A stretch of DNA of 64,000 bases from Leptothrix discophora (GTDB lineage: Bacteria > Pseudomonadota > Gammaproteobacteria > Burkholderiales > Burkholderiaceae_C): positions 124,001-188,000 of the forward strand of contig NZ_JAUZEE010000008.1 of NCBI RefSeq assembly GCF_030705305.1, given 5' to 3'. The notes beneath the pieces were generated by a model. The model saw only the letters and a program-made list of their open reading frames with translations. It ran no database searches and was not told the origin of the DNA. The translations under genes and the position numbers were made by a program. Each line of letters opens with the position of its first letter. The first letter of the stretch is position 1. Below, one piece after another: positions 1-64,000 of this stretch.

Positions 1-414
1 GCCTTCGGCATCGTCGCCCAGGACTACGCCCAGAGCGCGCAGGCCTGCGGCCAGGCGGCCGAGGCGCTGGTGCGGCTCAAGGAACTGCATGCCAAGGCAC
101 CGACGTCCGACCTGCTCGGGGCGGTGCTGGCGCTCGAACCCGATCCGCAGGAGCGGCGACGCCTGCTGCTGCAGCAGGTACAGGCCCACAACAGCCTGAG
201 CGCGGCGCTGCGGCTGGTCCAGGAGCCGGCACCCGCCGCGCTGCTGACCGAGGCCGAACGCGGCGCCCTGCAACAGTCGCTGGCGGCCGCCGCCAAGCCG
301 CTGCGCCGCTACCGCTGTGCCGCCTGCGGCTTCGAGGCCCAGCAGTACTTCTGGCAATGCCCGGGCTGCCACGGCTGGGACACCTTCCCGCCGCGCCGCC
401 TTGAGGACAGCTGA
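1..414 (+). CDS. lapB: LapB, lipopolysaccharide assembly protein B (C-terminal part, 5' end outside window)
   Basis: Only the last 137 residues are present and the reading frame is open from base 1. The visible part is helical TPR-like sequence followed by a C-terminal rubredoxin-type zinc/iron ribbon with CAACGF and CPGCHGWDTF, ending RRLEDS. This cysteine knuckle after TPRs is the hallmark of LapB (YciM). LapB is an inner-membrane protein that, in enterobacteria, promotes FtsH degradation of LpxC and so limits LPS synthesis. It converges on waaC with a 15-nt gap, so it borders the LPS operon but is transcribed towards it. Confidence 0.9.
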   Translation, partial: AFGIVAQDYAQSAQACGQAAEALVRLKELHAKAPTSDLLGAVLALEPDPQERRRLLLQQVQAHNSLSAALRLVQEPAPAALLTEAERGALQQSLAAAAKPLRRYRCAACGFEAQQYFWQCPGCHGWDTFPPRRLEDS

Positions 415-429
415 CCCCGCGCGACCCGA

Positions 430-1428
430 TCAGCCGGCGTGCCGGACCGCCTCGTCAAGGGCGGCCTCGACCTCGGCCAGCGGCGGCACCTGGCCCTTGC
501 CACCGAAGCTGCGCACGTGGCCCGAGCCGGTCACGCCGGCCAGGCCGGGTTCGTGGTCGCAGTAGATGCCCACCGTCGGCCGCGCATGGGCGGCGGCGAG
601 GTGGGTGAAGCCGGTGTCCAGCCCGACGACGACCCGGGCGCCGGCCAGCACCGCGCCGGCATCGGCCACGCTCAGGAAGGGCGGCACGACCGCCCCGGCG
701 TCGCTGCCCTCGGCCAGCCGCTGTGCCAGCGCCTGTTCGGCCGGGCTGCCCCACAGGATCACCGGCGTCCAGCCCAGGCCCCGGATGCGCCGTGCCAGGT
801 GCGCCCAGCGGTCTTCCGGCCAGAGCTTCTCGGGTCGGCTGGCACAGGGGATCAGGACCGCGTACGGCTTTGGCGCCTGCCAGCTGCTGACCGGCGGCTT
901 CAGGCCGAAATCGGGCGTGTCGGTCGGCCGGGCGTAGCCCAGGTGATCGGCCGCGAGCGCGCGGTTGCGCACCACCGCATGCGCGTCGCGCGAGACCGAG
1001 GCCTTGTGCGCATAGAACAGCGATGCCAGCGGCTCGCGGATGCTGTGCCAGTCGTAGCCGGCGCGCGGCCCGTGCGCCTGCACGGCCCACAGCACGCTCT
1101 TGAGCAGGCCCTGGAAGTCGATCACGAGGTCATAGCGCTCCGCCTGCAGCTCGCGCCTGAGCGCCGCGATGGCCGCGCGCGTCTCGGGCTTGCCGAGTGA
1201 CTTGCGCCACTTGCGCCAGGCGACCGGCATCACCTTGCAGACGGCGGGATGGGCTGCGGGAATGGCCGCGAACGGCGCCTCGACCAGCCAGTCGATCACC
1301 GCGCCGGGATGGGCGCGGGCGATGTCGCTGACGGCCGGCAGCGCATGCACCACGTCGCCCATCGAGGTGGTCTTGACGACGAGGATGCGCGGCGGCCGTC
1401 CGCTCGGCAGCGGGGCGCGATCAGCCAC
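430..1428 (-). CDS. waaC: Lipopolysaccharide heptosyltransferase I (WaaC-like, GT9)
   Basis: Predicted 332-residue GT9 glycosyltransferase that adds the first heptose to Kdo2-lipid A at the inner face of the cytoplasmic membrane. It begins with RILVVKTTSMGDVVHALPA, the WaaC donor-binding start, and has the GT9 C-terminal pattern GLDTGFTHLAAA. The GTG start at 1428 is chosen because AGAAGG lies six bases upstream and because homology begins there. A longer in-frame opening to 1656 only shadows the previous gene. The start overlaps the DUF4254 stop by eight bases, implying translational coupling as last gene of the glycan operon. Confidence 0.9.
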   Translation of the reverse strand: MADRAPLPSGRPPRILVVKTTSMGDVVHALPAVSDIARAHPGAVIDWLVEAPFAAIPAAHPAVCKVMPVAWRKWRKSLGKPETRAAIAALRRELQAERYDLVIDFQGLLKSVLWAVQAHGPRAGYDWHSIREPLASLFYAHKASVSRDAHAVVRNRALAADHLGYARPTDTPDFGLKPPVSSWQAPKPYAVLIPCASRPEKLWPEDRWAHLARRIRGLGWTPVILWGSPAEQALAQRLAEGSDAGAVVPPFLSVADAGAVLAGARVVVGLDTGFTHLAAAHARPTVGIYCDHEPGLAGVTGSGHVRSFGGKGQVPPLAEVEAALDEAVRHAG

Positions 1429-2104
1429 CCGCAGCCTTCTGTCCGGCGGCCTGCTGCTGCGCCTTCTGCTCGGCCACCAGGGCCGGGTTGAAGCGCGCGT
1501 CGTTGTACATCTTGAACTGGCGATAGACCTTGAAGTAGGCCTTGCCGGCGGCGCAATCGGCCAGCAGCCCGTCCAGGCAATCGCCCAGGTCGGCACGCTG
1601 CTGCAGCAGGCGCTCGAGCTTGACCTGCGAACTGGCGCGGTGCGCGTCGTCGACATCGGTGCGCAGCGTCTGCTTGCGCATCGCGTCGATCTTCAGCGCC
1701 ATGATCGACATGCGGTCGATCATGCTGCCAGCGGTCTCGCTGTTGAGCCGGGCACCCGCCGGCACCGTGCTGCGCGGCGCATCGCTGCGGGCCGATTCGG
1801 CATCGACCAGCCCCAACCCGATCAGCAACAACTCGTCGACCCGCTCGGTCGCATCGTTGCGCGCCTGGTTGTAGCCATCGATCGCGCGCTTGTTCTTGGC
1901 GATCTCCGCATCACTGACCGTGGTCCGCCGCGCCAGATCTTCCTCGGCCCACAGCAGGCAGTTGTTGCGGTGGTTGGTCGCGACCCAGTGCCACAGCGGC
2001 TCGGACGGGAGCAGGGCGGTGTCAGCGGGCCAGGCGGGGGTGGCGAGGAGGCGGTCGTGGAGTTGGGCGACGGCCAAGGATTGGAGGGTGTTCTGGTCGG
2101 TCAT
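1421..2104 (-). CDS. DUF4254 domain protein
   Basis: Protein of 227 residues starting MTDQNTLQSLAVAQLHD. It contains LLWAEEDLARR near residue 50 and a long helical C-terminal half with MIDRMSIMALKIDAMRKQT, both typical of the DUF4254 family. The biochemical role of the family is not established. Members are often found inside LPS or capsule glycosyltransferase clusters, as here. The ATG at 2104 is preferred over an upstream ATG that overlaps the preceding gene. It is coupled to waaC by overlap. Confidence 0.75.
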   Translation of the reverse strand: MTDQNTLQSLAVAQLHDRLLATPAWPADTALLPSEPLWHWVATNHRNNCLLWAEEDLARRTTVSDAEIAKNKRAIDGYNQARNDATERVDELLLIGLGLVDAESARSDAPRSTVPAGARLNSETAGSMIDRMSIMALKIDAMRKQTLRTDVDDAHRASSQVKLERLLQQRADLGDCLDGLLADCAAGKAYFKVYRQFKMYNDARFNPALVAEQKAQQQAAGQKAAGG

Positions 2105-2156
2105 GTCGGATCTGATGGTGGGTTGGGGGTCGTGTCTTGCTGGCTGCCGAGCCGGT

Positions 2157-3059
2157 TCATGAACCAAAGTACAACTCGCACTTCTCGATGAATCTTCGAA
2201 CGCTCTGGTTGGCCTCGATTTCTTGCTCTTTCAGCCGCGGCAGCAACAGGGGGACGCTCTCGCGTGCCGCATCCAGATTGTCCCAGCCGAGCGCGACACC
2301 ATATCGATCGCGTTCATCCGGATACCAGCTCGCGAGGGACATGCCCTCTTCAGGCACGACGATGGAATCACATCCGCAAAGTGCCGCGAACTGTGAGTAC
2401 ATGGTGTATGGATCGTAGGAAATGCAGGTCTTGACCCGGTTGAACACGGCAGCGGCCTCACGATGGCTCAGCCCGTCGATCTTGATCGAGCGGGTGGTGT
2501 CGTGGATCATGGGGCGATGCGCACCTTTGCGCAAGATGTAGCACACGCCTTCGCGATCACCGAAGTTGGTTCGTTTGTAGATGTCATCGCGAATGAATAC
2601 GGTCCTGAGGAGGTTGTCAGGATCTGGATTCAGACTGGGATCATTGAATGCATTCTGAAAGAAGAAGAACTTGTCGTTCTTCCCGTAGTTGATGCGCCCG
2701 GTATGGAAGCCAGGCTTGTGCAGCAACCAGCGCACGACATGACGGGCCTGCAGCGGGTTTCCGTCCACCACCTCCGGATAGATCACGATGGCATCCCTGA
2801 CATCTGCCGCCGTGGCGATCGCCGTGTGAAAGCCAGGGAAGGTCCGGTATTCACCATGCTTGCGCCGCCAGCGCCGCTCCATGCGGCGCCGATGCAGGTA
2901 ATGAAAGGGTCGCCAAGGATCGAACAGGGCATTCATCGAAGGCCAGAGCAAGGCCCTCACGCCGGCTTGGTTGAGAAGGTCGCACAGGCGATGCAGGACC
3001 AAGGCTCCGCCGCTGTTTTCGTCAAAGCTGTTGGCGTAGATGACGTAGGTTTTGCTCAT
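2157..3059 (-). CDS. WavQ-like putative glycosyltransferase, LPS cluster
   Basis: Predicted 300-residue soluble protein starting MSKTYVIYANSFDENSGG. The N-terminal part looks like a Rossmann-type sugar-transferase half (alternating hydrophobic strands, IVIYPEVVDGNP, HVVRWLLHKPGFH). The C-terminal half holds CISYDPYTMYSQFAALCGCDS and VVPEEG, resembling WavQ-type LPS core proteins. I recognise the similarity only loosely, and the donor sugar cannot be read from sequence. Base composition is clearly richer in A+T than waaC or the GT9 gene (27 G+C in bases 2641-2700). It lies 119 nt after GT17 in the same direction. Confidence 0.55.
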   Translation of the reverse strand: MSKTYVIYANSFDENSGGALVLHRLCDLLNQAGVRALLWPSMNALFDPWRPFHYLHRRRMERRWRRKHGEYRTFPGFHTAIATAADVRDAIVIYPEVVDGNPLQARHVVRWLLHKPGFHTGRINYGKNDKFFFFQNAFNDPSLNPDPDNLLRTVFIRDDIYKRTNFGDREGVCYILRKGAHRPMIHDTTRSIKIDGLSHREAAAVFNRVKTCISYDPYTMYSQFAALCGCDSIVVPEEGMSLASWYPDERDRYGVALGWDNLDAARESVPLLLPRLKEQEIEANQSVRRFIEKCELYFGS

Positions 3060-3178
3060 CGGTCGATGTTTCGAGAGTGCCGGTTGGACTTCTGATCGTG
3101 AGGAGCGGCGAACCTATTTGATCATCTTGGCAGCGCTGGCTGCAGGTTGTGGGGCGTTTCGTTCAGGTTGGCATGGCG

Positions 3179-3982
3179 TCAGAAGATCAACGACCTGAAT
3201 TTCTCCGGACGCTTGCAGATCGGCTCGGGGAAGGACTCGTCGATCTCGATCCTGTTGAACCTTGCACCTGTCTTGAAAATGTCCACGCCACGTTCGATGC
3301 ACGACTTGATGTGCGCTGAATCGACGAATTCCGGCTTGTTGTATTCCTGATGCGAAAAGGACCTGATCTCTTCGATGGTCATCAGGTAGCTGAAATGCCA
3401 GCCTCCTGGCTTCAGGTGCTGCGTATGTTTTCGACTCAGCAGTCGGTGTCTGGCCCTGAAAGGTCCGGCGAACTTCTGGCTTCTCGGTATCCTGAGTTCC
3501 TTGAAATGACGCCTGAAGTGGTCGACGGTCGTGATCCTGATATTCAGATCTGGATTTTCCGATACCAGCGCGTTGTTCAGGGTATACCAGCTGATGCGTT
3601 GTTCGAGTACGGCGGACCCGTACTTTTCGCGGTTGTCGTGCCTGATGACGTGCGGATTTGGAATCTCATCCCCGTCCGACAAGATGATCCAGTCGTGCGA
3701 TGCTGCCTGGGCGAAACCACGTTGCAGTGCTTCGCGCTGGGCGTGTTCGATCTTCCAGGCGTCGGCGGGATCTTCGCTCAGGTTGTCGATCTTGATGTGG
3801 TGGATCTTGTGCCGGTACTCGGGAACATCGTTGATGTTGAACCGGAGTGGCTTCGGCTTGCCCGTGAAGGTTCGAGTGGCTTGCGCAATGACGAATGGGT
3901 CGACATGGGCATCGAGGGTTTCGAGCCGCAGCTTGAGCAAGGCCCGCTCGTCGTTGTCGGTGAAGCAGTCGAAGATCTTCAT
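3179..3982 (-). CDS. Glycosyltransferase family 17 protein
   Basis: Protein of 267 residues starting MKIFDCFTDNDERALLKLRL. The N-terminal pattern (KIFDCF..F.NE-like, LE.R...L), the central WIILSDGDEIPN with an acidic metal-binding DGDE motif near residue 103, and the late GGWHFSYL identify GT17. The named family member is the animal bisecting N-acetylglucosaminyltransferase MGAT3; bacterial members sit in LPS and capsule loci with unknown acceptors. It starts nine bases after the stop of the DUF5672 gene. Like its downstream neighbour it is AT-richer than the surrounding genes. Confidence 0.8.
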   Translation of the reverse strand: MKIFDCFTDNDERALLKLRLETLDAHVDPFVIAQATRTFTGKPKPLRFNINDVPEYRHKIHHIKIDNLSEDPADAWKIEHAQREALQRGFAQAASHDWIILSDGDEIPNPHVIRHDNREKYGSAVLEQRISWYTLNNALVSENPDLNIRITTVDHFRRHFKELRIPRSQKFAGPFRARHRLLSRKHTQHLKPGGWHFSYLMTIEEIRSFSHQEYNKPEFVDSAHIKSCIERGVDIFKTGARFNRIEIDESFPEPICKRPEKFRSLIF

Positions 3983-3991
3983 GTCGAGGCC

Positions 3992-4840
3992 TCAGGGGGA
4001 ATGTCGGGGAGACATCGAATGTCTGACGCGCTGACCGATCCGGGCTGCCTTGAGCAGGAGCCTCAGCCGCCAAGTCCGCCGATCCCGCATCCCCAGCCGG
4101 CGCCGCATGTCGAGCAACTTCTGCGCCGTCGTCAGCCTTCCTGCGCCGATCAGCTGGCGGCACAGGTCGTGTGCATCCAGACCGCGCGCCATGCTGTCGG
4201 GCAGGCGGTCGATCAGGTGGTCCAGCTCTTCGGATGGCATGACGCGATCCATGTTGAAGAGGCCGTGGAAACCGAAGGTCGGGCCGCTGGCCGGGATGCG
4301 TTCGTGAGCGAAGCGCGAGGCGAGGTCGATCGGGGCGAAGCGGATGCCGTGGACCTGTTCGAGGCGCTCGCGGTTCTCGTGGCAGATGCAGATGTCCTCG
4401 GGGTGGTGGATGGCCAGCGCCGTGTCCTGCATCGCCTGCAGCAGCTTCTTCGATCGGAGCGAGAAGCCGCCGTTGCCGACCGCGCGTTCGGGCGGCTCGC
4501 CGCGCAGTGGGGCGCCGACGTAGTCGCAGGCGAGGAAGCGCGGGTCCCAGGCCGAGGCGTCGAGCACGTAGCCGTCCCACTGGACGACCAGGACGTGCGA
4601 GGTCCGTACATGCGCATCGAGGCCGCGCAACATGAAATGCGAGTACTCGGGCACGCTGTCGATGGCGATGTCGATGCGCTCGACGCCATCGGGCACCTCG
4701 CCGGTCCAGCGGGCGTCGGTGAACAGGACCGTGCGTCCGAAGTCGACCTGGGTGCGACAGCGCGCCAGTGCCTCGAGCGCGAGTTCCGGCAGCCGGGTGT
4801 CGACACAGGCGAGGGTGACGTCGGGCAGTCTCAGGCGCAT
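3992..4840 (-). CDS. DUF5672 family protein, probable glycosyltransferase
   Basis: Protein of 282 residues starting MRLRLPDVTLACVDT. Recognisable DUF5672 blocks are DSVPEYSHFMLRGL, VVQWDGYVLD, CDYVGAPL, GNGGFSLRSKK and FGFHGLFNM; the QWDG and GNGGFS segments look like a GT-A nucleotide-sugar fold. The family is found in LPS and capsule gene groups; no substrate is known. The ATG at 4840 is used because it follows the previous stop by seven bases; upstream in-frame residues overlap the GT4 gene and lack homology. Confidence 0.75.
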   Translation of the reverse strand: MRLRLPDVTLACVDTRLPELALEALARCRTQVDFGRTVLFTDARWTGEVPDGVERIDIAIDSVPEYSHFMLRGLDAHVRTSHVLVVQWDGYVLDASAWDPRFLACDYVGAPLRGEPPERAVGNGGFSLRSKKLLQAMQDTALAIHHPEDICICHENRERLEQVHGIRFAPIDLASRFAHERIPASGPTFGFHGLFNMDRVMPSEELDHLIDRLPDSMARGLDAHDLCRQLIGAGRLTTAQKLLDMRRRLGMRDRRTWRLRLLLKAARIGQRVRHSMSPRHSP

Positions 4841-4847
4841 GGTCTCG

Positions 4848-5942
4848 TCAGGTTCGGGCCGAAGGGGCGAGGGTGCGCAGGTAGAGCGCCAGGCAGGCGT
4901 CGGCGCAGGCGGTCCAGCTGAAGCCGGCTGCGCGCCGCCGCAGGGCATCACGGTGCGATGGGGCCTGGGCGCGTGTCAGTCCAGCCTCGATCACGGCCCG
5001 CATCCTCGCCGGCGCGAAGTCGTCGAAGTAGTCGGCGACCTCGCCACCGACCTCCGGCAGCGAGGTCAGGCGCGACAGGAACACCGGCACGCCGAAGTGC
5101 ATGGCCTCGATCGGTGGCAGGCCGAAACCCTCGGTCCAGGACGGGAACAGGAAGCCACCGGCGTGGGCATACAGCCAAGCCTTGGCGCCCTCGTCGAGGT
5201 CGAGCCGGATCCGCACGTTGTGAAGGCCGCGCTGTTCGACCTGCTGGCGAACCTCGGCGGTGTAGGGACTGGTCGCACCAGCGAGCACAAAGGCCTGTTC
5301 GGGCCAGTGGGCCGCCAGGTCCAGCAGCGACTGGATGTTCTTGCTGGGCGCCATCCGGCTGATGTGCAGCAGGTAGCCGCAAGCCGGATCGATGCCGTCG
5401 ACCGCTTGCCGCGTCACGCCGGTCAGGTCGGTCGCGCCGTTGTGGATCACGACCGGTGCGTGCGCAAGGGGCCCCAGTTCACGTTGGATGTCGGCAGCGA
5501 CGTGGTGGGTGATGGCGATCACCGCGTCGCGCGCCAGCAGGCGACGACGGGTGCGCGCGCGGTAGCGCTCGATCTTGTCGGCCGACTTGGTGTGCAGGAA
5601 GTTCAGGTCATGCACCGTCTCGACATGTCGCTGCGTGCCCAGCGGTGGACGCAGCCGGATGTGCTGGTGCAGCGTGTGCCAGAGCGCGAACCGCGTCGCC
5701 CGCAGATGCAGCCAGCGCTGGGTCGTGTGCGTGCCGAGATAGCCGATACCGTCACCGAAGACGCCGTGGAACTCGGCTGGCATGTGGACGTGCAGCCGGA
5801 TGCCGTGCTGTTCGCGCAGTTCGTCCGCACGGCCAGCCAGGCCCAGGCAGAGCTGACGGGAGAACTCTCCCAGGCCGTCGTGCCAATGGCTGATCCGGCC
5901 CAGGCTCAGGCCGATGTGGCGGATGCCGGTCTCTGTCCTCAT
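4848..5942 (-). CDS. Glycosyltransferase family 4 (group 1) protein
   Basis: Protein of 364 residues starting MRTETGIRHIGLSLGRI. It has the GT-B fold layout of GT4: an N-terminal domain with GLGEFSRQL, an interdomain LLHISRMAPSKN, and the C-terminal signature FPSWTEGFGLPPIEAMHFGVPV. The EGFGLPPIEA segment carries the retaining-enzyme E(x7)E motif. It probably adds a hexose to the LPS core or another surface glycan. Its ATG overlaps the stop of the GT9 gene by four bases (ATGA), so the two are translationally coupled. Confidence 0.85.
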   Translation of the reverse strand: MRTETGIRHIGLSLGRISHWHDGLGEFSRQLCLGLAGRADELREQHGIRLHVHMPAEFHGVFGDGIGYLGTHTTQRWLHLRATRFALWHTLHQHIRLRPPLGTQRHVETVHDLNFLHTKSADKIERYRARTRRRLLARDAVIAITHHVAADIQRELGPLAHAPVVIHNGATDLTGVTRQAVDGIDPACGYLLHISRMAPSKNIQSLLDLAAHWPEQAFVLAGATSPYTAEVRQQVEQRGLHNVRIRLDLDEGAKAWLYAHAGGFLFPSWTEGFGLPPIEAMHFGVPVFLSRLTSLPEVGGEVADYFDDFAPARMRAVIEAGLTRAQAPSHRDALRRRAAGFSWTACADACLALYLRTLAPSART

Positions 5943-6886
5943 CGCGACAGCAGCGCTTCGGTCCGGGTCATCACCTCGTCGACCGTCGGCCACTCGGGCC
6001 AGCAGCGGGCGATGGTGACGTCGGTGCCCCAGGGTGCCCATTGCTCCGGCTTGGTCGGCCCCAGCACGCTGAGCACCGGCACGCCGACGGCGGCCGCCAG
6101 GTGCGCCGGTCCGGTGTCGTTGCTCACCACCAGCGCGGCGCGGCGCAGCAGCCCGCCGTAGACGCCAAGCTTGACGCCGGCGAGCAGCTTCACGCCGGGA
6201 TGTGCGCCCGTGATGATCGTGTCCTCGCCCGGTCCCGGGCAGGCGACCACGTCTCGTCCGGTTTGCAGCAGGGCCTGGGTGTAGGCAGCGAACGAGGGCC
6301 AGGTCTTGTCCTGCTTCTCGAACTGCCCGCCCGCGAACGGGCAGATGACCACGAATCCGGGGCGCACACCGGCGGACGCCAGTCGGGCGTCTGCCTCGGC
6401 CTGGTCCGCGGGCCGGGTCTTCAGGGCGATCGACGGGGGCGGCGAGGCATCGATGTTCAGGAAGCGGCAGGCCAGCTCCCAATAGCTCGTCAGCGCGTGC
6501 CCGCCGTAGGTGATGGGCTCGCTGCGGCTCAGAAGGAAGCCGCGTGCCTCCTGGGCATAGCCGACCGCCTTCAGGCCAGCCAGGCGCATCTCCAGCGCAC
6601 CGGAAAAGGACGTCGGGAAGACGACGGCGTTCTCGCGCCGGTCAAATCCGGGATCGATGGTCCGCGCCGCCTGACGCAATTCGCGCAGCTGTGCCACGCG
6701 GGCACCCAGCTTGGCGGGACGCACATGCACCGGCCAGCCCTGGCCCGCCAGCAGCGCCGGTGCCCAGCCCTTGCCGACCAGCACCGGGGCATGTCCGTGG
6801 GCTTCCAGAAGCTGCAAGGCGGGCACGCCGAGGATCACGTCACCGACCCAGTTGCGCAGTCGGACGATCAGGGGACGGGGAGTCAT
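5939..6886 (-). CDS. Glycosyltransferase family 9 (heptosyltransferase II-like)
   Basis: Protein of 315 residues. It starts MTPRPLIVRLRNWVGDVILG, the GT9 donor-domain start, and carries VVSNDTGPAHLAAAVGVPVLSVLGPTKP split over the C-terminal domain, the classic WaaF/GT9 pattern. The role is probably addition of a heptose to the inner LPS core, though paralogues with other donors exist, so no symbol is given. It is the first gene of the seven-gene operon that runs down to waaC; the promoter should lie in the 311-nt divergent gap upstream of 6886. Confidence 0.85.
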   Translation of the reverse strand: MTPRPLIVRLRNWVGDVILGVPALQLLEAHGHAPVLVGKGWAPALLAGQGWPVHVRPAKLGARVAQLRELRQAARTIDPGFDRRENAVVFPTSFSGALEMRLAGLKAVGYAQEARGFLLSRSEPITYGGHALTSYWELACRFLNIDASPPPSIALKTRPADQAEADARLASAGVRPGFVVICPFAGGQFEKQDKTWPSFAAYTQALLQTGRDVVACPGPGEDTIITGAHPGVKLLAGVKLGVYGGLLRRAALVVSNDTGPAHLAAAVGVPVLSVLGPTKPEQWAPWGTDVTIARCWPEWPTVDEVMTRTEALLSR

Positions 6887-7197
6887 GGGTGTCGGATGTG
6901 CGCTCGCGGGCGCAGGGGTTCGGTGAGCGGCAGGATGGTCCGCGTCGGGACCGTCGACAAGGGGCGGGATTATCGCCGTCGACTCTTGCCCGACCCCGCT
7001 TCGGTCCACTCCGCTGGGGGCACCCGTCGCGGTGGCGCACTCCCCCTCCAGAGGGTGCCTCGGGGGAATGTCAGATCCGCCGCCGCTGCCTATGGTTCAG
7101 CCGTGGCGGGTTGACCGCCACAGGCGCCGCAGCCGGTTGCGGATGCTGCCGCCCCGACCCAGCGGGCACGGGTGCGGCGGCGACATGAGGGGTTCGC
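6887..7197. other. Divergent intergenic region, GT9 operon / comEA-like gene
   Basis: About 311 bases without a convincing gene. It should carry promoters for both flanking genes, but I cannot assign clear -35/-10 boxes. Visible structure: an inverted pair GGCACCC (7019-7025) and GGGTGCC (7053-7059), and GAGGGG at 7187-7192 as a ribosome site for the rightward gene. Confidence 0.5.
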
Positions 7198-7530
7198 ATG
7201 TTCAAGTTCCTGATCGCCACCTTGCTGGCACTGTTCACCGGCCTGTCCATGGCGGCCGTCGACCTCAACAAGGGCTCACAGGCCGAGCTGGAATCGGTCA
7301 AGGGCATCGGCCCGGCGATGTCCGGGCGCATCCTCGACGAGCGCAAGAAGAGCGTCTTCAAGGACTGGGACGACTTCATGTCGCGGGTCAAGGGCGTCAA
7401 GACCGCCAGCGCCACCCGCTTCTCGGCGGCCGGCCTGACGGTCAATGGCACGACCTATCCGGGCGGGGCGGGCGGTGCCGCCGCCAAACCCGACAAGGCG
7501 GACAAGTCCGACAAGGCGGCCAAGAAGTGA
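7198..7530 (+). CDS. ComEA-like exported helix-hairpin-helix DNA-binding protein
   Basis: Protein of 110 residues. Residues 1-19 (MFKFLIATLLALFTGLSMA) form a signal peptide. Residues 20-83 are a ComEA-type double helix-hairpin-helix with VDLNKGSQAELESVKGIGP and SRVKGVKTASA. The tail is lysine/alanine-rich (KPDKADKSDKAAKK). Such small periplasmic proteins bind double-stranded DNA during natural transformation; without the other com genes nearby this role stays inferred. GAGGGG precedes the ATG by five bases. It is monocistronic, followed convergently by the patatin gene. Confidence 0.8.
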   Translation: MFKFLIATLLALFTGLSMAAVDLNKGSQAELESVKGIGPAMSGRILDERKKSVFKDWDDFMSRVKGVKTASATRFSAAGLTVNGTTYPGGAGGAAAKPDKADKSDKAAKK

Positions 7531-7570
7531 CGGCCTGAGGGCGGTCCCATCCGGTCGAGTGGCGCGCCCG

Positions 7571-9013
7571 TCAGCGCGGCGGCGGGTGCCGGATGGTCGT
7601 CGACTGCGTGATCGTCGACTCGGCGATCGCCGAATCCGAGATCGCCGACTCCGAGATCGCCGACTGGGTCCTCGACGAGGGTGCAGCGTGCGTTGCCCGG
7701 CGTGCCGAAGGGTCCTCCCGCTGGGATGTCCCGGTTGCCGTCTGCCAGCCGAAGAAGGCGATGACTTCCTGGCGACGCGCCAGCGTGTCGGCCTGGCCCA
7801 GCGAGATCAGCGCACGGGTGTAGGCCGACTCGAACAGCAGGTAGCTCGACAGCGCGCCACCATGGGCCGGGATGCCTGCCGCCGGATCGGACACGCCGGG
7901 CGGCGGTTCGTGGCGATGGGCCCAGGTGGCGAGGCGGCCCCTGCGCTTGCCGTTGACCCCGACGCCGCGCAGCAGGGTGCGCACCGTCATCGGCAGGGCA
8001 TCGACATGCTGGGCCGCCAGATCGTCCAGACGTTGGCTGGGCGAGATCACCAGCGCCTCGATCGGCCGCAGCGGCGTGCGCGCCCGGGCCTCGGGTGGTA
8101 GCAGCGCCAGGGTGCTGTTGATGCGCTGCAAGCGTTCGACGTCCACCGCCAGCGCGTCCAGGAAGATGTTCGACAGCGCATGGCCGGCGATCTGCGCCAC
8201 GCTGGGGTAGTCGTCGCTGCCGCGGCGCTGGCCGAGCGGTTCGGTCATTCGGCCGGCGCCGACGATCAGCACGCGTTCGGCGCCCAGGTGCACCGCTGGC
8301 GAGATCGGCGCGGCCTGCCGCATCGAGCCGTCGCCGAACCATTCGCTGTCCTGGCCGATCGGCAGCTGGATGGCCGGGAAGACGAAGGGGATGGCCGACG
8401 AGGCCAGCAGGTGCTGTGCGTTCAGCGTCGTTCGCACCGCGATGCGTTGCGAACGCGTCCAGGGCGACAGGTCCTGCTCGGCTTCGTAGAAGGTGACGTG
8501 CTGGCCGCTGCTGTAGCTCGAGGCGGTCACCGCCAGCGCGTGGAGGTGGCCTTGGGACATCAGCATCGGCAGGCGCTCGAAGGGCACCAGACGGTGCAGC
8601 AGCGACTGCAGCGGGCTGTTGTCCAGCAGGGACTTCGGGCTGACGCGGCGCCAGCGCGCCATGGCCCAGCCGAAGGACATCATCGTCAGCCAGGGCGCGC
8701 CGGTGCGGATCATCGACAGCGAGTCGGCCCGGTAGACCTGCTCGGCATGCACGTTGCGCCAGAGGTCGGCGATCTCGGCGACGGCTTCCGCGAAGTCATC
8801 GCTGCGGCAGGCCAGTGCCGCCGCGTTGATCGCGCCGGCCGACGTGCCGGTGATGACCTGGAAGGGGTTGGCGCGTGGTGCCTTGCACTCGCGCGCGATG
8901 CGCATGACCGCCTCGAGCACGCCGACCTGGTAGGCGGCTCGGGCACCGCCGCCGGTCAGCAGCAGGCCGGTCACGGGGGGAACGGGGGCTGGCAGCTCGA
9001 CGGCAGCGTTCAT
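7571..9013 (-). CDS. Patatin-like phospholipase family protein
   Basis: Protein of 480 residues. The patatin fold is shown by the oxyanion-hole LLLTGGGARAAYQVG (residues 17-31), the nucleophile elbow GTSAG with Ser58, and the second catalytic site FGDGSMRQ with the Asp-Gly pair. A DUF3734-like helical extension follows. The enzyme should hydrolyse acyl esters of phospholipids or storage lipids. No signal peptide is seen. The last ~35 residues are a low-complexity run of five-residue units (SAISE, SAISD, SAIAE, STITQ) encoded by 15-bp tandem DNA units near 7617-7670. Confidence 0.88.
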   Translation of the reverse strand: MNAAVELPAPVPPVTGLLLTGGGARAAYQVGVLEAVMRIARECKAPRANPFQVITGTSAGAINAAALACRSDDFAEAVAEIADLWRNVHAEQVYRADSLSMIRTGAPWLTMMSFGWAMARWRRVSPKSLLDNSPLQSLLHRLVPFERLPMLMSQGHLHALAVTASSYSSGQHVTFYEAEQDLSPWTRSQRIAVRTTLNAQHLLASSAIPFVFPAIQLPIGQDSEWFGDGSMRQAAPISPAVHLGAERVLIVGAGRMTEPLGQRRGSDDYPSVAQIAGHALSNIFLDALAVDVERLQRINSTLALLPPEARARTPLRPIEALVISPSQRLDDLAAQHVDALPMTVRTLLRGVGVNGKRRGRLATWAHRHEPPPGVSDPAAGIPAHGGALSSYLLFESAYTRALISLGQADTLARRQEVIAFFGWQTATGTSQREDPSARRATHAAPSSRTQSAISESAISDSAIAESTITQSTTIRHPPPR

Positions 9014-9110
9014 GCCACCAGTCTAGTCATGCCCTGCCTGGGCGTGGGGCCGTCGTTGCGTGGCGTGTGACACCCGCAATCGATGACGGCCGGCCGGGTC
9101 CGCGTCGACC

Positions 9111-9638
9111 TCAGTCGTGGCCTCGACCGTGGCCGTTGCCGTGACCATTTCCGTGGCCGCGACCTCGATCCCATCGCTCGTCATCGCCACGGCGATCGTC
9201 GCGACGGCCGTCGCGGTAGCCATCGCGGTAACCATCGCGGTCGTCGCCCCGGCCGCCGTCGCGGTAGCGTCCGTCGCCCCGGTAGACATTGCCGCGATAC
9301 CACTCGTCACGGACGAAGTAGACCGGTACGCCGCAGGCGTTGTAGCGACCACAGTGGTGACGCCAGTCACGGCGGTGGCCGGGCGGCACCCAGAGGTAGA
9401 CCGGCTCGGGCTCGGCCACCACGACCCGCGGCGGGGCGATGATCACCGGCCGCTGCACCACCACCTGCGGCGGTGGGTAACGGCCGATGTCGACGCGGCC
9501 GAACACGCCGGGCTGGCTGATCTCGATCGACACGCCGACATCGACATTGCCCGCCTGGCTGCTGGTCGCTCCGACCAGGGCCAGCGCTGCCACCACGGTC
9601 CGGGCGACGCCCTGGACACTCAGATTCCACCGTTGCAT
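9111..9638 (-). CDS. Exported protein with Arg/Asp/Tyr/Gly-rich repeat tail
   Basis: Protein of 175 residues. The N-terminus (MQRWNLSVQG...ALVGATSSQA) is a signal peptide of about 29 residues. A short conserved part with VSIEISQPGVFGRVDIG and a proline/valine stretch (RYPPPQVVVQ, VYLWVPPGH) follows, then WRHHCGRYNACGVPVYFV with a Cys pair. The C-terminal third repeats RDGYRDGYRDG, RRDDRRGDD and HGNGHGNGHGRGH. It resembles small exported proteins common in Burkholderiales; function unknown. The ATG at 9638 is supported by GGAGAG just upstream. It lies upstream of the patatin gene on the same strand (97-nt gap). Confidence 0.75.
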   Translation of the reverse strand: MQRWNLSVQGVARTVVAALALVGATSSQAGNVDVGVSIEISQPGVFGRVDIGRYPPPQVVVQRPVIIAPPRVVVAEPEPVYLWVPPGHRRDWRHHCGRYNACGVPVYFVRDEWYRGNVYRGDGRYRDGGRGDDRDGYRDGYRDGRRDDRRGDDERWDRGRGHGNGHGNGHGRGHD

Positions 9639-9782
9639 CTCTGCTCTCCAGAGGCCTCCAAAGGGCCTCGACCACTCAACGCGCCAGTTTCGGGGCGCGA
9701 TGACGGGCGCGCGTTTCAGCCTGTATCCACCGGGGCGATCGGGTGCGAAGCTGGGCGATTCGGGCGCCGTTCGGCGGTGAGG

Positions 9783-9805
9783 CCCCCGCAAATGCGGGGG
9801 GGGGG
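9783..9805. repeat. G10 homopolymer within a short hairpin downstream of dnaE
   Basis: CCCCCGC (9783-9789) and GCGGGGG (9794-9800) pair around an AAAT loop, and the G run continues to 9805, giving ten consecutive G. It lies between the dnaE stop and the next minus-strand gene. It may act as a terminator stem but has no T tract, and such runs are slippage-prone. Confidence 0.5.
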
Positions 9806-9830
9806 CAGCGGTTTCGCCGGCACGCACTGC

Positions 9831-12800
9831 TCAGGCCGGCGTCTCGTCCCCGTAGACCAGCCGGGCCTGGCCGTGGCTGGCACTGGCGCAGGCCTTGAGG
9901 GCCTCGTCGCTGGGGAAGAAACGCGCGTCGTCGCCCAGGTCGATCTCGGCGACGGCGCTGTCGCGCTCGATCACCAGCCGGATCGGCAGCCCCTGGACCA
10001 GCTCACCGTGTTCGGTCTCGACGCGGCGGGCCGGGTGCTCGCGCAGCCATTGCTCGACCGGTGGCACGCTGCCGTTGACCGGCACGCGCAGGTAGCGGCC
10101 GTGGCGGCAGCGGGCGGTCGGCAGGTCCCAGATCTGCTGGGCGTTGAAGCGCACGCCGCCGCTGAAACGGTCGGGCTGGACCTTGCCCTGGATCAGCAGC
10201 AGCTCGTCGTCGCGCACGCGTTCGAGGTTGGCGTTGAGCAGCTCCTCGGCGACGACCGTCTCGATCGCGCCGCTGCCGTCCTCGAACTGGAAGATCGCCG
10301 CCTTGCCACGCTGGCCGTTGACCACGCGCAGGCCGCTGACGATGCCGGCGAGCATCTGCGGCTCGCGGCTGTCGGGCACCTCGGCGATCGGCCGGCGGAC
10401 GAACTGGCGCACCTCGGCCTCGACCTGGTCGAACAGGTGGCCCGACAGGAAGTAGCCGATGGCGACCTTCTCGTGGCCCAGCCGGGTGCGCACGTCCCAG
10501 GTCTCGGCGGCCACGTAGTCGGGCTCCTGGGTGGAGCTGCCGTGGTTGTCGCCGTCGTCGCCGAACATGTCGAACAGGCCGGCCTGGTTGGCATGGGCGA
10601 CCTGGTTGTCGGCGTACTCGAAGGCCAGGCCGATGCTGGCCAGCAGCTCGGCGCGGCCGTCGATGCCCTTGGGGTGCAGCTTGTCGAAGGCGCCGGCCTT
10701 GACCAGCGCCTCGACCACGCGCTTGTTGATGCTCTTGCGGTCGACCCGTGCGGCGAAGTCGAAGATCGAGCGGAACGGGCCGCCTTCCTCGCGGGCCCGG
10801 ATGATGGCCTCGATGGCGCCCTGGCCGGTGCCCTTGACGGCGCCCAGGCCGTAGCGGATGCGCGTGTTGCCTTCGGGGCCGGGCGCCGGCTCGAAGCGGT
10901 AGACACCGAGGTTGACGTCCGGCGCGTCGAAGGCGACCTTGAACTTCGCCGCATCGTCGCGCAGGACCTTGAGCTTGTCGGTGTCGTCCAGCTCGATGGT
11001 CATGTTGGCCGCGAAGAACTCGGCCGTGTGGTGCACCTTGATCCAGGCCGTGTGATAGGCCAGCAGCGAGTAGGCGGCCGCATGCGACTTGTTGAAGCCG
11101 TAGCCCGCGAACTTCTCCATCAGGTCGAAGACCTCGTCGGCCTTGGCCTCGCTGATGTCCTTCTTGGCGGCGCCTTCGCGGAAGATCTTGCGGTGGGCGG
11201 CCATCTCCTCGGCCTTCTTCTTGCCCATCGCCCGGCGCAGCATGTCGGCGCCGCCGAGGCTGTAGCCGCCCAGCACCTGGGCGGTCTGCATCACCTGCTC
11301 CTGGTAGACCATGATCCCGTAGGTCTCCGCCAGCACCCATTCGACCAGCGGATGCGGGTACTCGACCGGCTCGCGGCCGTGCTTGCGGGCCACGAAGCTC
11401 GGGATCAGGTCCATCGGACCGGGGCGGTAGAGCGCATTCAGCGCGATCAGGTCTTCGAGCCGGCTCGGCTTGGCGTCGCGCAGCATGCGCTGCATGCCGC
11501 CCGATTCGAACTGGAACACCGCCTCGGTCAGCCCGTCGGAGAACAGCCGGTAGACCTTGGCGTCGTCCAGCGGGATGGTCTCGAAGGCGAAGTCCTTGCG
11601 GTTCGGGTGGCGCGCGACGATGAAGTCCTTGGCCAACTCCAGGATGGTCAGCGTGGCCAGGCCCAGGAAGTCGAACTTGACCAGGCCGATGGCCTCGACG
11701 TCGTCCTTGTCGTACTGGCTGACCGCCGAGTCGCTGCCCGGCTGCTGGTACAGCGGGCAGAAGTCGGTGATCTTGCCCGGCGCGATCAGCACGCCGCCGG
11801 CATGCATGCCGATGTTGCGCACCATGCCCTCGACCCGCGTGGCCAGGGTCAGCAGCTCGCGGACCTCTTCCTCGGCCTCCTCGCGCTGGTTCAGCTCGGG
11901 CGCCTCCAGGCGGGCATAGATCAGCTTCTCGTCGGGCTTCTCGGGCACCCTGGCCAGCGTGACGGTCTTGCCGGGCGGGGCCGGGATCAGCTTGGCGATC
12001 GAGTCGACCTGGCCGTAGCCCATGCCCAGGACGCGGCCGATGTCGCGCAGCGCGGCCTTCGCGGCCATGGTGCCGAAGGTGGCGATCTGGCTGACCGCCG
12101 GACGGCCGTAGCGCTCCTTGACGTAGTCGATGACGCGGTCGCGGTTGCCCTGGCAGAAGTCGATGTCGAAGTCGGGCATCGAGACCCGCTCGGGGTTCAG
12201 GAAGCGTTCGAACAGCAGGTTGTAGTGCAGCGGGTCCAGGTCGGTGATCGACAGCGCGTAGGCGACCAGCGAGCCGGCACCCGAGCCGCGGCCCGGTCCG
12301 ACCGGGCAGCCGTTGGCCTTGGCCCAGCGGATGAAGTCCGACACGATCAGGAAGTAGCCCGGGAAGCCCATCTTCAGGATGGTCGTCAGCTCGAACTCCA
12401 GCCGCTCGACGTAGCGCGGCCGTTCCGCGTCGCGCCGGGCGGCGTCCGGGAACAGCAGCTGCAGACGCTCTTCCAGGCCCTCGAAGGACAGCTGGCGGAA
12501 GTAGTCGGGCATCGGCATCGACGTGCCGTCGGGCAGCGTCGGCGTCGGGAAGTCCGGCAGCTGCGGCTTGCCCAGCACCAGCGTCAGGCTGCAGCGGCGG
12601 GCGATCTCCAGCGTGTTGGCGACAGCGGTCGGGATGTCGGCGAACAGCGCCTGCATGTCGGCCGCGGGCTTGAACCACTGCTCGCGGCCGAAGCGCTTGA
12701 TGCGCCGCGCGTTGCCGAGCGTCTCGCCCTCGGCGACGCAGACGCGGGCCTCGTGGGCATCGAAGTCGTCCGGCTCCAGGTACTGGATCGGGTGGGTCGC

Positions 12801-13397
12801 GACCACCGGCAGGCCAAGCTTGGCGGCCAGCGGCACCGAGGCCCGCACGACCGCCTCGTGCCCCGGCAGCCCGGCACGCTGCAGCTCCAGGTAGAAGCGC
12901 TGCGGGAACAGCCCGGCCAGGCGCTGCGCCAGTTCGGTCGCGCGGGCGCTGTCGCCCTGGGTCAGCGCCAGGCCGATGGCACCCAGCGGGCCGCCCGACA
13001 GCGCGATCAGGCCCTCGCCCAGCTCGGCCAGCCATTCCCACTTGACCCAGGCCTGCGTGCGCTGGACGTTGGTGACCCAGGCCCGCGACAGGATCTCGCA
13101 GAGGTTCAGGTAGCCCTGGCGGTCCTGCACCAGCAGCAGCAGGCGGCTGGCGGGGCGCTGCTCGCCGGCGGCGGCCGGGCCGTCGGGTTCGAGCCAGATG
13201 TCCGCGCCGATGATCGGCTTGACGCCCTTCTTGCGGGCCGCGTTGTAGAACTTGATGGCGCCGAACAGGTTGGCCAGGTCAGTGATCGCCAGCGCCGGCT
13301 GGCCGTCCTTCGCCGCTGCCGCCACCGCATCGTCGACCCGCAGGGTGCCGTCGACGACGGAGTATTCGGTGTGGGTGCGCAGGTGGACGAAGCTCAT
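9831..13397 (-). CDS. dnaE: DNA polymerase III subunit alpha
   Basis: Replicative DNA polymerase catalytic subunit, 1188 residues, close to the usual ~1160-1190. It opens with a PHP domain (FVHLRTHTEYSVVDG). The C-family catalytic core includes GPGRGSGAGSLVAYAL, the catalytic Asp pair in MPDFDIDFCQGNRDRV, and FNKSHAAAYSLLAYHTAWIK. Helix-hairpin-helix and OB-fold segments follow towards the C-terminus. The ATG at 13397 starts MSFVHLRTH, exactly where family members start. It is divergent from trhO with a 40-nt gap. A plus-strand opening of more than 1500 codons across this gene is an antisense composition artefact. Confidence 0.98.
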   Translation of the reverse strand: MSFVHLRTHTEYSVVDGTLRVDDAVAAAAKDGQPALAITDLANLFGAIKFYNAARKKGVKPIIGADIWLEPDGPAAAGEQRPASRLLLLVQDRQGYLNLCEILSRAWVTNVQRTQAWVKWEWLAELGEGLIALSGGPLGAIGLALTQGDSARATELAQRLAGLFPQRFYLELQRAGLPGHEAVVRASVPLAAKLGLPVVATHPIQYLEPDDFDAHEARVCVAEGETLGNARRIKRFGREQWFKPAADMQALFADIPTAVANTLEIARRCSLTLVLGKPQLPDFPTPTLPDGTSMPMPDYFRQLSFEGLEERLQLLFPDAARRDAERPRYVERLEFELTTILKMGFPGYFLIVSDFIRWAKANGCPVGPGRGSGAGSLVAYALSITDLDPLHYNLLFERFLNPERVSMPDFDIDFCQGNRDRVIDYVKERYGRPAVSQIATFGTMAAKAALRDIGRVLGMGYGQVDSIAKLIPAPPGKTVTLARVPEKPDEKLIYARLEAPELNQREEAEEEVRELLTLATRVEGMVRNIGMHAGGVLIAPGKITDFCPLYQQPGSDSAVSQYDKDDVEAIGLVKFDFLGLATLTILELAKDFIVARHPNRKDFAFETIPLDDAKVYRLFSDGLTEAVFQFESGGMQRMLRDAKPSRLEDLIALNALYRPGPMDLIPSFVARKHGREPVEYPHPLVEWVLAETYGIMVYQEQVMQTAQVLGGYSLGGADMLRRAMGKKKAEEMAAHRKIFREGAAKKDISEAKADEVFDLMEKFAGYGFNKSHAAAYSLLAYHTAWIKVHHTAEFFAANMTIELDDTDKLKVLRDDAAKFKVAFDAPDVNLGVYRFEPAPGPEGNTRIRYGLGAVKGTGQGAIEAIIRAREEGGPFRSIFDFAARVDRKSINKRVVEALVKAGAFDKLHPKGIDGRAELLASIGLAFEYADNQVAHANQAGLFDMFGDDGDNHGSSTQEPDYVAAETWDVRTRLGHEKVAIGYFLSGHLFDQVEAEVRQFVRRPIAEVPDSREPQMLAGIVSGLRVVNGQRGKAAIFQFEDGSGAIETVVAEELLNANLERVRDDELLLIQGKVQPDRFSGGVRFNAQQIWDLPTARCRHGRYLRVPVNGSVPPVEQWLREHPARRVETEHGELVQGLPIRLVIERDSAVAEIDLGDDARFFPSDEALKACASASHGQARLVYGDETPA

Positions 13398-13437
13398 GGC
13401 CGGGATTGTAGGGAGGGGCCTTTTTACAATCCGGCCG

Positions 13438-14193
13438 GTGAACACGCCCATCCTGAACCTCTCCGCCTACAAGTTCGTCAGCCTGCCCGACGCCGCCAAC
13501 TGGCGCGGCGCGATCCAGGGCCAGGCCGTCGCCTGCCGCCTGAAGGGCACGGTGCTGCTGGCCGAGGAGGGCATCAACCTCTTCGTCGCCGGACCCGAGG
13601 CCGGTGCCCGCGCCTTCATCGACTACCTGCAGGCCGACCCGCGCCTGGCCGACCTGGTGCCCAAGGAAAGCTGGAGCGACGGCACGCCCTTCCGCCACAT
13701 GAAGGTCAAGGTCAAGCGCGAGATCATCCGCATGAACCAGCCGGCGATCCGCCCGGCGGCCGGCCGCGCGCCCAGCGTCGCGCCACAGGACCTGGCGCGC
13801 TGGCTGGCCCAGGGCCATGACGACGGCGGCCGGCCGGTCGTGACGCTCGACACCCGCAACGCCTTCGAGGTCGATGCCGGCGCCTTCGTCGGCGCGATCG
13901 ACTGGCGCCTGGGCAAGTTCAGCGAGTTCCCGGCCGCTGTTGCCGCGCACCGCGACGAGCTGGTCGGCAAGACCGTGGTGAGCTACTGCACCGGCGGCAT
14001 CCGCTGCGAGAAGGCGGCGATCGTGCTGCAGCAGGCCGGGCTCGATTCGGTCTACCAGCTCGAGGGCGGCATCCTGAAGTACTTCGAGCAGACCGACGGC
14101 GCGCCCGGCTGGCAGGGCCACTGCTTCGTCTTCGATGAGCGCGAGACGCTTGGCGCGCGGCTGGAGCCGCATCCGGTCGCGCCGGACGCCTGA
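13438..14193 (+). CDS. trhO: Oxygen-dependent tRNA uridine(34) hydroxylase (rhodanese-type, YceA/TrhO)
   Basis: Predicted 251 residues from the GTG at 13438 (VNTPILNLSAYKFVSL). The N-terminal acylphosphatase-like domain has RGAIQGQAVACRLKGTVLLAEEG split into two strands, and the central rhodanese domain holds VVSYCTGGIRCEKAA with the active cysteine. TrhO installs 5-hydroxyuridine at tRNA wobble position 34 using O2. The protein is somewhat shorter at the C-terminus than enterobacterial YceA and ends shortly after CFVFDERE. Upstream in-frame codons overlap dnaE and are excluded. Confidence 0.9.
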   Translation: MNTPILNLSAYKFVSLPDAANWRGAIQGQAVACRLKGTVLLAEEGINLFVAGPEAGARAFIDYLQADPRLADLVPKESWSDGTPFRHMKVKVKREIIRMNQPAIRPAAGRAPSVAPQDLARWLAQGHDDGGRPVVTLDTRNAFEVDAGAFVGAIDWRLGKFSEFPAAVAAHRDELVGKTVVSYCTGGIRCEKAAIVLQQAGLDSVYQLEGGILKYFEQTDGAPGWQGHCFVFDERETLGARLEPHPVAPDA

Positions 14194-14229
14194 CGACGGC
14201 GTGGGTGCGCCGCCGTGACCGGGCGGTGA

Positions 14230-14883
14230 TCAGGCCGGCAGCGACGTCCAGGCCATGCGCGCCAGGCCGGCCGCCAGCGCCAGCAGCATCACCGCGATGC
14301 CGGCGTCCAGTGCCCGCCAGGCCTGCGGCCGCTGGAACCAGGGCGCGAGCTTGCCGGCGGCCCAGGCCAGCGTGGTGAACCACAGCGCGCTGGCGCTCAT
14401 CGCGCCGGTCGCGAAGACCCAGTTCGCGCCGGGGCCCTGGGCCTGCACCTGGGCATGGGCCAGCGAGCCGATCAGCACGGTGGTGTCCAGCCAGGCATGC
14501 GGGTTCAACCAGCTGAAGGCGGCAGCCTGCAGCACGATGCGGCGCCGGCTGACCGGGGCGGCGGCGGTGTCGATCATCTGGGCATCGACCGGCCGCCAGG
14601 CGCGTCGCGCGGCCTGCCAGCCATGCACGGCCAGGAAGACCACGCCGACGCCGGTCAGCGCCGGGATCAGCCAGGGCATGCCGCCGGAGACCCAGCCCAG
14701 CCCGGCGACGCCCAGCGCGATCAGCGCGATGTCGGTCAGCGCGCACACCAGCACCACCGAGCCGACCCATTCGCGCCGCAGGCCCTGGCGCAGCACGAAG
14801 GCGTTCTGGGCCCCGATGGCGACGATCAGTCCCCAGCTGGTGGCCATGCCGAGAAGGAAAGTGGCTTCGGTCGATGTGTTCAT
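14230..14883 (-). CDS. argO: LysE/ArgO family amino-acid exporter
   Basis: Protein of 217 residues with about six hydrophobic helices. LysE-family landmarks are SWGLIVAIGAQNAFVLRQGL near the start and FSWLNPHAWLDTTVLIG in the middle. ArgO exports arginine (and canavanine or lysine in some species) across the inner membrane. It is divergent from an ArgP-type LysR regulator with an 80-nt shared region, the conserved arrangement for ArgP-controlled argO/lysE. Confidence 0.88.
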   Translation of the reverse strand: MNTSTEATFLLGMATSWGLIVAIGAQNAFVLRQGLRREWVGSVVLVCALTDIALIALGVAGLGWVSGGMPWLIPALTGVGVVFLAVHGWQAARRAWRPVDAQMIDTAAAPVSRRRIVLQAAAFSWLNPHAWLDTTVLIGSLAHAQVQAQGPGANWVFATGAMSASALWFTTLAWAAGKLAPWFQRPQAWRALDAGIAVMLLALAAGLARMAWTSLPA

Positions 14884-14963
14884 AGGTGAAAGGCTAGGGA
14901 CGACCTGTCGTGAAGTACAGCTAAACTTTCTAACGATCCATTAGCTGGACTTAGGACCAAGCC
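14884..14963. promoter_or_regulatory. argO/argP divergent control region
   Basis: An 80-nt gap that is AT-richer than its neighbours. It contains the inverted pair AGCTAA (14919-14924) and TTAGCT (14941-14946), separated by 16 bases, a plausible ArgP site. Position between argO and argP and known ArgP biology support the idea; binding itself is inferred. Confidence 0.5.
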
Positions 14964-15863
14964 ATGCTCGACCTCCAAGCCTTGCGCGCCCTGGCCGCCG
15001 TGTTGCGTGAAGGCAGCTTTGAACGCGCTGCCCGGCAGATGCACGTCACGCCGTCGGCGGTCTCCCAGCGCATCCGCGCGCTGGAGGAGAAGCTCGGCTG
15101 CGTGCTGCTGGTGCGGACCTCGCCGGTGACGGCGACCGAGGAAGGCGCGCGGCTCTACCTGCACTTCCTGCAGATCGAGGTGCTGGAGTCCGACCTCGCG
15201 CGCGACCTGCAGCCGCTCGGCGACGCCGCCTCCAAGCGCGGCCGCAGCATCCGCGTCGCGGTCAACGCCGACAGCCTGGCGACCTGGGTGATCCCGGCGC
15301 TGGCCGACTTCCATGCCCGCAGCGGCGACACCGTCGCGATCCACGTCGACGACCAGGAGCACACCCGCGAGTGGCTGCGCTCGGGCACCGTCTTCGCGGC
15401 GGTGACGGCCTCGGCCGACCCGGTGGCCGGCTGCCGCGTCGACCCGCTGGGCAGCATGCGATACCACGCGCTGGCCAGCCCCGATTTCCACCAGCGCCAC
15501 TTCGAGGGCCGCGACCTGCAGGCGGCCTTCGCCGAGGCGCCGATGCTGGTCTACAACCAGAAGGACCAGCTCCAGCACCGCTTCCTGAGCGAACTGCTGG
15601 GCGACGTCGACCCGCACCCGCCGGTCTGGTGGCTGCCGTCCACCCATGCCTTCATGGACGCCGCCCGCGCCGGCCTGGGCTGGGGCCTGCACCCGCTGCC
15701 GCTGGTGGCCGAGGACATCGCCTCCGGCAGGCTGGTCGACCTCAGTCCCGGCCACAGCGTCGACGTGCCCCTGTACTGGCAAAGCTGGCGGCTCGATTCC
15801 GAGACCGTGCACACCCTGCGTGCCTGCGTGCTGCGGGCGGCCGAGGGCGTGCTGCAGCAGTGA
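14964..15863 (+). CDS. argP: LysR-family transcriptional regulator ArgP
   Basis: Protein of 299 residues. The N-terminal winged helix (LQALRALAAVLREGSFERAA, SAVSQRIRALEEKLG) is followed by a substrate-binding domain. ArgP-specific features include DDQEHTREWLRSGTVFAAVT and a start MLDLQALRALAAV. ArgP senses lysine/arginine and activates the exporter gene, here divergent argO. It converges with rsgA downstream. Confidence 0.9.
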   Translation: MLDLQALRALAAVLREGSFERAARQMHVTPSAVSQRIRALEEKLGCVLLVRTSPVTATEEGARLYLHFLQIEVLESDLARDLQPLGDAASKRGRSIRVAVNADSLATWVIPALADFHARSGDTVAIHVDDQEHTREWLRSGTVFAAVTASADPVAGCRVDPLGSMRYHALASPDFHQRHFEGRDLQAAFAEAPMLVYNQKDQLQHRFLSELLGDVDPHPPVWWLPSTHAFMDAARAGLGWGLHPLPLVAEDIASGRLVDLSPGHSVDVPLYWQSWRLDSETVHTLRACVLRAAEGVLQQ

Positions 15864-15897
15864 GCGGGCGTCGCCGCTCGGGCAACGCCGCTCCGCC

Positions 15898-16815
15898 TCA
15901 CCAGCGCTTCTGCGTCAGCTCCTCGGCAAGTTCGAGGTAGATCCGGTAGCGGCTGGCCGCGATGGCGCCACGGTCGACGGCGGCGCGGACGGCGCAGCCC
16001 GGCTCGTGGTCATGGCTGCAGTTGGTGAAGCGGCAGTCGGCCTGGAAGGGCAGCAGGTCCGGCATCCAGCGCGCCAGCTCGGCCCGCTCGATGTGGCGGA
16101 TGCCGAATTCCTGGAAGCCCGGCGAGTCGATCAGCGCCGCCTGGCGGGCCTCGTCCAGCCAGTACCAGCGCGTGTGCGTGGTCGTGTGGCGGCCCGAGTT
16201 CAGCGCGCTGGAGATCTCGCCGGTGGCCGCCGATGCGCCCGGCACCAGCAGGTTGACCAGCGTGCTCTTGCCGGTGCCCGACGGGCCCAGCACCAGCGTC
16301 GACCCGCTGGCCAGGCGCGGGCCCAGCAGCGCGCGGGATTCCTCTCGGCGGGTCTTGAGCGCCACCTCCAGCACCTCGTAGCCCATCGCCTTGTAGGGCG
16401 CCAGCCGTTCGCGCGCGAAGGCGGCCGGGCCGTCCAGGTCGATCTTGTTGAGCAGGATGATGACCTCGATGCGCGCTTCCTCGGCCGCGATCAGCGCGCG
16501 GCTGAGCTGGCTCTCGCTGAACACCGGCTCGGCGGCGACCAGCACCAGCAGGCGGTCGAGGTTGGCGGCGAAGGACTTGGTCTTCCACTCGTCCTGCCGG
16601 TAGAGCAGGTTGCGGCGCGGCTCGACGGCCTCGATCACGCCCTCGTCGCCGCGCGCGTCGGTGACCTGCCAGCGCACCCGGTCGCCGACCACCAGCTCGC
16701 TGCGCTTGCCGCGCGGATGGCCCTTGATCTCGCGGCCTTCGGGGGTTTCCAGCAGGTAGTGGCGGCCATGGCCGGCTACCACCAGGGCGATGTCGAGCGC
16801 GTTGAAGCGGCTCAC
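15898..16815 (-). CDS. rsgA: Ribosome small subunit-dependent GTPase A
   Basis: Late-stage 30S assembly GTPase, 305 residues. It shows the family's circularly permuted order: an OB-fold start, then G4 (LLNKID), the P-loop GPSGTGKSTLVN, and G3 (DSPG). The C-terminal zinc site is CRFTNCSHDHEPGC. The start is GTG at 16815 (VSRFNALD); this codon overlaps the stop of the upstream M48 gene by four bases, so the two are coupled. This gene pair opposite orn is a typical betaproteobacterial arrangement. Confidence 0.93.
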   Translation of the reverse strand: MSRFNALDIALVVAGHGRHYLLETPEGREIKGHPRGKRSELVVGDRVRWQVTDARGDEGVIEAVEPRRNLLYRQDEWKTKSFAANLDRLLVLVAAEPVFSESQLSRALIAAEEARIEVIILLNKIDLDGPAAFARERLAPYKAMGYEVLEVALKTRREESRALLGPRLASGSTLVLGPSGTGKSTLVNLLVPGASAATGEISSALNSGRHTTTHTRWYWLDEARQAALIDSPGFQEFGIRHIERAELARWMPDLLPFQADCRFTNCSHDHEPGCAVRAAVDRGAIAASRYRIYLELAEELTQKRW

Positions 16816-18110
16816 GTGGCCAGCACCGTCGCGCCGGCGGCACCACCCAGCGCGGCCATGGCCGCCAGGCGCTCGCTGGCCGGCGGATGCGAGTAGTGCA
16901 CCTTGACGTAGAGCGGATCGGGCGTGAGCGTGGCCGCGTTGTCCTCGTAGAGCTTGAGCAGCGCGCCCGACAGGTGGCGCGACGGTGCCTGCGAGCAGGC
17001 GTAGGCATCGGCCTCGAACTCCTGCCGGCGCGAGACGGTGGCCGTCAGCGGGCTGACGAAGAAGCCGAACACCGGGCCGACCATCATCAGCAGCACCAGC
17101 GCCAGGCCGTGGTTGGGCGCCACCAGGTCGGGCATCACCCCCAGGCCGGCGTAGAAGGCCTGCTGCTTCATGAGCCAACCCAGCAGCGCCAGGCTCAGCA
17201 GCCACACGCCCATCACCGTGACCAGCCGCTTGGGCACGTGGCGATGGTGGAAGTGGCCCAGCTCATGGGCCAGCACCGCCTCGATCTCGTCGGCCGACAG
17301 GCGTTCGAGCAGGGTGTCGAAGAAGACCACCCGCTTGCTCGCGCCGAAACCGGTGAAATAGGCGTTGGCATGGGCCGAGCGCTTGCTGCCGTCCATCACG
17401 TAGAAGCCCTGGGCCTTGAAGCCGCAGCGCTGCATCAGCGCCTGCACCCGCTCGGCCAGCGCGGTGTCGGCCAGCGGCTGGAACTTGTTGAACAGCGGCG
17501 CGATCACGGTCGGGTAGAGCACCTGCATGACCAGCGTGAACATGGCCAGCACGGCGAAGGCCCACAGCCACCAGAACTCGCCGGCACGCGCCATCAACGT
17601 CAGCAGCAGGGCCAGCAGCGGCACGGCGATGACCAGGCCGACGACGCCGCCGATCAGGTGATCGCGCAGCCACAGGCCCAGCGTCATGCGGTTGAAGCCG
17701 AAGCGCTGCTCGATGCGGAAGGTGCGCCAGAGGTCGAAGGGCAGGTCCAGCAGCGAGCCGACCAGCGTCACCGCGACGATCAGGCCGATCTGGTAGCCGA
17801 GGTCACCGACCTGCGGCTGCAGGTGGTTGAGCAGCACGACGTTGAGCGCATCGAGCCCGCCCAGCAGCGTCCAGCCCAGCAGCAGACCGGCGCTCCAGGC
17901 CGCGCCCAGCAGCTCGAAGCGCTGGCGCGCGACGGTGTAGTCGGCCGCCTTCTGGTGCGCGGCCAGCGTCACCACGCCGGCGAAGGCATCGGGCACGGCC
18001 GCACGGTGGCGGGCGACATGGCGGATCTGGCGGCTGATCAGCCAGAAGCGCGCGGCCAGCATCAGCAGCAGGGCACAGACGAAGGCGGTGGTGACGAAGG
18101 GAGCACTCAT
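16812..18110 (-). CDS. M48 family membrane metalloprotease (Ste24-like)
   Basis: Protein of 432 residues with several hydrophobic helices (about 5-25, 65-95, 105-125, 150-200, 295-345). The zinc site HELGH is at 282-286, and the third ligand lies in EFEADAYA further on. The layout matches CAAX-prenyl-protease-like M48A enzymes, which act on membrane or envelope proteins. A bacterial substrate is not known. The ATG at 18110 is divergent from orn with a 106-nt gap. Confidence 0.88.
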
Positions 18111-18216
18111 GTGGCGATTCTCACCGATCGATTTCGACCCCGTCGGGGCCGGGTCCGCCGTCGGTCGCGATGGGGCTGCGTGTGAGAATTCCGCGCTGAA
18201 CACACGGAGCTTCCCG

Positions 18217-18783
18217 ATGACCGACGCGACCCCCAGCCTGCCCCGCCACGACCAGAACCTGATCTGGATCGACATGGAGATGACCGGGCTCGATCCCATG
18301 ACCGACCGCGTGATCGAGATCGCGGTGGTCGTGACGGACGCCCAGCTGCAGGTGCGCATCGAAGGCCCGGTGATCGCGGTCCACCAGGGCGATGCGGTGC
18401 TCGACGGCATGGACGCCTGGAACCGCGGCACCCACGGCAAGAGCGGCCTGACCGAGCGCGTCAAGGCATCGACCATCGACGAGGCGGCGGCCGAGGCGCA
18501 GGTGATCGAGTTCCTGAAGGGCTACGTCGGCGCGCGCATCTCGCCGATGTGCGGCAACAGCATCTGCCAGGACCGCCGCTTCCTCGCCAACTACATGCCC
18601 AAGCTGGAAGCCTTCTTCCACTACCGCAACCTCGACGTCTCGACGCTCAAGGAGCTGGGCAAGCGCTGGAAGCCGGAGATCATGGACGGCTTCAAGAAGC
18701 ACCAGAAGCACACGGCGCTGGCCGACATCCACGAGTCGATCGACGAGTTGCTCTACTACCGCGAGCACCTCCTGAAGATCTGA
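18217..18783 (+). CDS. orn: Oligoribonuclease
   Basis: Protein of 188 residues, a 3'-5' exoribonuclease of the DEDDh type that degrades nanoRNAs and pGpG. Exo I is [11 protein letters not shown], Exo II lies in [13 protein letters not shown], and Exo III is [17 protein letters not shown] with the catalytic His and Asp. GGAG lies upstream of the ATG. It is followed directly by a strong hairpin and then by the convergent livF gene. pGpG clearance links it functionally to c-di-GMP control of the flagellum. Confidence 0.96.
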
Positions 18784-18784
18784 A

Positions 18785-18808
18785 CGATGCGCCCGTCCGG
18801 GCGCATCG
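18785..18808. terminator. Hairpin terminator between orn and livF1
   Basis: CGATGCGCCC (18785-18794) and GGGCGCATCG (18799-18808) form a perfect 10-bp stem with a GTCC loop directly after the orn stop. The T tract is weak (CTTG), so it may work in both directions between these convergent genes. Confidence 0.7.
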
Positions 18809-18813
18809 CTTGA

Positions 18814-19536
18814 TCAGTGGCCGCCGCCGAGATAGGCGGCCCTGACAGCGGGATCGTCGCGCAGCTGCGCGGCGGGGCCGTGCACCGAGATGCGGCCGTT
18901 CTCCAGCACGTAGCCGTAGTCCGCCACCGCCAGCGCGGCGGCGGCGAACTGTTCGACCAGCAGCATCGTCACGCCCTGTTCCTTCAGGCGGCCGATGATC
19001 TTGAAGACCTCCTCGACCAGGATGGGCGCGAGGCCCATCGACGGCTCGTCGAGCAGCACCACCTCCGGGTTGAGCATCACCGCGCGGGCCATCGCGAGCA
19101 TCTGCTGCTCGCCGCCCGACAGCGTGCCGGCCAGCTGGGTGCGGCGTTCCTTCAGGCGCGGGAACAGCTCCATCGCGCGCTCCAGGTCACCGGCCACGTC
19201 GCCCTTCGGACGGCTGCCGGTCAGGCGCGGGAAGGCGCCCAGCAGCAGGTTGTCGGCCACGCTCATGGTGGCGAACACGCGACGGCCTTCCGGCGAGTGC
19301 GCCAGGCCACGCTTGGCGATGTGGAAGGGCTCCAGCCCGGCGATGCGCTCGCCGTTCAGGCGGATGTCGCCGGCGCTGGGCGCGATCATCCCGGAGATGG
19401 CGCGCATGGTCGTGGTCTTGCCCGCGCCATTCGAGCCGATCAGCGTGATGACCTGGCCCTTGGGCACCTCGATCGAGATGCCGTGCAGCACCTCGACCTT
19501 GCCGTAGCCGGCGTGCAGGTTTTCGATCGTGAGCAT
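18814..19536 (-). CDS. livF: Branched-chain amino-acid-type ABC transporter ATP-binding protein LivF (system 1)
   Basis: Protein of 240 residues, a cytoplasmic ATPase. Walker A is GSNGAGKTTTMRA, the signature is TLSGGEQQML, Walker B is VVLLDEPSMGLAP, and the LivF ending AAYLGGGH is present. It is the last gene of the livK-livH-livMG-livF run. AGAGGA precedes the ATG at 19536. Paired with the LivG domain fused to LivM in the upstream gene. The substrate is probably a branched-chain amino acid or a related carboxylate. Confidence 0.92.
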   Translation of the reverse strand: MLTIENLHAGYGKVEVLHGISIEVPKGQVITLIGSNGAGKTTTMRAISGMIAPSAGDIRLNGERIAGLEPFHIAKRGLAHSPEGRRVFATMSVADNLLLGAFPRLTGSRPKGDVAGDLERAMELFPRLKERRTQLAGTLSGGEQQMLAMARAVMLNPEVVLLDEPSMGLAPILVEEVFKIIGRLKEQGVTMLLVEQFAAAALAVADYGYVLENGRISVHGPAAQLRDDPAVRAAYLGGGH

Positions 19537-19562
19537 GTGGATCCTCTTGATCTTCTGATGGA

Positions 19563-21569
19563 TTAGGCCGCTTCGCCGCCGAGATAGGCTTCGATGACCT
19601 TGGGATCCGCTTGCACGGCTGCCGGCGCGCCTTCGGCGATCTTCTGGCCGAAGTCCAGCACGGTGACCGTGTCGCAGATCGACATGACGACGTCCATGTG
19701 GTGCTCGATCAGGATCACGGTGATGCCGTGCTCGCGGATCTTGCCGATGATGGCCACGAGCTCCTTGATGTCGGGCGCGGTCAGGCCGGCGGCCGGCTCG
19801 TCGAGCAGCAGCAGCTGCGGGTCGAGCGCCAGCGCGCGGGCGATCTCCAGCAGGCGTTGCTGGCCGTAGGGCAGGTTGCGGGCCTCCTCGTGCGCCAGGT
19901 CGGCCAGGCCGACGAAGCGCAGCAGCGCCATGCCGCGCGCGGTCGCCGCGTCATGCTCCCGGCGGTAGCGCGGCGTGTGCAGCGCGACGTCGGCGAAGTG
20001 GCTGTCGAAGGTGTGGTGCAGGCCGACCATCACGTTGTGCAGTGCCGTCATCTCGCCGAACAGCTGCACGTTCTGGAAGGTCCGCGCGATGCCCGACAGC
20101 GCGATGTCCGACGGCGTGCGGCCATTGACCGCGCGACCGGCGAAGGCGATCGCGCCGGCGGTCGGCACGTAGATGCCGGTCAGCACGTTCATCATCGTGC
20201 TCTTGCCCGAGCCGTTCGGGCCGATCAGGCCGTGCACCGTGCCGCGGCGCACCTTCAGGTCGACCTGGTTGAGCGCCTTCAGGCCGCCGAACTGCATCAG
20301 CACCTGGTCAGCCACCAGCAGGTCCGCACCCTGGGCGACGCTGCCGTCGTTGGCGGCGCGCGAGACCGCGGCCGAGCCGCTGCCCTGGGCGGCGGCCATC
20401 TCGTCGGCATCGTCGTCGACCGCTGCGGTGGGCTTGCCCAGCGCACCGCGCACGAAGCCGACGATGCCGTCCTGCAGGTAGTACACGACGAACAGCGTGA
20501 TGACGCCGAAGACCGACAGGCGCCAGTCGGTCATCGACTGCAGCACGAAGGACACCGCCGCCAGCGCGATCGAGCCGATCACCGGCACGGCCACGCGTTG
20601 CGGCGTGCTGCGCTTGCGGGCCAGCAGCACGGCCGCGCCAGCGGTCATGCCGAGGGCCAGCAGCACCGCGCCGATGCGGAACAGCGCCAGGTCGTCCAGC
20701 AGCTTGGGCAGCAGCACGATGATGGTCGCGCCCAGCAGCGAGCCGATGCGGCTCTTGCGACCGCCCATGATCACGGCCAGCAGGAACAGCACGGTCAACT
20801 CGAAGTTGTAGGTGTTCGGGCTGATGTACTGCTCGGAGTAGGCGTAGAGCGCGCCGGCCAGGCCGGCCAGCGCGGCGCTGACCACGAAGGCGTAGACCTT
20901 GTAGCGGTAGACCGAGACGCCCATGCAGTCGGACGCCACCGGGCTGCCACGCAGCGCCTCGAAGGCCCGGCCGAGGTGCGAGCGCAGCACCCGGTGAACG
21001 ACCACCAGCGAGGCGATCAGCACCGCGCCGACGACCCAGAAGAACTCGTGTTCATCGAGCTTGTGGCCCATCAGCAGGGGCTTGCCGACCTTGATGCCCA
21101 TGGGGCCCGCGGTCAGGAAGTCCATCTCGTTGATCAGGATCTGCAGGATGGTGCCGAAGGCCAGCGTGACCATCGCCAGGTAGGGGCCGGTCACGCGCAG
21201 CGCCGGCAGCGCCAGCATCGCGCCGAACACCGCCGTCACCGCGATGGCGGCCGGCAGCGTCAGCCAGATCGGCGCGCCGTAGTGCATCACCAGCACGCCG
21301 GCGGTGTAGGCGCCGACGCCGAACAGGCCGGCATGGCCCAGCGACACCTGGCCGGTGTAGCCGACCACGATGTCCAGGCCGAACAGCACGATGGCGTAGA
21401 TCAGGATGGTCTCGACCAGGTGCAGGTAGTACGGGTTGCCGAAGGCAGCCGGCAGGGCCGCCAGCAGCAGTGCGCCGGCAGCGCCCAGCACCAGCGGGTG
21501 GCGCCACACGGCCGGACCCTTGCGGGCCGCCGGGATGCCGCTGCTCATCACGTTCGTCTTGTTGTTCAT
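19563..21569 (-). CDS. Fused LivM permease-LivG ATPase (system 1)
   Basis: A single 668-residue reading frame. Residues ~1-330 are a LivM-type permease (GYTGQVSLGHAGLFGVGAYT, VTGPYLAMVTLAFGTILQ). Extra hydrophobic and acidic linker sequence spans ~330-410 (VDDDADEMAAAQGSG). Residues ~420-668 form a LivG ATPase with [23 protein letters not shown] and the LivG-type end VIEAYLGGEAA. LivM and LivG are normally separate. The frame is continuous with no stop or shift, and a second fusion occurs in system 2, so it is not likely an artefact. Four bases separate it from livH. Confidence 0.9.
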   Translation of the reverse strand: MNNKTNVMSSGIPAARKGPAVWRHPLVLGAAGALLLAALPAAFGNPYYLHLVETILIYAIVLFGLDIVVGYTGQVSLGHAGLFGVGAYTAGVLVMHYGAPIWLTLPAAIAVTAVFGAMLALPALRVTGPYLAMVTLAFGTILQILINEMDFLTAGPMGIKVGKPLLMGHKLDEHEFFWVVGAVLIASLVVVHRVLRSHLGRAFEALRGSPVASDCMGVSVYRYKVYAFVVSAALAGLAGALYAYSEQYISPNTYNFELTVLFLLAVIMGGRKSRIGSLLGATIIVLLPKLLDDLALFRIGAVLLALGMTAGAAVLLARKRSTPQRVAVPVIGSIALAAVSFVLQSMTDWRLSVFGVITLFVVYYLQDGIVGFVRGALGKPTAAVDDDADEMAAAQGSGSAAVSRAANDGSVAQGADLLVADQVLMQFGGLKALNQVDLKVRRGTVHGLIGPNGSGKSTMMNVLTGIYVPTAGAIAFAGRAVNGRTPSDIALSGIARTFQNVQLFGEMTALHNVMVGLHHTFDSHFADVALHTPRYRREHDAATARGMALLRFVGLADLAHEEARNLPYGQQRLLEIARALALDPQLLLLDEPAAGLTAPDIKELVAIIGKIREHGITVILIEHHMDVVMSICDTVTVLDFGQKIAEGAPAAVQADPKVIEAYLGGEAA

Positions 21570-21573
21570 GGCG

Positions 21574-22449
21574 TCAGACCTTCTTGATCGCGGCCTTGCC
21601 GAACAGGCCGGCCGGCTTCCAGGCCAGCACGATCAGCAGCAGGACCAGGCCCGGCACATCCTTGTAGCCGGTCGAGATGTAGAAGCCGGTGGCGGTCTCG
21701 GCGATGCCCAGGATCAGGCCGCCGACGACGATGCCCATGCCGCTGGTCAGGCCGCCGATGATGGCCACCGCGAAGGCCTTCAGGCCCAGCACCGCGCCCA
21801 TCGTGGCGCCGGTGAGCGTCAGCGGCGCGATCAGCACGCCGGCGAAGGCGGCGGTCAGCGACGACAGCGCATACGAGAAGGTGATGACCAGGCCGGTGTT
21901 GATGCCCATGAGCTTGGCGGCCTCGCGGTCGTTGAAGGTCGCGACCACCGCACGGCCGTAGATCGAGCGGCGGTTGAACAGCTCGACGGCCAGCATCAGC
22001 GCGAGCGCGCCGCCGACCACCAGGATCTCCATGGGCAGCACGTTCGCGCCCAGGAAGTGCAACGGAGCTTCGGGCAGCGGCGACGGGAACTTGATGTCGT
22101 CGCGGCCCCAGACGTTCTCGGCCACATTCTTGAAGATGATGCCCAGCGCGATGGTGGACATGATCCAGCCGAACTCGCTCTTGATCTTGATGGCCGGACG
22201 CACGCCGATGCGCTCGACGACCGCGCCCTGCAGCGCGCCGAACAGGCACACCAGCGGCAGCATCAGCCAGTAGTTCAGGCCCAGCGTGACGAGGGTCAGG
22301 CCGACCAGCGCGCCGAGCATCAGCGCGTCGCCCTGGCCGAAGTTGAGGGTGTCCGAGGTCGCGAAGGTCAGCTGGTAGCCGAACGCGATGACGGCGTAGA
22401 TCATGCCCAGCGCGATGCCGCTGAACACGAGTTGGGTGAGGATCTGCAT
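21574..22449 (-). CDS. livH: Branched-chain amino-acid-type ABC transporter permease LivH (system 1)
   Basis: Inner-membrane permease of 291 residues starting MQILTQLVFSGIALGMIYAV. It has the typical LivH glycine-rich motif (GQGDALMLGAL) and the late LGLKAFAVAIIGGLTSGMG. About eight hydrophobic helices are visible. It forms the membrane channel with the LivM part of the next gene. A 115-nt gap follows livK, probably part of the same transcript. Confidence 0.92.
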   Translation of the reverse strand: MQILTQLVFSGIALGMIYAVIAFGYQLTFATSDTLNFGQGDALMLGALVGLTLVTLGLNYWLMLPLVCLFGALQGAVVERIGVRPAIKIKSEFGWIMSTIALGIIFKNVAENVWGRDDIKFPSPLPEAPLHFLGANVLPMEILVVGGALALMLAVELFNRRSIYGRAVVATFNDREAAKLMGINTGLVITFSYALSSLTAAFAGVLIAPLTLTGATMGAVLGLKAFAVAIIGGLTSGMGIVVGGLILGIAETATGFYISTGYKDVPGLVLLLIVLAWKPAGLFGKAAIKKV

Positions 22450-22564
22450 GCAAGCCTCTGCGAGGGTCAGGTGCGACGCAGCCGCGTCCCGTGGGAGACG
22501 CGGCCGTGCGGTGGTCCGGAAGGGGCGCGGCCGGGGACTGCGCGCGGCAGGCCCGGCCGTCCGG

Positions 22565-23806
22565 TCACTTCTTCTTCTGGACCTGCAGGGCGCCCTTGGC
22601 GTTGGCGTCCTTCACGCGCACCTCGGAGGCCTTCTTGGCGTCCTCGGCATAGGCGTAGACCACGCGCGCGCCCTTGACCTCGCCGAACACGGGGATGTTG
22701 GCCGTGATGGCCTCGTGGTCGGTGGCGCTGAAGGGCTTGTTGTAGGTCGTCACGACGCCGTCGACCGGCGCCTTCAGGTCTTCCAGCGCGGCCTTGATCT
22801 TCGGGCCTTCGGTGGAGCCGGCCTGCTTGATCGCGGCGGCCAGCAGGTAGACCGAGTCATAGCCCTGGGCGGCCGACACCGGCGAGTCGATGCGGGCGTT
22901 CTTCGGGTTGAAGGTCTTCAGGTAGCTGATGATGAAGCTCTGGCGCTTGGGCGTCGTCGGCTCCTGGATGAAGGTCTGCGGCATGCGCGCGCCTTCGCCG
23001 CCGGGGCCGGCGTTGTCGATGAAGTTGGCCATCGACAGGGTCCAGCTGCCGACCATCGGCACCTTCCAGCCCAGCTTGGTCATGCCGTTGGCGATCTGGG
23101 CCAGCTCGGGGCCGATCGCGTAGGTCAGGATCGCCTCGGCGCCGGCTTCCTTGGCCTTGAGCAGCTGGGGCGTCATGTCGACGTCCTTGATGTTGAACTT
23201 CTCGACCGCGACCGGCTTGATGCCCTTCTGGTCGAGCGCCTTCTCCAGGTCGGCGCGGCCGAGCTGGCCGTAGTTGGTGCTGTCGGCCAGGATGGCGACC
23301 TTCTTGAAGCCGCGGCGGGCGATCGCCTCGTCCACGATCATCGGCGCCTGGATGCTGTCGTGGGCGGCGTTGCGGAAGACGTAGTTCTCGGGCTGGTCGT
23401 CGAACTGGTGCGTGACGATGGAGCCGGTGGCGACGTTGTTCAGCACCGGGATCTTGGCTTCCTGGAAGAAGCGCTGCGAGGCCAGGGCCACGCCGGTGTT
23501 GATGTAGCCGACGACGGCGACGACCTTCTCCTTGTTGATCAGCTCCTGGGCGATCTGCACGCCGCGCTCGTTTTTGGCCTCGTCGTCGCGCTCGACCAGC
23601 TGCAGCGGGCGACCCAGCACGCCGCCGGCCTTGTTGATCTCCTCGGTGGCCAGGCGCACGCCGTCGCGCATGCTCACGCCCATCGACGAGGAGCCGCCGG
23701 TGAAGGGGCCGTCCACGCCGATCTTGATCGGGTCGGCGGCTTGGGCGGACAGGGCGGCAAGGCCCAGCGTCAGGGCGGCGGCCAGGGTGTTCAGGGTGGT
23801 CTTCAT
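22565..23806 (-). CDS. livK: Periplasmic branched-chain amino-acid-type binding protein (system 1)
   Basis: Protein of 413 residues. Residues 1-23 (MKTTLNTLAAALTLGLAALSAQA) are a signal peptide. The mature part starts ADPIKIGVDGPFTG and is a Peripla_BP_6 type I fold throughout. GGAG lies upstream of the ATG at 23806. The ligand cannot be read; relatives bind branched-chain amino acids, amides or aromatic acids. It is first of the four system 1 genes, with a 208-nt gap from the response regulator. Confidence 0.9.
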   Translation of the reverse strand: MKTTLNTLAAALTLGLAALSAQAADPIKIGVDGPFTGGSSSMGVSMRDGVRLATEEINKAGGVLGRPLQLVERDDEAKNERGVQIAQELINKEKVVAVVGYINTGVALASQRFFQEAKIPVLNNVATGSIVTHQFDDQPENYVFRNAAHDSIQAPMIVDEAIARRGFKKVAILADSTNYGQLGRADLEKALDQKGIKPVAVEKFNIKDVDMTPQLLKAKEAGAEAILTYAIGPELAQIANGMTKLGWKVPMVGSWTLSMANFIDNAGPGGEGARMPQTFIQEPTTPKRQSFIISYLKTFNPKNARIDSPVSAAQGYDSVYLLAAAIKQAGSTEGPKIKAALEDLKAPVDGVVTTYNKPFSATDHEAITANIPVFGEVKGARVVYAYAEDAKKASEVRVKDANAKGALQVQKKK

Positions 23807-24014
23807 CGGTGTCTCCTCAGGGGCGGGCGGGACAGCCCAGGCCGCCGGGTCGGCGTGCGCAAGGCTGGACAGGAACACCGATGGTGCCCAGCGTTGCCCT
23901 GGACAACTTCCGTCGCACTACGCAGCGCGGGTCCGTTCCTTCACGTACGCGCCGACCCGAAGATCGGAAACCCGCAGTCGGGATGTCGCCTGCGCGACGC
24001 TGCCCGTCGCCCGA

Positions 24015-24722
24015 TCAGCCGCCCGGGCCGCTGCCGCGCACGCCCGTGTGCTCCACCGCATAGCGGATCAGCTCGGCCTGGCCGGCCAGATCGAGCTTGC
24101 GGCGGATGTTCTGGCGGTGCGTCTCGACGGTGCGCACGCCGATGTCCAGCGTGCGGGCGATCTGCTTGCTGGACTGGCCCTGGCCCAGCAGCACGAGGAT
24201 CTGCTGCTCGCGCTCGGACAACGCGACGCGGGCGGCAGGCAGGCGGAACAGCCGCTGCGCCAGCACCGGGCTCAGGAAGGTGCCGCCGGCGCTGACGGTG
24301 CGGATGGCCGCGACGATCTCGCTCGACGGCGAGTCCTTGAGCACGTAGCCGCGCGCCCCGGCGGCCAGCGCGCGCTGCACGTACTCGGTGCCGTCGTGCA
24401 TGGTCAGCATCAGCACGATCAGCGAGGGCTCGCGTTCGAGCAGCATCGCGGTCAGCTCGATGCCGCCGGTCTCGCGCATGCCGATGTCCATCAGCACGAC
24501 CTGGGGCCGGCAGGCGGCCAGCTGCGCCAGCGCCTCGGCGGCCTGGCCGGCCTCGCCGACCACGGTGATGTCGCTCACGTTCTCGAGCCGCGCGATCAGG
24601 CCGTCGCGCACCAGCGGGTGGTCGTCGACCAGCAGGACGCGGATCGGCTCGGCGGGTGCGCCAGGGCCCGCTGGCTGGCGGGCTTCGCTGGGGGTCGGGG
24701 ATGCGGGCTGGGGCGAGGACAT
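24015..24722 (-). CDS. LuxR/NarL-family response regulator
   Basis: About 235 residues. An unusual Pro/Ala-rich leader (~25 residues) precedes the receiver domain (IRVLLVDDHPLVRDGL, phosphoacceptor Asp in VVLMDIGM, Lys in YVLKDS). A C-terminal LuxR-type helix-turn-helix follows (LSEREQQILVLL, SSKQIARTLDI, VRTVETHRQNI). Start ATG is at 24722; another in frame is at 24731. It lies just after the Cache histidine kinase, its obvious partner. A target could be the adjacent transport or catabolic genes. Confidence 0.88.
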   Translation of the reverse strand: MSSPQPASPTPSEARQPAGPGAPAEPIRVLLVDDHPLVRDGLIARLENVSDITVVGEAGQAAEALAQLAACRPQVVLMDIGMRETGGIELTAMLLEREPSLIVLMLTMHDGTEYVQRALAAGARGYVLKDSPSSEIVAAIRTVSAGGTFLSPVLAQRLFRLPAARVALSEREQQILVLLGQGQSSKQIARTLDIGVRTVETHRQNIRRKLDLAGQAELIRYAVEHTGVRGSGPGG

Positions 24723-24769
24723 GGCGCGCATGCTAGTGCGGCCTCGCTGCGGCGATCAGCGGGTCAACC

Positions 24770-24816
24770 TCAGGCCGCGGTCAGGCCGCGCTCAGTCCGC
24801 GCTCAGTCCGCGCTCA
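24770..24816. repeat. Tandem 11-bp repeat at the histidine kinase stop
   Basis: Four units of TCAGKCCGCGS (24770-24780, 24781-24791, 24792-24802, 24803-24813) sit directly beyond the kinase stop, which forms the first bases of a partial fifth unit. On the minus strand each unit supplies a TGA. Because 11 is not a multiple of three, stops occur in all frames. Confidence 0.85.
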
Positions 24817-26187
24817 GGCCAGTCGGCGCAGCGCGTCGACCGGCACGGTCACGCGCACGAGGGTGCCGGCCTGCAGGTGCGAGACCAGCGCGAAGCTCGC
24901 GCCGATGGCATCGGCGCGTTCGCGCATGTTGCGCAGGCCGATGCCTCGGCGCGGATGCTGCGCGACGGCGGCGCTGTCGAAGCCCTGGCCGTCGTCGCTC
25001 ACGACCAGCGTCAGGCCGTGGGTCTCGTCGCGTTCGAGGGTGATGCGGACCTGGCTGGCGCGGGCATGCCGCAGCACGTTGATCAGCGCCTCCTGGCTGA
25101 TCCGGAACAGCGTGGTCTTGATCACCTCGGGCAGGTCGGGCGAGGTCTCCGGCGCGACCAGCTCGAAGCGCAGGCCGGCGGTCTCGCACATCTCCGCGCC
25201 CAGTTCGCGCAGCGCGGTCGACAGGCCCAGCGTGTCCAGCGCGACCGGACGCAGCCGGTGCGAGATGTGGCGCATGTCGGTCAGCGCCTCGTTGACCCTT
25301 GCCAGCGCACGCTGCAGCAGCGGCTGGCTGCTGCCTTCGGTCGTCAGGCGTTCGAGCGCCGACTCGGTCAGCAGCTTGGCCGAGACCAGCTTCTGGCTGG
25401 TGCCGTCGTGCAGCTCGCGCGACAGCCAGGCGCGTTCCTCTTCCTGGGTGCTGACGACCTGCCGGGCCAGCAGCGTGAGCTTGGCATCGGCCGCGCGCAG
25501 CTCGCTCAGGCCGATCAGCAGCACGCTCAGCAGGATGATGACGATCGAGCCGACGGCGGCCACCGCGATCCAGCGCACCGAGGTGTCGACGTTGGCGTTG
25601 AGCTGGCGTTCGAGCTGGCTGGTGACGCGTTCGAGGTCATCGGTGTAGATGCCGGTGCCGAACATCCAGTGCCAGCGCTCGAACGAGGTCACGTAGGCCA
25701 GCTTGGGCGCCAGCACGCGGGTCGAGGGCTTGTTCCAGGAATAGGCCACGAAGCCGCCGCCCTGCCGGGCCTTGTCGATCATGTCGCTGATGACGCGCAC
25801 GCCCTGCGGGTCGCGCAGGTCGATCAGGTTGCGCCCGACCAGGTCCGGCTGGCGCGGGTGCATCAGGTTGACGCCGTCGTAGTTGTAGAGGAAGAAGTAG
25901 CCGTCCGGACCGTAGTCGAGCTGGGACAGCCGGCGCTTGGCCTCCAGCAGGATCTCAGGGTCGTTGCGGCCGGTGTTGTAGAGCGGGCTGATGGTGCTCA
26001 GCGCCAGCGCCGTGTAGTGGCGCAGCTCGTTCTCGGCGGCCAGCGTGTAGGAGGCCCGCACCAGCGCCTCCTGGCGCTCCGCCAGGTCCTGCTGCTGCTG
26101 GCGCAGCACATGGGCGATCAGGCCGAGCGACAGCAGCAGCGGCGTCAGCGAGACGAGCAGCAGCTTGCCGCGCAGCCTCATCGCCAT
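24814..26187 (-). CDS. Cache-domain sensor histidine kinase (HisKA_3/NarL type)
   Basis: Protein of 457 residues. A transmembrane helix is at ~7-27. The periplasmic sensor at ~35-200 contains GYFFLYNYDGVNLMHP and DLVGRNLIDLRDPQG, the sCache_2 pattern. A second helix lies at ~210-230. The dimerisation box RELHDGTSQKLVSAK holds the phospho-His, and a HATPase_c domain follows (DDGQGFD, GIGLRNMRERA). sCache_2 sensors bind small carboxylates. It follows the MarR gene by two bases and precedes its response regulator. Confidence 0.9.
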   Translation of the reverse strand: MAMRLRGKLLLVSLTPLLLSLGLIAHVLRQQQQDLAERQEALVRASYTLAAENELRHYTALALSTISPLYNTGRNDPEILLEAKRRLSQLDYGPDGYFFLYNYDGVNLMHPRQPDLVGRNLIDLRDPQGVRVISDMIDKARQGGGFVAYSWNKPSTRVLAPKLAYVTSFERWHWMFGTGIYTDDLERVTSQLERQLNANVDTSVRWIAVAAVGSIVIILLSVLLIGLSELRAADAKLTLLARQVVSTQEEERAWLSRELHDGTSQKLVSAKLLTESALERLTTEGSSQPLLQRALARVNEALTDMRHISHRLRPVALDTLGLSTALRELGAEMCETAGLRFELVAPETSPDLPEVIKTTLFRISQEALINVLRHARASQVRITLERDETHGLTLVVSDDGQGFDSAAVAQHPRRGIGLRNMRERADAIGASFALVSHLQAGTLVRVTVPVDALRRLA

Positions 26188-26189
26188 GT

Positions 26190-26762
26190 TCAGCCCCGCC
26201 GCGCGTCGGCGACCTTCTGCAGCAGCTCCATCAGGATGGCGCGCTCGCCGGGCGTCAGCACGTCGCGCAGTTCCATCTCCAGCAGCACCGCCTGCTCGCT
26301 GCCACGGCGGGCCAGCGCGGCGCCTTCCCCGGTCAGCAGCACGTGCTGCGAACGGCCGTCGGTGTCGCTGCGCACCCGGGTGATCAGGCCGCGTTCCTGC
26401 AGCCGGTCGAGCAGGATGGTCAGCTTCGGCGCCGTCAGCACCAGGCTCTGGGCCAGCTGCTTGGGCGTGACCTGCGAGTTGGCCTGCAGCATCTGCAGCA
26501 GCGTGTACTCGACCGGGCGCAGGTCCATCGGGTCACCGACGTGCTGCATGAACAGCGCATGGGTCGTGATCTGCGCCTGCACGACGCGGTAGCCGAGGAT
26601 GTCGGCCAGCGCGCCTTCGGCCAGGCCGCGGCGGTGGGAGTGGGACTTCTTGGTGGACGGCACGGCAGCGACTTCGTTGGATGCGGGGGCGGCCGCGCCG
26701 GGCGCGGCGACCTCCGTTGCCGGCGCGATCAGCATCGCAGCCACGGCAGCGGGCGTTGCCAT
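26190..26762 (-). CDS. MarR-family transcriptional regulator
   Basis: About 190 residues if it starts at the ATG at 26762; an ATG at 26735 is an alternative, and neither has a strong ribosome site. An Ala-rich leader is followed by a MarR winged helix (RPVEYTLLQMLQANSQV, TPKQLAQSLVLTAPKLTILLDR split, GLITRVRSDTDGR). The start overlaps the end of the acyl-CoA dehydrogenase gene. MarR proteins of the CouR/HcaR/FerC type repress hydroxycinnamate genes and are released by the CoA thioester. This one lies inside such a cluster, so that role is inferred. Confidence 0.8.
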   Translation of the reverse strand: MATPAAVAAMLIAPATEVAAPGAAAPASNEVAAVPSTKKSHSHRRGLAEGALADILGYRVVQAQITTHALFMQHVGDPMDLRPVEYTLLQMLQANSQVTPKQLAQSLVLTAPKLTILLDRLQERGLITRVRSDTDGRSQHVLLTGEGAALARRGSEQAVLLEMELRDVLTPGERAILMELLQKVADARRG

Positions 26763-28540
26763 TGTTGCAGCCGCGACCAGCGCGTGGCCTGCGCGTCCAT
26801 CAGCCAGGTGCAGCCGAAACGCGCCAGCTCGCGCTTGCGCGCGCTCACCGCCGCATCCGGATGCCGCTCGGCGCAGCGTGCGCTGCGCAGCCAGGCCCAG
26901 CACAGCAGGGTCCAGCCGACAGCGGCCAGCGCGTCGTCGGCGACCGCCAGCACCGCGTCCGGGCCGTGGGCGCGGGCGGCCTGCAGATGGCCGCCGGCCT
27001 CGGCCAGCGCATCGACCTGGCGCTGCAGCGCGGCGGCCTCGACGGCCAGCTCGGGCCGGTCGGCTGCGGCGGTGACCTCCGCGCGCAGCTCGTCCAGCAG
27101 CGCGTCCATGCGGCGCGGCGTGTCCAGCCACTTGCGCATCACCAGGTCGATCGCCTGGATCTCGTTGGTGCCCTCGTAGATCATGGCGATGCGGCTGTCG
27201 CGCACGATCTGCTCGATGCCGTACTCGTGCACGTAGCCGTAGCCGCCCAGCACGCCCAGCGCCTCGTCCGCGCCGCGGTGGCCCAGGTCGGTCAGGAAGG
27301 CCTTGGCCACCGGCGTCAGCAGGGCGACCAGGTCACCGGCGCGCTGGCGCCGGTCGGCGTCCGGATGCTGTTCGGACGCGTCGAGCAGCACGCCGATCCA
27401 GCCGGCCACCACCCGAGCGCCCTCGGTCTGCGCCTGCAGGCCCAGCAGGATGCGGCGCATCGCCGGGTGCCAGGCGATCGGGTCGGCGCCGCTGGCCGGC
27501 CCGGCATCGTCCGGCCGGGCCGGCGCGCGCAACTGGACCCGTTCGCGGGCGTAGGCCAGCGCCTTCTGCGTGGCCGCCTCCAGGTGCGCCAGGCCCTGCA
27601 TCGCGACGTGCAGCCGGGCCGAGTTCATCATCAGGAACATCGCGCCCAGGCCGGCACCGGGCTGGCCCAGCAGCCAGCCTTCGGCCTGCTCGAAGCGCAT
27701 CTGGCTGGTGGCGCTGCCGTGGATGCCCATCTTGTGCTCGATGCCGTCGCAGTGGGCCGCGTTGCGCCGGCCCAGCCCGCCGTGTGCGTCCGGCAGCCAC
27801 TTGGGCACCAGGAACAGGCTCAGCCCGCGCGTGCCGGCCGGCGCGCCGGGCAGCCGGGCCAGCACCAGGTGGACGATGTTGGCGCTCATGTCCTGGTCGC
27901 CGCCGGAGATGAAGATCTTGTTGCCGCTGATGCGCACCGGCGCGCCGTTGGCCAGCGGCTGGCCCTCGGGCGGCGGCTCGACCGGCTCGGCGCGGGTGCG
28001 GATCAGGCCCAGGTCGGAGCCGGCCTGCGGCTCGGTCAGGTTCATCGTCGCCAGCCACTCGCCGCTGACGACCTTGGCGAGGTAGCGCTCGCGCAGCTCG
28101 GGCGTGGCGGTGGCCTTGATCGCCTCGTAGGCGCCGTGCAGCAGGCCGGGATACATGGTCCAGGCGTGGTTGGCGCCGACCAGCATCTCGAACATCGCCG
28201 CGTTCAGCAGCTGCGGCAGGCCCTGGCCGCCGACGTCCGGATCGCAGGCCAGCGCCGGCCAGCCGCCGTCGACAAAGGCCTGCCAGGCCGCCGGGTAGCC
28301 GTCGGGCGTGCGCACCGTGCCGCCGCCGTCGGGGCTCCAGCGGCAGCCCTGACGGTCGCCGGGGCCGTTGAGTGGCGCCAGCACATCGGCGGCGAAGCGG
28401 CCGGCCTGGGCCAGCACCTCGGCGGCGGTCTCGCCGTCCAGGTCGGCGAAGGCGGGCAGCTCGCGCCAGGAGGCGGGCGCGTCGACCACGTGTTCGATGA
28501 CGAAGCGCCAGTCGTCCAGCGGCGGGGTGTAGGAGCTCAT
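26729..28540 (-). CDS. Acyl-CoA dehydrogenase with C-terminal extension (DmdC-like)
   Basis: FAD enzyme of 603 residues, the length of the long acyl-CoA dehydrogenase subfamily with an extra C-terminal helical domain. Landmarks are ATMNLTEPQAGSDLG, ISGNKIFISGGDQDMS, VLGGYGYVHEYGIEQIVRDS and IYEGTNEIQAIDLVMRK. The last segment places the catalytic Glu. In this context it could oxidise saturated phenylpropanoyl-CoA to the cinnamoyl-CoA, feeding the ligase-hydratase pathway. That substrate is inferred from neighbours; other 3-substituted acyl-CoAs remain possible. Confidence 0.88.
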   Translation of the reverse strand: MSSYTPPLDDWRFVIEHVVDAPASWRELPAFADLDGETAAEVLAQAGRFAADVLAPLNGPGDRQGCRWSPDGGGTVRTPDGYPAAWQAFVDGGWPALACDPDVGGQGLPQLLNAAMFEMLVGANHAWTMYPGLLHGAYEAIKATATPELRERYLAKVVSGEWLATMNLTEPQAGSDLGLIRTRAEPVEPPPEGQPLANGAPVRISGNKIFISGGDQDMSANIVHLVLARLPGAPAGTRGLSLFLVPKWLPDAHGGLGRRNAAHCDGIEHKMGIHGSATSQMRFEQAEGWLLGQPGAGLGAMFLMMNSARLHVAMQGLAHLEAATQKALAYARERVQLRAPARPDDAGPASGADPIAWHPAMRRILLGLQAQTEGARVVAGWIGVLLDASEQHPDADRRQRAGDLVALLTPVAKAFLTDLGHRGADEALGVLGGYGYVHEYGIEQIVRDSRIAMIYEGTNEIQAIDLVMRKWLDTPRRMDALLDELRAEVTAAADRPELAVEAAALQRQVDALAEAGGHLQAARAHGPDAVLAVADDALAAVGWTLLCWAWLRSARCAERHPDAAVSARKRELARFGCTWLMDAQATRWSRLQQWQRPLPWLRC

Positions 28541-28631
28541 CGGTCAACCTTTCGACGGGCCATGCCGCAGCCGGCCCGGTTCGGCACCGGGCGGCGGGCA
28601 GGGCAGGAAAACGTTCGGGTGCGCAAGCGGC

Positions 28632-29363
28632 TCAGGCCGCCTTCTTCTGCGCACCCAGGTAGGTCTCGATCACGCGCGGGTCGCCGGCGAGTTCGGCGGC
28701 CGGACCTTCCAGCGCGATCGCGCCGGTCTCCAGCACGTAGGCATGGTCGGCGACCTCCAGCGCGGCGCGGGCGTTCTGCTCGATCAGCAGGATGCTCACG
28801 CCGGTCGACTTCAGCGTCGAGATGATGCGGAAGATCTCCCGCACGATCAGCGGCGCGAGGCCGAGGCTGGGCTCGTCGAGCATCAGCAGCTTCGGGCCGC
28901 TCATCAGCGCGCGGCCGACCGCCAGCATCTGGCGCTCGCCGCCCGAGAGCGTCCCGGCCAGCTGCACGCGGCGTTCCTTCAGCCGCGGGAACAGCGTGTA
29001 GACCTCGTCGAGCCGGTCGCGCCAGCGCGCGTTGCCCAGCCGCATCTGGCGATAGCCGCCGAGCACCAGGTTGTCCTCGACCGCCATGGTCGAGAACAGC
29101 TCGCGTTTCTCGGGCACCAGCGCCAGGCCCATCATGACGCGCTCTTCCAGCGAGACATGGGCCAGGTCCTGGCCGTCGAACACGACCTTTCCGCGCGAGG
29201 GCAGCACGCCCATCAGCGCGTTCAGCGTGGTCGACTTGCCCGCGCCGTTCGGTCCGATGACGGTGACGACCTGCCCCGGCGCGATGCGCAGGTCCAGGCC
29301 GGAGAGCACCTCGGCGCGGCCGTAGCCGGCGTGCAGCCCCGTGACCTTCAACAAATCGCTCAT
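28632..29363 (-). CDS. livF: Branched-chain-type ABC transporter ATP-binding protein LivF (system 2)
   Basis: ATPase of 243 residues. Walker [13 protein letters not shown], signature [10 protein letters not shown], Walker [14 protein letters not shown]. The start is the ATG at 29363 ([15 protein letters not shown]), 11 bases after the upstream stop. It ends [13 protein letters not shown]. It belongs to the second livK-livH-livMG-livF set, located among hydroxycinnamate genes, which suggests aromatic acid uptake rather than amino acids. Confidence 0.92.
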
Positions 29364-29374
29364 CGCGTGGTCCT

Positions 29375-31159
29375 TCAATGTTCGGTGCCGAGGTAGGCGG
29401 CCCGCACGGCCGGGCTTTCCTGCACGTCCTGCGGCGTGCCCTCGATCAGCTTGGTGCCGAACTCCATCACGACGATGCGGTCGGTGAGGTTCATGACGAA
29501 GTCCATGTCGTGCTCGACCAGCAGGATGCTCATGCCCTCGGCCTTGAGCTGGCGCAGCACCTCGGCCAGCGCCTGCTTCTCCTTGTGGCGCAGGCCGGCG
29601 GCGGGCTCGTCGAGCAGCAGCAGCGCCGGGTCGGTGCACAGCGCGCGGGCAATCTCCATCAGGCGGGCCGGACCGAGCGCGAGGTTGCCGGCCAGCTCGT
29701 GCATCTGGCCGGCCATGCCGATGCGGGTCAGCTGGCGCTCGGCCTCGGCGAACAGGCGCTTCTCCTCGTCCCGGTCGAGCCGCAGCATGGCCGCGAAGAC
29801 GCCGTGGCGGCTGCGCAGGTAACCGCCCAGCGCGACGTTCTCCAGCACCGTCATGTCCGGCAGCATCTTGACGTGCTGGAAGGTGCGCGACATGCCGCGC
29901 TCGGCGATCTCGCGCGAGCTGAGCCCGCCGACCGGCTGGCCGCGGAACACCACGTTGCCGCGGGTCAGGCCCAGCACGCCGGTGATCAGGTTGAAGGTGG
30001 TGGACTTGCCCGCGCCGTTCGGGCCGATCAGGCCGATGATCTCGCCGGCCCGGATGGTGAAGCTCACGTCGTTGACCGCCACCAGGCCGCCGAACTGCTT
30101 GCGCACCGCCTGCACGTCCAGCAGCAGCTCGCCGGCGACCGGCTTGTCGCGCTCGGGCAGGGCGGCCGCGCCGTCCCAGTCGCGCTCCCGCCGGGCCGGC
30201 GGCATCCAGCGTCCGGCGACCGCGCCGAAGGCCCTGGCCAGGCCGGGGAACAGGCCCTGCGGCGCGACCTTGAGCACGACCACCAGCACGATGCCGAAGA
30301 CGATGATCTCGTAGTTGCCATTGCCGCCGAACAGCCGGGGCAGGATCACCTGCAGCTGGTCCTCGACCAGCTTGACCACCGCCGCGCCGGTGAAGGCGCC
30401 CCAGACGTGGCCGACGCCGCCGAGCACCGCCATGAACAGGTATTCGATGCCCTTGTTCAGGCCGAAGGGCGACGGGTTGACGGTGCGCTGGAAGTGCGCG
30501 AACAGCCAGCCGGAGACGGCCGCCAGCACCGCCGCGATGACGAACACCAGCACCTTGTAGCGGTAGGTCGAGATGCCCATGGCCTCGGCCATGGTCACGC
30601 CACCCTTGAGCGCGCGGATGGCCCGGCCGGTGCGCGAGTCCAGCAGGTGGATCACCGCGATGGCCGCCAACAGCGCGACCAGCCAGATCAGGTAGAAGTA
30701 GCTGCGGCCGGAGGCCAGGCTGATGCCGAACAGGTTCATCGCCGGCACGCCGAGGATGCCGTCGTACTTGCCGAGGAACTCCATGTTGGACATGGCGTAG
30801 TACAGCGACAGGCCCCAGGCGATCGTGGCCAGCGGCAGGTAGTGGCCCGACATGCGCAGCGTGATCGCCGCGACCACCAGCGCCACCACGATGGTCAGGC
30901 CCACGCCGACCCACAGCGTCAGCCACGGCGACACGCCGTGGGCCGTGCTCAGGTAGGCCGAGGTGTAGGCGCCCAGGCCGACGAAGGCGGCCTGGCCGAA
31001 GGACGTCAGGCCGGACACGCCGGTCAGCAGCACCAGGCCCAGCGAGACGATCGCGTAGAGGCCGACGTAGTTGAGCTGGGTGATCCAGAACTCGGGCACC
31101 GGCAGCACCGGCAACAGCGCCAGCAGCAGGGCCAGCGTCAGGAACAGACGGTTGCGCAT
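29375..31159 (-). CDS. Fused LivM permease-LivG ATPase (system 2)
   Basis: Predicted 594 residues. The LivM part covers ~1-310 ([38 protein letters not shown] in separate helices). A charged linker ([20 protein letters not shown]) joins it to a LivG ATPase from ~340. That domain has [27 protein letters not shown] and the end [15 protein letters not shown] lies upstream of the ATG at 31159. The linker is shorter than in the system 1 fusion. The permease half has the [12 protein letters not shown] motif, as in transporters annotated for aromatic acids. Confidence 0.9.
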
Positions 31160-31166
31160 GAGCACC

Positions 31167-32204
31167 TCATTCCTCCTCGGGGTGCGGATCGCGCAGGCTG
31201 CGCCAGAGCAGCACCGGCAGGATCGCGGTGAACACGATGACTTCCTTGAAGGCACTGGCCCAGAACGAGCCGAACGATTCGAGGATGCCGACGCCGAGCG
31301 CGCCGGCCATCGCCAGCGGATAGCTCGACAGGCCGGCGAAGACGGCGGCGACGAAGCCCTTCAGGCCGATCAGGAAGCCGCTGTCGTAGAAGACCGTGGT
31401 GGTCGGCCCGATCAGCAGGCCCGACAGCGCGCCGATGAAGGCGGCCATCGTGAAGCTCAGCCGGCCCGCGCCGGTCGACGAGATGCCCATCAGCCGTGCG
31501 CCGAGGCGGTTGACCGCGGTGGCCCGCAGCGCCTTGCCACGCAGCGTGCGCTCGAAGAACAGCCACAGCAGCACGATCAGCGCGATCGTGGCCATGAAGA
31601 TGATCAGCGTCTGGCCGCTCAGGGCCAGCGGGCCGAGGTTGAATCGCTCGTCCCAGAAACTCGGGTTGCGGAAGCCTTCGGCGCCGAAGAACAGCAGGCC
31701 CAGGCCGGTCATCGCGAAGTGCACGCCCACCGAGATGATCAGCAGCACCAGCACCGTCGCGTCGGCCAGCGACTCGTAGGCCAGGCGGTAGAGCAGACCG
31801 CCCATCGGCGTGACGATCACCAGCGACAGCAGCGCCTGCACCACCAGCGGGAACTGGCGCGGGGCGGCCCAGGCGGCGACCAGCGCGATGGCGATCGGCC
31901 AGGCCAGCGTCGTCAGCGCCTGGCGTGCCAGCCGTGCGGCGCCGACGTGGTTGCGCCAGCCCTGCACAGACTCCAGCACGGCGGCGGTGGCGGCCATCAG
32001 CAGCAGCAGCCAGACCGTGCCGGGCGTCTGGCCGGTCTGCAGCATGGCCAGGGTCAGCGCCCCGTAGGCGACGAACTCGCCCTGCGGGATGAAGATCACC
32101 CGGGTGACGGCGAACAGCAGCACGGTGGCCATCGCCAGCAGCGCGTACACCGCGCCGTTGGTGATGCCGTCCAGCGCCAGGATGCTGGCGATCGTGAAGT
32201 CCAT
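31167..32204 (-). CDS. livH: Branched-chain-type ABC transporter permease LivH (system 2)
   Basis: Permease of 345 residues starting [20 protein letters not shown], longer than the system 1 LivH (291). Eight or more hydrophobic segments are visible. The LivH glycine motif is [13 protein letters not shown] near residue 40. The late [20 protein letters not shown] matches the family. The extra ~50 residues lie between helices at ~70-115. It is followed by livMG after seven bases. Confidence 0.9.
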
Positions 32205-32274
32205 GAAGGCTCCGGCGGAAGAGGCCGGGCGCGCGGTCCGCCGTCAGCGACGGCCCGTGCGCCGGCCGGGGGGG

Positions 32275-33414
32275 TTACTCGACTTTCCAGTCGCCGTTGA
32301 CGACCTTGAGGATCACGCCGGTCTCGGTCGTGTAGCCCCAGTGGTTGTCCTTGGTGTAGCTCAGCACGCCGTGGGCGACGACCGTGCGGCCCATCGTCTC
32401 GATGGCCTCGCGCAGCGCGGCCCGGAACTCCTTCGTGCCCGGCTTGCCCTTCTTCAGCGCCACCGGCACGACCTTCTGCAGCACCAGCGCGGCGTCGTAG
32501 GCATGGCCGCCGAACTGGTTGCGGCTGCCCGCGCCGTAGGCCTTCTCGTACTGGGCGATGAAGTCCAGCGCGACCTTCTTCGACGGGTGGGCGTCGGCCA
32601 GCTGGTCGGCCACGACGGCCGGGCCGGAGACCACGCAGGCACCCTCGACGTCCTTGCCGCCGACGCGCATCAGGTCACGGCTGGCGGCCGCGTGGGTCTG
32701 GTAGATCCGGCCCTTGTAGCCCCGTTCCACGACCGCCTTGTGCGGCATGGCCGCGCCGGAGCCGGAGGCCACGATCAGGATCGCGTCCGGGTTGGCGCTG
32801 ACGAGCTTCAGGGCCTGGCCGGTGACCGAGGTGTCGGCCCGCGCGAAGCGCTCGACCGCCACGAACCTGATCGGCAGGCCCATCGCGGTGGCCTCGGCCT
32901 GGAAGTCCTTGAGCCAGCCTTCGCCGTAGGCATCGGTGTAGCCCAGGAAGCCGACCGTCTTGATGCCCAGCTTGTTCATGTGCTGCAGCACCGCATGCGA
33001 CATCACCGCGTTGGACTGCGGCAGGCGGAAGGCCCAGCTGTCCTTGCCAGCCTGCAACGTGGCGGGCGACAGCATCAGCTGCACCGTGCCCGATTCGGCG
33101 ATGGTGTCGGCCATCGCGATGGCCGCCGGCGTCGCGACCGAGCCGACCACCACGTCGACCTTGTCCTCGCTGACGAAACGCTTGGCGTTCTGCACCGCCT
33201 TGGTCGGATCGGCTGCGTCATCGAGCACGACGACGTTGAGCTTCTCCCCGGCGATGCTGGTCGGCCACAGCTTGACGCCGTTCTGCGCCGGCAGGCCCAG
33301 GCCGCTGGCCGGTCCGGTCAGCGGCAGGCTCACGCCGATCGTGATGTCGGCCTGCGCGGCTCCGACGAGTGCCATCAGGGCGGCGGCGGCGATCTGTTTG
33401 ATGACCTGGGTCAT
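32275..33414 (-). CDS. Periplasmic substrate-binding protein, LivK type (system 2)
   Basis: Protein of 379 residues. Residues 1-22 (MTQVIKQIAAAALMALVGAAQA) form a signal peptide. The mature part is Peripla_BP_6 starting DITIGVSLPLTGPASGLG. GGAG precedes the ATG at 33414. Type I binding proteins of this clade include those for aromatic acids such as CouP of Rhodopseudomonas. The neighbouring ferulate genes support this ligand class, but no binding residue proves it. Confidence 0.88.
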   Translation of the reverse strand: MTQVIKQIAAAALMALVGAAQADITIGVSLPLTGPASGLGLPAQNGVKLWPTSIAGEKLNVVVLDDAADPTKAVQNAKRFVSEDKVDVVVGSVATPAAIAMADTIAESGTVQLMLSPATLQAGKDSWAFRLPQSNAVMSHAVLQHMNKLGIKTVGFLGYTDAYGEGWLKDFQAEATAMGLPIRFVAVERFARADTSVTGQALKLVSANPDAILIVASGSGAAMPHKAVVERGYKGRIYQTHAAASRDLMRVGGKDVEGACVVSGPAVVADQLADAHPSKKVALDFIAQYEKAYGAGSRNQFGGHAYDAALVLQKVVPVALKKGKPGTKEFRAALREAIETMGRTVVAHGVLSYTKDNHWGYTTETGVILKVVNGDWKVE

Positions 33415-33478
33415 GTTGTCTCCTGCGAGGTGGCGGCAATGTGCCGTGGGCGATGGCGGGGTGTCCATCAGTAGTTGT

Positions 33479-33512
33479 CCGACCGGTCGGTCAAAAGTGT
33501 TGACCGCCGGTC
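33479..33512. promoter_or_regulatory. Double GACCGG-type palindrome upstream of livK2
   Basis: CCGACCGGTCGG (33479-33490) is a perfect 12-bp palindrome. A second, looser one, GACC-GCC-GGTC, is at 33502-33512. Such GACCGGTC-centred sites are typical TetR/AcrR-family operators. On the minus strand a TTGACC box overlaps the first palindrome and could be the livK2 -35. No TetR gene lies in the window. Confidence 0.55.
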
Positions 33513-33528
33513 GACAGGGAAAACCGGT

Positions 33529-34317
33529 TCAGCGCGGCGCCATGCGCAGGGCGCCGTCGAGCCGGATCACCTCGCCATTGAGGTGGCCGTTCTCGACGAT
33601 GTGGCAGGCCAGCGCGGCGAACTCTTCGGGCTGGCCCAGCCGCTTCGGAAAGGGGATGGACGCGGCCAGCGACTGCTGCACCGGCTCGGGCAGCTCGTTC
33701 ATCAGCGGCGTGGCGAACAGCCCCGGCGCGACGGTGCAGACCCGGATGCCCCACTGCGCCAGATCGCGCGCCAGCGGCAGCGTCAGGCCGACCACGCCGC
33801 CCTTGGACGCCGCATAGGCTTCCTGCCCGACCTGGCCGTCGTAGGCCGCGACCGAGGCGGTGTTGACGATCACGCCGCGCTCGCCGTCGGCGGTGGCGGG
33901 TTCCTGCGCGGCCATGCGGGCGGCGGCCAGGCGGGTCACGTTGTAGGTGCCCACGAGGTTGATGCGCACCACGCGCTCGAAGTCCTCCAGCGGCGCGGGC
34001 GAGCCGTCCCTCTGGATCACCCGCTTCGCGCTGCCGATGCCGGCGATGTTCATCAGCAGGCGCGGCGCGCCCAGCGTGGCCTGCACCGCATCGAGCGCGG
34101 CCGTCACGCTGGCCGTGTCGGTGATGTCGCAGCGGCAGGCGAGCGCCGTGCCGACGCCGTGCATGTCGTTGAGTGCGCTGGCGCCGGCCTGTGCGCCGGC
34201 CTCGTTGATGTCCAGCAGCGCGACCTTCGCGCCGCGTGCGGCCAGCGCCTGCGCGACCGCCGCGCCCAGCCCGGAGCCGGCGCCGGTGACCAGCGCCACC
34301 TGTCCTTCGATCTTCAT
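33529..34317 (-). CDS. SDR-family dehydrogenase, probable 3-hydroxyacyl-CoA dehydrogenase
   Basis: Protein of 262 residues. NAD-binding TGAGSGLG is at ~12-19. The active-site Ser-Tyr-Lys runs through NTASVAAYDGQ and EAYAASKGG. The overall sequence, including the long insert before NLVGTYNVTRLAAARM, resembles the type II 3-hydroxyacyl-CoA dehydrogenase (HSD10-like) SDRs. In the cluster it would oxidise 3-hydroxy-3-arylpropanoyl-CoA to the beta-keto thioester, the CouN-type step. It follows the CoA ligase by 25 bases. Confidence 0.82.
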   Translation of the reverse strand: MKIEGQVALVTGAGSGLGAAVAQALAARGAKVALLDINEAGAQAGASALNDMHGVGTALACRCDITDTASVTAALDAVQATLGAPRLLMNIAGIGSAKRVIQRDGSPAPLEDFERVVRINLVGTYNVTRLAAARMAAQEPATADGERGVIVNTASVAAYDGQVGQEAYAASKGGVVGLTLPLARDLAQWGIRVCTVAPGLFATPLMNELPEPVQQSLAASIPFPKRLGQPEEFAALACHIVENGHLNGEVIRLDGALRMAPR

Positions 34318-34342
34318 GGTGTCGTCCTTGCGTGCAGGCCCG

Positions 34343-36265
34343 TCAACCGCGCTGCGGCAGGATGACGAAGGGATCGGCCTCGCGGCCCTCGTGCAGTGCC
34401 TCGACCAGGGCGGCGCGGTGCTGCAGCACCGCGCGCTGGTTGATCGAGCCCTTGTCGGTCACCTCGCCCTTGTCGATCGACGGCGGCTCGGCCAGCACGT
34501 GCAGCCGGGCGACCCGGTTGGCGCTGCCGGTGCCGCTGGCCCACAGCGTGTCGGCCAGGCGCTGGAAGAAGGCCCGCACCGCCGGGTGGTGCAGCACCTC
34601 GGGTGCGGGCACGGTCGCGTCCAGGCCGGCCAGGCGGCGGCATTCGTCCAGCCGCGGGAACAGCAGCAGGCCGAGTTCATCGCGGTTCAGGCCGGTCACG
34701 ACGGCGTCCTGCACGCAGGGCGCGCCAGCGGCGATGACCTTGCCACGCAGCGGGCCGACGCTGACGAAGGTGCCGGTCGAGAGCTTGAAGTCCTCGGCGA
34801 TGCGGCCGTCGAAGACCAGGCCCCGCTGCGGGTCGGCGGGGTCGACGAACTTCACCGCGTCGCCGGTGCAGTAGTAGCCCTCGGCATCGAAGGCCTCGGC
34901 CGTCTGGGCCGGGTCCTTCCAGTAGCCGGGCATGACGTGGGGGCCGCGGAAGCGGACCTCGGTCTTGGCCCAGGGACCGTCGCCGATGCGGGTCAGCTTG
35001 ACCTCGCAGCCCGGCGCCGGCAGGCCGATCTGGCCCGAGCGCACCGCCGTGCCCAGCGCGAACACGCAGGCCGGCGCGGTTTCGGTCATGCCCAGGCTGG
35101 TGATCATGCGCACACGCTCGCCCACGGTGGCCTCGCCGAGCGCCTCCAGCTGGTCCCAGACCGCCTGCGACAGCCCGGCACCGGCATACATGAAGAGCTG
35201 CACGCGGCGGAACATCGATGCGCGCAAGGCGGCGTCGTCCTGCATCGCGGCGGCGATTTCCTCGTAGCCCTTGGGCACGTTGAAGTAGACCGTCGGCGAG
35301 ACCTCGCGCAGGTTGCGCAGCGTCTCGGCGATGCCCGCCGGCGTGGGCTTGCCCTCGTCGATGTGCAGCGTGCCGCCGTTGTAGAGCACGATGCCGACGT
35401 TGTGGTTGCCGCCGAAGGTGTGGTTCCAGGGCAGCCAGTCGACCAGCACCGGCGGCTCGTCGGCCAGGAAGGCCAGGCACTGACGGATCATCTGCTGGTT
35501 GGCGCACAGCATGCGCTGCGTGTTGATCACGCCCTTGGGCTGCTTGGTCGAGCCGGAGGTGAACAGGAACTTCGCGATGGTGTCCGGGCCGACCTGGGCA
35601 TGCGCGGCCACGCCGCTCTCGCCCGGCACGGTCGCCAGCAGCGCCTCGAACGGCGTCGTGGCCCGGCCTGCGAGCGTCCCGCTGCCGAGCACGAACTCGA
35701 CGCCGTCGCCCAGCAGGGCCGCGATCGTGTCGAAGGCGCGGCCATAGGCCGGGCCGCTGGCGAACACCAGCCCCGGCGTGACCATGCCGACGACGTGGCG
35801 CAGCTTGCCGTGGTCCTGCGAGACCAGCGAATAGGCGCTCGAGATCGGTGCCACCGGCACGCCGGCCCACATCGCGCCCAGCGTCAGCGTCAGGTGCTCG
35901 ATGTCGTTGTCGCTCAGGATCGCCACCGGCCGATCCACGCCCAGGCCACGGTCGACCAGCGCCTGGCCGACCGCCTGGGCGCGTTGCAGCATCTGCGCGT
36001 AGCTGACGTGGTGCCAGTCGCCGCGGCTGCCGTCGGCCAGCCGCTCGCGCTGGGCCACCAGCGTGCGCCCGGGCGCCTGCGCCGCCCATTGCGCCAGCGC
36101 ATCGGTCAGGCGTTCGGGGAACCTGCGCAGCGGCTCGGTCGAGCGCAGCACGGTGCTGCCGTCGGCGGCGGTCTCGACGCTGGCCTGCAGCGCGCCGCCG
36201 ATACGGGCGTCGCGGTAGCGGGGGGCGGACATCGGGTGGGATGGGGCGGCGGCGGCGGCGTTCAT
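34343..36265 (-). CDS. Feruloyl-CoA synthase-like AMP-forming CoA ligase
   Basis: Protein of 640 residues, long for ANL ligases but usual for feruloyl-CoA synthases. The adenylation P-loop is LFTSGSTKQPKGVINTQ. Other landmarks are VDWLPWNHTFGGNHN, MYAGAGLSQ, MITSLGMTETAPA and YYCTGDAVKFVDP, all characteristic of Fcs. It should activate ferulate, coumarate or caffeate with CoA and ATP in the cytoplasm. The ATG at 36265 overlaps the crotonase stop by four bases; an internal ATG 11 codons later (MSAPRYRDARIGG) is an alternative start. Confidence 0.88.
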   Translation of the reverse strand: MNAAAAAPSHPMSAPRYRDARIGGALQASVETAADGSTVLRSTEPLRRFPERLTDALAQWAAQAPGRTLVAQRERLADGSRGDWHHVSYAQMLQRAQAVGQALVDRGLGVDRPVAILSDNDIEHLTLTLGAMWAGVPVAPISSAYSLVSQDHGKLRHVVGMVTPGLVFASGPAYGRAFDTIAALLGDGVEFVLGSGTLAGRATTPFEALLATVPGESGVAAHAQVGPDTIAKFLFTSGSTKQPKGVINTQRMLCANQQMIRQCLAFLADEPPVLVDWLPWNHTFGGNHNVGIVLYNGGTLHIDEGKPTPAGIAETLRNLREVSPTVYFNVPKGYEEIAAAMQDDAALRASMFRRVQLFMYAGAGLSQAVWDQLEALGEATVGERVRMITSLGMTETAPACVFALGTAVRSGQIGLPAPGCEVKLTRIGDGPWAKTEVRFRGPHVMPGYWKDPAQTAEAFDAEGYYCTGDAVKFVDPADPQRGLVFDGRIAEDFKLSTGTFVSVGPLRGKVIAAGAPCVQDAVVTGLNRDELGLLLFPRLDECRRLAGLDATVPAPEVLHHPAVRAFFQRLADTLWASGTGSANRVARLHVLAEPPSIDKGEVTDKGSINQRAVLQHRAALVEALHEGREADPFVILPQRG

Positions 36266-37089
36266 GTCGGCTTGACCTTCGGGGCGCGCTTGTCGAGAAA
36301 GGCGCGCAGGCGTTCCTGCGCCTCGGGGGTGGATTCGGCCACCGCAGCCATCAGCGACTCGGTCATCAGGCCCTGGTCCTGCGACTGGTCGGCGATGCGC
36401 GGCAGCGCGTGCATGACGGCGTAGTTCGACATCGGCGCATTGCCCGCCACCCGGGTGGCCAGCGCCAGCGCCTTGTCCAGCGAGGTGCCGGTCGGCACCT
36501 GGTACTGCGCCAGGCCGGCGGCCACGCCTTCGGCGGCGCTGTAGACCCGGCCGGTCAGCATCAGGTCGGTCATGCGGGCGACGCCCATCAGGCGCGGGAT
36601 GCGTACCGAGCCGCCGCCGCCGACGAAGATGCCGCGGGTGCCCTCGGGCAGCGCGAAGTAGGTGCTGTCGTCGGCCACGCGGACATGGCAGGCCGAGGCC
36701 AGCTCCAGCCCGCCGCCGACCACCGCGCCGTGCAGGGCGGCGATCACCGGCACGCGGCCGAACTGGATGGCGTCGAAGGCGGCATGCCACATGCGCGAAT
36801 GCAGCACGCCCGAGCCGATGTCGCGCTCGACCAGCTCCGACAGGTCCAGGCCGGCGCAGAAGTGCTCGCCGGCCCCGCTGACGACGACCGCGCGGATGTC
36901 CTGCGGCAGGTTCACGAAGGCCGTGTGCATCTGCTGGATCAGCGGATCGGACAGCGCGTTGCGCTTGGCCGGCCGGTTCAGCCGCAGGTGCAGGACCACG
37001 CCATGTCGCGTGATCTCGAGCAGGTCGAGGCCGGCCAGCAGACCTTCGACAGGCTGGGCGGCGGGCAGGGTCTGGGTGGGCGCGTTCAT
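36262..37089 (-). CDS. Crotonase-family enoyl-CoA hydratase
   Basis: Protein of 275 residues. Oxyanion-hole segments are RPAKRNAL, HFCAGLDLSEL and LHGAVVGGGLELASACHVRV; the catalytic-region Glu is in ALPEGTRGIF. It could be the feruloyl-CoA hydratase, either stopping at the hydrated thioester (beta-oxidative route) or cleaving to vanillin. No aldehyde dehydrogenase is present, whereas SDR and amidohydrolase genes are, so hydration alone is favoured. The start at 37089 is first of the long minus-strand catabolic run. Confidence 0.85.
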   Translation of the reverse strand: MNAPTQTLPAAQPVEGLLAGLDLLEITRHGVVLHLRLNRPAKRNALSDPLIQQMHTAFVNLPQDIRAVVVSGAGEHFCAGLDLSELVERDIGSGVLHSRMWHAAFDAIQFGRVPVIAALHGAVVGGGLELASACHVRVADDSTYFALPEGTRGIFVGGGGSVRIPRLMGVARMTDLMLTGRVYSAAEGVAAGLAQYQVPTGTSLDKALALATRVAGNAPMSNYAVMHALPRIADQSQDQGLMTESLMAAVAESTPEAQERLRAFLDKRAPKVKPT

Positions 37090-37251
37090 GGTCCGTGTGT
37101 CCTCAAGATGGTTGCGAAATATAAGTAAATCACGACTGGCGATGGGCCATGAAAACCCTGACCCTTCGATCAATGCGAAGGATTATTGCGGGTAAACCCT
37201 TGGCCCATGGTCGTGATTTGATTTCAGAATGAAAGCAACCAGAGGACGACC
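37090..37251. promoter_or_regulatory. Symmetric divergent control region, crotonase / amidohydrolase
   Basis: Arms AAATCACGAC (37127-37136) and GTCGTGATTT (37210-37219) are exact inverted copies. Each is accompanied on its inner side by ATGGGCCA (37142-37149) or TGGCCCAT (37201-37208). A central palindrome CCTTCG (37163-37168) and CGAAGG (37176-37181) has its midpoint at 37172, within a base of the midpoint of the outer arms. The region is locally AT-rich. This suits a dimeric regulator acting on both promoters, possibly the MarR protein at 26190. Confidence 0.65.
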
Positions 37252-38115
37252 ATGAAGACCGACGAACTCATCGCCATCGACTTCCACACCCATGCCGAGG
37301 TGTCCTGCCGCAACCCCTTCGACAGCTATGGCGAGGAATACGACCGGGCGGCCGACAAGTACTTCGGCTCGGACCGCCGGCCGACCATCGCCGAGACCGT
37401 CGCCTACTACCGCGAGCGCAAGCTCGGGCTGGTGATGTTCACGGTCGACAGCGAGGCCCAGCTCGGCCGCCGCCGCATCCCGAACGAGGAGATCTGCGAC
37501 GCCGCGCGCGAGAACGCGGACATGATGGTGGCCTTCGCCAGCATCGATCCGCACAAGGGAAAGATGGGCGCGCGCGAGGCCCGCCGGCTGGTCGAGGAAT
37601 GTGGCGTCAAGGGCTTCAAGTTCCACCCGACCGTGCAGGGCTTCCTGCCCTACGACCGCATGGCCTGGCCGCTCTACGAGGTCATCGCCGAGCACAAGTT
37701 GCCCGCGATCTTCCACAGCGGCCACAGCGGCATCGGCAGCGGCATGCGCTGCGGCGGCGGGCTGCGGCTGCAGAACAGCAACCCGATGCTGCTGGAGGAC
37801 GTCGCGATCGACTTCCCCGACATGGAGATCGTCATCGCCCACCCGAGCTGGCCGTGGCAGGACGAGGCCCTGAGCCTGGCCATGCACAAGCCGAACATCT
37901 GGATCGACCTGTCCGGCTGGAGCCCGAAGTACTTCCCGCCGCAGCTCGTCCAGTACGCCAACACGCTGCTCAAGGACCGCATGCTGTTCGGCAGCGACTA
38001 CCCGCTGATCACGCCCGAACGCTGGATGAAGGACTTCGACGAGGCCGGCTTCAAGGACAAGGTCAAGCCGCTGATCCTGAAGGAAAACGCCAAGCGGCTG
38101 CTGCGCCTGGCCTGA
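37252..38115 (+). CDS. Amidohydrolase superfamily protein, probable aryl beta-ketoacyl-CoA hydrolase
   Basis: Protein of 287 residues, amidohydrolase_2 type TIM barrel. Metal-site motifs are DFHTHAE near residue 11, KGFKFHPTVQG, FHSGHSG, IVIAHPSWPW and LFGSDYPL with the catalytic Asp. In hydroxycinnamate pathways of Rhodococcus (CouO) and Agrobacterium (Atu1415) an enzyme of this superfamily cleaves the beta-keto thioester to aromatic acid plus acetyl-CoA. Co-location with ligase, crotonase, SDR and MarR genes supports that role here. A decarboxylase (ACMSD/resorcylate type) is the alternative. Confidence 0.8.
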   Translation: MKTDELIAIDFHTHAEVSCRNPFDSYGEEYDRAADKYFGSDRRPTIAETVAYYRERKLGLVMFTVDSEAQLGRRRIPNEEICDAARENADMMVAFASIDPHKGKMGAREARRLVEECGVKGFKFHPTVQGFLPYDRMAWPLYEVIAEHKLPAIFHSGHSGIGSGMRCGGGLRLQNSNPMLLEDVAIDFPDMEIVIAHPSWPWQDEALSLAMHKPNIWIDLSGWSPKYFPPQLVQYANTLLKDRMLFGSDYPLITPERWMKDFDEAGFKDKVKPLILKENAKRLLRLA

Positions 38116-38312
38116 GGTGTGGCGGCGTGCGACGGACCTGGCGCCGCGCGCTGTCCGTCGCTGGCACAAGTCATCCGGGTCAACCCGGGTTCGTGGGCGT
38201 GGTTGGACGACCGGAAGGCGGCGGCAGGTGCAGGCACGCGGCTTGCGCCGTGCGGCGACTCGCTGGCGCTGGTCCAGCCGAACCCGAACCCTTCTGAAAG
38301 TGGAGCCCGCCC

Positions 38313-38624
38313 ATGATCCGTGCCTTCCCCATCCTGTCCGCCGCGCTCGGCGCCGCCGTCTTCGTCGCCTTGCCGGCCCAGGCCGCCGACGGCACGGCCG
38401 TCTACAACGCCAACTGCGCCATGTGCCACGTGCCGGGCCTGGCCAACGCGCCCAAGACGGGCGACAAGGCGGCCTGGGAACCGCGCCTGAAGGCCGGCCG
38501 CGACGCGCTGCTCGCCAGCGCCATCAAGGGCAAGGGCGCGATGCCGCCCAAGGCCGGCAACCCCAAGCTGAGCGACGAGGACCTCGGCGCCGCGCTGGAC
38601 CACATGCTGGCGGCGGTGAAGTGA
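38313..38624 (+). CDS. Small class I cytochrome c (c5-like)
   Basis: Protein of 103 residues. Residues 1-24 (MIRAFPILSA...LPAQA) form a signal peptide. The haem site is CAMCH at ~36-40, and the distal methionine is in KGAMPPKAGN. It is a periplasmic one-haem electron carrier. The ATG at 38313 is preceded by GGAG-like sequence. It is separated from the amidohydrolase by 197 bases and followed by a strong terminator, so it is likely monocistronic. Confidence 0.9.
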   Translation: MIRAFPILSAALGAAVFVALPAQAADGTAVYNANCAMCHVPGLANAPKTGDKAAWEPRLKAGRDALLASAIKGKGAMPPKAGNPKLSDEDLGAALDHMLAAVK

Positions 38625-38653
38625 GCGCCTGAGCCTTTGGGCGCCCCAACGAA

Positions 38654-38675
38654 AAACGCGGCCGAGGCCGCGTTT
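38654..38675. terminator. Bidirectional hairpin terminator
   Basis: AAACGCGGCC (38654-38663) pairs perfectly with GGCCGCGTTT (38666-38675). T-rich sequence follows on both strands (TTTCTT on plus, TTTTTCG on minus). It ends the cytochrome transcript and could also serve the convergent fpr gene. Confidence 0.85.
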
Positions 38676-38711
38676 CTTGTCCGGTCGATGTGACCGGGGT
38701 CTGACGTTCCC

Positions 38712-38782
38712 CGGGCCGAGCGCCGGGCCGCCCCAAGCCGGCCCGACCCCCTCGGGGGGTGGTCACGCGTACCCGCGTGACC
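38712..38782. repeat. Three-stem intergenic repeat, copy A
   Basis: Stem 1 CGGGCC (38712-38717) pairs with GGCCCG (38740-38745) around a 22-nt core identical in copy B. Stem 2 ACCCCC (38746-38751) pairs with GGGGGT (38755-38760). Stem 3 GGTCACGCG (38761-38769), loop TACC, CGCGTGACC (38774-38782). It lies between convergent cytochrome c and fpr genes, 12 nt past the fpr stop. See copy B at 55916-55987. Confidence 0.85.
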
Positions 38783-38794
38783 GGGGGCTCACAC

Positions 38795-39568
38795 TCACTG
38801 TTCGGCGAAGGCGCGCTCGATGACGAAGTCGCCGGGGCTGGTCGTGCTGCCTTCGCTGAACTTGCGCTCCTCCAGCATGTGCTTGAGGTCGCGCAGCATG
38901 GCCGGGCTGCCGCAGATCATCACGCGGTCGGCACCGGGGTCCAGCGGGGGCAGGCCGAAGTCGTTCCAGAGCCGGCCGTCCTCGATCAGGTCGGTGATGC
39001 GGCCCTGGCGCTCGAAGGGCTCGCGCGTCACGGTCGGGCAATAGACCAGCTTGTCCTTGACCAGCTCGCCGAGGAACTCGTGGTTGGGCAGGTCCTTGAG
39101 GAACAGGTCCTGGTAGGCCAGCTCGTTGACCTGGCGGCAGCCGTGGACCACGACGACCTTCTCGAAGCGCTCGTAGGTGTCCGGGTCCTGGATGATGCTC
39201 AGCCAGGGGGCCAGGCCGGTGCCGGTGCCGAACAGGTAGAGCCGCTTGCCGGGGTTGAGGTAGTCGATCAGCAGCGTGCCGGTGGGCTTGCGGCCGACGA
39301 GGATCTTGTCGCCCACCTTCAGGTGCTGCAGCCGCGAGGTGAGCGGGCCGTTGGGCACCTTGATGCTGAAGAAGTGCAGCTGCTCGGCCCAGTTCGGGCT
39401 GGCCACGCTGTAGGCCCGCAGCAGGGGCTTGCCGTCCACCGGCAGGCCGATCATGACGAAGTGACCGTTGGAGAACCGGAAGGCCGGATCGCGGGTGGTG
39501 GTGAAGCTGAACAGGCGATCGGTCCAGTGGTGGACCTCGGTCACGGTCTCTTCGTTGAACGGTTTCAT
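38795..39568 (-). CDS. fpr: Ferredoxin--NADP(+) reductase
   Basis: Flavoenzyme of 257 residues. FAD binding is marked by LLRAYSVASPNW, and NADP binding by LFGTGTGLAPWLS and ICGSPAMLRDLKHML. The C-terminus VIERAFAEQ matches bacterial subclass FPRs. It passes electrons between NADPH and ferredoxin or flavodoxin, often in redox-stress defence. The ATG at 39568 is the family start (MKPFNEETVTEVHHW). No operon partner; the acyl-CoA-binding gene lies 107 bases upstream in the same direction. Confidence 0.93.
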   Translation of the reverse strand: MKPFNEETVTEVHHWTDRLFSFTTTRDPAFRFSNGHFVMIGLPVDGKPLLRAYSVASPNWAEQLHFFSIKVPNGPLTSRLQHLKVGDKILVGRKPTGTLLIDYLNPGKRLYLFGTGTGLAPWLSIIQDPDTYERFEKVVVVHGCRQVNELAYQDLFLKDLPNHEFLGELVKDKLVYCPTVTREPFERQGRITDLIEDGRLWNDFGLPPLDPGADRVMICGSPAMLRDLKHMLEERKFSEGSTTSPGDFVIERAFAEQ

Positions 39569-39675
39569 GGCGGCGGGCGCGGCGTGCGCAGCTACAGGGC
39601 AACAGGAAAAGGAGGCTCTTCAGGCCCGTCCGGCAGGGCCGGCGGCGAACCCTAGAGGATACCCGTAGGCCGGTT

Positions 39676-39942
39676 TCAGCCCTTCAACTCTTCGATCAGA
39701 TCGATATAACCGTGCATCGCAGTGGCCGCATCGGTGCCGGCCAGATCGGCCCAGGCGTCGAACTTGGCGCGGCCGACGAAGTCGGTCATGCCGGGGCGCT
39801 CGCCGCTGGCATCGCCATCGGTGGCCTGCTTGAACAGCGCGTACAGGCGCAGCAGCGTGCGGTTGTCCGGCCGCTCGGGCAACTGGCGGGACTGCGCCAC
39901 GGCGGCATCGAACAGGGTCTTCAGGTCGGCGGTGTCGGTCAT
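39676..39942 (-). CDS. Acyl-CoA-binding protein
   Basis: Protein of 88 residues, the usual ACBP size. LKTLFDAAVAQSRQLPERPDN, LLRLYALFKQATDGD and the end of the KFDAWADLAG block give the four-helix ACBP pattern. It binds long-chain acyl-CoA in the cytoplasm. The ATG at 39942 (MTDTADLK) is preferred over one ten codons upstream because family members begin there. Nothing nearby shows a specific pathway. Confidence 0.88.
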   Translation of the reverse strand: MTDTADLKTLFDAAVAQSRQLPERPDNRTLLRLYALFKQATDGDASGERPGMTDFVGRAKFDAWADLAGTDAATAMHGYIDLIEELKG

Positions 39943-40053
39943 GTCGGTCGGGCCATCGGCCGCGGAAGGCAAACGAGGCGCCGAGTCTAGGACCGCAGCG
40001 CCTCGCTCGAACCGGTCAACTGTCCTTCGATGAGCCGCCGGACCTGGGGGCTG

Positions 40054-40686
40054 TCAGAACCCGAGGCTGGCCAGCAGGTCGTCCACCTCGGTCTGGTCCT
40101 TAACCACGTCGGCGCGGCCTTCCGGGCTGACGACCGGGCCGTTGAGGATGTTGCTGTCGACCTTCTCGCGCTGGTCGGGCGGGACGACCTGGACCAGCAG
40201 CTTGACCAGCGCGTCTTCCAGGTCGTTGGTCAGCGCGACGACCTTGGCGACCACCTGGCCGGTCAGGTCGTGGAAGTCCTGCGCCAGCATGATGTCGGTC
40301 AGGTGCTGGTCGATGCGCGCGGTGGCGGCCTCGACGTCGTGGGCGAAGTTCAGCACCGCGCCGGTGGCCACGGCCTTGACCGGATCGGCCACCAGCGAGC
40401 GGGCCAGCTCGCGCGTGTCGGCGCTGATGCGCTGGTGTTCCATCTTGGCCTGGTCGACCGAGTTCAGCACGCGGTTGGCGGCGTCCGAGGTCTTGTTGGC
40501 GATGTAGGTCAGGCGGCTGCGCGCATCCGGGATGCCGTCGGTCGCGATCTGCAGCTTGGGCATCACGCCGAGCTGCTGCATCGTGTCGTGCAGCAGCCGC
40601 GTGATCGCGCCGATCTGCTGGAACACCTCGGGCGAGGCGATCACCGGTTCGGTGGGCGCCAGGGCGGTCAGGTCTTCGATCCTCAT
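40054..40686 (-). CDS. cheZ: Protein phosphatase CheZ
   Basis: Protein of 210 residues that dephosphorylates CheY-P. The long helical hairpin and the catalytic block QDFHDLTGQVV (Asp140, Gln144) are present. The C-terminus TEVDDLLASLGF is the CheY-binding tail typical of CheZ. It starts 16 bases after cheY, so the two form one transcript with motA-motB upstream. Confidence 0.95.
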   Translation of the reverse strand: MRIEDLTALAPTEPVIASPEVFQQIGAITRLLHDTMQQLGVMPKLQIATDGIPDARSRLTYIANKTSDAANRVLNSVDQAKMEHQRISADTRELARSLVADPVKAVATGAVLNFAHDVEAATARIDQHLTDIMLAQDFHDLTGQVVAKVVALTNDLEDALVKLLVQVVPPDQREKVDSNILNGPVVSPEGRADVVKDQTEVDDLLASLGF

Positions 40687-40702
40687 GGTGTGCTCCCTGG
40701 GC

Positions 40703-41101
40703 TCACGCGGTGGCGGCCATCTTCTGCATGATCTTGGTGACCTTCTCCTCCAGCGTCGCCTTGGTGAAGGGCTTGACGATGTAGCCGGCCGCGCCGCTCT
40801 GGGCCGCCAGCACGATGTCTTCCTTGCGCGCCTCGGCGGTCACCATCAGCACCGGCAGGTGCTTGAGGGTCTCGTCGGCCTTGACCGCCTTGAGCAGGTC
40901 GAAGCCGTTCATCACCGGCATGTTGATGTCGCTGACGACGAAGTCGTAGCGGCTGTTCCTGAGCATGTTCAGCGCGACCTGGCCGTCCTCGGCCTCCTCG
41001 ACGTTGTTGCAGCCCATTTCCTTGAGCAGCCCGCGCACGATGCGGCGCATGGTCGAGAAGTCGTCGACGACCAGGAATTTGAGATCGGATGCGTGGGTCA
41101 T
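40703..41101 (-). CDS. cheY: Chemotaxis response regulator CheY
   Basis: Single-domain receiver of 132 residues. It has the acidic pocket VVDDFS (Asp13, Asp14), the phosphoacceptor Asp58 in VSDINMP, Thr88 and Lys110 in YIVKPF. CheY-specific features are [16 protein letters not shown] and the TLEEKV end. When phosphorylated it binds FliM/FliN at the motor. It is followed by cheZ and lies 96 nt after motB. Confidence 0.97.
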
Positions 41102-41197
41102 GGTGGTGTCCTTGACGGTCGGAATGGGGGAAGAAGCTGGGGAGCTGAGGGAATGGGGGTCGGGGAGAGAAGCCTGGCGTGCCGCCGTTCTTCCGTT

Positions 41198-42166
41198 TTA
41201 TCGGCTGCTCTGCTGGGCCCTTGAATGTTCCGGAACGACGCGTGGCGGGCCCACCAGCGGGGCCTGCTCGGGCTCTGCCGGTTCGGGTGCAGGGGCGTCG
41301 CCGCCCTGGAAGAAGCGGTCTTCGGCTTCACGCGTCATCACGATGATGCTGATGCGCCGGTTGATCGGATTGAGCGTGTCCTTGCTGTCGAAGGGCACGC
41401 TGGCCGCCAGGCCCTGCACGCGCAGCACGCGCGATTCGTCCAGGCCGCCGGCGAGCAGTTCGCGCCGCGACGCGTTGGCCCGGTCGCTGGACAGTTCCCA
41501 GTTGCTGTAGCCACGCTCGCCCGCGCCGAAGGGCTTGGCATCGGTGTGGCCCTCCAGCGTGAGCTTGTTGGGCACCTCGGTCAGCACCGCGCCGATGGCC
41601 CGCAGGATCTCGCGCATGTGCGGCTGCACGCTGGCATCGCCGCTCTGGAACATCGGCCGGTTCTGCTCGTCGACGATCTGGATGCGCAGGCCGTCGCGGG
41701 TCATGTCCAGGCGGATCTGGTTCTTGAACGACGACAGCTTCGCGGACGCGTCGATCACGTCGCTCATCTTCTGGCTCAGCGTCTCCAGGCGCTCGCGTTC
41801 GGCCTTGGCCTGCGCGGTCTTGAGCGTCTGCATCGCGTGGCGGCGCTCGGACTCGACGTCGCCGTTCTTGACCTGGCCGCCCTGGCGCGTGAGGTCGGTG
41901 CCGCCGCCCTTGATGATCGAGGTCGCATCGCCCGAGCCCGAGCCGCCACCCATGGCGACCTTGAGCGGGTTCTGGAAGTAGTCCTGGATGCCCTTCTTGT
42001 CGCCTTCGCTGGTCGAGCCCAGCAGCCACATCAGCAGGAAGAAGGCCATCATGGCCGTCACGAAGTCGGCATAGGCGATCTTCCACGCGCCGCCATGGGC
42101 ACCGTGGCCGCCCTTCTTGATCTTCTTGACGATGATCGGTTGCAACTTCTTGGCATCACCAGCCAT
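41198..42166 (-). CDS. motB: Flagellar motor stator protein MotB
   Basis: Protein of 322 residues. A basic N-terminus precedes one transmembrane helix (~34-52) with the proton-carrying Asp34 in YADFVTAMMAFF. The periplasmic OmpA-like peptidoglycan-binding domain at ~160-290 has LTLEGHTDAKPF and NRRISIIV. A proline-rich tail follows. The protein forms the stator with MotA. The start lies 126 bases after the motA stop, with a hairpin repeat in between. Confidence 0.96.
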   Translation of the reverse strand: MAGDAKKLQPIIVKKIKKGGHGAHGGAWKIAYADFVTAMMAFFLLMWLLGSTSEGDKKGIQDYFQNPLKVAMGGGSGSGDATSIIKGGGTDLTRQGGQVKNGDVESERRHAMQTLKTAQAKAERERLETLSQKMSDVIDASAKLSSFKNQIRLDMTRDGLRIQIVDEQNRPMFQSGDASVQPHMREILRAIGAVLTEVPNKLTLEGHTDAKPFGAGERGYSNWELSSDRANASRRELLAGGLDESRVLRVQGLAASVPFDSKDTLNPINRRISIIVMTREAEDRFFQGGDAPAPEPAEPEQAPLVGPPRVVPEHSRAQQSSR

Positions 42167-42219
42167 GGCGGGCTTCCAGGGCGCTTAACAGCGCAGGGTG
42201 TTTGTCCAGCTTCCCGCCG

Positions 42220-42266
42220 CGGATCCGGCTTTGCCGGTCCGCTGGCGGACGGCCCCCTCGGGGGGT
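42220..42266. repeat. Hairpin-rich element between motA and motB
   Basis: CGGATCCGGC (42220-42229) pairs with GCCGGTCCG (42233-42241) with one bulged T. CCCCC (42253-42257) pairs with the following G run, and GCCCCCTCGGGGGGT matches stem 2 of copy A (38746-38760) except at its first base. Direct repeats AGCGAGC follow at 42267-42282. It may be a diverged relative of the three-stem repeat. Confidence 0.5.
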
Positions 42267-42292
42267 AGCGAGCGACAGCGAGCTTGGGGGCG

Positions 42293-43150
42293 TCACTTCT
42301 TCTTCACGTGGCTTTCGAGCTCGGCAAACGTGGGCCGCTCGGTGGAGTAGAGGACCTTGCGGCCGAACTCGATCGCGATCTGCGGGGCGTAGCCCTGCAT
42401 CGAGGCGAGCAGCGTGGTCTTGACGCACTGCAGCTCCTTGCCGTCCTCGTCGATCTTCTGTTCGAGCAGGCCGGCCAGCGGCTCGGCGAAGCCGTAGGCC
42501 AGCAGGATGCCCAGGAAGGTGCCGACCAGGGCCGAGCCGATCATCCCGCCCAGCACCGCCGGGGGCTGGCCGACCGAGCCCATGGTGTTCACGACGCCCA
42601 GCACCGCGGCCACGATGCCGAAGGCGGGCAGGGCGCCGGCCAGTCGGGCGATCGCGGCGGCCGCGCCGTGGGCCTCGTGGTGATGGGTCTCCAGCTCGGT
42701 GTCCATCAGCGACTCGATCTCGTGGGCATTGAGGTTGCCCGAGACCATCATGCGCAGGTAGTCGGTGATGAACTCGCTGACGTGGTGGTCGTTGCCCACC
42801 ACCGGGTACTTCTGGAACAGCGGCGAGCTGTGCGGGTCCTCGATGTCCTTCTCGATCGACATCAGGCCTTCCTTGCGGGTCTTCTGCAGGATGTCGTAGA
42901 GCAGGGCCAGCAGGTCCATCGCGCGGGCCTTGCTGTACTTCGAGCCCTTGAAGCAGGCGCCCAGGCCCTTGAGCGTGGCCTTGAGCACCTTGGTCTGGTT
43001 GTTGGCCACGAAGGCGCCCAGCGCACCGCCGAAGATGGTGATCATTTCCCAGGGCAGCGCCTTGATGATCACGCCGATGTTGCCGCCGTGCACGATGTAC
43101 ACGCCGAAGATGCAGCCGATGGCCACGAGCCAGCCGACGATGACGAACAT
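42293..43150 (-). CDS. motA: Flagellar motor stator protein MotA
   Basis: Protein of 285 residues with four hydrophobic helices (about 1-20, 33-50, 170-190, 200-220). The cytoplasmic loop YDILQKTRKEGLMSIEKDIEDP carries the charged residues that contact FliG, and GALPAFGIVAAVLGVVNTMG is the conserved third helix. It forms the proton channel with MotB. RBS-like AGACTCCC is weak, but MFVIVGW is the usual MotA start. It follows the methyltransferase-like gene after 33 bases. Confidence 0.97.
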   Translation of the reverse strand: MFVIVGWLVAIGCIFGVYIVHGGNIGVIIKALPWEMITIFGGALGAFVANNQTKVLKATLKGLGACFKGSKYSKARAMDLLALLYDILQKTRKEGLMSIEKDIEDPHSSPLFQKYPVVGNDHHVSEFITDYLRMMVSGNLNAHEIESLMDTELETHHHEAHGAAAAIARLAGALPAFGIVAAVLGVVNTMGSVGQPPAVLGGMIGSALVGTFLGILLAYGFAEPLAGLLEQKIDEDGKELQCVKTTLLASMQGYAPQIAIEFGRKVLYSTERPTFAELESHVKKK

Positions 43151-43183
43151 GGTGGGAGTCTTTCCGGTTGCGGGTTGCCAGCC

Positions 43184-44056
43184 TCACGCCGAGCGTGCGG
43201 CGGCCTGTGCGTGTTTTGCATATCGGACCGCCGCCGCGTTCACTTGAGGCAGCGCTTGTCCAGATCGGGTCTTGCGTGAAATCGGTGACGGCCTTGCGGC
43301 GCCTTCGGCCGGCACGCGGTAGATCCACACCGCATGGCGACGGGCCGGTCCGGCCGGCAGCTGCGCGGCGGGCGGCTGCCCGGGCACCTCGAAGGCCAGG
43401 CTGACCAGCCAGGCGCCGGGTGCCAGCTCGGCGCAGGCCTTGGCCCAGACCCGTTCCATGCTCTCGGGCCGCTGGAAGACGTAGACCATCGCCAGGCCCT
43501 GCCAGCCGTCGGCCCACAGGTCGCCGCGGCGCACGCGTGCCCAGGGGCAGCGCAGGCCGGCGTAGAGCCGCAGCGGCAGGCTCCATTCGATGCCTTCGAG
43601 GCGGGCTTGCGGATAGACCGCGCGCAGCGCCTGCAGGCCGTGGCCCATGCCGCAGCCGGCGTCTCGTACACGTGCGTCGACAGGCAGGGGCACCCGCTCG
43701 GCCAGGCCGTCGAGGGCCTGGGCCGGCGTCGGGAACATCGGCGCGTCGCGCCAGGCCCGCAGCGGGTAGGCCAGCAGCAGCAGCGCCAGCGGCAGCAGCC
43801 AGGCCCAGGCCGGCACGCCGCTCGACAGGCCGCCGGCCAGGCTCAGTGCCGGCCAGCCCAGCGCCAGCATCCAGCGCCGCCACGGCGCATCGGCCAGCAG
43901 CGCGGCCAGCACGCCCAGGCCGACCGAGGTGGCCAGGGCCACCGCCGGCGGCGCGTCCAGCCGCAGCAGCAGCGCCTGCAGCAGGCCGCAGGCCAGCCAC
44001 AGCAACAGCGCTGGAGCGGGCCAGGGCAGGGGGATGGAGGGAAGCGTCGCGCGCAT
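43184..44056 (-). CDS. Membrane-anchored class I SAM methyltransferase-like protein
   Basis: Predicted 290 residues from the ATG at 44056. The first ~110 residues form four or five hydrophobic helices (LLLWLACGLLQALLL, VGLGVLAALLA, AWLLPLALLLLAYPL). The rest is a Rossmann methyltransferase domain with VRDAGCGMGHGLQAL as SAM motif I and YVFQRPESMERVW later. The acceptor is unknown. It lies between the HD-GYP gene and motA, same strand, as in related Burkholderiales. A longer start at 44101 is possible. Confidence 0.7.
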   Translation of the reverse strand: MRATLPSIPLPWPAPALLLWLACGLLQALLLRLDAPPAVALATSVGLGVLAALLADAPWRRWMLALGWPALSLAGGLSSGVPAWAWLLPLALLLLAYPLRAWRDAPMFPTPAQALDGLAERVPLPVDARVRDAGCGMGHGLQALRAVYPQARLEGIEWSLPLRLYAGLRCPWARVRRGDLWADGWQGLAMVYVFQRPESMERVWAKACAELAPGAWLVSLAFEVPGQPPAAQLPAGPARRHAVWIYRVPAEGAARPSPISRKTRSGQALPQVNAAAVRYAKHAQAAARSA

Positions 44057-44139
44057 CCCCAGGTTATCGCTCGCCCTGGACCGGGACGAGGCCCGGTGCA
44101 AGGGGGTGCGAGCGGTCCAGTTCCGGCGATGCCGCCCGC

Positions 44140-45423
44140 TCAGAGCAGGTCGAGCAGCGCGGTGTGGTTGAGCCGCACGCGGATGTCGCCGACCGGCACG
44201 GCCGCGACCACCTTGCGCACGGCCGACGAGGTCTCGCGCAGCACCGGCTCAGGCAGGGGCAGGCCGCTGCTGCCGACCAGCACGGCCACGCGCGGCTCGT
44301 TGGCGCGTTCGCCGCGAGCCATCACGACGGCGACCTCGCCGCCGACCAGCTGCACGTAGCTCCCCGGCGGGTACATGCCCAGCGTGCGCAGCAGCGCGCT
44401 GCCGTATTCGTCGGGCTTGCCGTCCGGCCCGACGCAGGCCGCGCGTGCGGCGGCCAGCGGCGACATCGGCGGGCGACCGCTGCGGCGGCTGATCTTGGCG
44501 GTGAAGCGGTCGACCACGTTGAGCAGGCGGGCCATGCGCTGGGCCGGATCGAGCGAGGCCAGCGGCGCGGCCAGCAGGCTGGCGTCGTGGTGCAGCCGCA
44601 CGATCTTGATCCAGCGCGGATCGCCCACGCCGCTCTCGGCCAGCAGCTGGGCCGAGCGCAGCCCGTGGTTGTCGACGCGCTGGCGCTGCTCGGGCGACAG
44701 CGGGTCCTTCTGGCGTGCCAGGGTGTCCTGCAGGCCGGTCATCGCGACGTTCATCGTCATCGCGGCCATCGTCAGCGTCTCGCGGTCGTCGGCGCTCCAG
44801 CGCAGCGTGTGCGCGACCTGGGCGCAGACCGTCGCGCACAGCGCCGCATGGTGGGCGCTGTACTGGCGCACGTCGTGGCCGGCATGCTGGATCAGCAGGA
44901 ACAGCAGCTCGTTGGGCTTGCGATCGGCCAGCGCGATCAGCCGCGACAGGGCCTCATGCAGGCGCAGCACCCAGTCGCCCTGCGGCGTGGCGTCCTGCAG
45001 CGCGCCGTTGATCTGGCGCATCAGCCCTTCCCAGCGCTCGCCCAGGCCGACGTCGAAGTTCGAGATCGGTCCGCTGCGGTCGGGGTTGTGGGCGCCGCTG
45101 AGGGCATCGCGGCCCGGTCCGCCGCTGCCGCTGCCGCCGCTCGAACTGCTGCTGGCGCCGCTGCGCATGCGCGCGATCGAGATGTCCTGCAGCGTCGCGT
45201 TGCGCAGCACCAGCGACTCGGCCGTCTCGTGGACCAGGCGCAGCCAGGGCGCGGCCTCGACCTCGTCGACGTACAGCGGCATCGACCTGAGCGCCTGCAG
45301 CCGGCTCTCCAGCTCCACCTTCATGCCGCCGGGCAGCAGCATCAGGCCCTTCGCATCGAAGATGCGGAAGGGCAGCGGCTGGTTCAGCGCCAGGTGGCGG
45401 GGGTGGAGAGCGATCAGGGCCAT
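44140..45423 (-). CDS. HD-GYP-like protein with degenerate catalytic motifs
   Basis: Predicted 427 residues. Residues ~1-85 form an N-terminal domain of the kind preceding HD-GYP domains. A Ser/Gly-rich linker (89-104) follows. Residues ~185-325 align with HD-GYP: the HD position reads TMNVAM (Met224-Asn225), DNH is at 251-253, LHHDAS is at 277-282, and VVDRFTAK holds Asp305, but GYP is absent. It is therefore probably not an active c-di-GMP phosphodiesterase and may bind the nucleotide or a partner. It is downstream of flhDC after a terminator. Confidence 0.75.
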   Translation of the reverse strand: MALIALHPRHLALNQPLPFRIFDAKGLMLLPGGMKVELESRLQALRSMPLYVDEVEAAPWLRLVHETAESLVLRNATLQDISIARMRSGASSSSSGGSGSGGPGRDALSGAHNPDRSGPISNFDVGLGERWEGLMRQINGALQDATPQGDWVLRLHEALSRLIALADRKPNELLFLLIQHAGHDVRQYSAHHAALCATVCAQVAHTLRWSADDRETLTMAAMTMNVAMTGLQDTLARQKDPLSPEQRQRVDNHGLRSAQLLAESGVGDPRWIKIVRLHHDASLLAAPLASLDPAQRMARLLNVVDRFTAKISRRSGRPPMSPLAAARAACVGPDGKPDEYGSALLRTLGMYPPGSYVQLVGGEVAVVMARGERANEPRVAVLVGSSGLPLPEPVLRETSSAVRKVVAAVPVGDIRVRLNHTALLDLL

Positions 45424-45515
45424 GGGTGTTCCGAAGATGAAACAACTATCGGCCGTCACATGCCCGGACTTGATGGCGTGTTTGAGTCATCTTGCCGAGT
45501 CGAACCGTTGTCCCC

Positions 45516-45542
45516 AAGAAAAAACGGGCCCCGAAGGGCCCG
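45516..45542 (-). terminator. flhDC terminator
   Basis: On the minus strand CGGGCCC, loop TTCG, GGGCCCG, then six T. The arms are 45536-45542 and 45525-45531. A textbook intrinsic terminator 101 bases after the flhC stop. Confidence 0.92.
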
Positions 45543-45642
45543 CGAATTGCATCGTCCGATGCAAGGAGGAGGAGACAAGCAAGAACTCGGGTTGGCGTGC
45601 GGCCGCCGTGGCCGTCACGCCGGGAGCAGGAGGAGCCGGGAA

Positions 45643-46179
45643 TCAGTGCAGTTGCAGGGCACCGTTGGCCTTGCCCTTGCCGGCACGGGCCGGCGGGTTG
45701 CACAGGCCGCAGACGTAGTGCTTGGCGATCTCGTGCGGATGGGTCACGAAGTGGCCGCCGCACTTGGAGCAGGCGGTCATCGTCAGCATGCCGTTGTCGA
45801 TGAACTTCACCAGGCGCCAGGCACGCGTCACCGACAGCAGCGGCTCCAGGTTCTGGGCCTGGGTCTGTTCCAGGTAGAGCTGGTAGGCCTTGATGACGGT
45901 GTCGATCTCGTCGAGCTCGGCGACCTTGTTGAGGTACTCGTGGATGTTCAGGAACAGGCTGGCATGGATGTTGGGCTGCCAGGTCATGAACCAGTCGGTC
46001 GAGAAGGGCAGCTGGCCCTTGCTCGGCGACTTGCCCGCCACTTCCTTGTACAGGCGCAGCAGGCGCTCGTACGACAGGTCGGTCTCCGATTCCAGCACCT
46101 GAAGGCGGGCACCCAGCTTGATCAGGGTGACGGCACGTTCAATTTGCTTGGCTTCGGTCAGGATGCTCTTGGCGCGCAT
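45643..46179 (-). CDS. flhC: Flagellar master regulator FlhC
   Basis: Protein of 178 residues starting MRAKSILTEAKQIERAVTLI. The zinc site is CSKC...CGLC (about residues 138-160). The body has LPFSTDWFMTWQPNIHASLF, the diagnostic FlhC block. It forms the FlhD4C2 activator for class 2 flagellar promoters. The start is 54 bases after the flhD stop, with a good GAGAGA ribosome site. Confidence 0.96.
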   Translation of the reverse strand: MRAKSILTEAKQIERAVTLIKLGARLQVLESETDLSYERLLRLYKEVAGKSPSKGQLPFSTDWFMTWQPNIHASLFLNIHEYLNKVAELDEIDTVIKAYQLYLEQTQAQNLEPLLSVTRAWRLVKFIDNGMLTMTACSKCGGHFVTHPHEIAKHYVCGLCNPPARAGKGKANGALQLH

Positions 46180-46233
46180 GGTTCTCTCTCCGTCTGTTCT
46201 CTGTCTGTGTCGCGGTCTCGGAAGGCTGGCGGG

Positions 46234-46557
46234 TCAGGCTGCTTCGCGATGACGGCCGGCCATGAGGATGCTGGCATGCAGGCGAGACACGCCGTCGTTG
46301 GCCGCGCTCTTGCCGTGGTTGGTCAGCAGGCTCCAGACCAGGTCGTCGTCGACGCGCATGCGGCACAGCAGCGTGTTGCCCGAGGCGATCTTCATCATCT
46401 GCGAGGGCGACAGCACCTCGATCACCGCGGCGGTCTCTTCCGACACGCCCAGGCGGAACAGGGCCTGTTCGCGGTCGGCGCGGATGAGGCTCTGGGCCAG
46501 CATCAGGTAGGACAGGTTGGCTTCACGGATTTCGCTGAGGATCTGTTCGGTGTTCAT
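46234..46557 (-). CDS. flhD: Flagellar master regulator FlhD
   Basis: Protein of 107 residues from the ATG at 46557 (MNTEQILSEIREANLSYLML), the usual FlhD length. AGGAG lies upstream. FlhD-specific features include LAQSLIRADREQALFRLGVS and SPSQMMKIASGNTLLCRMR, each a known conserved helix. It partners with FlhC. In-frame codons upstream to 46686 lie in the leader and show no homology. Confidence 0.96.
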   Translation of the reverse strand: MNTEQILSEIREANLSYLMLAQSLIRADREQALFRLGVSEETAAVIEVLSPSQMMKIASGNTLLCRMRVDDDLVWSLLTNHGKSAANDGVSRLHASILMAGRHREAA

Positions 46558-46980
46558 GGTGTGCTCCTGGCTGCTCGGTACAAGGGGTCTTCGGTTCCTG
46601 CTCGGTGTCGTCCTGGGCTTGCCGTTCGGCTTGCTTTCGGTATCAACGTGAGATGAATTGTGAAGATCCGAACTGGACCGCAACATCGGGCCACTTCTGT
46701 CGCTTGAGTCCGTCTTGCGCCATGGGGCGTGTCAGGCAAATTCCTACAGGCTGTCAGGCGACAGAGCCCTTTTCGGCCCTCTTTTTCGGCTTTCAGCCTG
46801 GCCTGGGCCGTGATCCGTGACGGATCTCTCGGTGCAGGCCCGACGGGGCCGGCGAACGGCGCCCGCCGTGTCGGTGCCTGGATGACGTGGCCTCCCGGCC
46901 GGGTCGTGAGGTTCGGTGTTCGGCGATCGGCGGATCGGCGGATCGGCGACGAGGCCTGTCGCCGATCCGCCGCGCCGATC
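46558..46980. other. flhD leader/promoter region and end of TPR transcript
   Basis: About 420 bases with no supported gene. It should hold the flhDC promoter and a long leader on the minus strand; I cannot assign -35/-10 boxes with confidence. Two TTTTCGGC copies lie near 46767-46790. The TPR-gene terminator and GATCGGCG repeats are at the far end. Confidence 0.5.
46925..46971. terminator. Tandem GATCGGCG repeat and 14-bp hairpin after TPR gene
   Basis: Three exact tandem GATCGGCG units (46925-46932, 46933-46940, 46941-46948). The last overlaps GGCGGATCGGCGAC (46937-46950), which pairs perfectly with GTCGCCGATCCGCC (46958-46971) around GAGGCCT. It sits nine bases past the TPR stop. There is no T tract, so termination is likely but not certain. 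Confidence 0.65.
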
Positions 46981-48420
46981 TCAGTCCTGCCCTTCGGTGG
47001 CCATCACCGGCATCGTGGCCGCACGGCGCTGCAGCTCGATCTGGTGCAGGTGGTGGGTCTGGCGTTCCGCCACCGCCGTCAGGTCGGGATGGGCGCCCCG
47101 GAAGTCCCGCGCCGAGTCGGCGCTGACGAGGCTGTCGAACAGGACCATCGCCTCGACCCGCTCGCCCAGCGCGGCCAGGCTCATGGCCAGCGCGAACTGG
47201 CTTTCGGCGTGGGACGGATCGCGCAGCAGCGCGCGCCTGGCCAGTGGAACGGCCTGGGCCAGGTCGCCGCGGTGGAAACACAGCGTCGCGGCGTCGCCCA
47301 GCAGGTCGACCTCGGACGGATCGTCCTGGATGGCCTGTTGAAGCAGGTCCATCGCTTCCTCCGGCCTGCCGGCGGCGATGGCGACGCGCACGGCCTCGCG
47401 CACCGCTTCGCGCCGGGTCGCCTGGGTCGCCTGTGCGTCGGCGTCGCTCGACGGCGTGGCCGATCCGGCAGGACGGTCCGTGGCGTCGGCAGCAGTCGCC
47501 TCGCTCGGCGCCGAGGCCGCGACGTTCCGGAAGGCGGCCTGCGGCGCGGGTTCCTCGGCCCGCGCCAGGACAGCGTCGATCGACGCCATCACGCGTGACA
47601 GGCCCATGCCGATGGGCGTCCGTTCCTCGATCGGTCGCGGCAGGGGCTCCAGGCGGACCATCGGCAGGCCGCACAGGTGCAGCACCGCGCGCTCGGCCAG
47701 CCGGGCCAGCTTCGGGTCCGCTCGGCAAAGGAGCTGCAGGCGCAGCAGCGCGTCGCCTGGCTGGGCCCGGAGGGCGGTCAGCCGAGGGCCGCGCACCGCG
47801 AAGACCGGGCCGTGGGCCATCACGCCGATGTCCGCCTGGCGCGCCGCCGCAGCCAGCGCGTCCAGGCCCGAGAGTTCGAGAAAGTGGGCCATCACCGATT
47901 CCCCCGCCGCCAGCGCGTGGGTCGAGCGGTGGTGCGCCGCCAGATCGGCGGCGTCCGGGTCGTGCCAGCCCAGCGGGGCCAGCGTGGCGAGGCTGTAGCG
48001 TTCCGCGCGCACCGGCATCGGGCCGATCCAGTCGCGTGCATCGCGCTCGATCAGGTCGGCGGGCGCCTCGCCGATCGACAGCGGCTGCACGTCGGCCCAG
48101 CGTCGCGGGTCTTCCAGCAAGGTCAGCAGGGCGGGCGCATGCCGCAGGGCATCGGCACCGCAGAACACGGTGTGCTGCTCGCCGTGGTCGACGTCCGGAT
48201 CGAGCACGTGGGCCAGGAAGCTTCCCATCTGCGCCCCGCAGCTGCGTCCCAGCGCGATGCGGCGGCTGCCTTCGGGCAGGCCGTCGAGCGCCTCGGGCTC
48301 GCCGCTGCCGACCGGCGTCTCCTGTTCGTGGACGACCACGCGCACGTGGGCCGGCAAGGCCGCCAGCCAGTCGAGCCGCTGCGTGGGCGATCGGGCGATG
48401 ACGAGGGTGATCAGGGCCAT
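46981..48420 (-). CDS. Uncharacterised TPR protein with DUF3431-like N-terminus
   Basis: Protein of 479 residues. The N-terminal ~250 residues (MALITLVIARSPTQRLDWL, IALGRSCGAQMGSFLAHVLD, VFCGADALRH) weakly resemble DUF3431/glycosyltransferase-like sequences. An Ala/Ser/Thr-rich linker (~320-370) leads to two or three TPR-like repeats (GRPEEAMDLLQQAIQDDP, GDLAQAVPLARRALLRDP). I do not recognise the gene. Placement between flhD and fliB suggests a link to flagellin modification or assembly. The start at 48420 is chosen because the frame upstream runs into the spacer with no homology. Confidence 0.6.
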   Translation of the reverse strand: MALITLVIARSPTQRLDWLAALPAHVRVVVHEQETPVGSGEPEALDGLPEGSRRIALGRSCGAQMGSFLAHVLDPDVDHGEQHTVFCGADALRHAPALLTLLEDPRRWADVQPLSIGEAPADLIERDARDWIGPMPVRAERYSLATLAPLGWHDPDAADLAAHHRSTHALAAGESVMAHFLELSGLDALAAAARQADIGVMAHGPVFAVRGPRLTALRAQPGDALLRLQLLCRADPKLARLAERAVLHLCGLPMVRLEPLPRPIEERTPIGMGLSRVMASIDAVLARAEEPAPQAAFRNVAASAPSEATAADATDRPAGSATPSSDADAQATQATRREAVREAVRVAIAAGRPEEAMDLLQQAIQDDPSEVDLLGDAATLCFHRGDLAQAVPLARRALLRDPSHAESQFALAMSLAALGERVEAMVLFDSLVSADSARDFRGAHPDLTAVAERQTHHLHQIELQRRAATMPVMATEGQD

Positions 48421-48521
48421 GGGTGTGGGTGTGCCGAGTTGAAGGGGCGGACAGCGGCTGGTGGGCCGGCTCTGCATCCCGTCATCGGCGTCCGGCGCCG
48501 GTTCTTGAGGGCGCACGGCGG

Positions 48522-49802
48522 TCACTGGATCAGCACGACGCCGGTGGCGAGGCTGCGGATGCCCTGTTCGTCCATCGTCTGCAGCACGCCGGCCATGAAG
48601 CGGCGATCGTGCTCGATGCTGCGCGACAGCGCGTAGACCGTCCGCACCGCCATCTCGGGCGTGAACGCGTCGCCGTGCAGCGCCATCTGCCCGATCAGCC
48701 AGTAGCGCACCAGGGCGGCGCGGATGACCAGGTCCAGGTAGGCGTCCTCCAGGGCCTGCGGCGTGCCGAAGTGGCGTCCGATCAGGCTGGACTGCAGGCT
48801 GTTGACGAGGTAGTTGCGCAGCATGTGGCCGTGGCCGCGCGCCCAGTCGTCCCAGTGCAGGCGGCGGGCCTCGGCCCAGCGCTCGCGGGCGACCTGCTCG
48901 TCGGCCTCGTCCAGGCGCAGGCCGGCGACGACGTCACCGAGCATGGTGCGGGCCGAGGCCGTCAGCCGGCGCTGCCAGATCATCCGCGTGACGGTGCGCA
49001 GCATGTCGGGCGCGAAGCGGGTGCCGGCTTCCAGGCCGCGCACCACCTCCAGGAGCTGGGTGTTGTGGGCCGCATCCATGAAGCGCGAGAACAGCTCGCT
49101 GAGGTCCTGCAGGCGCTGTTCGCGCGGGGTGCTGCCCTCGGGGCGTGCGGCCAGTTCCTGGACGTAGCCGTTGACCCGTCGCACCAGCATCAGCCCCAGG
49201 GCCAGGGCGTCGAAGGCGCCCAGTCCGGGCGCGTCGAACAGGCTGACCAGCAGGTCGTGCAGGACCCGGCCACCGAGGTGGCTGACCTTGGGCGTGCCGG
49301 CCCCGTCGTTCCAGCGCATGCCCGGCGGCAGCTCGCTGGCGTTGGCGAACTGTTCGAGCGTCACCGCCACCGGCGCCATCGCCTCGGCATCGGTCAACGC
49401 CAGCCGGGCGGCCTCCGGGCAGCTCAGCGTGGCCTGCACGCGGTGCTCGCCGTCGACCTGCTGGAACTGGCGCGGGTAGTGGTTGCAGGTGTCGGACAGC
49501 GCATTCGCGCCCAGCTGCTTCTGGATGCTGCAGAGGCGGTCGGCGTCGAGGAAGCCGCAGTCGCCGTTGTCCTCCATCTGCAGGTGGCCCCAGGCGGCGG
49601 GGTTCGAGTCATCGTCCTTGACCAGGTGGATGGCGATGCGCCGGCGCAGCGGCTCGTCGCCGATCGCCTTCATCTTCTTGAAGGTGGCCTTGTCGATCGT
49701 GACCCGCCAGCCGCTGCAGCAGGTTTCGGGACAGGCCGGGCCGACGCACTGGAAGGCTTGCAGGTAGCGCGGCATCTGCGCCGTGGGGCTGAACTTGGCC
49801 AT
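48522..49802 (-). CDS. fliB: Flagellin lysine-N-methylase FliB
   Basis: Predicted 426 residues from ATG 49802; ATG 49817 is also in frame. The cysteine-rich start FQCVGPACPETCCSGWRV, then CGFLDADRLCSIQ and DTCNHYPRQF, is the FliB pattern of clustered cysteines. The helical C-terminal part ends with ALSRSIEHDRRFM. In Salmonella FliB methylates surface lysines of flagellin using SAM. It is divergent from two flagellin genes, which fits. An Fe-S cofactor is suggested by the cysteines. Confidence 0.9.
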   Translation of the reverse strand: MAKFSPTAQMPRYLQAFQCVGPACPETCCSGWRVTIDKATFKKMKAIGDEPLRRRIAIHLVKDDDSNPAAWGHLQMEDNGDCGFLDADRLCSIQKQLGANALSDTCNHYPRQFQQVDGEHRVQATLSCPEAARLALTDAEAMAPVAVTLEQFANASELPPGMRWNDGAGTPKVSHLGGRVLHDLLVSLFDAPGLGAFDALALGLMLVRRVNGYVQELAARPEGSTPREQRLQDLSELFSRFMDAAHNTQLLEVVRGLEAGTRFAPDMLRTVTRMIWQRRLTASARTMLGDVVAGLRLDEADEQVARERWAEARRLHWDDWARGHGHMLRNYLVNSLQSSLIGRHFGTPQALEDAYLDLVIRAALVRYWLIGQMALHGDAFTPEMAVRTVYALSRSIEHDRRFMAGVLQTMDEQGIRSLATGVVLIQ

Positions 49803-50376
49803 GGGGTCCTCGGGCATGTGACGGGGCCTGGCGCGGCCCGACGGGCGCGTCGGGCCTGCCCGTCTCGATTTGCCGGATTTTCCAGATGGCCCGGGCCTGG
49901 CGGTGGACCGAATAGACGGGTGTTTCCTGCGCTGGCGTGCGCCCGCGCGGCCATGGCCGCCAGCCTGTCAAGACGCACCGGTGGCGGACAACGAGAAGAA
50001 CACCTCGTTGCGATCGGCCTTGCGAAGGGACTCAAGTCCTGGCGTGCGCCTGCCGAAACCCTGGGAGGCTGCGCAGCGACGCGGAGGTGCAGCTGGCGGG
50101 GCGATCAGGCGATTCGAGAAATGACCCGAAAAAACTGATCAATCCGACCCTCAAGGAATCCTGAGACCCCACCGATAACCAAATCAACGGGTCGCAGAAA
50201 TGAGATCCGCGGTCCGGTAAGCCGGCTGATGCAGTGAAGGCCCTCGCGGCAAGAGACTGCACCGAGCTTGACGAGCGCCGGGCACCAGGGTCGGACCGGA
50301 AGGTCCGGAACAGTCGAAACAGCGGCGCTCATGCCGAGTTCAACAAGTCTTCAACGCTACAGCACAGGAGTTCATC
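49803..50376. other. Divergent region fliB / fliC1
   Basis: 574 bases with no supported gene. It holds the sigma-28-type promoter at 50151-50178. A small leader hairpin CGGACC-GGAA-GGTCCG is at 50292-50307, and AGGAG (50366-50370) precedes the fliC1 ATG. The inferred fliC1 leader is ~190 nt. I see no clear promoter for fliB in the left part. Confidence 0.6.
50151..50178 (+). promoter_or_regulatory. Sigma-28 (FliA) promoter of fliC1
   Basis: TCAAGGAA (50151-50158), 12-nt spacer, ACCGATAA (50171-50178). This matches the FliA pattern (TAAAGTTT-N11-GCCGATAA) at seven of eight -10 positions. The transcript would start near 50185. Confidence 0.8.
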
Positions 50377-51222
50377 ATGGCTTCCATCAACACCAACGTC
50401 GTTTCCCTCAATGCCCAGCGCAACCAGGCTGCCTCGCAGTCGTCGCTGGCCACCTCGATGCAGCGCCTGTCGTCGGGTCTGCGTGTCAACAGCGCCAAGG
50501 ATGACGCGGCCGGCCTGGCCATCGCCGAGCGCATGAGCGCCCAGGTCAAGGGCATGAACGTCGCGGTCCGCAACGCCAACGACGCGATCTCGCAGATGCA
50601 GACCGCCGAAGGCGCGATGGGCAAGATCGGCGAGAACCTGCAGCGCATCCGTGAACTGGCGGTGCAGTCGTCCAACGGCTCGCTGAGCCAGCCCGACCGC
50701 GACAACCTCCAGCTCGAAGTCGACCAGCTGCAGGAAGAGATCGTCCGCGTCGTCGACAACTCGAAGTTCAACGGCGTCGCGCTGTTCGACGGTGCCAACA
50801 AGTCGATCGACTTCCAGATCGGTGCCGACAACGGCGACAAGATCACCGCCGACACCACCGGCTTCGACCTGAAGACCAGCGGCAACCTGAAGGCCTATGC
50901 GACGGGTGCGAAGGCCAAGGCCATCGACATCAGCAGCCAGACCTCGGCCCAGACCGTGCTGGACGACATGGACACCGACATCGACACGGTCAACACCGCC
51001 CGCTCGACCGCTGGTGCCCTGCAGAGCCGCTTCGAGGCCGTCATCAGCCAGCTGCAGGTGACCTCGGAGAACACCGCGGCTGCCCGTGGCCGGATCATGG
51101 ACGCCGACTTCGCCTCGGAAACCGCGAACCTCAGCCGCGCCCAGATCCTGCAGCAGGCCGGCACGGCGATGATCGCCCAGGCCAACCAGCTGCCGCAGCA
51201 GGTCATGCAGCTGCTGCGCTGA
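50377..51222 (+). CDS. fliC: Flagellin 1
   Basis: Flagellin of 281 residues. Canonical D0/D1 ends: [14 protein letters not shown] at the start, [19 protein letters not shown] near 31-49, and [20 protein letters not shown] near the end. Only ~55 variable residues (about 135-190) connect them, so large D2/D3 domains are absent. That middle segment carries six lysines. Exported by the flagellar type III apparatus and polymerised into the filament. Its own sigma-28 promoter and a strong terminator make it a separate transcript from fliC2. Confidence 0.97.
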
Positions 51223-51271
51223 ACGCGCAGCGGGCAGCGGCGCCTCCGGACGCCGCGCCGAACGGCCTTTT

Positions 51272-51309
51272 CCGACGCCACCGACACGCCACCGTGTCGG
51301 TGGCGTCGG
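51272..51309 (+). terminator. fliC1 terminator
   Basis: A perfect 16-bp stem: CCGACGCCACCGACAC (51272-51287) and its complement at 51294-51309 with loop GCCACC, then CGTTTC. Located 50 bases after fliC1. Confidence 0.85.
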
Positions 51310-51516
51310 CGTTTCTGGCGCAAAGACAGCGGCACTTTGGCCTTCATTTCAGCGATTCGACCGGGCCACGCCTGACCACAATTCACTTCACAGCAGCACC
51401 TATCCGCTCCTGTCGCCCGGGGCGGTTCCCGGTGGAAAGTTACCCAAGACGATTGGGGCCGCATCGGCTGTCGAGCCTGTCGACTCGACATGCGACTTAC
51501 TCAGAGGTGAATCACC

Positions 51517-52380
51517 ATGGCTCAGACGATCAACACCAACATGGCCTCGCTGAATGCGCAGCGCAACCAGGCCGCTTCGCAGTCCTCGCTGGCGACGTCG
51601 ATGCAGCGTCTGTCGTCCGGCCTGCGCGTGAACAGCGCCAAGGACGACGCCGCCGGCCTGGCGATCGCCGAACGCATGAATGCCCAGGTCAAGGGCATGA
51701 ACGTGGCGGTGCGCAACGCCAACGACGGCATCTCGATGATGCAGACGACCGAAGGCGCGCTGGGCCAGCTCAGCGGCAGCATGCAGCGCATCCGTGAACT
51801 GGCCGTGCAGTCGGCCAACGGCTCGCTGTCGCAGTCCGACCGCGACAACCTCCAGCTCGAGGCCGACCAGCTTCAGCAGGAGATCGTGCGCGTCGTCCAG
51901 GATTCCAAGTTCAACGGCGTGACGCTGTTCGACTCGACCGCGACCGGCTCGCTGGCCGCGAACGCGGCCCTGTCCTTCCAGGTCGGTGCCGACAACGGCG
52001 ACACCATCGACGTCGACGGCACCGGCTTCGACATGACGACGCTCGCGTCCTATGCCGCCGGCGCCACGGCGGTCAAGAGCCTCGACATCAGCTCCCAGGC
52101 TGCGGCCTCGGCCGCGCTGACCTCGCTCGATGCCGACCTTGATGCGGTCAACACCGCCCGCTCCACGGCCGGCGCGGTGCAGAGCCGCTTCGACGCGGTG
52201 ATCTCGCAGCTGCAGGTCTCGGCCGAGAACACCTCGGCCGCGCGCGGCCGGATCATGGACGCGGACTTCGCGGCGGAAACCGCCAACCTCAGCCGCGCGC
52301 AAATCCTGCAGCAGGCCGGCACGGCCATGATTGCCCAGGCCAACCAGCTGCCGCAGTCGGTGATGAAGCTGCTGGGCTGA
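51517..52380 (+). CDS. fliC: Flagellin 2
   Basis: Flagellin of 287 residues, closely similar to fliC1 at both ends ([40 protein letters not shown]). The middle differs: SFQVGADNGDTIDVDGTGF and an Ala-rich stretch with a single lysine. GAGGTGA (51504-51510) is the ribosome site. I cannot find a sigma-28 box as good as that of fliC1 in the 294-nt gap before it, so it may use a different promoter or a weak one. A terminator follows. Confidence 0.96.
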   Translation: MAQTINTNMASLNAQRNQAASQSSLATSMQRLSSGLRVNSAKDDAAGLAIAERMNAQVKGMNVAVRNANDGISMMQTTEGALGQLSGSMQRIRELAVQSANGSLSQSDRDNLQLEADQLQQEIVRVVQDSKFNGVTLFDSTATGSLAANAALSFQVGADNGDTIDVDGTGFDMTTLASYAAGATAVKSLDISSQAAASAALTSLDADLDAVNTARSTAGAVQSRFDAVISQLQVSAENTSAARGRIMDADFAAETANLSRAQILQQAGTAMIAQANQLPQSVMKLLG

Positions 52381-52432
52381 GCCGGCGCGGCAGCGCTCCT
52401 GCGCAGGCGCAAGCGGATGCGGGGGGCTGATC

Positions 52433-52459
52433 TCAAGTCGGCTCGCCAACTGCCGAAGA
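52433..52459 (+). promoter_or_regulatory. Candidate sigma-28 promoter of fliD, overlapping the fliC2 terminator region
   Basis: TCAAGTCG (52433-52440), 11-nt spacer, GCCGAAGA (52452-52459). It matches the -35 used at fliS exactly and six of eight -10 positions. Transcription would begin near 52466, inside the left arm of the fliC2 terminator. Confidence 0.6.
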
Positions 52460-52461
52460 AC

Positions 52462-52498
52462 AAGTCGTCCGAGGGCTGGCGCTGTCGGACGACTTTTT
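52462..52498 (+). terminator. fliC2 terminator
   Basis: AAGTCGTCCGA (52462-52472) pairs perfectly with TCGGACGACTT (52485-52495), 12-nt loop, followed by TTT (five T in a row including the stem). Located 81 bases after the fliC2 stop and 34 before fliD. Confidence 0.88.
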
Positions 52499-52532
52499 GC
52501 GTCGGCCCCCGGCGCATCCGGAGGTGATCACC

Positions 52533-53951
52533 ATGTCCAGCATCAGTTCGGCCGGTATCGGCAGTGGTCTTGATGTCAATTCGATCGTCACGCAGCTGAT
52601 GGCGGTCGAGAAGGCGCCCCTGCAGCAGATGCAGACGGCGACCAGCAAGATCCAGAATCAGCTGAGCGCGTACGGGAAGATCCAGAGCTTCGTCTCGACC
52701 CTGCGCGACGCGTCGTCCAAGCTCACCAGCGCGACGACGTGGAACGACACCACGGCCACGTCGGGCGACAGCTCGGTCTTCACCGCGACGACCGACGGCA
52801 CGGCCCAGGCCGGCAACTACACCCTGTCGGTCCAGCAGCTGGCGACGGCCCAGACGGTGGCCTCGCCGGCCAGCGCCTTCCCGGTCGGTGCCGGCGTGCT
52901 GCGCATCCAGGATGGTGCGGGCGGCCAGGCCATCGACGTCGCCATCGGTGCCGGCGACTCGCCGGCCCAGGTGCGCGACAAGATCAACGCGGCCAAGGCC
53001 GGCGTGGTCGCCTCGGTCGTCACCGATGCCTCGGGCTCGCGGCTGCTGCTGCGCGCCAGCGAGACCGGTGCCGACCATGCCTTCACCGTCCGCGAGGTCG
53101 TCTCCGACGGCATGGGCGGCGAGACCACCACCACCACCGGCGACCTGGCCAAGCTCACCTACGACTCGTCGCAACCCGCTGCCGCCGGCGTCAACATGTC
53201 GCTGACCCAGGCGGCCGGCAATGCCAAGGCCAAGGTCAACGGGCTGGACGTCGAGTCGGCCAGCAACCTGCTGACCGGCGCGGTCGAGGGCGTGACGATC
53301 AAGCTCGGCAAGGTCAGCGCCTCGCCGGTCGAGCTGTCGGTGACCAACGACACCGAGTCGATCAAGACGGCGATCAGCGCCTTTGCCGACGCCTACAACC
53401 AGCTCAACACCTACCTCTCGCAGCAGACCGCCTACGACGCGACGACCAAGAAGGCCGGCACGCTGCAGGGCGACTCGGCGACCAACTCGCTGCAGTACGC
53501 CATGCGTGGCATCGCCAGCGGCACCGGGACGATGGCGGGCAGCTACCAGCGCCTGGCGCAGATCGGCATCGAGATCAAGAAGGACGGCTCGATGAGCATC
53601 AACGACACCAAGCTGACCGGTGCCCTCGGCGCCCAGCTCGGCGACGTCAAGGCGCTGTTCGCGAGCAAGGACACGGCGACGGCGTCCAACAACGGCTTCG
53701 GCGTGCGCCTGCAGCAATGGGGCGACGCGCTGCTGAAGTTCGATGGCGCGCTGACCTCGCGCAGCGAGAGCCTGCAGCGCAAGGTCGATGCCGGCACCAA
53801 GTCGCAGGACGCGTTCAACGACCGCATGACCCAGGTCGAGGCGCGCCTGCGCAAGCAGTACACCGCGCTGGACAACCAGATGAGCAAGCTCACCAGCCTG
53901 CAGGCCTACGTCACGCAGCAGGTGACCAGCTGGAACAAGAGCACGGGTTGA
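52533..53951 (+). CDS. fliD: Flagellar filament cap protein FliD
   Basis: Protein of 472 residues from ATG 52533. GGAGGTGATC (52520-52529) is fully complementary to the usual 16S rRNA 3' end and fixes this start over one 12 codons upstream. The FliD N-terminal domain starts ISSAGIGSGLDVNSIVTQLM, and the C-terminal domain has FNDRMTQVEARLRKQYTALD and SLQAYVTQQVTSWNK split. It caps the filament and promotes flagellin folding. Coexpressed with the chaperone genes fliS and fliT. Confidence 0.95.
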   Translation: MSSISSAGIGSGLDVNSIVTQLMAVEKAPLQQMQTATSKIQNQLSAYGKIQSFVSTLRDASSKLTSATTWNDTTATSGDSSVFTATTDGTAQAGNYTLSVQQLATAQTVASPASAFPVGAGVLRIQDGAGGQAIDVAIGAGDSPAQVRDKINAAKAGVVASVVTDASGSRLLLRASETGADHAFTVREVVSDGMGGETTTTTGDLAKLTYDSSQPAAAGVNMSLTQAAGNAKAKVNGLDVESASNLLTGAVEGVTIKLGKVSASPVELSVTNDTESIKTAISAFADAYNQLNTYLSQQTAYDATTKKAGTLQGDSATNSLQYAMRGIASGTGTMAGSYQRLAQIGIEIKKDGSMSINDTKLTGALGAQLGDVKALFASKDTATASNNGFGVRLQQWGDALLKFDGALTSRSESLQRKVDAGTKSQDAFNDRMTQVEARLRKQYTALDNQMSKLTSLQAYVTQQVTSWNKSTG

Positions 53952-54023
53952 ACCGGCTCTGGCGGCCCGCGATGTGGGCTGCCAAAACCGCCCTGTTCAA
54001 GGGCTCGAAACCGCCGGCGCGGC

Positions 54024-54051
54024 TCAAGTCGGAGGCCGGCGGAGACGATAA
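54024..54051 (+). promoter_or_regulatory. Sigma-28 promoter of fliS
   Basis: TCAAGTCG (54024-54031), 12-nt spacer, GACGATAA (54044-54051); seven of eight -10 positions match FliA. It lies 43 nt before the fliS ATG. Confidence 0.75.
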
Positions 54052-54094
54052 ACAAGGTACGCAATTCGCATCCTCTCCCGTCAGGAAACGCACC

Positions 54095-54514
54095 ATGTTC
54101 AGTCAAGCCTCGACCTTCGGACGTCCCCGCCACCACGCGAACCTGTACCAGCAGGTCGGCGTCGAGACCTCGGTGGTCAGCGCCAATCCGCACACCCTGA
54201 CGCTGATGCTCTACGACGGCCTGCTGACCCAGGTGAAGCTGGCTCGCCAGGCGCTCGCCGAAGGCCGTGTCGCCGACAAGGGCCGCCACATCGGCCGTGC
54301 CGCGCAGATCATCGACGAGGGGCTGCGTTCCGCGCTCGACACGAAGGCCGGCGGCGACATCGCCCTGAACCTGCGTGACCTCTACGACTACGCCCAGATC
54401 CGCCTGCTGCAGGCCAACCGTCACAACGACGATGCCGCGCTGAAGGAAGTCTTGAGCCTGATCGAACCCGTCCGCGAAGCCTGGGCCGCGATCGGCGTGA
54501 AGTTCCCGGGCTGA
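54095..54514 (+). CDS. fliS: Flagellar export chaperone FliS
   Basis: Protein of 139 residues. NLYQQVGVETSVVSANPHTL and LTLMLYDGLLTQVKLARQAL are the FliS signatures, and the four-helix remainder ends PVREAWAAIGVK. It binds the flagellin C-terminus and prevents premature polymerisation. Follows its own promoter; fliT comes 58 nt later. Confidence 0.95.
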   Translation: MFSQASTFGRPRHHANLYQQVGVETSVVSANPHTLTLMLYDGLLTQVKLARQALAEGRVADKGRHIGRAAQIIDEGLRSALDTKAGGDIALNLRDLYDYAQIRLLQANRHNDDAALKEVLSLIEPVREAWAAIGVKFPG

Positions 54515-54572
54515 CACGCCCGGACGCCGCCATCGACCTGCGCCCGCTTTCCGGACCACCTACAGGCAGACC

Positions 54573-54917
54573 ATGCTCCAGACCATGAACTCCCCCGTCA
54601 CCCCGCCCGCGACGCCGCACACGGCCTTGTTGCAGTACTACGAGGCCATCGAGAGCGCCAGCCGCGACATGCTGCAGGCCGCGCGTGACGGCGACTGGGA
54701 CCGCGTGGTCAAGCTCGAAGGCGCCTGCGCCGTGCTGATCTCGCAGCTCAAGCATGCCGCCAGCGGCGCGCACCTGGGCGGCGAGGAAGCGCAGATGAAG
54801 GCGCGCATCATGCAGCGCATCCTGCTCAACGACGCCGAGATCCGCTACCTGGCCGAGCCCTGGCTGGAAGACCTCGACCAGATGATGTCGGGCCAGCCGC
54901 GCAACGTGCTGCACTGA
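54573..54917 (+). CDS. fliT: Flagellar protein FliT
   Basis: Protein of 114 residues. Helical pattern ALLQYYEAIESASRDMLQAA then WDRVVKLEGACAVLISQLK and ILLNDAEIRYLAEPWLEDL fits FliT, the FliD-specific chaperone. In enterobacteria it also antagonises FlhDC. Position after fliS is the usual one. An ATG five codons later (MNSPVT) is an alternative start. Confidence 0.85.
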   Translation: MLQTMNSPVTPPATPHTALLQYYEAIESASRDMLQAARDGDWDRVVKLEGACAVLISQLKHAASGAHLGGEEAQMKARIMQRILLNDAEIRYLAEPWLEDLDQMMSGQPRNVLH

Positions 54918-54937
54918 AACCCCACGCGGACACCGAC

Positions 54938-55729
54938 ATGCTGCAGACCGCCACCTCGTCCGGCGCGCGCGAGCCGGCCCCCAGCGACAAGCGCATCGCC
55001 GTGCCGCTGGCGGTGCGGGCGCATCTGGTCGAGCTGATCGAGCAGGGCGTGCCGGTGACGCTGGTGACGCCCGACGGCGCGACGCTGTCGACCCGCCTGG
55101 TCCACGAGGACATGACCGCCCGCGAGCTGCGCTTCGCGCCGCTGGGCGAGCCTTGCGCATCGGCGCGCCTGGCGCTGGCCGAGGAGGCCGTCGCCATCGC
55201 CTACCTGGCCCGCATCAAGCTGCAGTTCGACCTGATCGGCCTGCGCCTGCGCGATGGCGGGGGCGAGGCCGAGCTGAGCGCGTGCTACCCGCGCGAGCTG
55301 CACCGCTTCCAGCGCCGCGAGGCCTATCGCGTGCGCACCGAACCGCCACCGCAGCTGGCCGCCCGCCTGGGCAAGCTGCTGCCCATCGTGATCGGCGGCC
55401 CCGAGCTGCTGCTGGGCGATTCGGGCGCGCCCGAATCGCTGCGCCGCCTGCGCGTGCTCGACATCAGCCACGGCGGCGTCGCGCTGCTGCTGCCGCCCGG
55501 CGACACCTCGCTGCGCGCCGGCAGCCGCATCCCGGCCGCCACGCTGGAGCTGTCGCCCGGCCGCACCATCCACGTCGCCCTGCACGTGGTCCGCGCCGAC
55601 CCCCTCGCCGCCCCCGAAGGCGCCCAGCGCCTGGGCTGCGAGATGGAAGGCCTCTCCGGCGTCGCAGCCCGCAGCCTGCAGCGCTTCATCGACGAGACGC
55701 AGATCAAGGCCAGGGCGCTGGACGCCTGA
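54938..55729 (+). CDS. ycgR: Flagellar brake protein YcgR (PilZ domain)
   Basis: Protein of 263 residues. An N-terminal YcgR domain (~10-125) precedes a PilZ domain from ~128. The c-di-GMP-binding arginines are in FQRREAYRV, and the second motif is LDISHGGVALLL. With c-di-GMP bound, YcgR contacts MotA/FliG and slows the motor. It starts 20 bases after fliT, so it is likely cotranscribed. Confidence 0.9.
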   Translation: MLQTATSSGAREPAPSDKRIAVPLAVRAHLVELIEQGVPVTLVTPDGATLSTRLVHEDMTARELRFAPLGEPCASARLALAEEAVAIAYLARIKLQFDLIGLRLRDGGGEAELSACYPRELHRFQRREAYRVRTEPPPQLAARLGKLLPIVIGGPELLLGDSGAPESLRRLRVLDISHGGVALLLPPGDTSLRAGSRIPAATLELSPGRTIHVALHVVRADPLAAPEGAQRLGCEMEGLSGVAARSLQRFIDETQIKARALDA

Positions 55730-55775
55730 GGTCCGGTCGCGGGCCGAGGGCTGGCCGAGCGTCTGCGAAGCAGCC

Positions 55776-55798
55776 CGTCGGACTCTTCGAGTCCGACG
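55776..55798 (+). terminator. Hairpin after ycgR
   Basis: CGTCGGACTC (55776-55785) pairs with GAGTCCGACG (55789-55798) around a TTC loop, 46 bases beyond the stop. No T tract; probable but weak terminator. Confidence 0.5.
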
Positions 55799-55915
55799 AG
55801 CCACCGCCGCTGGGCCGCCCCCCCAAAAACGTGTTGAACACCGGTCCATCGCCGCCCACCTTCGGGCCGAGGCCGCGCCCGCAGGAGGTGGCCTCGCGGT
55901 TGCCGACGCGCGCCG

Positions 55916-55987
55916 TGGACCGAGCGCCGGGCCGCCCCAAGCCGGTCCACATCCCCACGGGGGATCGCCGGGCGTACCCGCCCGGCG
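55916..55987. repeat. Three-stem intergenic repeat, copy B
   Basis: Stem 1 TGGACC (55916-55921) with GGTCCA (55944-55949); stem 2 ATCCCC (55951-55956) with GGGGAT (55960-55965); stem 3 CGCCGGGCG (55966-55974), loop TACC, CGCCCGGCG (55979-55987). The 22-nt core of stem-loop 1 equals that of copy A. Seven base pairs differ from copy A, all by paired changes. It sits between convergent ycgR and fliE. Confidence 0.85.
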
Positions 55988-56000
55988 AGGGGTCAACAGG

Positions 56001-56372
56001 TCACACCTGCATGTTCATGATGTCCGAATACGCCTGCGCCAGCTTGTTGCGCACCTGCACGGCCGCCTGGAAGCTGATCTGGGCCTTCTGCATCGCGACC
56101 ATCGTCTGCTCGATGCTGACCGTCGGGTTGTCCAGCGCGACCTCGCGCTGCAGGGCCGTGGCCTGGTTCTGTTCGTTGCTCACGCCGCGCAGGGCCTGGG
56201 TGAAGACCTGGGAGAACTCGGTGCGGTCGACGCCCTGGCTGCGACCCGCGCCCGGCACCCCGCCGCTCAGGCCGGCGGCCTGGGCGCTGTCGCGCACCCG
56301 CTGGGCGACCTGGGGCATGCCTGCCCGGGTGGCCGCCTCGGCGAAGTTGAAGGGTTTGAGCTTGACGTCCAT
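56001..56372 (-). CDS. fliE: Flagellar hook-basal body protein FliE
   Basis: Protein of 123 residues. The C-terminal half is diagnostic: REVALDNPTVSIEQTMVAMQ, KAQISFQAAVQVRNKLAQAY then SDIMNMQV. FliE links the MS ring to the rod. It is divergent from fliF with a 189-nt gap, as in enterobacteria. Confidence 0.95.
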   Translation of the reverse strand: MDVKLKPFNFAEAATRAGMPQVAQRVRDSAQAAGLSGGVPGAGRSQGVDRTEFSQVFTQALRGVSNEQNQATALQREVALDNPTVSIEQTMVAMQKAQISFQAAVQVRNKLAQAYSDIMNMQV

Positions 56373-56561
56373 GTGGGTGGGCGCAGGGCAGGGAGCCCAT
56401 GCGCCATGGATCGCACTTTAGTTTTCCGCCGAGCGGCCGAAGGGGCGAACTGCGCCCTCGCGAGGGGCTTGTTCGCGGCATGTCGCAGCGGGGGGCGGGC
56501 GAACAATCGGTGACATCGCGGGACCTTCCGTCGTCCCGCCCACCGCACGCCCGAACTGGTC

Positions 56562-58316
56562 ATGGAAACCGCCACCCTTCAGCCCCTGACGCCCAACACG
56601 GCCGCCGCCGACGCGCCGCCTCCCGGCTTCGCCGCCCGCCTGGCGGCCCTGCCGATGGGTCGCAAGCTCGCGCTGGCCGGCGGCGTGCTGGCGCTGGTCG
56701 CGCTGTTCGCCTTCATGCTGATGGCCAACCGCGGCAACGACTACAAGGTCCTGTTCGCCAACCTGTCGGACAAGGACGGCGGCGCGATCGTGGCCCAGCT
56801 CACGCAGATGAACGTGCCCTACAAGTACACCGAGGGCGGTTCGGCCATCCTGGTGCCGGCCGACAAGGTGCATGACGTGCGCCTGAAGCTGGCCCAGTCC
56901 GGCCTGCCCAAGGGCTCGATCGTCGGCTTCGAGCTGATGGACAACGCCCGCTTCGGCACGACCCAGTTCCAGGAACGCCTGAACTTCCAGCGGGGCCTGG
57001 AAGGCGAGCTGGTGCGCTCGATCACCGCGCTGTCGGCGGTCGAGGCGGCCCGCGTCCACCTCGCGCTGCCCAACCAGAACGGCTTCTTCCGCGACCAGCA
57101 GAAGCCCAGCGCCAGCGTGCTGCTGACGCTGCACCCGGGTCGCACGCTGGACCGCGCGCAGCTCGCCGGCATCGTCCACCTGGTCTCGGCCAGCGTGCCC
57201 GAGCTGAACCCCAAGGCCGTCAGCGTGCTCGACCAGAGCGGCAGCCTGCTGGCCGGCCCGCCCGAGGGCATGGCCGGTGCCAACGGCGGCGGCGCCAACG
57301 GCATGGACCCGCAGCAGCTGCAGTACGTCAACCAGATCGAGACGCTCTACACCAAGCGGATCATGGACATCCTCGAGCCGGTGGTCGGCCGCGACAACCT
57401 GCGTGCGCAGGTCAGCGCCGAGGTCGACTTCTCGCAGACCGAGTCGACCTCCGAGGAGTTCAAGCCGAACCAGAACGGCGAGCCCGCCTCGGTGCGCAGC
57501 GCCCAGTCCAGCGAGCAGACCAACGGCAACGCCGCCATGCCCACCGGCGTGCCCGGCGCGATGAGCAACCAGCCGCCGACGCCGGCGACCGCGCCGATCA
57601 ACGGCCAGGCCCAGCAGATGCAGGCCGCGCAACCCGGCGGCGGCGCGTCGGGCAACACCGTCAAGCGCGATGCCGTCACCAACTACGAGGTCGACAAGAC
57701 CGTGCGCGTGACCCGCGGCGCGACCGGCCAGGTCAAGCGCCTGAGCGCGGCCGTGGTCGTCAACCACCGCTCGACCGTGGACAAGAAGGGCAAGACCCAG
57801 ACCGTGCCGCTGTCACAGGAAGAGGTCGACAAGCTGACCGCGCTGGTCCAGGAGACGGTGGGCTTCAACAAGGACCGCGGCGACTCGGTCAAGGTCATCA
57901 ACGCGCCCTTCCAGGTCGACAAGCCGGTCGAGGACAACACGCCCCTGTGGAAGCAGCCGGAGGTGCAGGACCTGGTCCGCACGCTGGCCCTGCCGCTGGG
58001 CCTGACGCTGCTGGCGCTGGTCATCGTCTTCGGCGCGATCCGCCCTGCGCTGCAGGCGGCCCGTCCGCCCGAGCCGGCGGCGCTGGTCGACGCGGTGGTC
58101 GACGACCTGCAGGAACTGCCCAACGGCAGCGCCGCCAACGGCGCCGCAGCCGGTGGCGCGATCGAGATCGGTGCCGACGGCGCCCACCTGCCGGCCTTGC
58201 CCGGTCCCGAGGACGGCGTCGCCAAGCGCCTCGAAGAGGCCCGCAAGCTGGCGCGCGAGAACCCGGCGGCGGTGGCCAACATCCTGCGCGGCTGGGTCAG
58301 CGGCGCCAGCGCCTGA
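56562..58316 (+). CDS. fliF: Flagellar MS-ring protein FliF
   Basis: Protein of 584 residues. Transmembrane helices are at ~27-50 (LALAGGVLALVALFAFMLMA) and ~470-490 (LALPLGLTLLALVIVFGAI). The periplasmic YscJ/FliF domain includes YKVLFANLSDKDGGAIVAQL and RVHLALPNQNGFFRDQQKP. A Gly/Ala/Pro-rich insert spans ~310-365. The FliG-binding tail ends LARENPAAVANILRGWVSG. First gene of the fliFGHIJK operon. Confidence 0.97.
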   Translation: METATLQPLTPNTAAADAPPPGFAARLAALPMGRKLALAGGVLALVALFAFMLMANRGNDYKVLFANLSDKDGGAIVAQLTQMNVPYKYTEGGSAILVPADKVHDVRLKLAQSGLPKGSIVGFELMDNARFGTTQFQERLNFQRGLEGELVRSITALSAVEAARVHLALPNQNGFFRDQQKPSASVLLTLHPGRTLDRAQLAGIVHLVSASVPELNPKAVSVLDQSGSLLAGPPEGMAGANGGGANGMDPQQLQYVNQIETLYTKRIMDILEPVVGRDNLRAQVSAEVDFSQTESTSEEFKPNQNGEPASVRSAQSSEQTNGNAAMPTGVPGAMSNQPPTPATAPINGQAQQMQAAQPGGGASGNTVKRDAVTNYEVDKTVRVTRGATGQVKRLSAAVVVNHRSTVDKKGKTQTVPLSQEEVDKLTALVQETVGFNKDRGDSVKVINAPFQVDKPVEDNTPLWKQPEVQDLVRTLALPLGLTLLALVIVFGAIRPALQAARPPEPAALVDAVVDDLQELPNGSAANGAAAGGAIEIGADGAHLPALPGPEDGVAKRLEEARKLARENPAAVANILRGWVSGASA

Positions 58317-58366
58317 TCCCGCACCGATCCGATCGGCACACACGTTTTTCGTAGGCAGCACGCACC

Positions 58367-59362
58367 ATGGACGAAACCGGACTCGAGGACGCAGCCATCC
58401 TGCTGATGTCGCTCGGCGAGGAAGAGGCCGCCGAGGTCTTCAAGCACCTGACCCCCAAGGAGGTCCAGCGGCTGGGCGAGACCATCGCCAAGATGAAGAC
58501 CGTCTCGCGCGAACGCTTCGACGGCGTGCTCGGCCGCTTCGAGTCGCAGGCCGACGAGCACAGCACGCTGGTCAGCAACACCGATGAATACGTCAAGAAC
58601 GTGCTGCGCAAGGCGCTCGGCGAGGACAAGGCCAACCTGCTGATCGACCGCATCCTGCAGGGCAGCGACGTCACCGGCATCGAGAGCCTGAAGTGGATGG
58701 ACGCCGGCGCGATCGCCGAGCTGCTGCGCCACGAGCACCCGCAGATCATCGCGGCCATCCTGGTGCACCTGGAGTTCGACCAGGTCTCGGACGTGCTCAG
58801 GCACTTCAACGAGCGCCTGCGCAACGAGGTGATGGTGCGCGTGGCCACGCTCGACGGCATCCAGCCGACGGCGCTCAAGGACCTCAACGAGGTGCTGTCG
58901 AAGGTGCTGGCCGGCGGCGACCGCATGCGCAAGGCCAACCTGGGCGGCGTGAAGTCGGCCGCCGAGATCATCAACATGATGGGCTCGGCGATCGAGACCT
59001 CGGTGCTGGACTACATCCGCGAGGCCGACAACGACCTGGCCCAGAAGATCATGGACAACATGTTCACGTTCGACGACGTGGTCAAGATCGACGACAAGGG
59101 CATCCAGGCGCTGCTCAAGGAAGTGCAGAGCGAGTCGCTCATCATCGCCCTCAAGGGCGCCACGCCCGAGCTGCGCGACAAGGTCTTCAAGAACATGTCC
59201 AGCCGGGCGGCCGAGACGCTCAAGGAAGACCTTGAATCGCGCGGTCCGGTGCGGGTCTCCGACGTCGAGAGCGAGCAGAAGGAGATGCTGAAGATCGTCC
59301 GCCGCCTGGCCGACGAAGGCCAGATCGTGCTGGGAGGCGGCGGCGATGACCAGTTCCTCTGA
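58367..59362 (+). CDS. fliG: Flagellar motor switch protein FliG
   Basis: Protein of 331 residues. The N-terminal domain begins GLEDAAILLMSLGEEEAAEV. The middle EHPQ motif is LLRHEHPQIIAAILVHLEF. The C-terminal torque domain has FTFDDVVKIDDKGIQALLKE. It links MS ring, switch and MotA. Its end overlaps the fliH start by 17 bases. Confidence 0.97.
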   Translation: MDETGLEDAAILLMSLGEEEAAEVFKHLTPKEVQRLGETIAKMKTVSRERFDGVLGRFESQADEHSTLVSNTDEYVKNVLRKALGEDKANLLIDRILQGSDVTGIESLKWMDAGAIAELLRHEHPQIIAAILVHLEFDQVSDVLRHFNERLRNEVMVRVATLDGIQPTALKDLNEVLSKVLAGGDRMRKANLGGVKSAAEIINMMGSAIETSVLDYIREADNDLAQKIMDNMFTFDDVVKIDDKGIQALLKEVQSESLIIALKGATPELRDKVFKNMSSRAAETLKEDLESRGPVRVSDVESEQKEMLKIVRRLADEGQIVLGGGGDDQFL

Positions 59363-60296
59363 CCGCTTCGCCGAGCGCTTGCGCCGCGAGGCCGAGCAGC
59401 GCGCGGAGATGCCCTCGCGCAGCCCCGCGCAAAGCCCCTTGCAGGGCGCGCCGGGTGCCGCCCACCTGGCCGCGCGGGCGGGCGTCTACAGCCGCTTCAT
59501 CCCGCGCGAGGAGCTCAACGGCTTCGCGGCCTGGAAGCCCGGCAGCTTTGGCGACGACCCGTCGCGCCGGCCGCAGGCCGCGCCCGATCCGGCCGTGCTG
59601 GCGCGCGAGGCCGAGGCCGCCGCACGCCGCGAGGCCCAGCGCCAGGCCGAGGCCGAGGCGCAGGTGGTGGCCGATCGCATCGAGGAAATCCGCCAGGCCC
59701 GCGACGGCGGCTATCACGACGGCTACCGCGACGGCACCGTCGCGATGGATGCCTTCAGGCAGAGCTTTGCCTCGCAGACCAGCGCCCAGGTGGCGGCTGT
59801 GCTGCAGTCGCTGCAGGGCCAGCTCGGCGCGATGGAGCAGACGCTGGCCAACCAGATCGCGTCGATCGCGCTGTCGCTGGCCCGCCAGGTCGTGCGCAGC
59901 GAGATCGCGCACCGGCCCGAGGCCATCGTGGCGGTCGCGCAGGAGGCGCTCGGCAGCCTGCTGATGTCGGCCCGCCATGTCAGCCTGCACCTGCACCCGG
60001 ACGACGAGGCGCTGGTGGCGACCGGCTGTGCCGACCTGATCGGCGCGCGCGAGGTCCGGCTGGTGGCCGATGCGGCCATCGAGCGCGGCGGCTGCCGGGT
60101 CGAGTCCGACATCGGCGTCACCGATGCCCAGGTCGCCACGCGCTGGCAGCGCGCCTGCGCGGCGATGGGCCGCGAGCTGCCCTGGGCCGATGCGCCCGGC
60201 GGCTCGACCGGCGGTGCGCGAGATGAGGCGGGAATCGATGCCGTATTCGAGGGTTTGAACAGGAGCGACGCGGTCGATGATCCAGGCGAACGATGA
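59346..60296 (+). CDS. fliH: Flagellar assembly protein FliH
   Basis: Protein of 316 residues, on the long side for FliH. An N-terminal region with YSRFIPREELNGFAAWKPGS is followed by an Ala/Glu/Gln-rich coiled coil (~80-115) and GYHDGYRDGTVAMDAF. The C-terminal FliH/SctL domain contains ALSLARQVVRSEI and LHLHPDDEALV. It is the stator and negative regulator of the FliI ATPase. Starts at ATG 59346 inside fliG. Confidence 0.93.
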   Translation: MTSSSDRFAERLRREAEQRAEMPSRSPAQSPLQGAPGAAHLAARAGVYSRFIPREELNGFAAWKPGSFGDDPSRRPQAAPDPAVLAREAEAAARREAQRQAEAEAQVVADRIEEIRQARDGGYHDGYRDGTVAMDAFRQSFASQTSAQVAAVLQSLQGQLGAMEQTLANQIASIALSLARQVVRSEIAHRPEAIVAVAQEALGSLLMSARHVSLHLHPDDEALVATGCADLIGAREVRLVADAAIERGGCRVESDIGVTDAQVATRWQRACAAMGRELPWADAPGGSTGGARDEAGIDAVFEGLNRSDAVDDPGER

Positions 60297-60323
60297 CCGT
60301 CGCCCCACCTTCGACCCCCGCCG

Positions 60324-61742
60324 ATGACCGCTTCCCCCCAGGCGCCCGACCGCGAACCGGCATGGCGCCGCTACCTCGCTGACCTGCAGCACTTTGCCGA
60401 CGCGCCGCAGCCGCTGGCCACCTCCGGCACGCTGGTGCGGGTGGCCGGGCTGGTGCTGGAGGCCGCCGGCATCCGCGTGCCGGTCGGCTCGCTGTGCGAG
60501 GTCCGCATGCCGGGCCAGCCGGCGGTGCAGGCCGAGGTGGTCGGCTTCGCCGGCGACCGCGCCTTCCTGATGCCCACCGGCGAGGTCCACGGCCTGGTCA
60601 GCGGTGCGCAGGTCGTGCCGTGCGAGACGCCGGTGCAGGCGCCGAAGCTGGGCCAGGCGGCGCACCCGTGGCGCCGCACCGAGGACCGTTCCCGCCACCT
60701 GCCGGTCGGCCGTGGCCTGCTCGGCCGCGTGGTCGACGCGCAGGGTGCGCCGATGGACCGGCAAGGCCCGCTGGAGGACGTGCATCCCGAGCCGCTGGTG
60801 CGCCGCCCGATCAACGCGATGGACCGCGAGCCGGTGCGCCAGCCGCTGGACACCGGCGTGCGCTCGATCAACGCGCTGCTGACGGTCGGCCGCGGCCAGC
60901 GCCTGGGCCTGTTCGCCGGCACCGGCGTGGGCAAGTCGGTGCTGCTGGGCATGATGGCCCGCTACACCGCCGCCGACGTGATCGTGGTCGGCCTGATCGG
61001 CGAACGCGGCCGCGAGGTCAAGGAATTCATCGAGGACATCCTCGGCGACGAGGGCCGCGCGCGCTCGGTCGTCGTCGCCGCGCCGGCCGACGCGCCGCCG
61101 CTCACGCGCATGCAGGGCGCGGCCTATGCCACCGCGATCGCCGAGTGGTTCCGAGACCAGGGCCAGCATGTGCTGCTGCTGATGGACTCGCTGACCCGCT
61201 ACGCCATGGCGCAGCGCGAGATCGCGCTGGCCATCGGCGAACCGCCGGCCACCAAGGGCTACCCGCCGAGCTGCTTCGCCAAGCTGCCGCAGCTGGTCGA
61301 GCGCAGCGGCAACGGCCTGCACGGCATGGGCTCGATCACCGCGTTCTACACCGTGCTCAGCGAGGGCGACGACCAGCAGGACCCGATCGCCGACGCGGCC
61401 CGCGGCATCCTCGACGGCCACATCGTGCTGTCGCGCGACCTGGCCGAGAGCGGCCACTACCCGGCCATCGACGTGGAGAAGTCGATCTCGCGGGTCATGA
61501 CCAACGTCGCGCCGCGCGAGCACATCGAGTCGGCCCGCCGCATGCGCCAGCTGCTGGCCAAGGTCAACAAGGCGCGTGACCTGATCCAGCTGGGTGCCTA
61601 CGCGCCCGGCCACGATGCCGAGCTGGACGCCGCCGTGCGCTCCCAGCCGGCGATGGTTGCGCTGCTGCAGCAGGACACCTGGACCCGTGCGCCGCTGACC
61701 GAGTCGGTCGCGGCGATGCAGCAGATCACCCGCAGCGTGTGA
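60324..61742 (+). CDS. fliI: Flagellum-specific ATP synthase FliI
   Basis: Protein of 472 residues. Walker A is [17 protein letters not shown], Walker B is [20 protein letters not shown], and the type III ATPase signature [20 protein letters not shown] is present. It drives export of flagellar proteins. The ATG at 60324 is the first in this frame after fliH; the ATG at 60293 is in another frame. Confidence 0.97.
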
Positions 61743-61785
61743 CGTGCCCGCACGTCGCCCCTGAACCCCACCGGATCCACCCACG

Positions 61786-62259
61786 ATGACGCACCCCACG
61801 CTGCAACCGCTGTTCGTGCTGCTGGAACAGGCCGAGCAGGCGCGCGACGAGATCGTCGCGCAGCAGGCCCGCGCCGAGCAGGCCCATGCCGCCGCGCAGG
61901 CCCAGCAGGACCAGCTGCGCGGCTACCGGCAGGACTACCAGCGGCGCTGGCAGCAGCAGTTCACGCAGGGCGTGGGCATCGCGCTGGCGACCTGCTATCA
62001 CGACTTCGCCGGACGGCTGAACGGCGTGGTCGACCTGCAGGCCGAACAGGTCGTGCGCGCCGCCCAGGCGATGGACGAGCTGCGCGAGCGCCGACTGGCC
62101 GCCGAGCTGCGCGTCGCCTCGGTGCGCAAGCTGATCGAGCGGCGCGAGGCGCTGCTGCTGGCGCAGGGCGAGCGGCGCGACCAGAAGCGCGCCGACGAGC
62201 TGGCCTCGCGCATGGCCTGGCAGCGCCTGCAGCAGGGCCATGCCTTCGACGTGGCCTGA
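61786..62259 (+). CDS. fliJ: Flagellar export chaperone FliJ
   Basis: Protein of 157 residues, all predicted helical coiled coil rich in Gln, Glu, Arg and Ala (EQAEQARDEIVAQQARAEQA, LRVASVRKLIERREALLLAQ). Sequence is low in conserved motifs, as in FliJ generally; identity rests on size, coiled coil and position between fliI and fliK. It stimulates the export ATPase. Confidence 0.88.
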   Translation: MTHPTLQPLFVLLEQAEQARDEIVAQQARAEQAHAAAQAQQDQLRGYRQDYQRRWQQQFTQGVGIALATCYHDFAGRLNGVVDLQAEQVVRAAQAMDELRERRLAAELRVASVRKLIERREALLLAQGERRDQKRADELASRMAWQRLQQGHAFDVA

Positions 62260-62316
62260 GCCTGAACCGCTCGAACGCCCGATCCAGAACCGAACACCTC
62301 ATTCCCGGAGTCCGCC

Positions 62317-63852
62317 ATGTCCAGCCCCCACCTGTCGTCGCTGAGCGCCGAGACCGCCCGTCTCGACCGCCAGGCCACGGGCCGCATCGGCCGTGACGAC
62401 GCGGGCACGCAGGGCTCGGCCGGCGGCGGTTTCGCCGGGCTGCTGGACCAGGCCCGGCAGGTCCCGCCGGAGCCGAAGATCCCCGCACATCGGACGCCGG
62501 TCCAGGCCCAGACCCAGACCCAGACCCGCGACCCCGTTGCCGGCCGCACGCCCCCGGCAACCTCGACCGCAGCCGCAGCATCCAGCGCGCGCCAGATGGC
62601 CCGAGCGCAGGAGCAGCGCCAGGTCGACCAACGTCAGGTCGATCAGCGACAGATCGACCAGCGCCGCGCAGCCGCGAAGGACGGCAGGTCGGCCGATCAT
62701 GCCGATCGCGCCGGCAACGACGACGCCACCGGCACGATCGACGCGACGGCCGAGGGCGACCCTGAAACGCGCACCGACCCGAGCGCCGCCAGCGGTGCCA
62801 CGCCGACCTGGCTGATGCACGCGGTCGTGCGGGCGTCGCTGGGGGCTGGTGGGACGGGTGGCACCGGCGCGGCAGCCGCGGCGGTTGCGGCCACCGCAGC
62901 GGGCGATTCGATCGGACCCGGTTCGGGCGGCACCGGCGGACCGGCTGCTGCCACCGTCGATGCGTCGACCGCTGGCCCGCGTGGCGGCTGGACCGGCGGG
63001 CGGGGCCCGGATCGCGCGCTGCCGGGTGGCGCGGAGGTCGGCGCGGAGATCGGTGCGACGCTGCCGGGTGCCGCCGGTTCGGCCCCTGCCGGCCCGGATG
63101 CCGCGGCGGGCGTGACCGGCGCGGCCGGTTCCGACACGGCCGCACGTCCGCTGGGCGAGGGCTTGCAGGCCGTGCCGGGCCAGGAATCCTTCGCCGGCCA
63201 GCTCGCCGCGCTGTCGCAGGCCCCGGCGCCGGCGCCGGCGCCGGCCGTGCCGCAGGCCGCCCGCCGCGTCGAGGACCAGATCCACACGCCGCTGGATGCG
63301 CCGGGCTTCGGTGACGAGGTCATGGTCAAGGTCGCGCACCTGGCCCGCGACGGCGTGCAGGAGATCAAGCTGCACCTGAACCCGGTCGAGATGGGCCCGA
63401 TCCAGATCCGCATCGCGATCGAGAGCGGCCAGGCCCGCATCGAGTTCGGCGCGGCGGCCGAGCAGACCCGCCAGGCGCTGGAACAGGCCATGCCCGCGCT
63501 GGCCCAGTCGCTGCAGGCCGACGGCCTGAACCTCGCCGATGGCAGCGGCGTGGCGGCGACCACCGATCCGACGCTGGCCCGCGCCGACGGCCCGCAGGCC
63601 GGGTTGGCCTTCCCGGCAGGCGGCGGCGCCCAGTCCGGTTCGTCCGGCCAGCAAGGCTCGGCCGGCCGGCCGGGCATGGCAGGCGACGGCCGCGGGGCGG
63701 GGCGCGGAGAAGGCGGCGGCCTCGGCGGTGTCGGCGCTCCGGGAGGCCGCGCCGGCGCGGCCGTGCCGGTGGGCCACGAGCTGCGCTCGGGCTGGGCCGG
63801 CGGCCTGACGGTGGGCGCTTCGGGCCTGCGATCGCTCGACCTGTACGCCTGA
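62317..63852 (+). CDS. fliK: Flagellar hook-length control protein FliK
   Basis: Protein of 511 residues. A long variable Gly/Ala/Thr-rich region (~1-320) contains small repeats such as RQVDQRQVDQRQIDQR. The conserved C-terminal Flg_hook domain (~325-420) has VAHLARDGVQEIKLHLNPVE and MGPIQIRIAIESGQARIEF. A Gly/Ser-rich tail follows. It acts as ruler and switches export specificity from hook to filament proteins. Last complete gene of the operon in the window. Confidence 0.93.
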   Translation: MSSPHLSSLSAETARLDRQATGRIGRDDAGTQGSAGGGFAGLLDQARQVPPEPKIPAHRTPVQAQTQTQTRDPVAGRTPPATSTAAAASSARQMARAQEQRQVDQRQVDQRQIDQRRAAAKDGRSADHADRAGNDDATGTIDATAEGDPETRTDPSAASGATPTWLMHAVVRASLGAGGTGGTGAAAAAVAATAAGDSIGPGSGGTGGPAAATVDASTAGPRGGWTGGRGPDRALPGGAEVGAEIGATLPGAAGSAPAGPDAAAGVTGAAGSDTAARPLGEGLQAVPGQESFAGQLAALSQAPAPAPAPAVPQAARRVEDQIHTPLDAPGFGDEVMVKVAHLARDGVQEIKLHLNPVEMGPIQIRIAIESGQARIEFGAAAEQTRQALEQAMPALAQSLQADGLNLADGSGVAATTDPTLARADGPQAGLAFPAGGGAQSGSSGQQGSAGRPGMAGDGRGAGRGEGGGLGGVGAPGGRAGAAVPVGHELRSGWAGGLTVGASGLRSLDLYA

Positions 63853-64000
63853 CCGGCTCGGGCGGACAGCGCCGGGGAGAGCGGCGTTTCACGTGCTTTT
63901 CGCGGTTTCAGTTCCAGGCCGGACTCGAATAATCGTTCCCAGAGGCTCCCGATGCGCTGCGTGCGCGTCGGAGGTCGCAGCCGCCACGGACCCGCCGGGT
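63853..64000. other. Downstream of fliK, no gene assigned
   Basis: 148 bases to the window end. An ATG at 63951 opens a frame that runs to the edge, but its 16 codons (MRCVRVGG) do not resemble FliL or another known start. A weak CGCCG/CGGCG hairpin is at 63870-63886. Confidence 0.3.

Follow-up and report, generated by a model that had tools for sequence, protein, structure and literature searches.

A dispersed three-hairpin repeat with a G-rich tail at gene borders in Leptothrix discophora and related Burkholderiales

The window analysed here, a 64,000-nt stretch of the Leptothrix discophora contig NZ_JAUZEE010000008.1 (positions 124,001 to 188,000), carries two copies of a three-hairpin element. 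Both lie between convergent genes, as the original prediction had it, with stem 3 ending 12 nt (copy 1; stop codon at 38795 of a ferredoxin-NADP reductase-like gene, a name given by a match below that model's curated cut-off) and 13 nt (copy 2; stop codon at 56001 of fliE) past a minus-strand stop. Beyond what had been described, a G-rich tail extends the element past stem 3 in both copies, which gives the following features:

38690 to 38705, plus strand: partial unit of 16 nt upstream of copy 1, 88% identical to the stem 3 end and tail at 38777 to 38792, 87 nt apart
38712 to 38745, plus strand: copy 1, stem 1, 9 pairs with a bulged A at 38719 and the nearly invariant 15-nt loop at 38722 to 38736 (sequence, covariation)
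38712 to 38721 and 38737 to 38745, plus strand: copy 1, arms of stem 1 (sequence)
38746 to 38760, plus strand: copy 1, stem 2, 6 pairs with a 3-nt loop (sequence, covariation)
38761 to 38782, plus strand: copy 1, stem 3, 9 pairs with a TACC loop (sequence, covariation)
38783 to 38788, plus strand: copy 1, G-rich tail GGGGGC, 6 nt from the minus-strand stop codon at 38795 to 38797 (sequence)
55915 to 55950, plus strand: copy 2, stem 1, 10 pairs with a bulged A at 55923 and the same loop as copy 1 at 55926 to 55940 (sequence, covariation)
55915 to 55925 and 55941 to 55950, plus strand: copy 2, arms of stem 1 (sequence)
55951 to 55965, plus strand: copy 2, stem 2 (sequence, covariation)
55966 to 55987, plus strand: copy 2, stem 3 (sequence, covariation)
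55988 to 55993, plus strand: copy 2, G-rich tail AGGGGT, 7 nt from the fliE stop codon at 56001 to 56003 (sequence)

Re-reading the two copies to the base confirmed seven differing pairs, two in stem 1, one in stem 2 and four in stem 3, each changed on both sides. The core of stem-loop 1 is indeed unchanged between them but measures 26 nt rather than the 22 nt first claimed, and it has two matches in the window and none in 100 shuffles. Minimum-energy folds of both copies on either strand contain all three helices, with z-scores of −3.4 to −2.5, and shuffled sequences fold as well in 0, 1, 2 and 4 of 200 cases for the four combinations of strand and copy. A scan for intrinsic terminators, that is, a hairpin followed by a T run, found none around either window copy, and we reject that reading for both. 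Between the cytochrome gene and the element, a GC-rich hairpin with flanking A and T runs (38651 to 38677) looks like a bidirectional terminator, albeit one absent from the scan's list; similar hairpins occur in congeners with and without the element. The window also holds a perfect palindrome, GTCGGACTCTTCGAGTCCGAC (55777 to 55797), behind a gene ending at 55729, and hairpins of the same form recur at four loci of the congener G007 (L346, L379, three at L388 and four at L389), so that it may belong to another family of palindromic repeats in the genus.

The two copies belong to a family dispersed through the source genome (4.65 Mb in 31 contigs). Its members were first found by a 21-nt core, comprising the stem 1 (S1) loop and six adjoining stem bases, which at up to three mismatches has 68 matches genome-wide, while a reversed control pattern has none. 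Of the 67 copies whose loop has no more than one mismatch, 61 went into the covariance model R1 and six, truncated or degenerate, were omitted; with 150 candidates scored and E-values that are rough, the model matches this genome 82 times at E ≤ 0.01, 74 of these at E ≤ 0.001 and 8 above 0.001. The matches fall into 70 loci, 11 of which are arrays of two or three head-to-tail units, and the 12 neighbouring matches less than 500 nt apart are spaced by 77–93 nt and all lie on the same strand. Searching the genome, part of the check originally proposed, turned up many further copies, with strong covariation.

Each unit spans about 88 nt and consists of hairpin S1 with its nearly invariant 15-nt loop, GCCGGGCCGCCCCAA, hairpins S2 and S3, the latter mostly with a TACC loop, and a G-rich tail reading GAGGGGC or GGGGGC; units stand singly or up to three in a row. 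In 18 of 70 loci a run of 10 nt or more is common to the left flank and the right end (0 of 70 in the control), and GGGG occurs within 45 nt to the left of S1 in 27 of 70 (7% in the control), both of which fit partial tandem units. Two of the source genome's own loci, L036:2311 and L050:2416, have some 30 nt upstream of the element in common, as if the flank had been copied along. A further copy, at C27:156654-156744 (L110), apparently lies inside a coding region, where G007 is shorter by 63 nt, a multiple of three.

Pairing within the family is strongly kept. An alignment of 61 different copies, scored at 24 pairs, has 91.4% of its cells paired, compared with 75.2% in 500 shuffles. Double changes occur in 20 of the 24 pairs (13.9 in shuffles) and in 216 cells (64.5), the covariation score is 0.401 (0.132), and not one of the 500 shuffles reaches any of the pairing, double-change or covariation values. 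When the structures are slid along the alignment, the paired fraction drops to 31–48%. Over the loci collected for this count, 237 of 254 contexts with the exact loop retain at least six Watson-Crick pairs in S1, built from 116 distinct arm sequences, and by eye even the bases adjoining the loop covary with their partners (GAGC..AAGC, CAGC..AAGC, CGGC..AAGG and AACC..AAGG, each with matching arms).

The repeat occurs in most of the genomes sampled from one GTDB family. In a survey of that family with up to 35 candidates scored per genome, 96 of 120 genomes, the source genome included, match R1 at E ≤ 0.001. Among 150 genomes drawn from the order, matches at E ≤ 1e-6 are confined to the source genome and two genomes of another family, at a threshold so hard that G149, a member of the same family with 21 matches in the family survey, has none. 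The 21-nt core at up to two mismatches occurs in 2 of 24 genomes of other families of the order, with one or two matches each, and among the matches listed the exact core is found in Roseateles, Pelomonas, Rhizobacter, Aquabacterium, Ideonella, Piscinibacter, Variovorax, Polaromonas and Hydrogenophaga. The S1 loop also occurs in a second architecture: in a number of named genomes, among them Roseateles, Paucibacter and Pelomonas, another long hairpin, of the type GCGATGT..arms..CATCGCC or the like, stands between this loop and the G-rich part (L136, L140, L144, L160, L164, L168, L174 and L188).

At closer range, occupancy is patchy. Of the ten congeners counted, out of twelve, five have no copy and the other five have 44, 38, 18, 15 and 2. 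Two of the twelve, G007 and G009, carry an element at the 38712 site, which is empty in the remaining ten, and the fliE site is empty in all 11 congener loci read over the 150 nt before the stop codon. When the source genome's own sites are placed in G007, some are common to both and some are empty, and at C29:193065 that congener carries an element of opposite orientation in the same gap. By eye, several empty sites show a short tail-like stretch where the occupied site has its tail, be it target or relic, and no consistent target-site duplication is discernible at the compared sites. A plasmid or phage vehicle is rejected, as copy 1 has no match in collections of either. That the element is a dispersed, structure-keeping and spreading repeat is well supported.

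To describe where copies sit relative to genes, we compared their two sides. A simple gene finder has the gene on the tail side directed towards the element in 69 of 82 copies and the one on the S1 side in 55. A fixed test, with thresholds chosen after earlier counts had been viewed, required an open frame of at least 60 codons with GC3 > 0.75, counted stops at 0–9 nt, and omitted copies that a tandem copy follows (12 own, 3 congener, 10 other) or without a tail in place (5 own, 7 congener, 52 other); two G009 rows (L402 and L408) are counted under 'other'. In the source genome, 47 of 58 testable tails face a stop, 3 a start codon 4 nt away and 8 neither, as opposed to 4, 6 and 48 on the S1 side. 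Congener tails (n = 30) divide into 12, 5 and 13, with 2, 1 and 27 on the S1 side, and tails elsewhere (n = 94) into 30, 24 and 40, with 19, 9 and 66. An earlier form of the test placed a stop within 12 nt in 37 of 43 own and 12 of 29 congener copies. Of the 182 testable copies in the three sets combined, 61 face neither border and 32 a start codon, from which the tail is separated by exactly 4 nt in 22 cases. The tail therefore tends to lie close against one end of an open reading frame, stop or start, most clearly in the source genome, and the idea of a 3′ structured element describes most copies here but not the family as a whole. If the tail served as a Shine-Dalgarno sequence, it would have the usual distance to the start codon.

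The stop-side preference of the source genome (47 of 58 tails against 4 of 58 S1 sides) would suit a role in RNA, whereby the hairpins lie behind the stop codon in the mRNA of the inward-pointing, tail-side gene and stall the terminating ribosome or shield the 3′ end from exonucleases, and E. coli offers a precedent in REP hairpins up to 15 nt from a stop codon, as far as part of PMC12306157 sets out. We nevertheless consider it unlikely, since the copies that face a start codon do not fit it and the window sites are empty in most congeners read. Were a transcript selected, moreover, G-U pairs would be expected to be common on its strand, whereas the 237 S1 copies contain 19 G.T and 18 A.C among 2,312 cells, an absence of enrichment on either strand that is as expected if pairing matters in DNA. 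S2 contains 5 G.T and no A.C and S3 9 and 4; the three stems together thus show G.T somewhat more commonly (33 versus 22), an excess that is small and falls on the strand opposite the mRNA of stop-facing genes. A small control of 13 tRNAs from the same loci gave 4 G.T and 1 A.C in 156 cells. Overall, wobble gives no strong pointer to one RNA strand, even with the slight lean of S2 and S3 towards G.T in the written orientation.

Ten hand-picked same-site comparisons, eight with G007 and one each with G009 and G011, show how individual copies change; both copies of each are matched by the model, the alignment is fitted to the model's structure and one window copy is used twice. Of their 240 pairs, 4 of them with gaps, 207 are the same, 14 are double-changed and 6 single-changed with pairing kept, and 9 are broken in one genome. 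At the 38712 site, 7 of 24 pairs differ from G007, all on both sides, beside a tail-side 700 nt that is 96% identical, and so many double changes at once suggest replacement from another copy or template switching rather than single compensations. Whole-stem swaps could come from either recombination between copies or template switching, and the replacing stem 3 of the 38712 site recurs once elsewhere among the examined loci, in another genome (L066). Pairing might then be kept without any selection, with template switching during replication, reported in the portion of PMC8794818 available to us to change both sides of a stem together, or inter-copy recombination rewriting whole arms at a stroke. 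We judge this improbable: it leaves unexplained why the loop hardly varies, why hairpins and tail keep one order and why the tail sits where it does, and 9 of the 29 changed same-site pairs are broken. The claim of selection on structure, for its part, was overstated: the two window copies are paralogues of a spreading repeat, and the same-site pairs include broken ones besides the 14 and 6 kept. As for strand bias relative to replication in G009, the GC skew of 20 samples there was too ragged to place origin and terminus.

An intrastrand C-G-G triplex between stem 2 and the tail, a motif kept by, or causing, genome instability as proposed for enterobacterial triplex repeats, is very improbable: the C-tract and two G-tracts come in the required order, and among the 111 of 273 contexts that could be parsed the tail is altered in four (L011, L157, L163, L165) of the 7 copies whose stem 2 has no CCCC, but the tracts measure 4–5 nt and the second loop about 22 nt, as opposed to the stems of 6–15 and loops of 1–6 nt searched in PMC4666352, the altered tails are better explained by Watson-Crick pairing with stem 2, three of the 7 copies keep ordinary tails, and the whole stem 2–tail helix shows hardly any covariation. 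Guide-like pairing between tail and stem 2 is likewise rejected, as its four informative loci possibly represent one subfamily and the alignment-wide count is flat.

Starting from the family, its structure, dispersal, empty sites, orientation and spacing, all of them observed directly, we lean towards a REP-like, dispersed, non-coding palindromic DNA repeat that is copied as folded DNA by an enzyme acting in trans, with its tail set against an open reading frame. On this explanation, the repeat, which has spread through chromosomes in a single GTDB family of Burkholderiales (that of Roseateles, Rhizobacter, Rubrivivax and their relatives), would have its folded single-stranded DNA copied and inserted by an enzyme that recognises the S1 loop and the tail. 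As such an enzyme would read only these two parts, the letters of the stems would be free so long as they remained paired. Insertions would land, or survive, with the tail against an open reading frame, either immediately after a stop codon or immediately ahead of a start codon, and in the latter case the tail would stand at Shine-Dalgarno distance. Against this explanation, the searches turned up no mobilising gene, copy 1 has no plasmid or phage match, the compared sites show no consistent target-site duplication by eye, the tRNA control is small and G.T somewhat exceeds A.C over the three stems, 61 of 182 testable copies face neither border, and the S1-side control is not low outside the genus (19 stops and 9 starts among 94, compared with 30 and 24 for the tail). 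The mode of movement, the enzyme, a role of the tail as a ribosome site and any cellular use of the stop- or start-side placement are inferred.

A bolder version, which we put forward with considerable doubt, has the element as a class of folded-DNA mobile repeat with an undescribed enzyme, in which the G-rich tail has two functions: as the signal for targeting or cleavage, which the C-tract of hairpin 2 would read (the four altered tails give a hint of this), and as a reserve site for ribosome binding. If the tail had this dual role, an element inserted before a gene would supply a correctly spaced start signal in place of the previous one, and one inserted behind a gene would leave everything intact. 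The repeat illustrates how such an element can be placed, tightly spaced, at the borders of genes. It has a high copy number, is present in the majority of the genomes sampled from a large family of bacteria and lacks an Rfam match, and it also constitutes a natural test of what covariation in a repeat reflects: a function in RNA, folding of DNA in the service of mobility, or template switching.

As to known systems, no Rfam family exceeds its gathering threshold at the element in the window or in ten loci, the best match at copy 1 reaching 16.2 of the 46.6 bits needed, and membership of a described Rfam family is rejected; a SAH riboswitch is recognised separately at L052:912-996 (55.8 bits for a gathering score of 37). 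A literature search by the core letters and by such repeats' names, with most subscription journals outside its coverage, found no description. The REP-associated transposase suggested at the outset did not materialise: a search for the Y1 transposase family PF01797 yields no match in the source genome and is positive in 5 of 14 control genomes, 20 fetched PF01797 loci of relatives, with up to 1.5 kb on each side, contain no match to the element up to E 0.1, and over 120 genomes the two show no association (68 with both, 28 with the element only, 19 with the transposase only and 5 with neither). Nor is a mobiliser bracketed by copies tenable, as the genes between eight pairs of copies 250–4000 nt apart have no recurring protein.

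Among repeat classes, the closest likeness is to REP elements mobilised by RAYT transposases, which, according to the parts of PMC2817692 and PMC3733652 consulted, also form many intergenic palindromic copies, mostly downstream of coding regions, with complementary stem changes that keep pairing. These properties are found here. However, where a REP has one hairpin of 20–40 nt, the element comprises three over about 88 nt, and it further differs in its head-to-tail arrays and nearly invariant 15-nt loop. With no PF01797 in this genome, no copies at the 20 transposase loci, GTAG near the tail in only 1 of 58 copies and none in the consensus, membership of the GTAG super-family is rejected. The predicted REP- or BIME-like family consequently survives in its first half, by its 82 matches in 70 loci, covariation and family-wide spread, and not in its second, as the 12 neighbouring pairs lie on the same strand, none on opposite strands, and do not alternate. 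CGTC-tagged REPs share the lack of a known dedicated transposase, again in the available part of PMC3733652, yet their 8–9-bp stems and 4–5-nt loops do not fit stem 1, and a CGTC-like tag near the tail is present only in a minority of 58 copies (CGTC in 5, TGTC in 6, CCTC in 4), so that this class too is set aside. Intrastrand triplex motifs (TM; PMC4666352) have the same C, G, G order of tracts as stem 2 and tail, with longer tracts and a shorter loop than the element. Finally, the distance to the stop codon resembles that of E. coli REPs lying up to 15 nt from one, which in the sections of PMC12306157 at hand make up 446 cases among 4,072 predicted REPs, and 260 among 496 in previous work cited there, whereas here 47 of 58 testable copies of the element lie beside a stop codon and start codons are faced too, mostly in other genomes. 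It is, in sum, a REP-like repeat of a new build.
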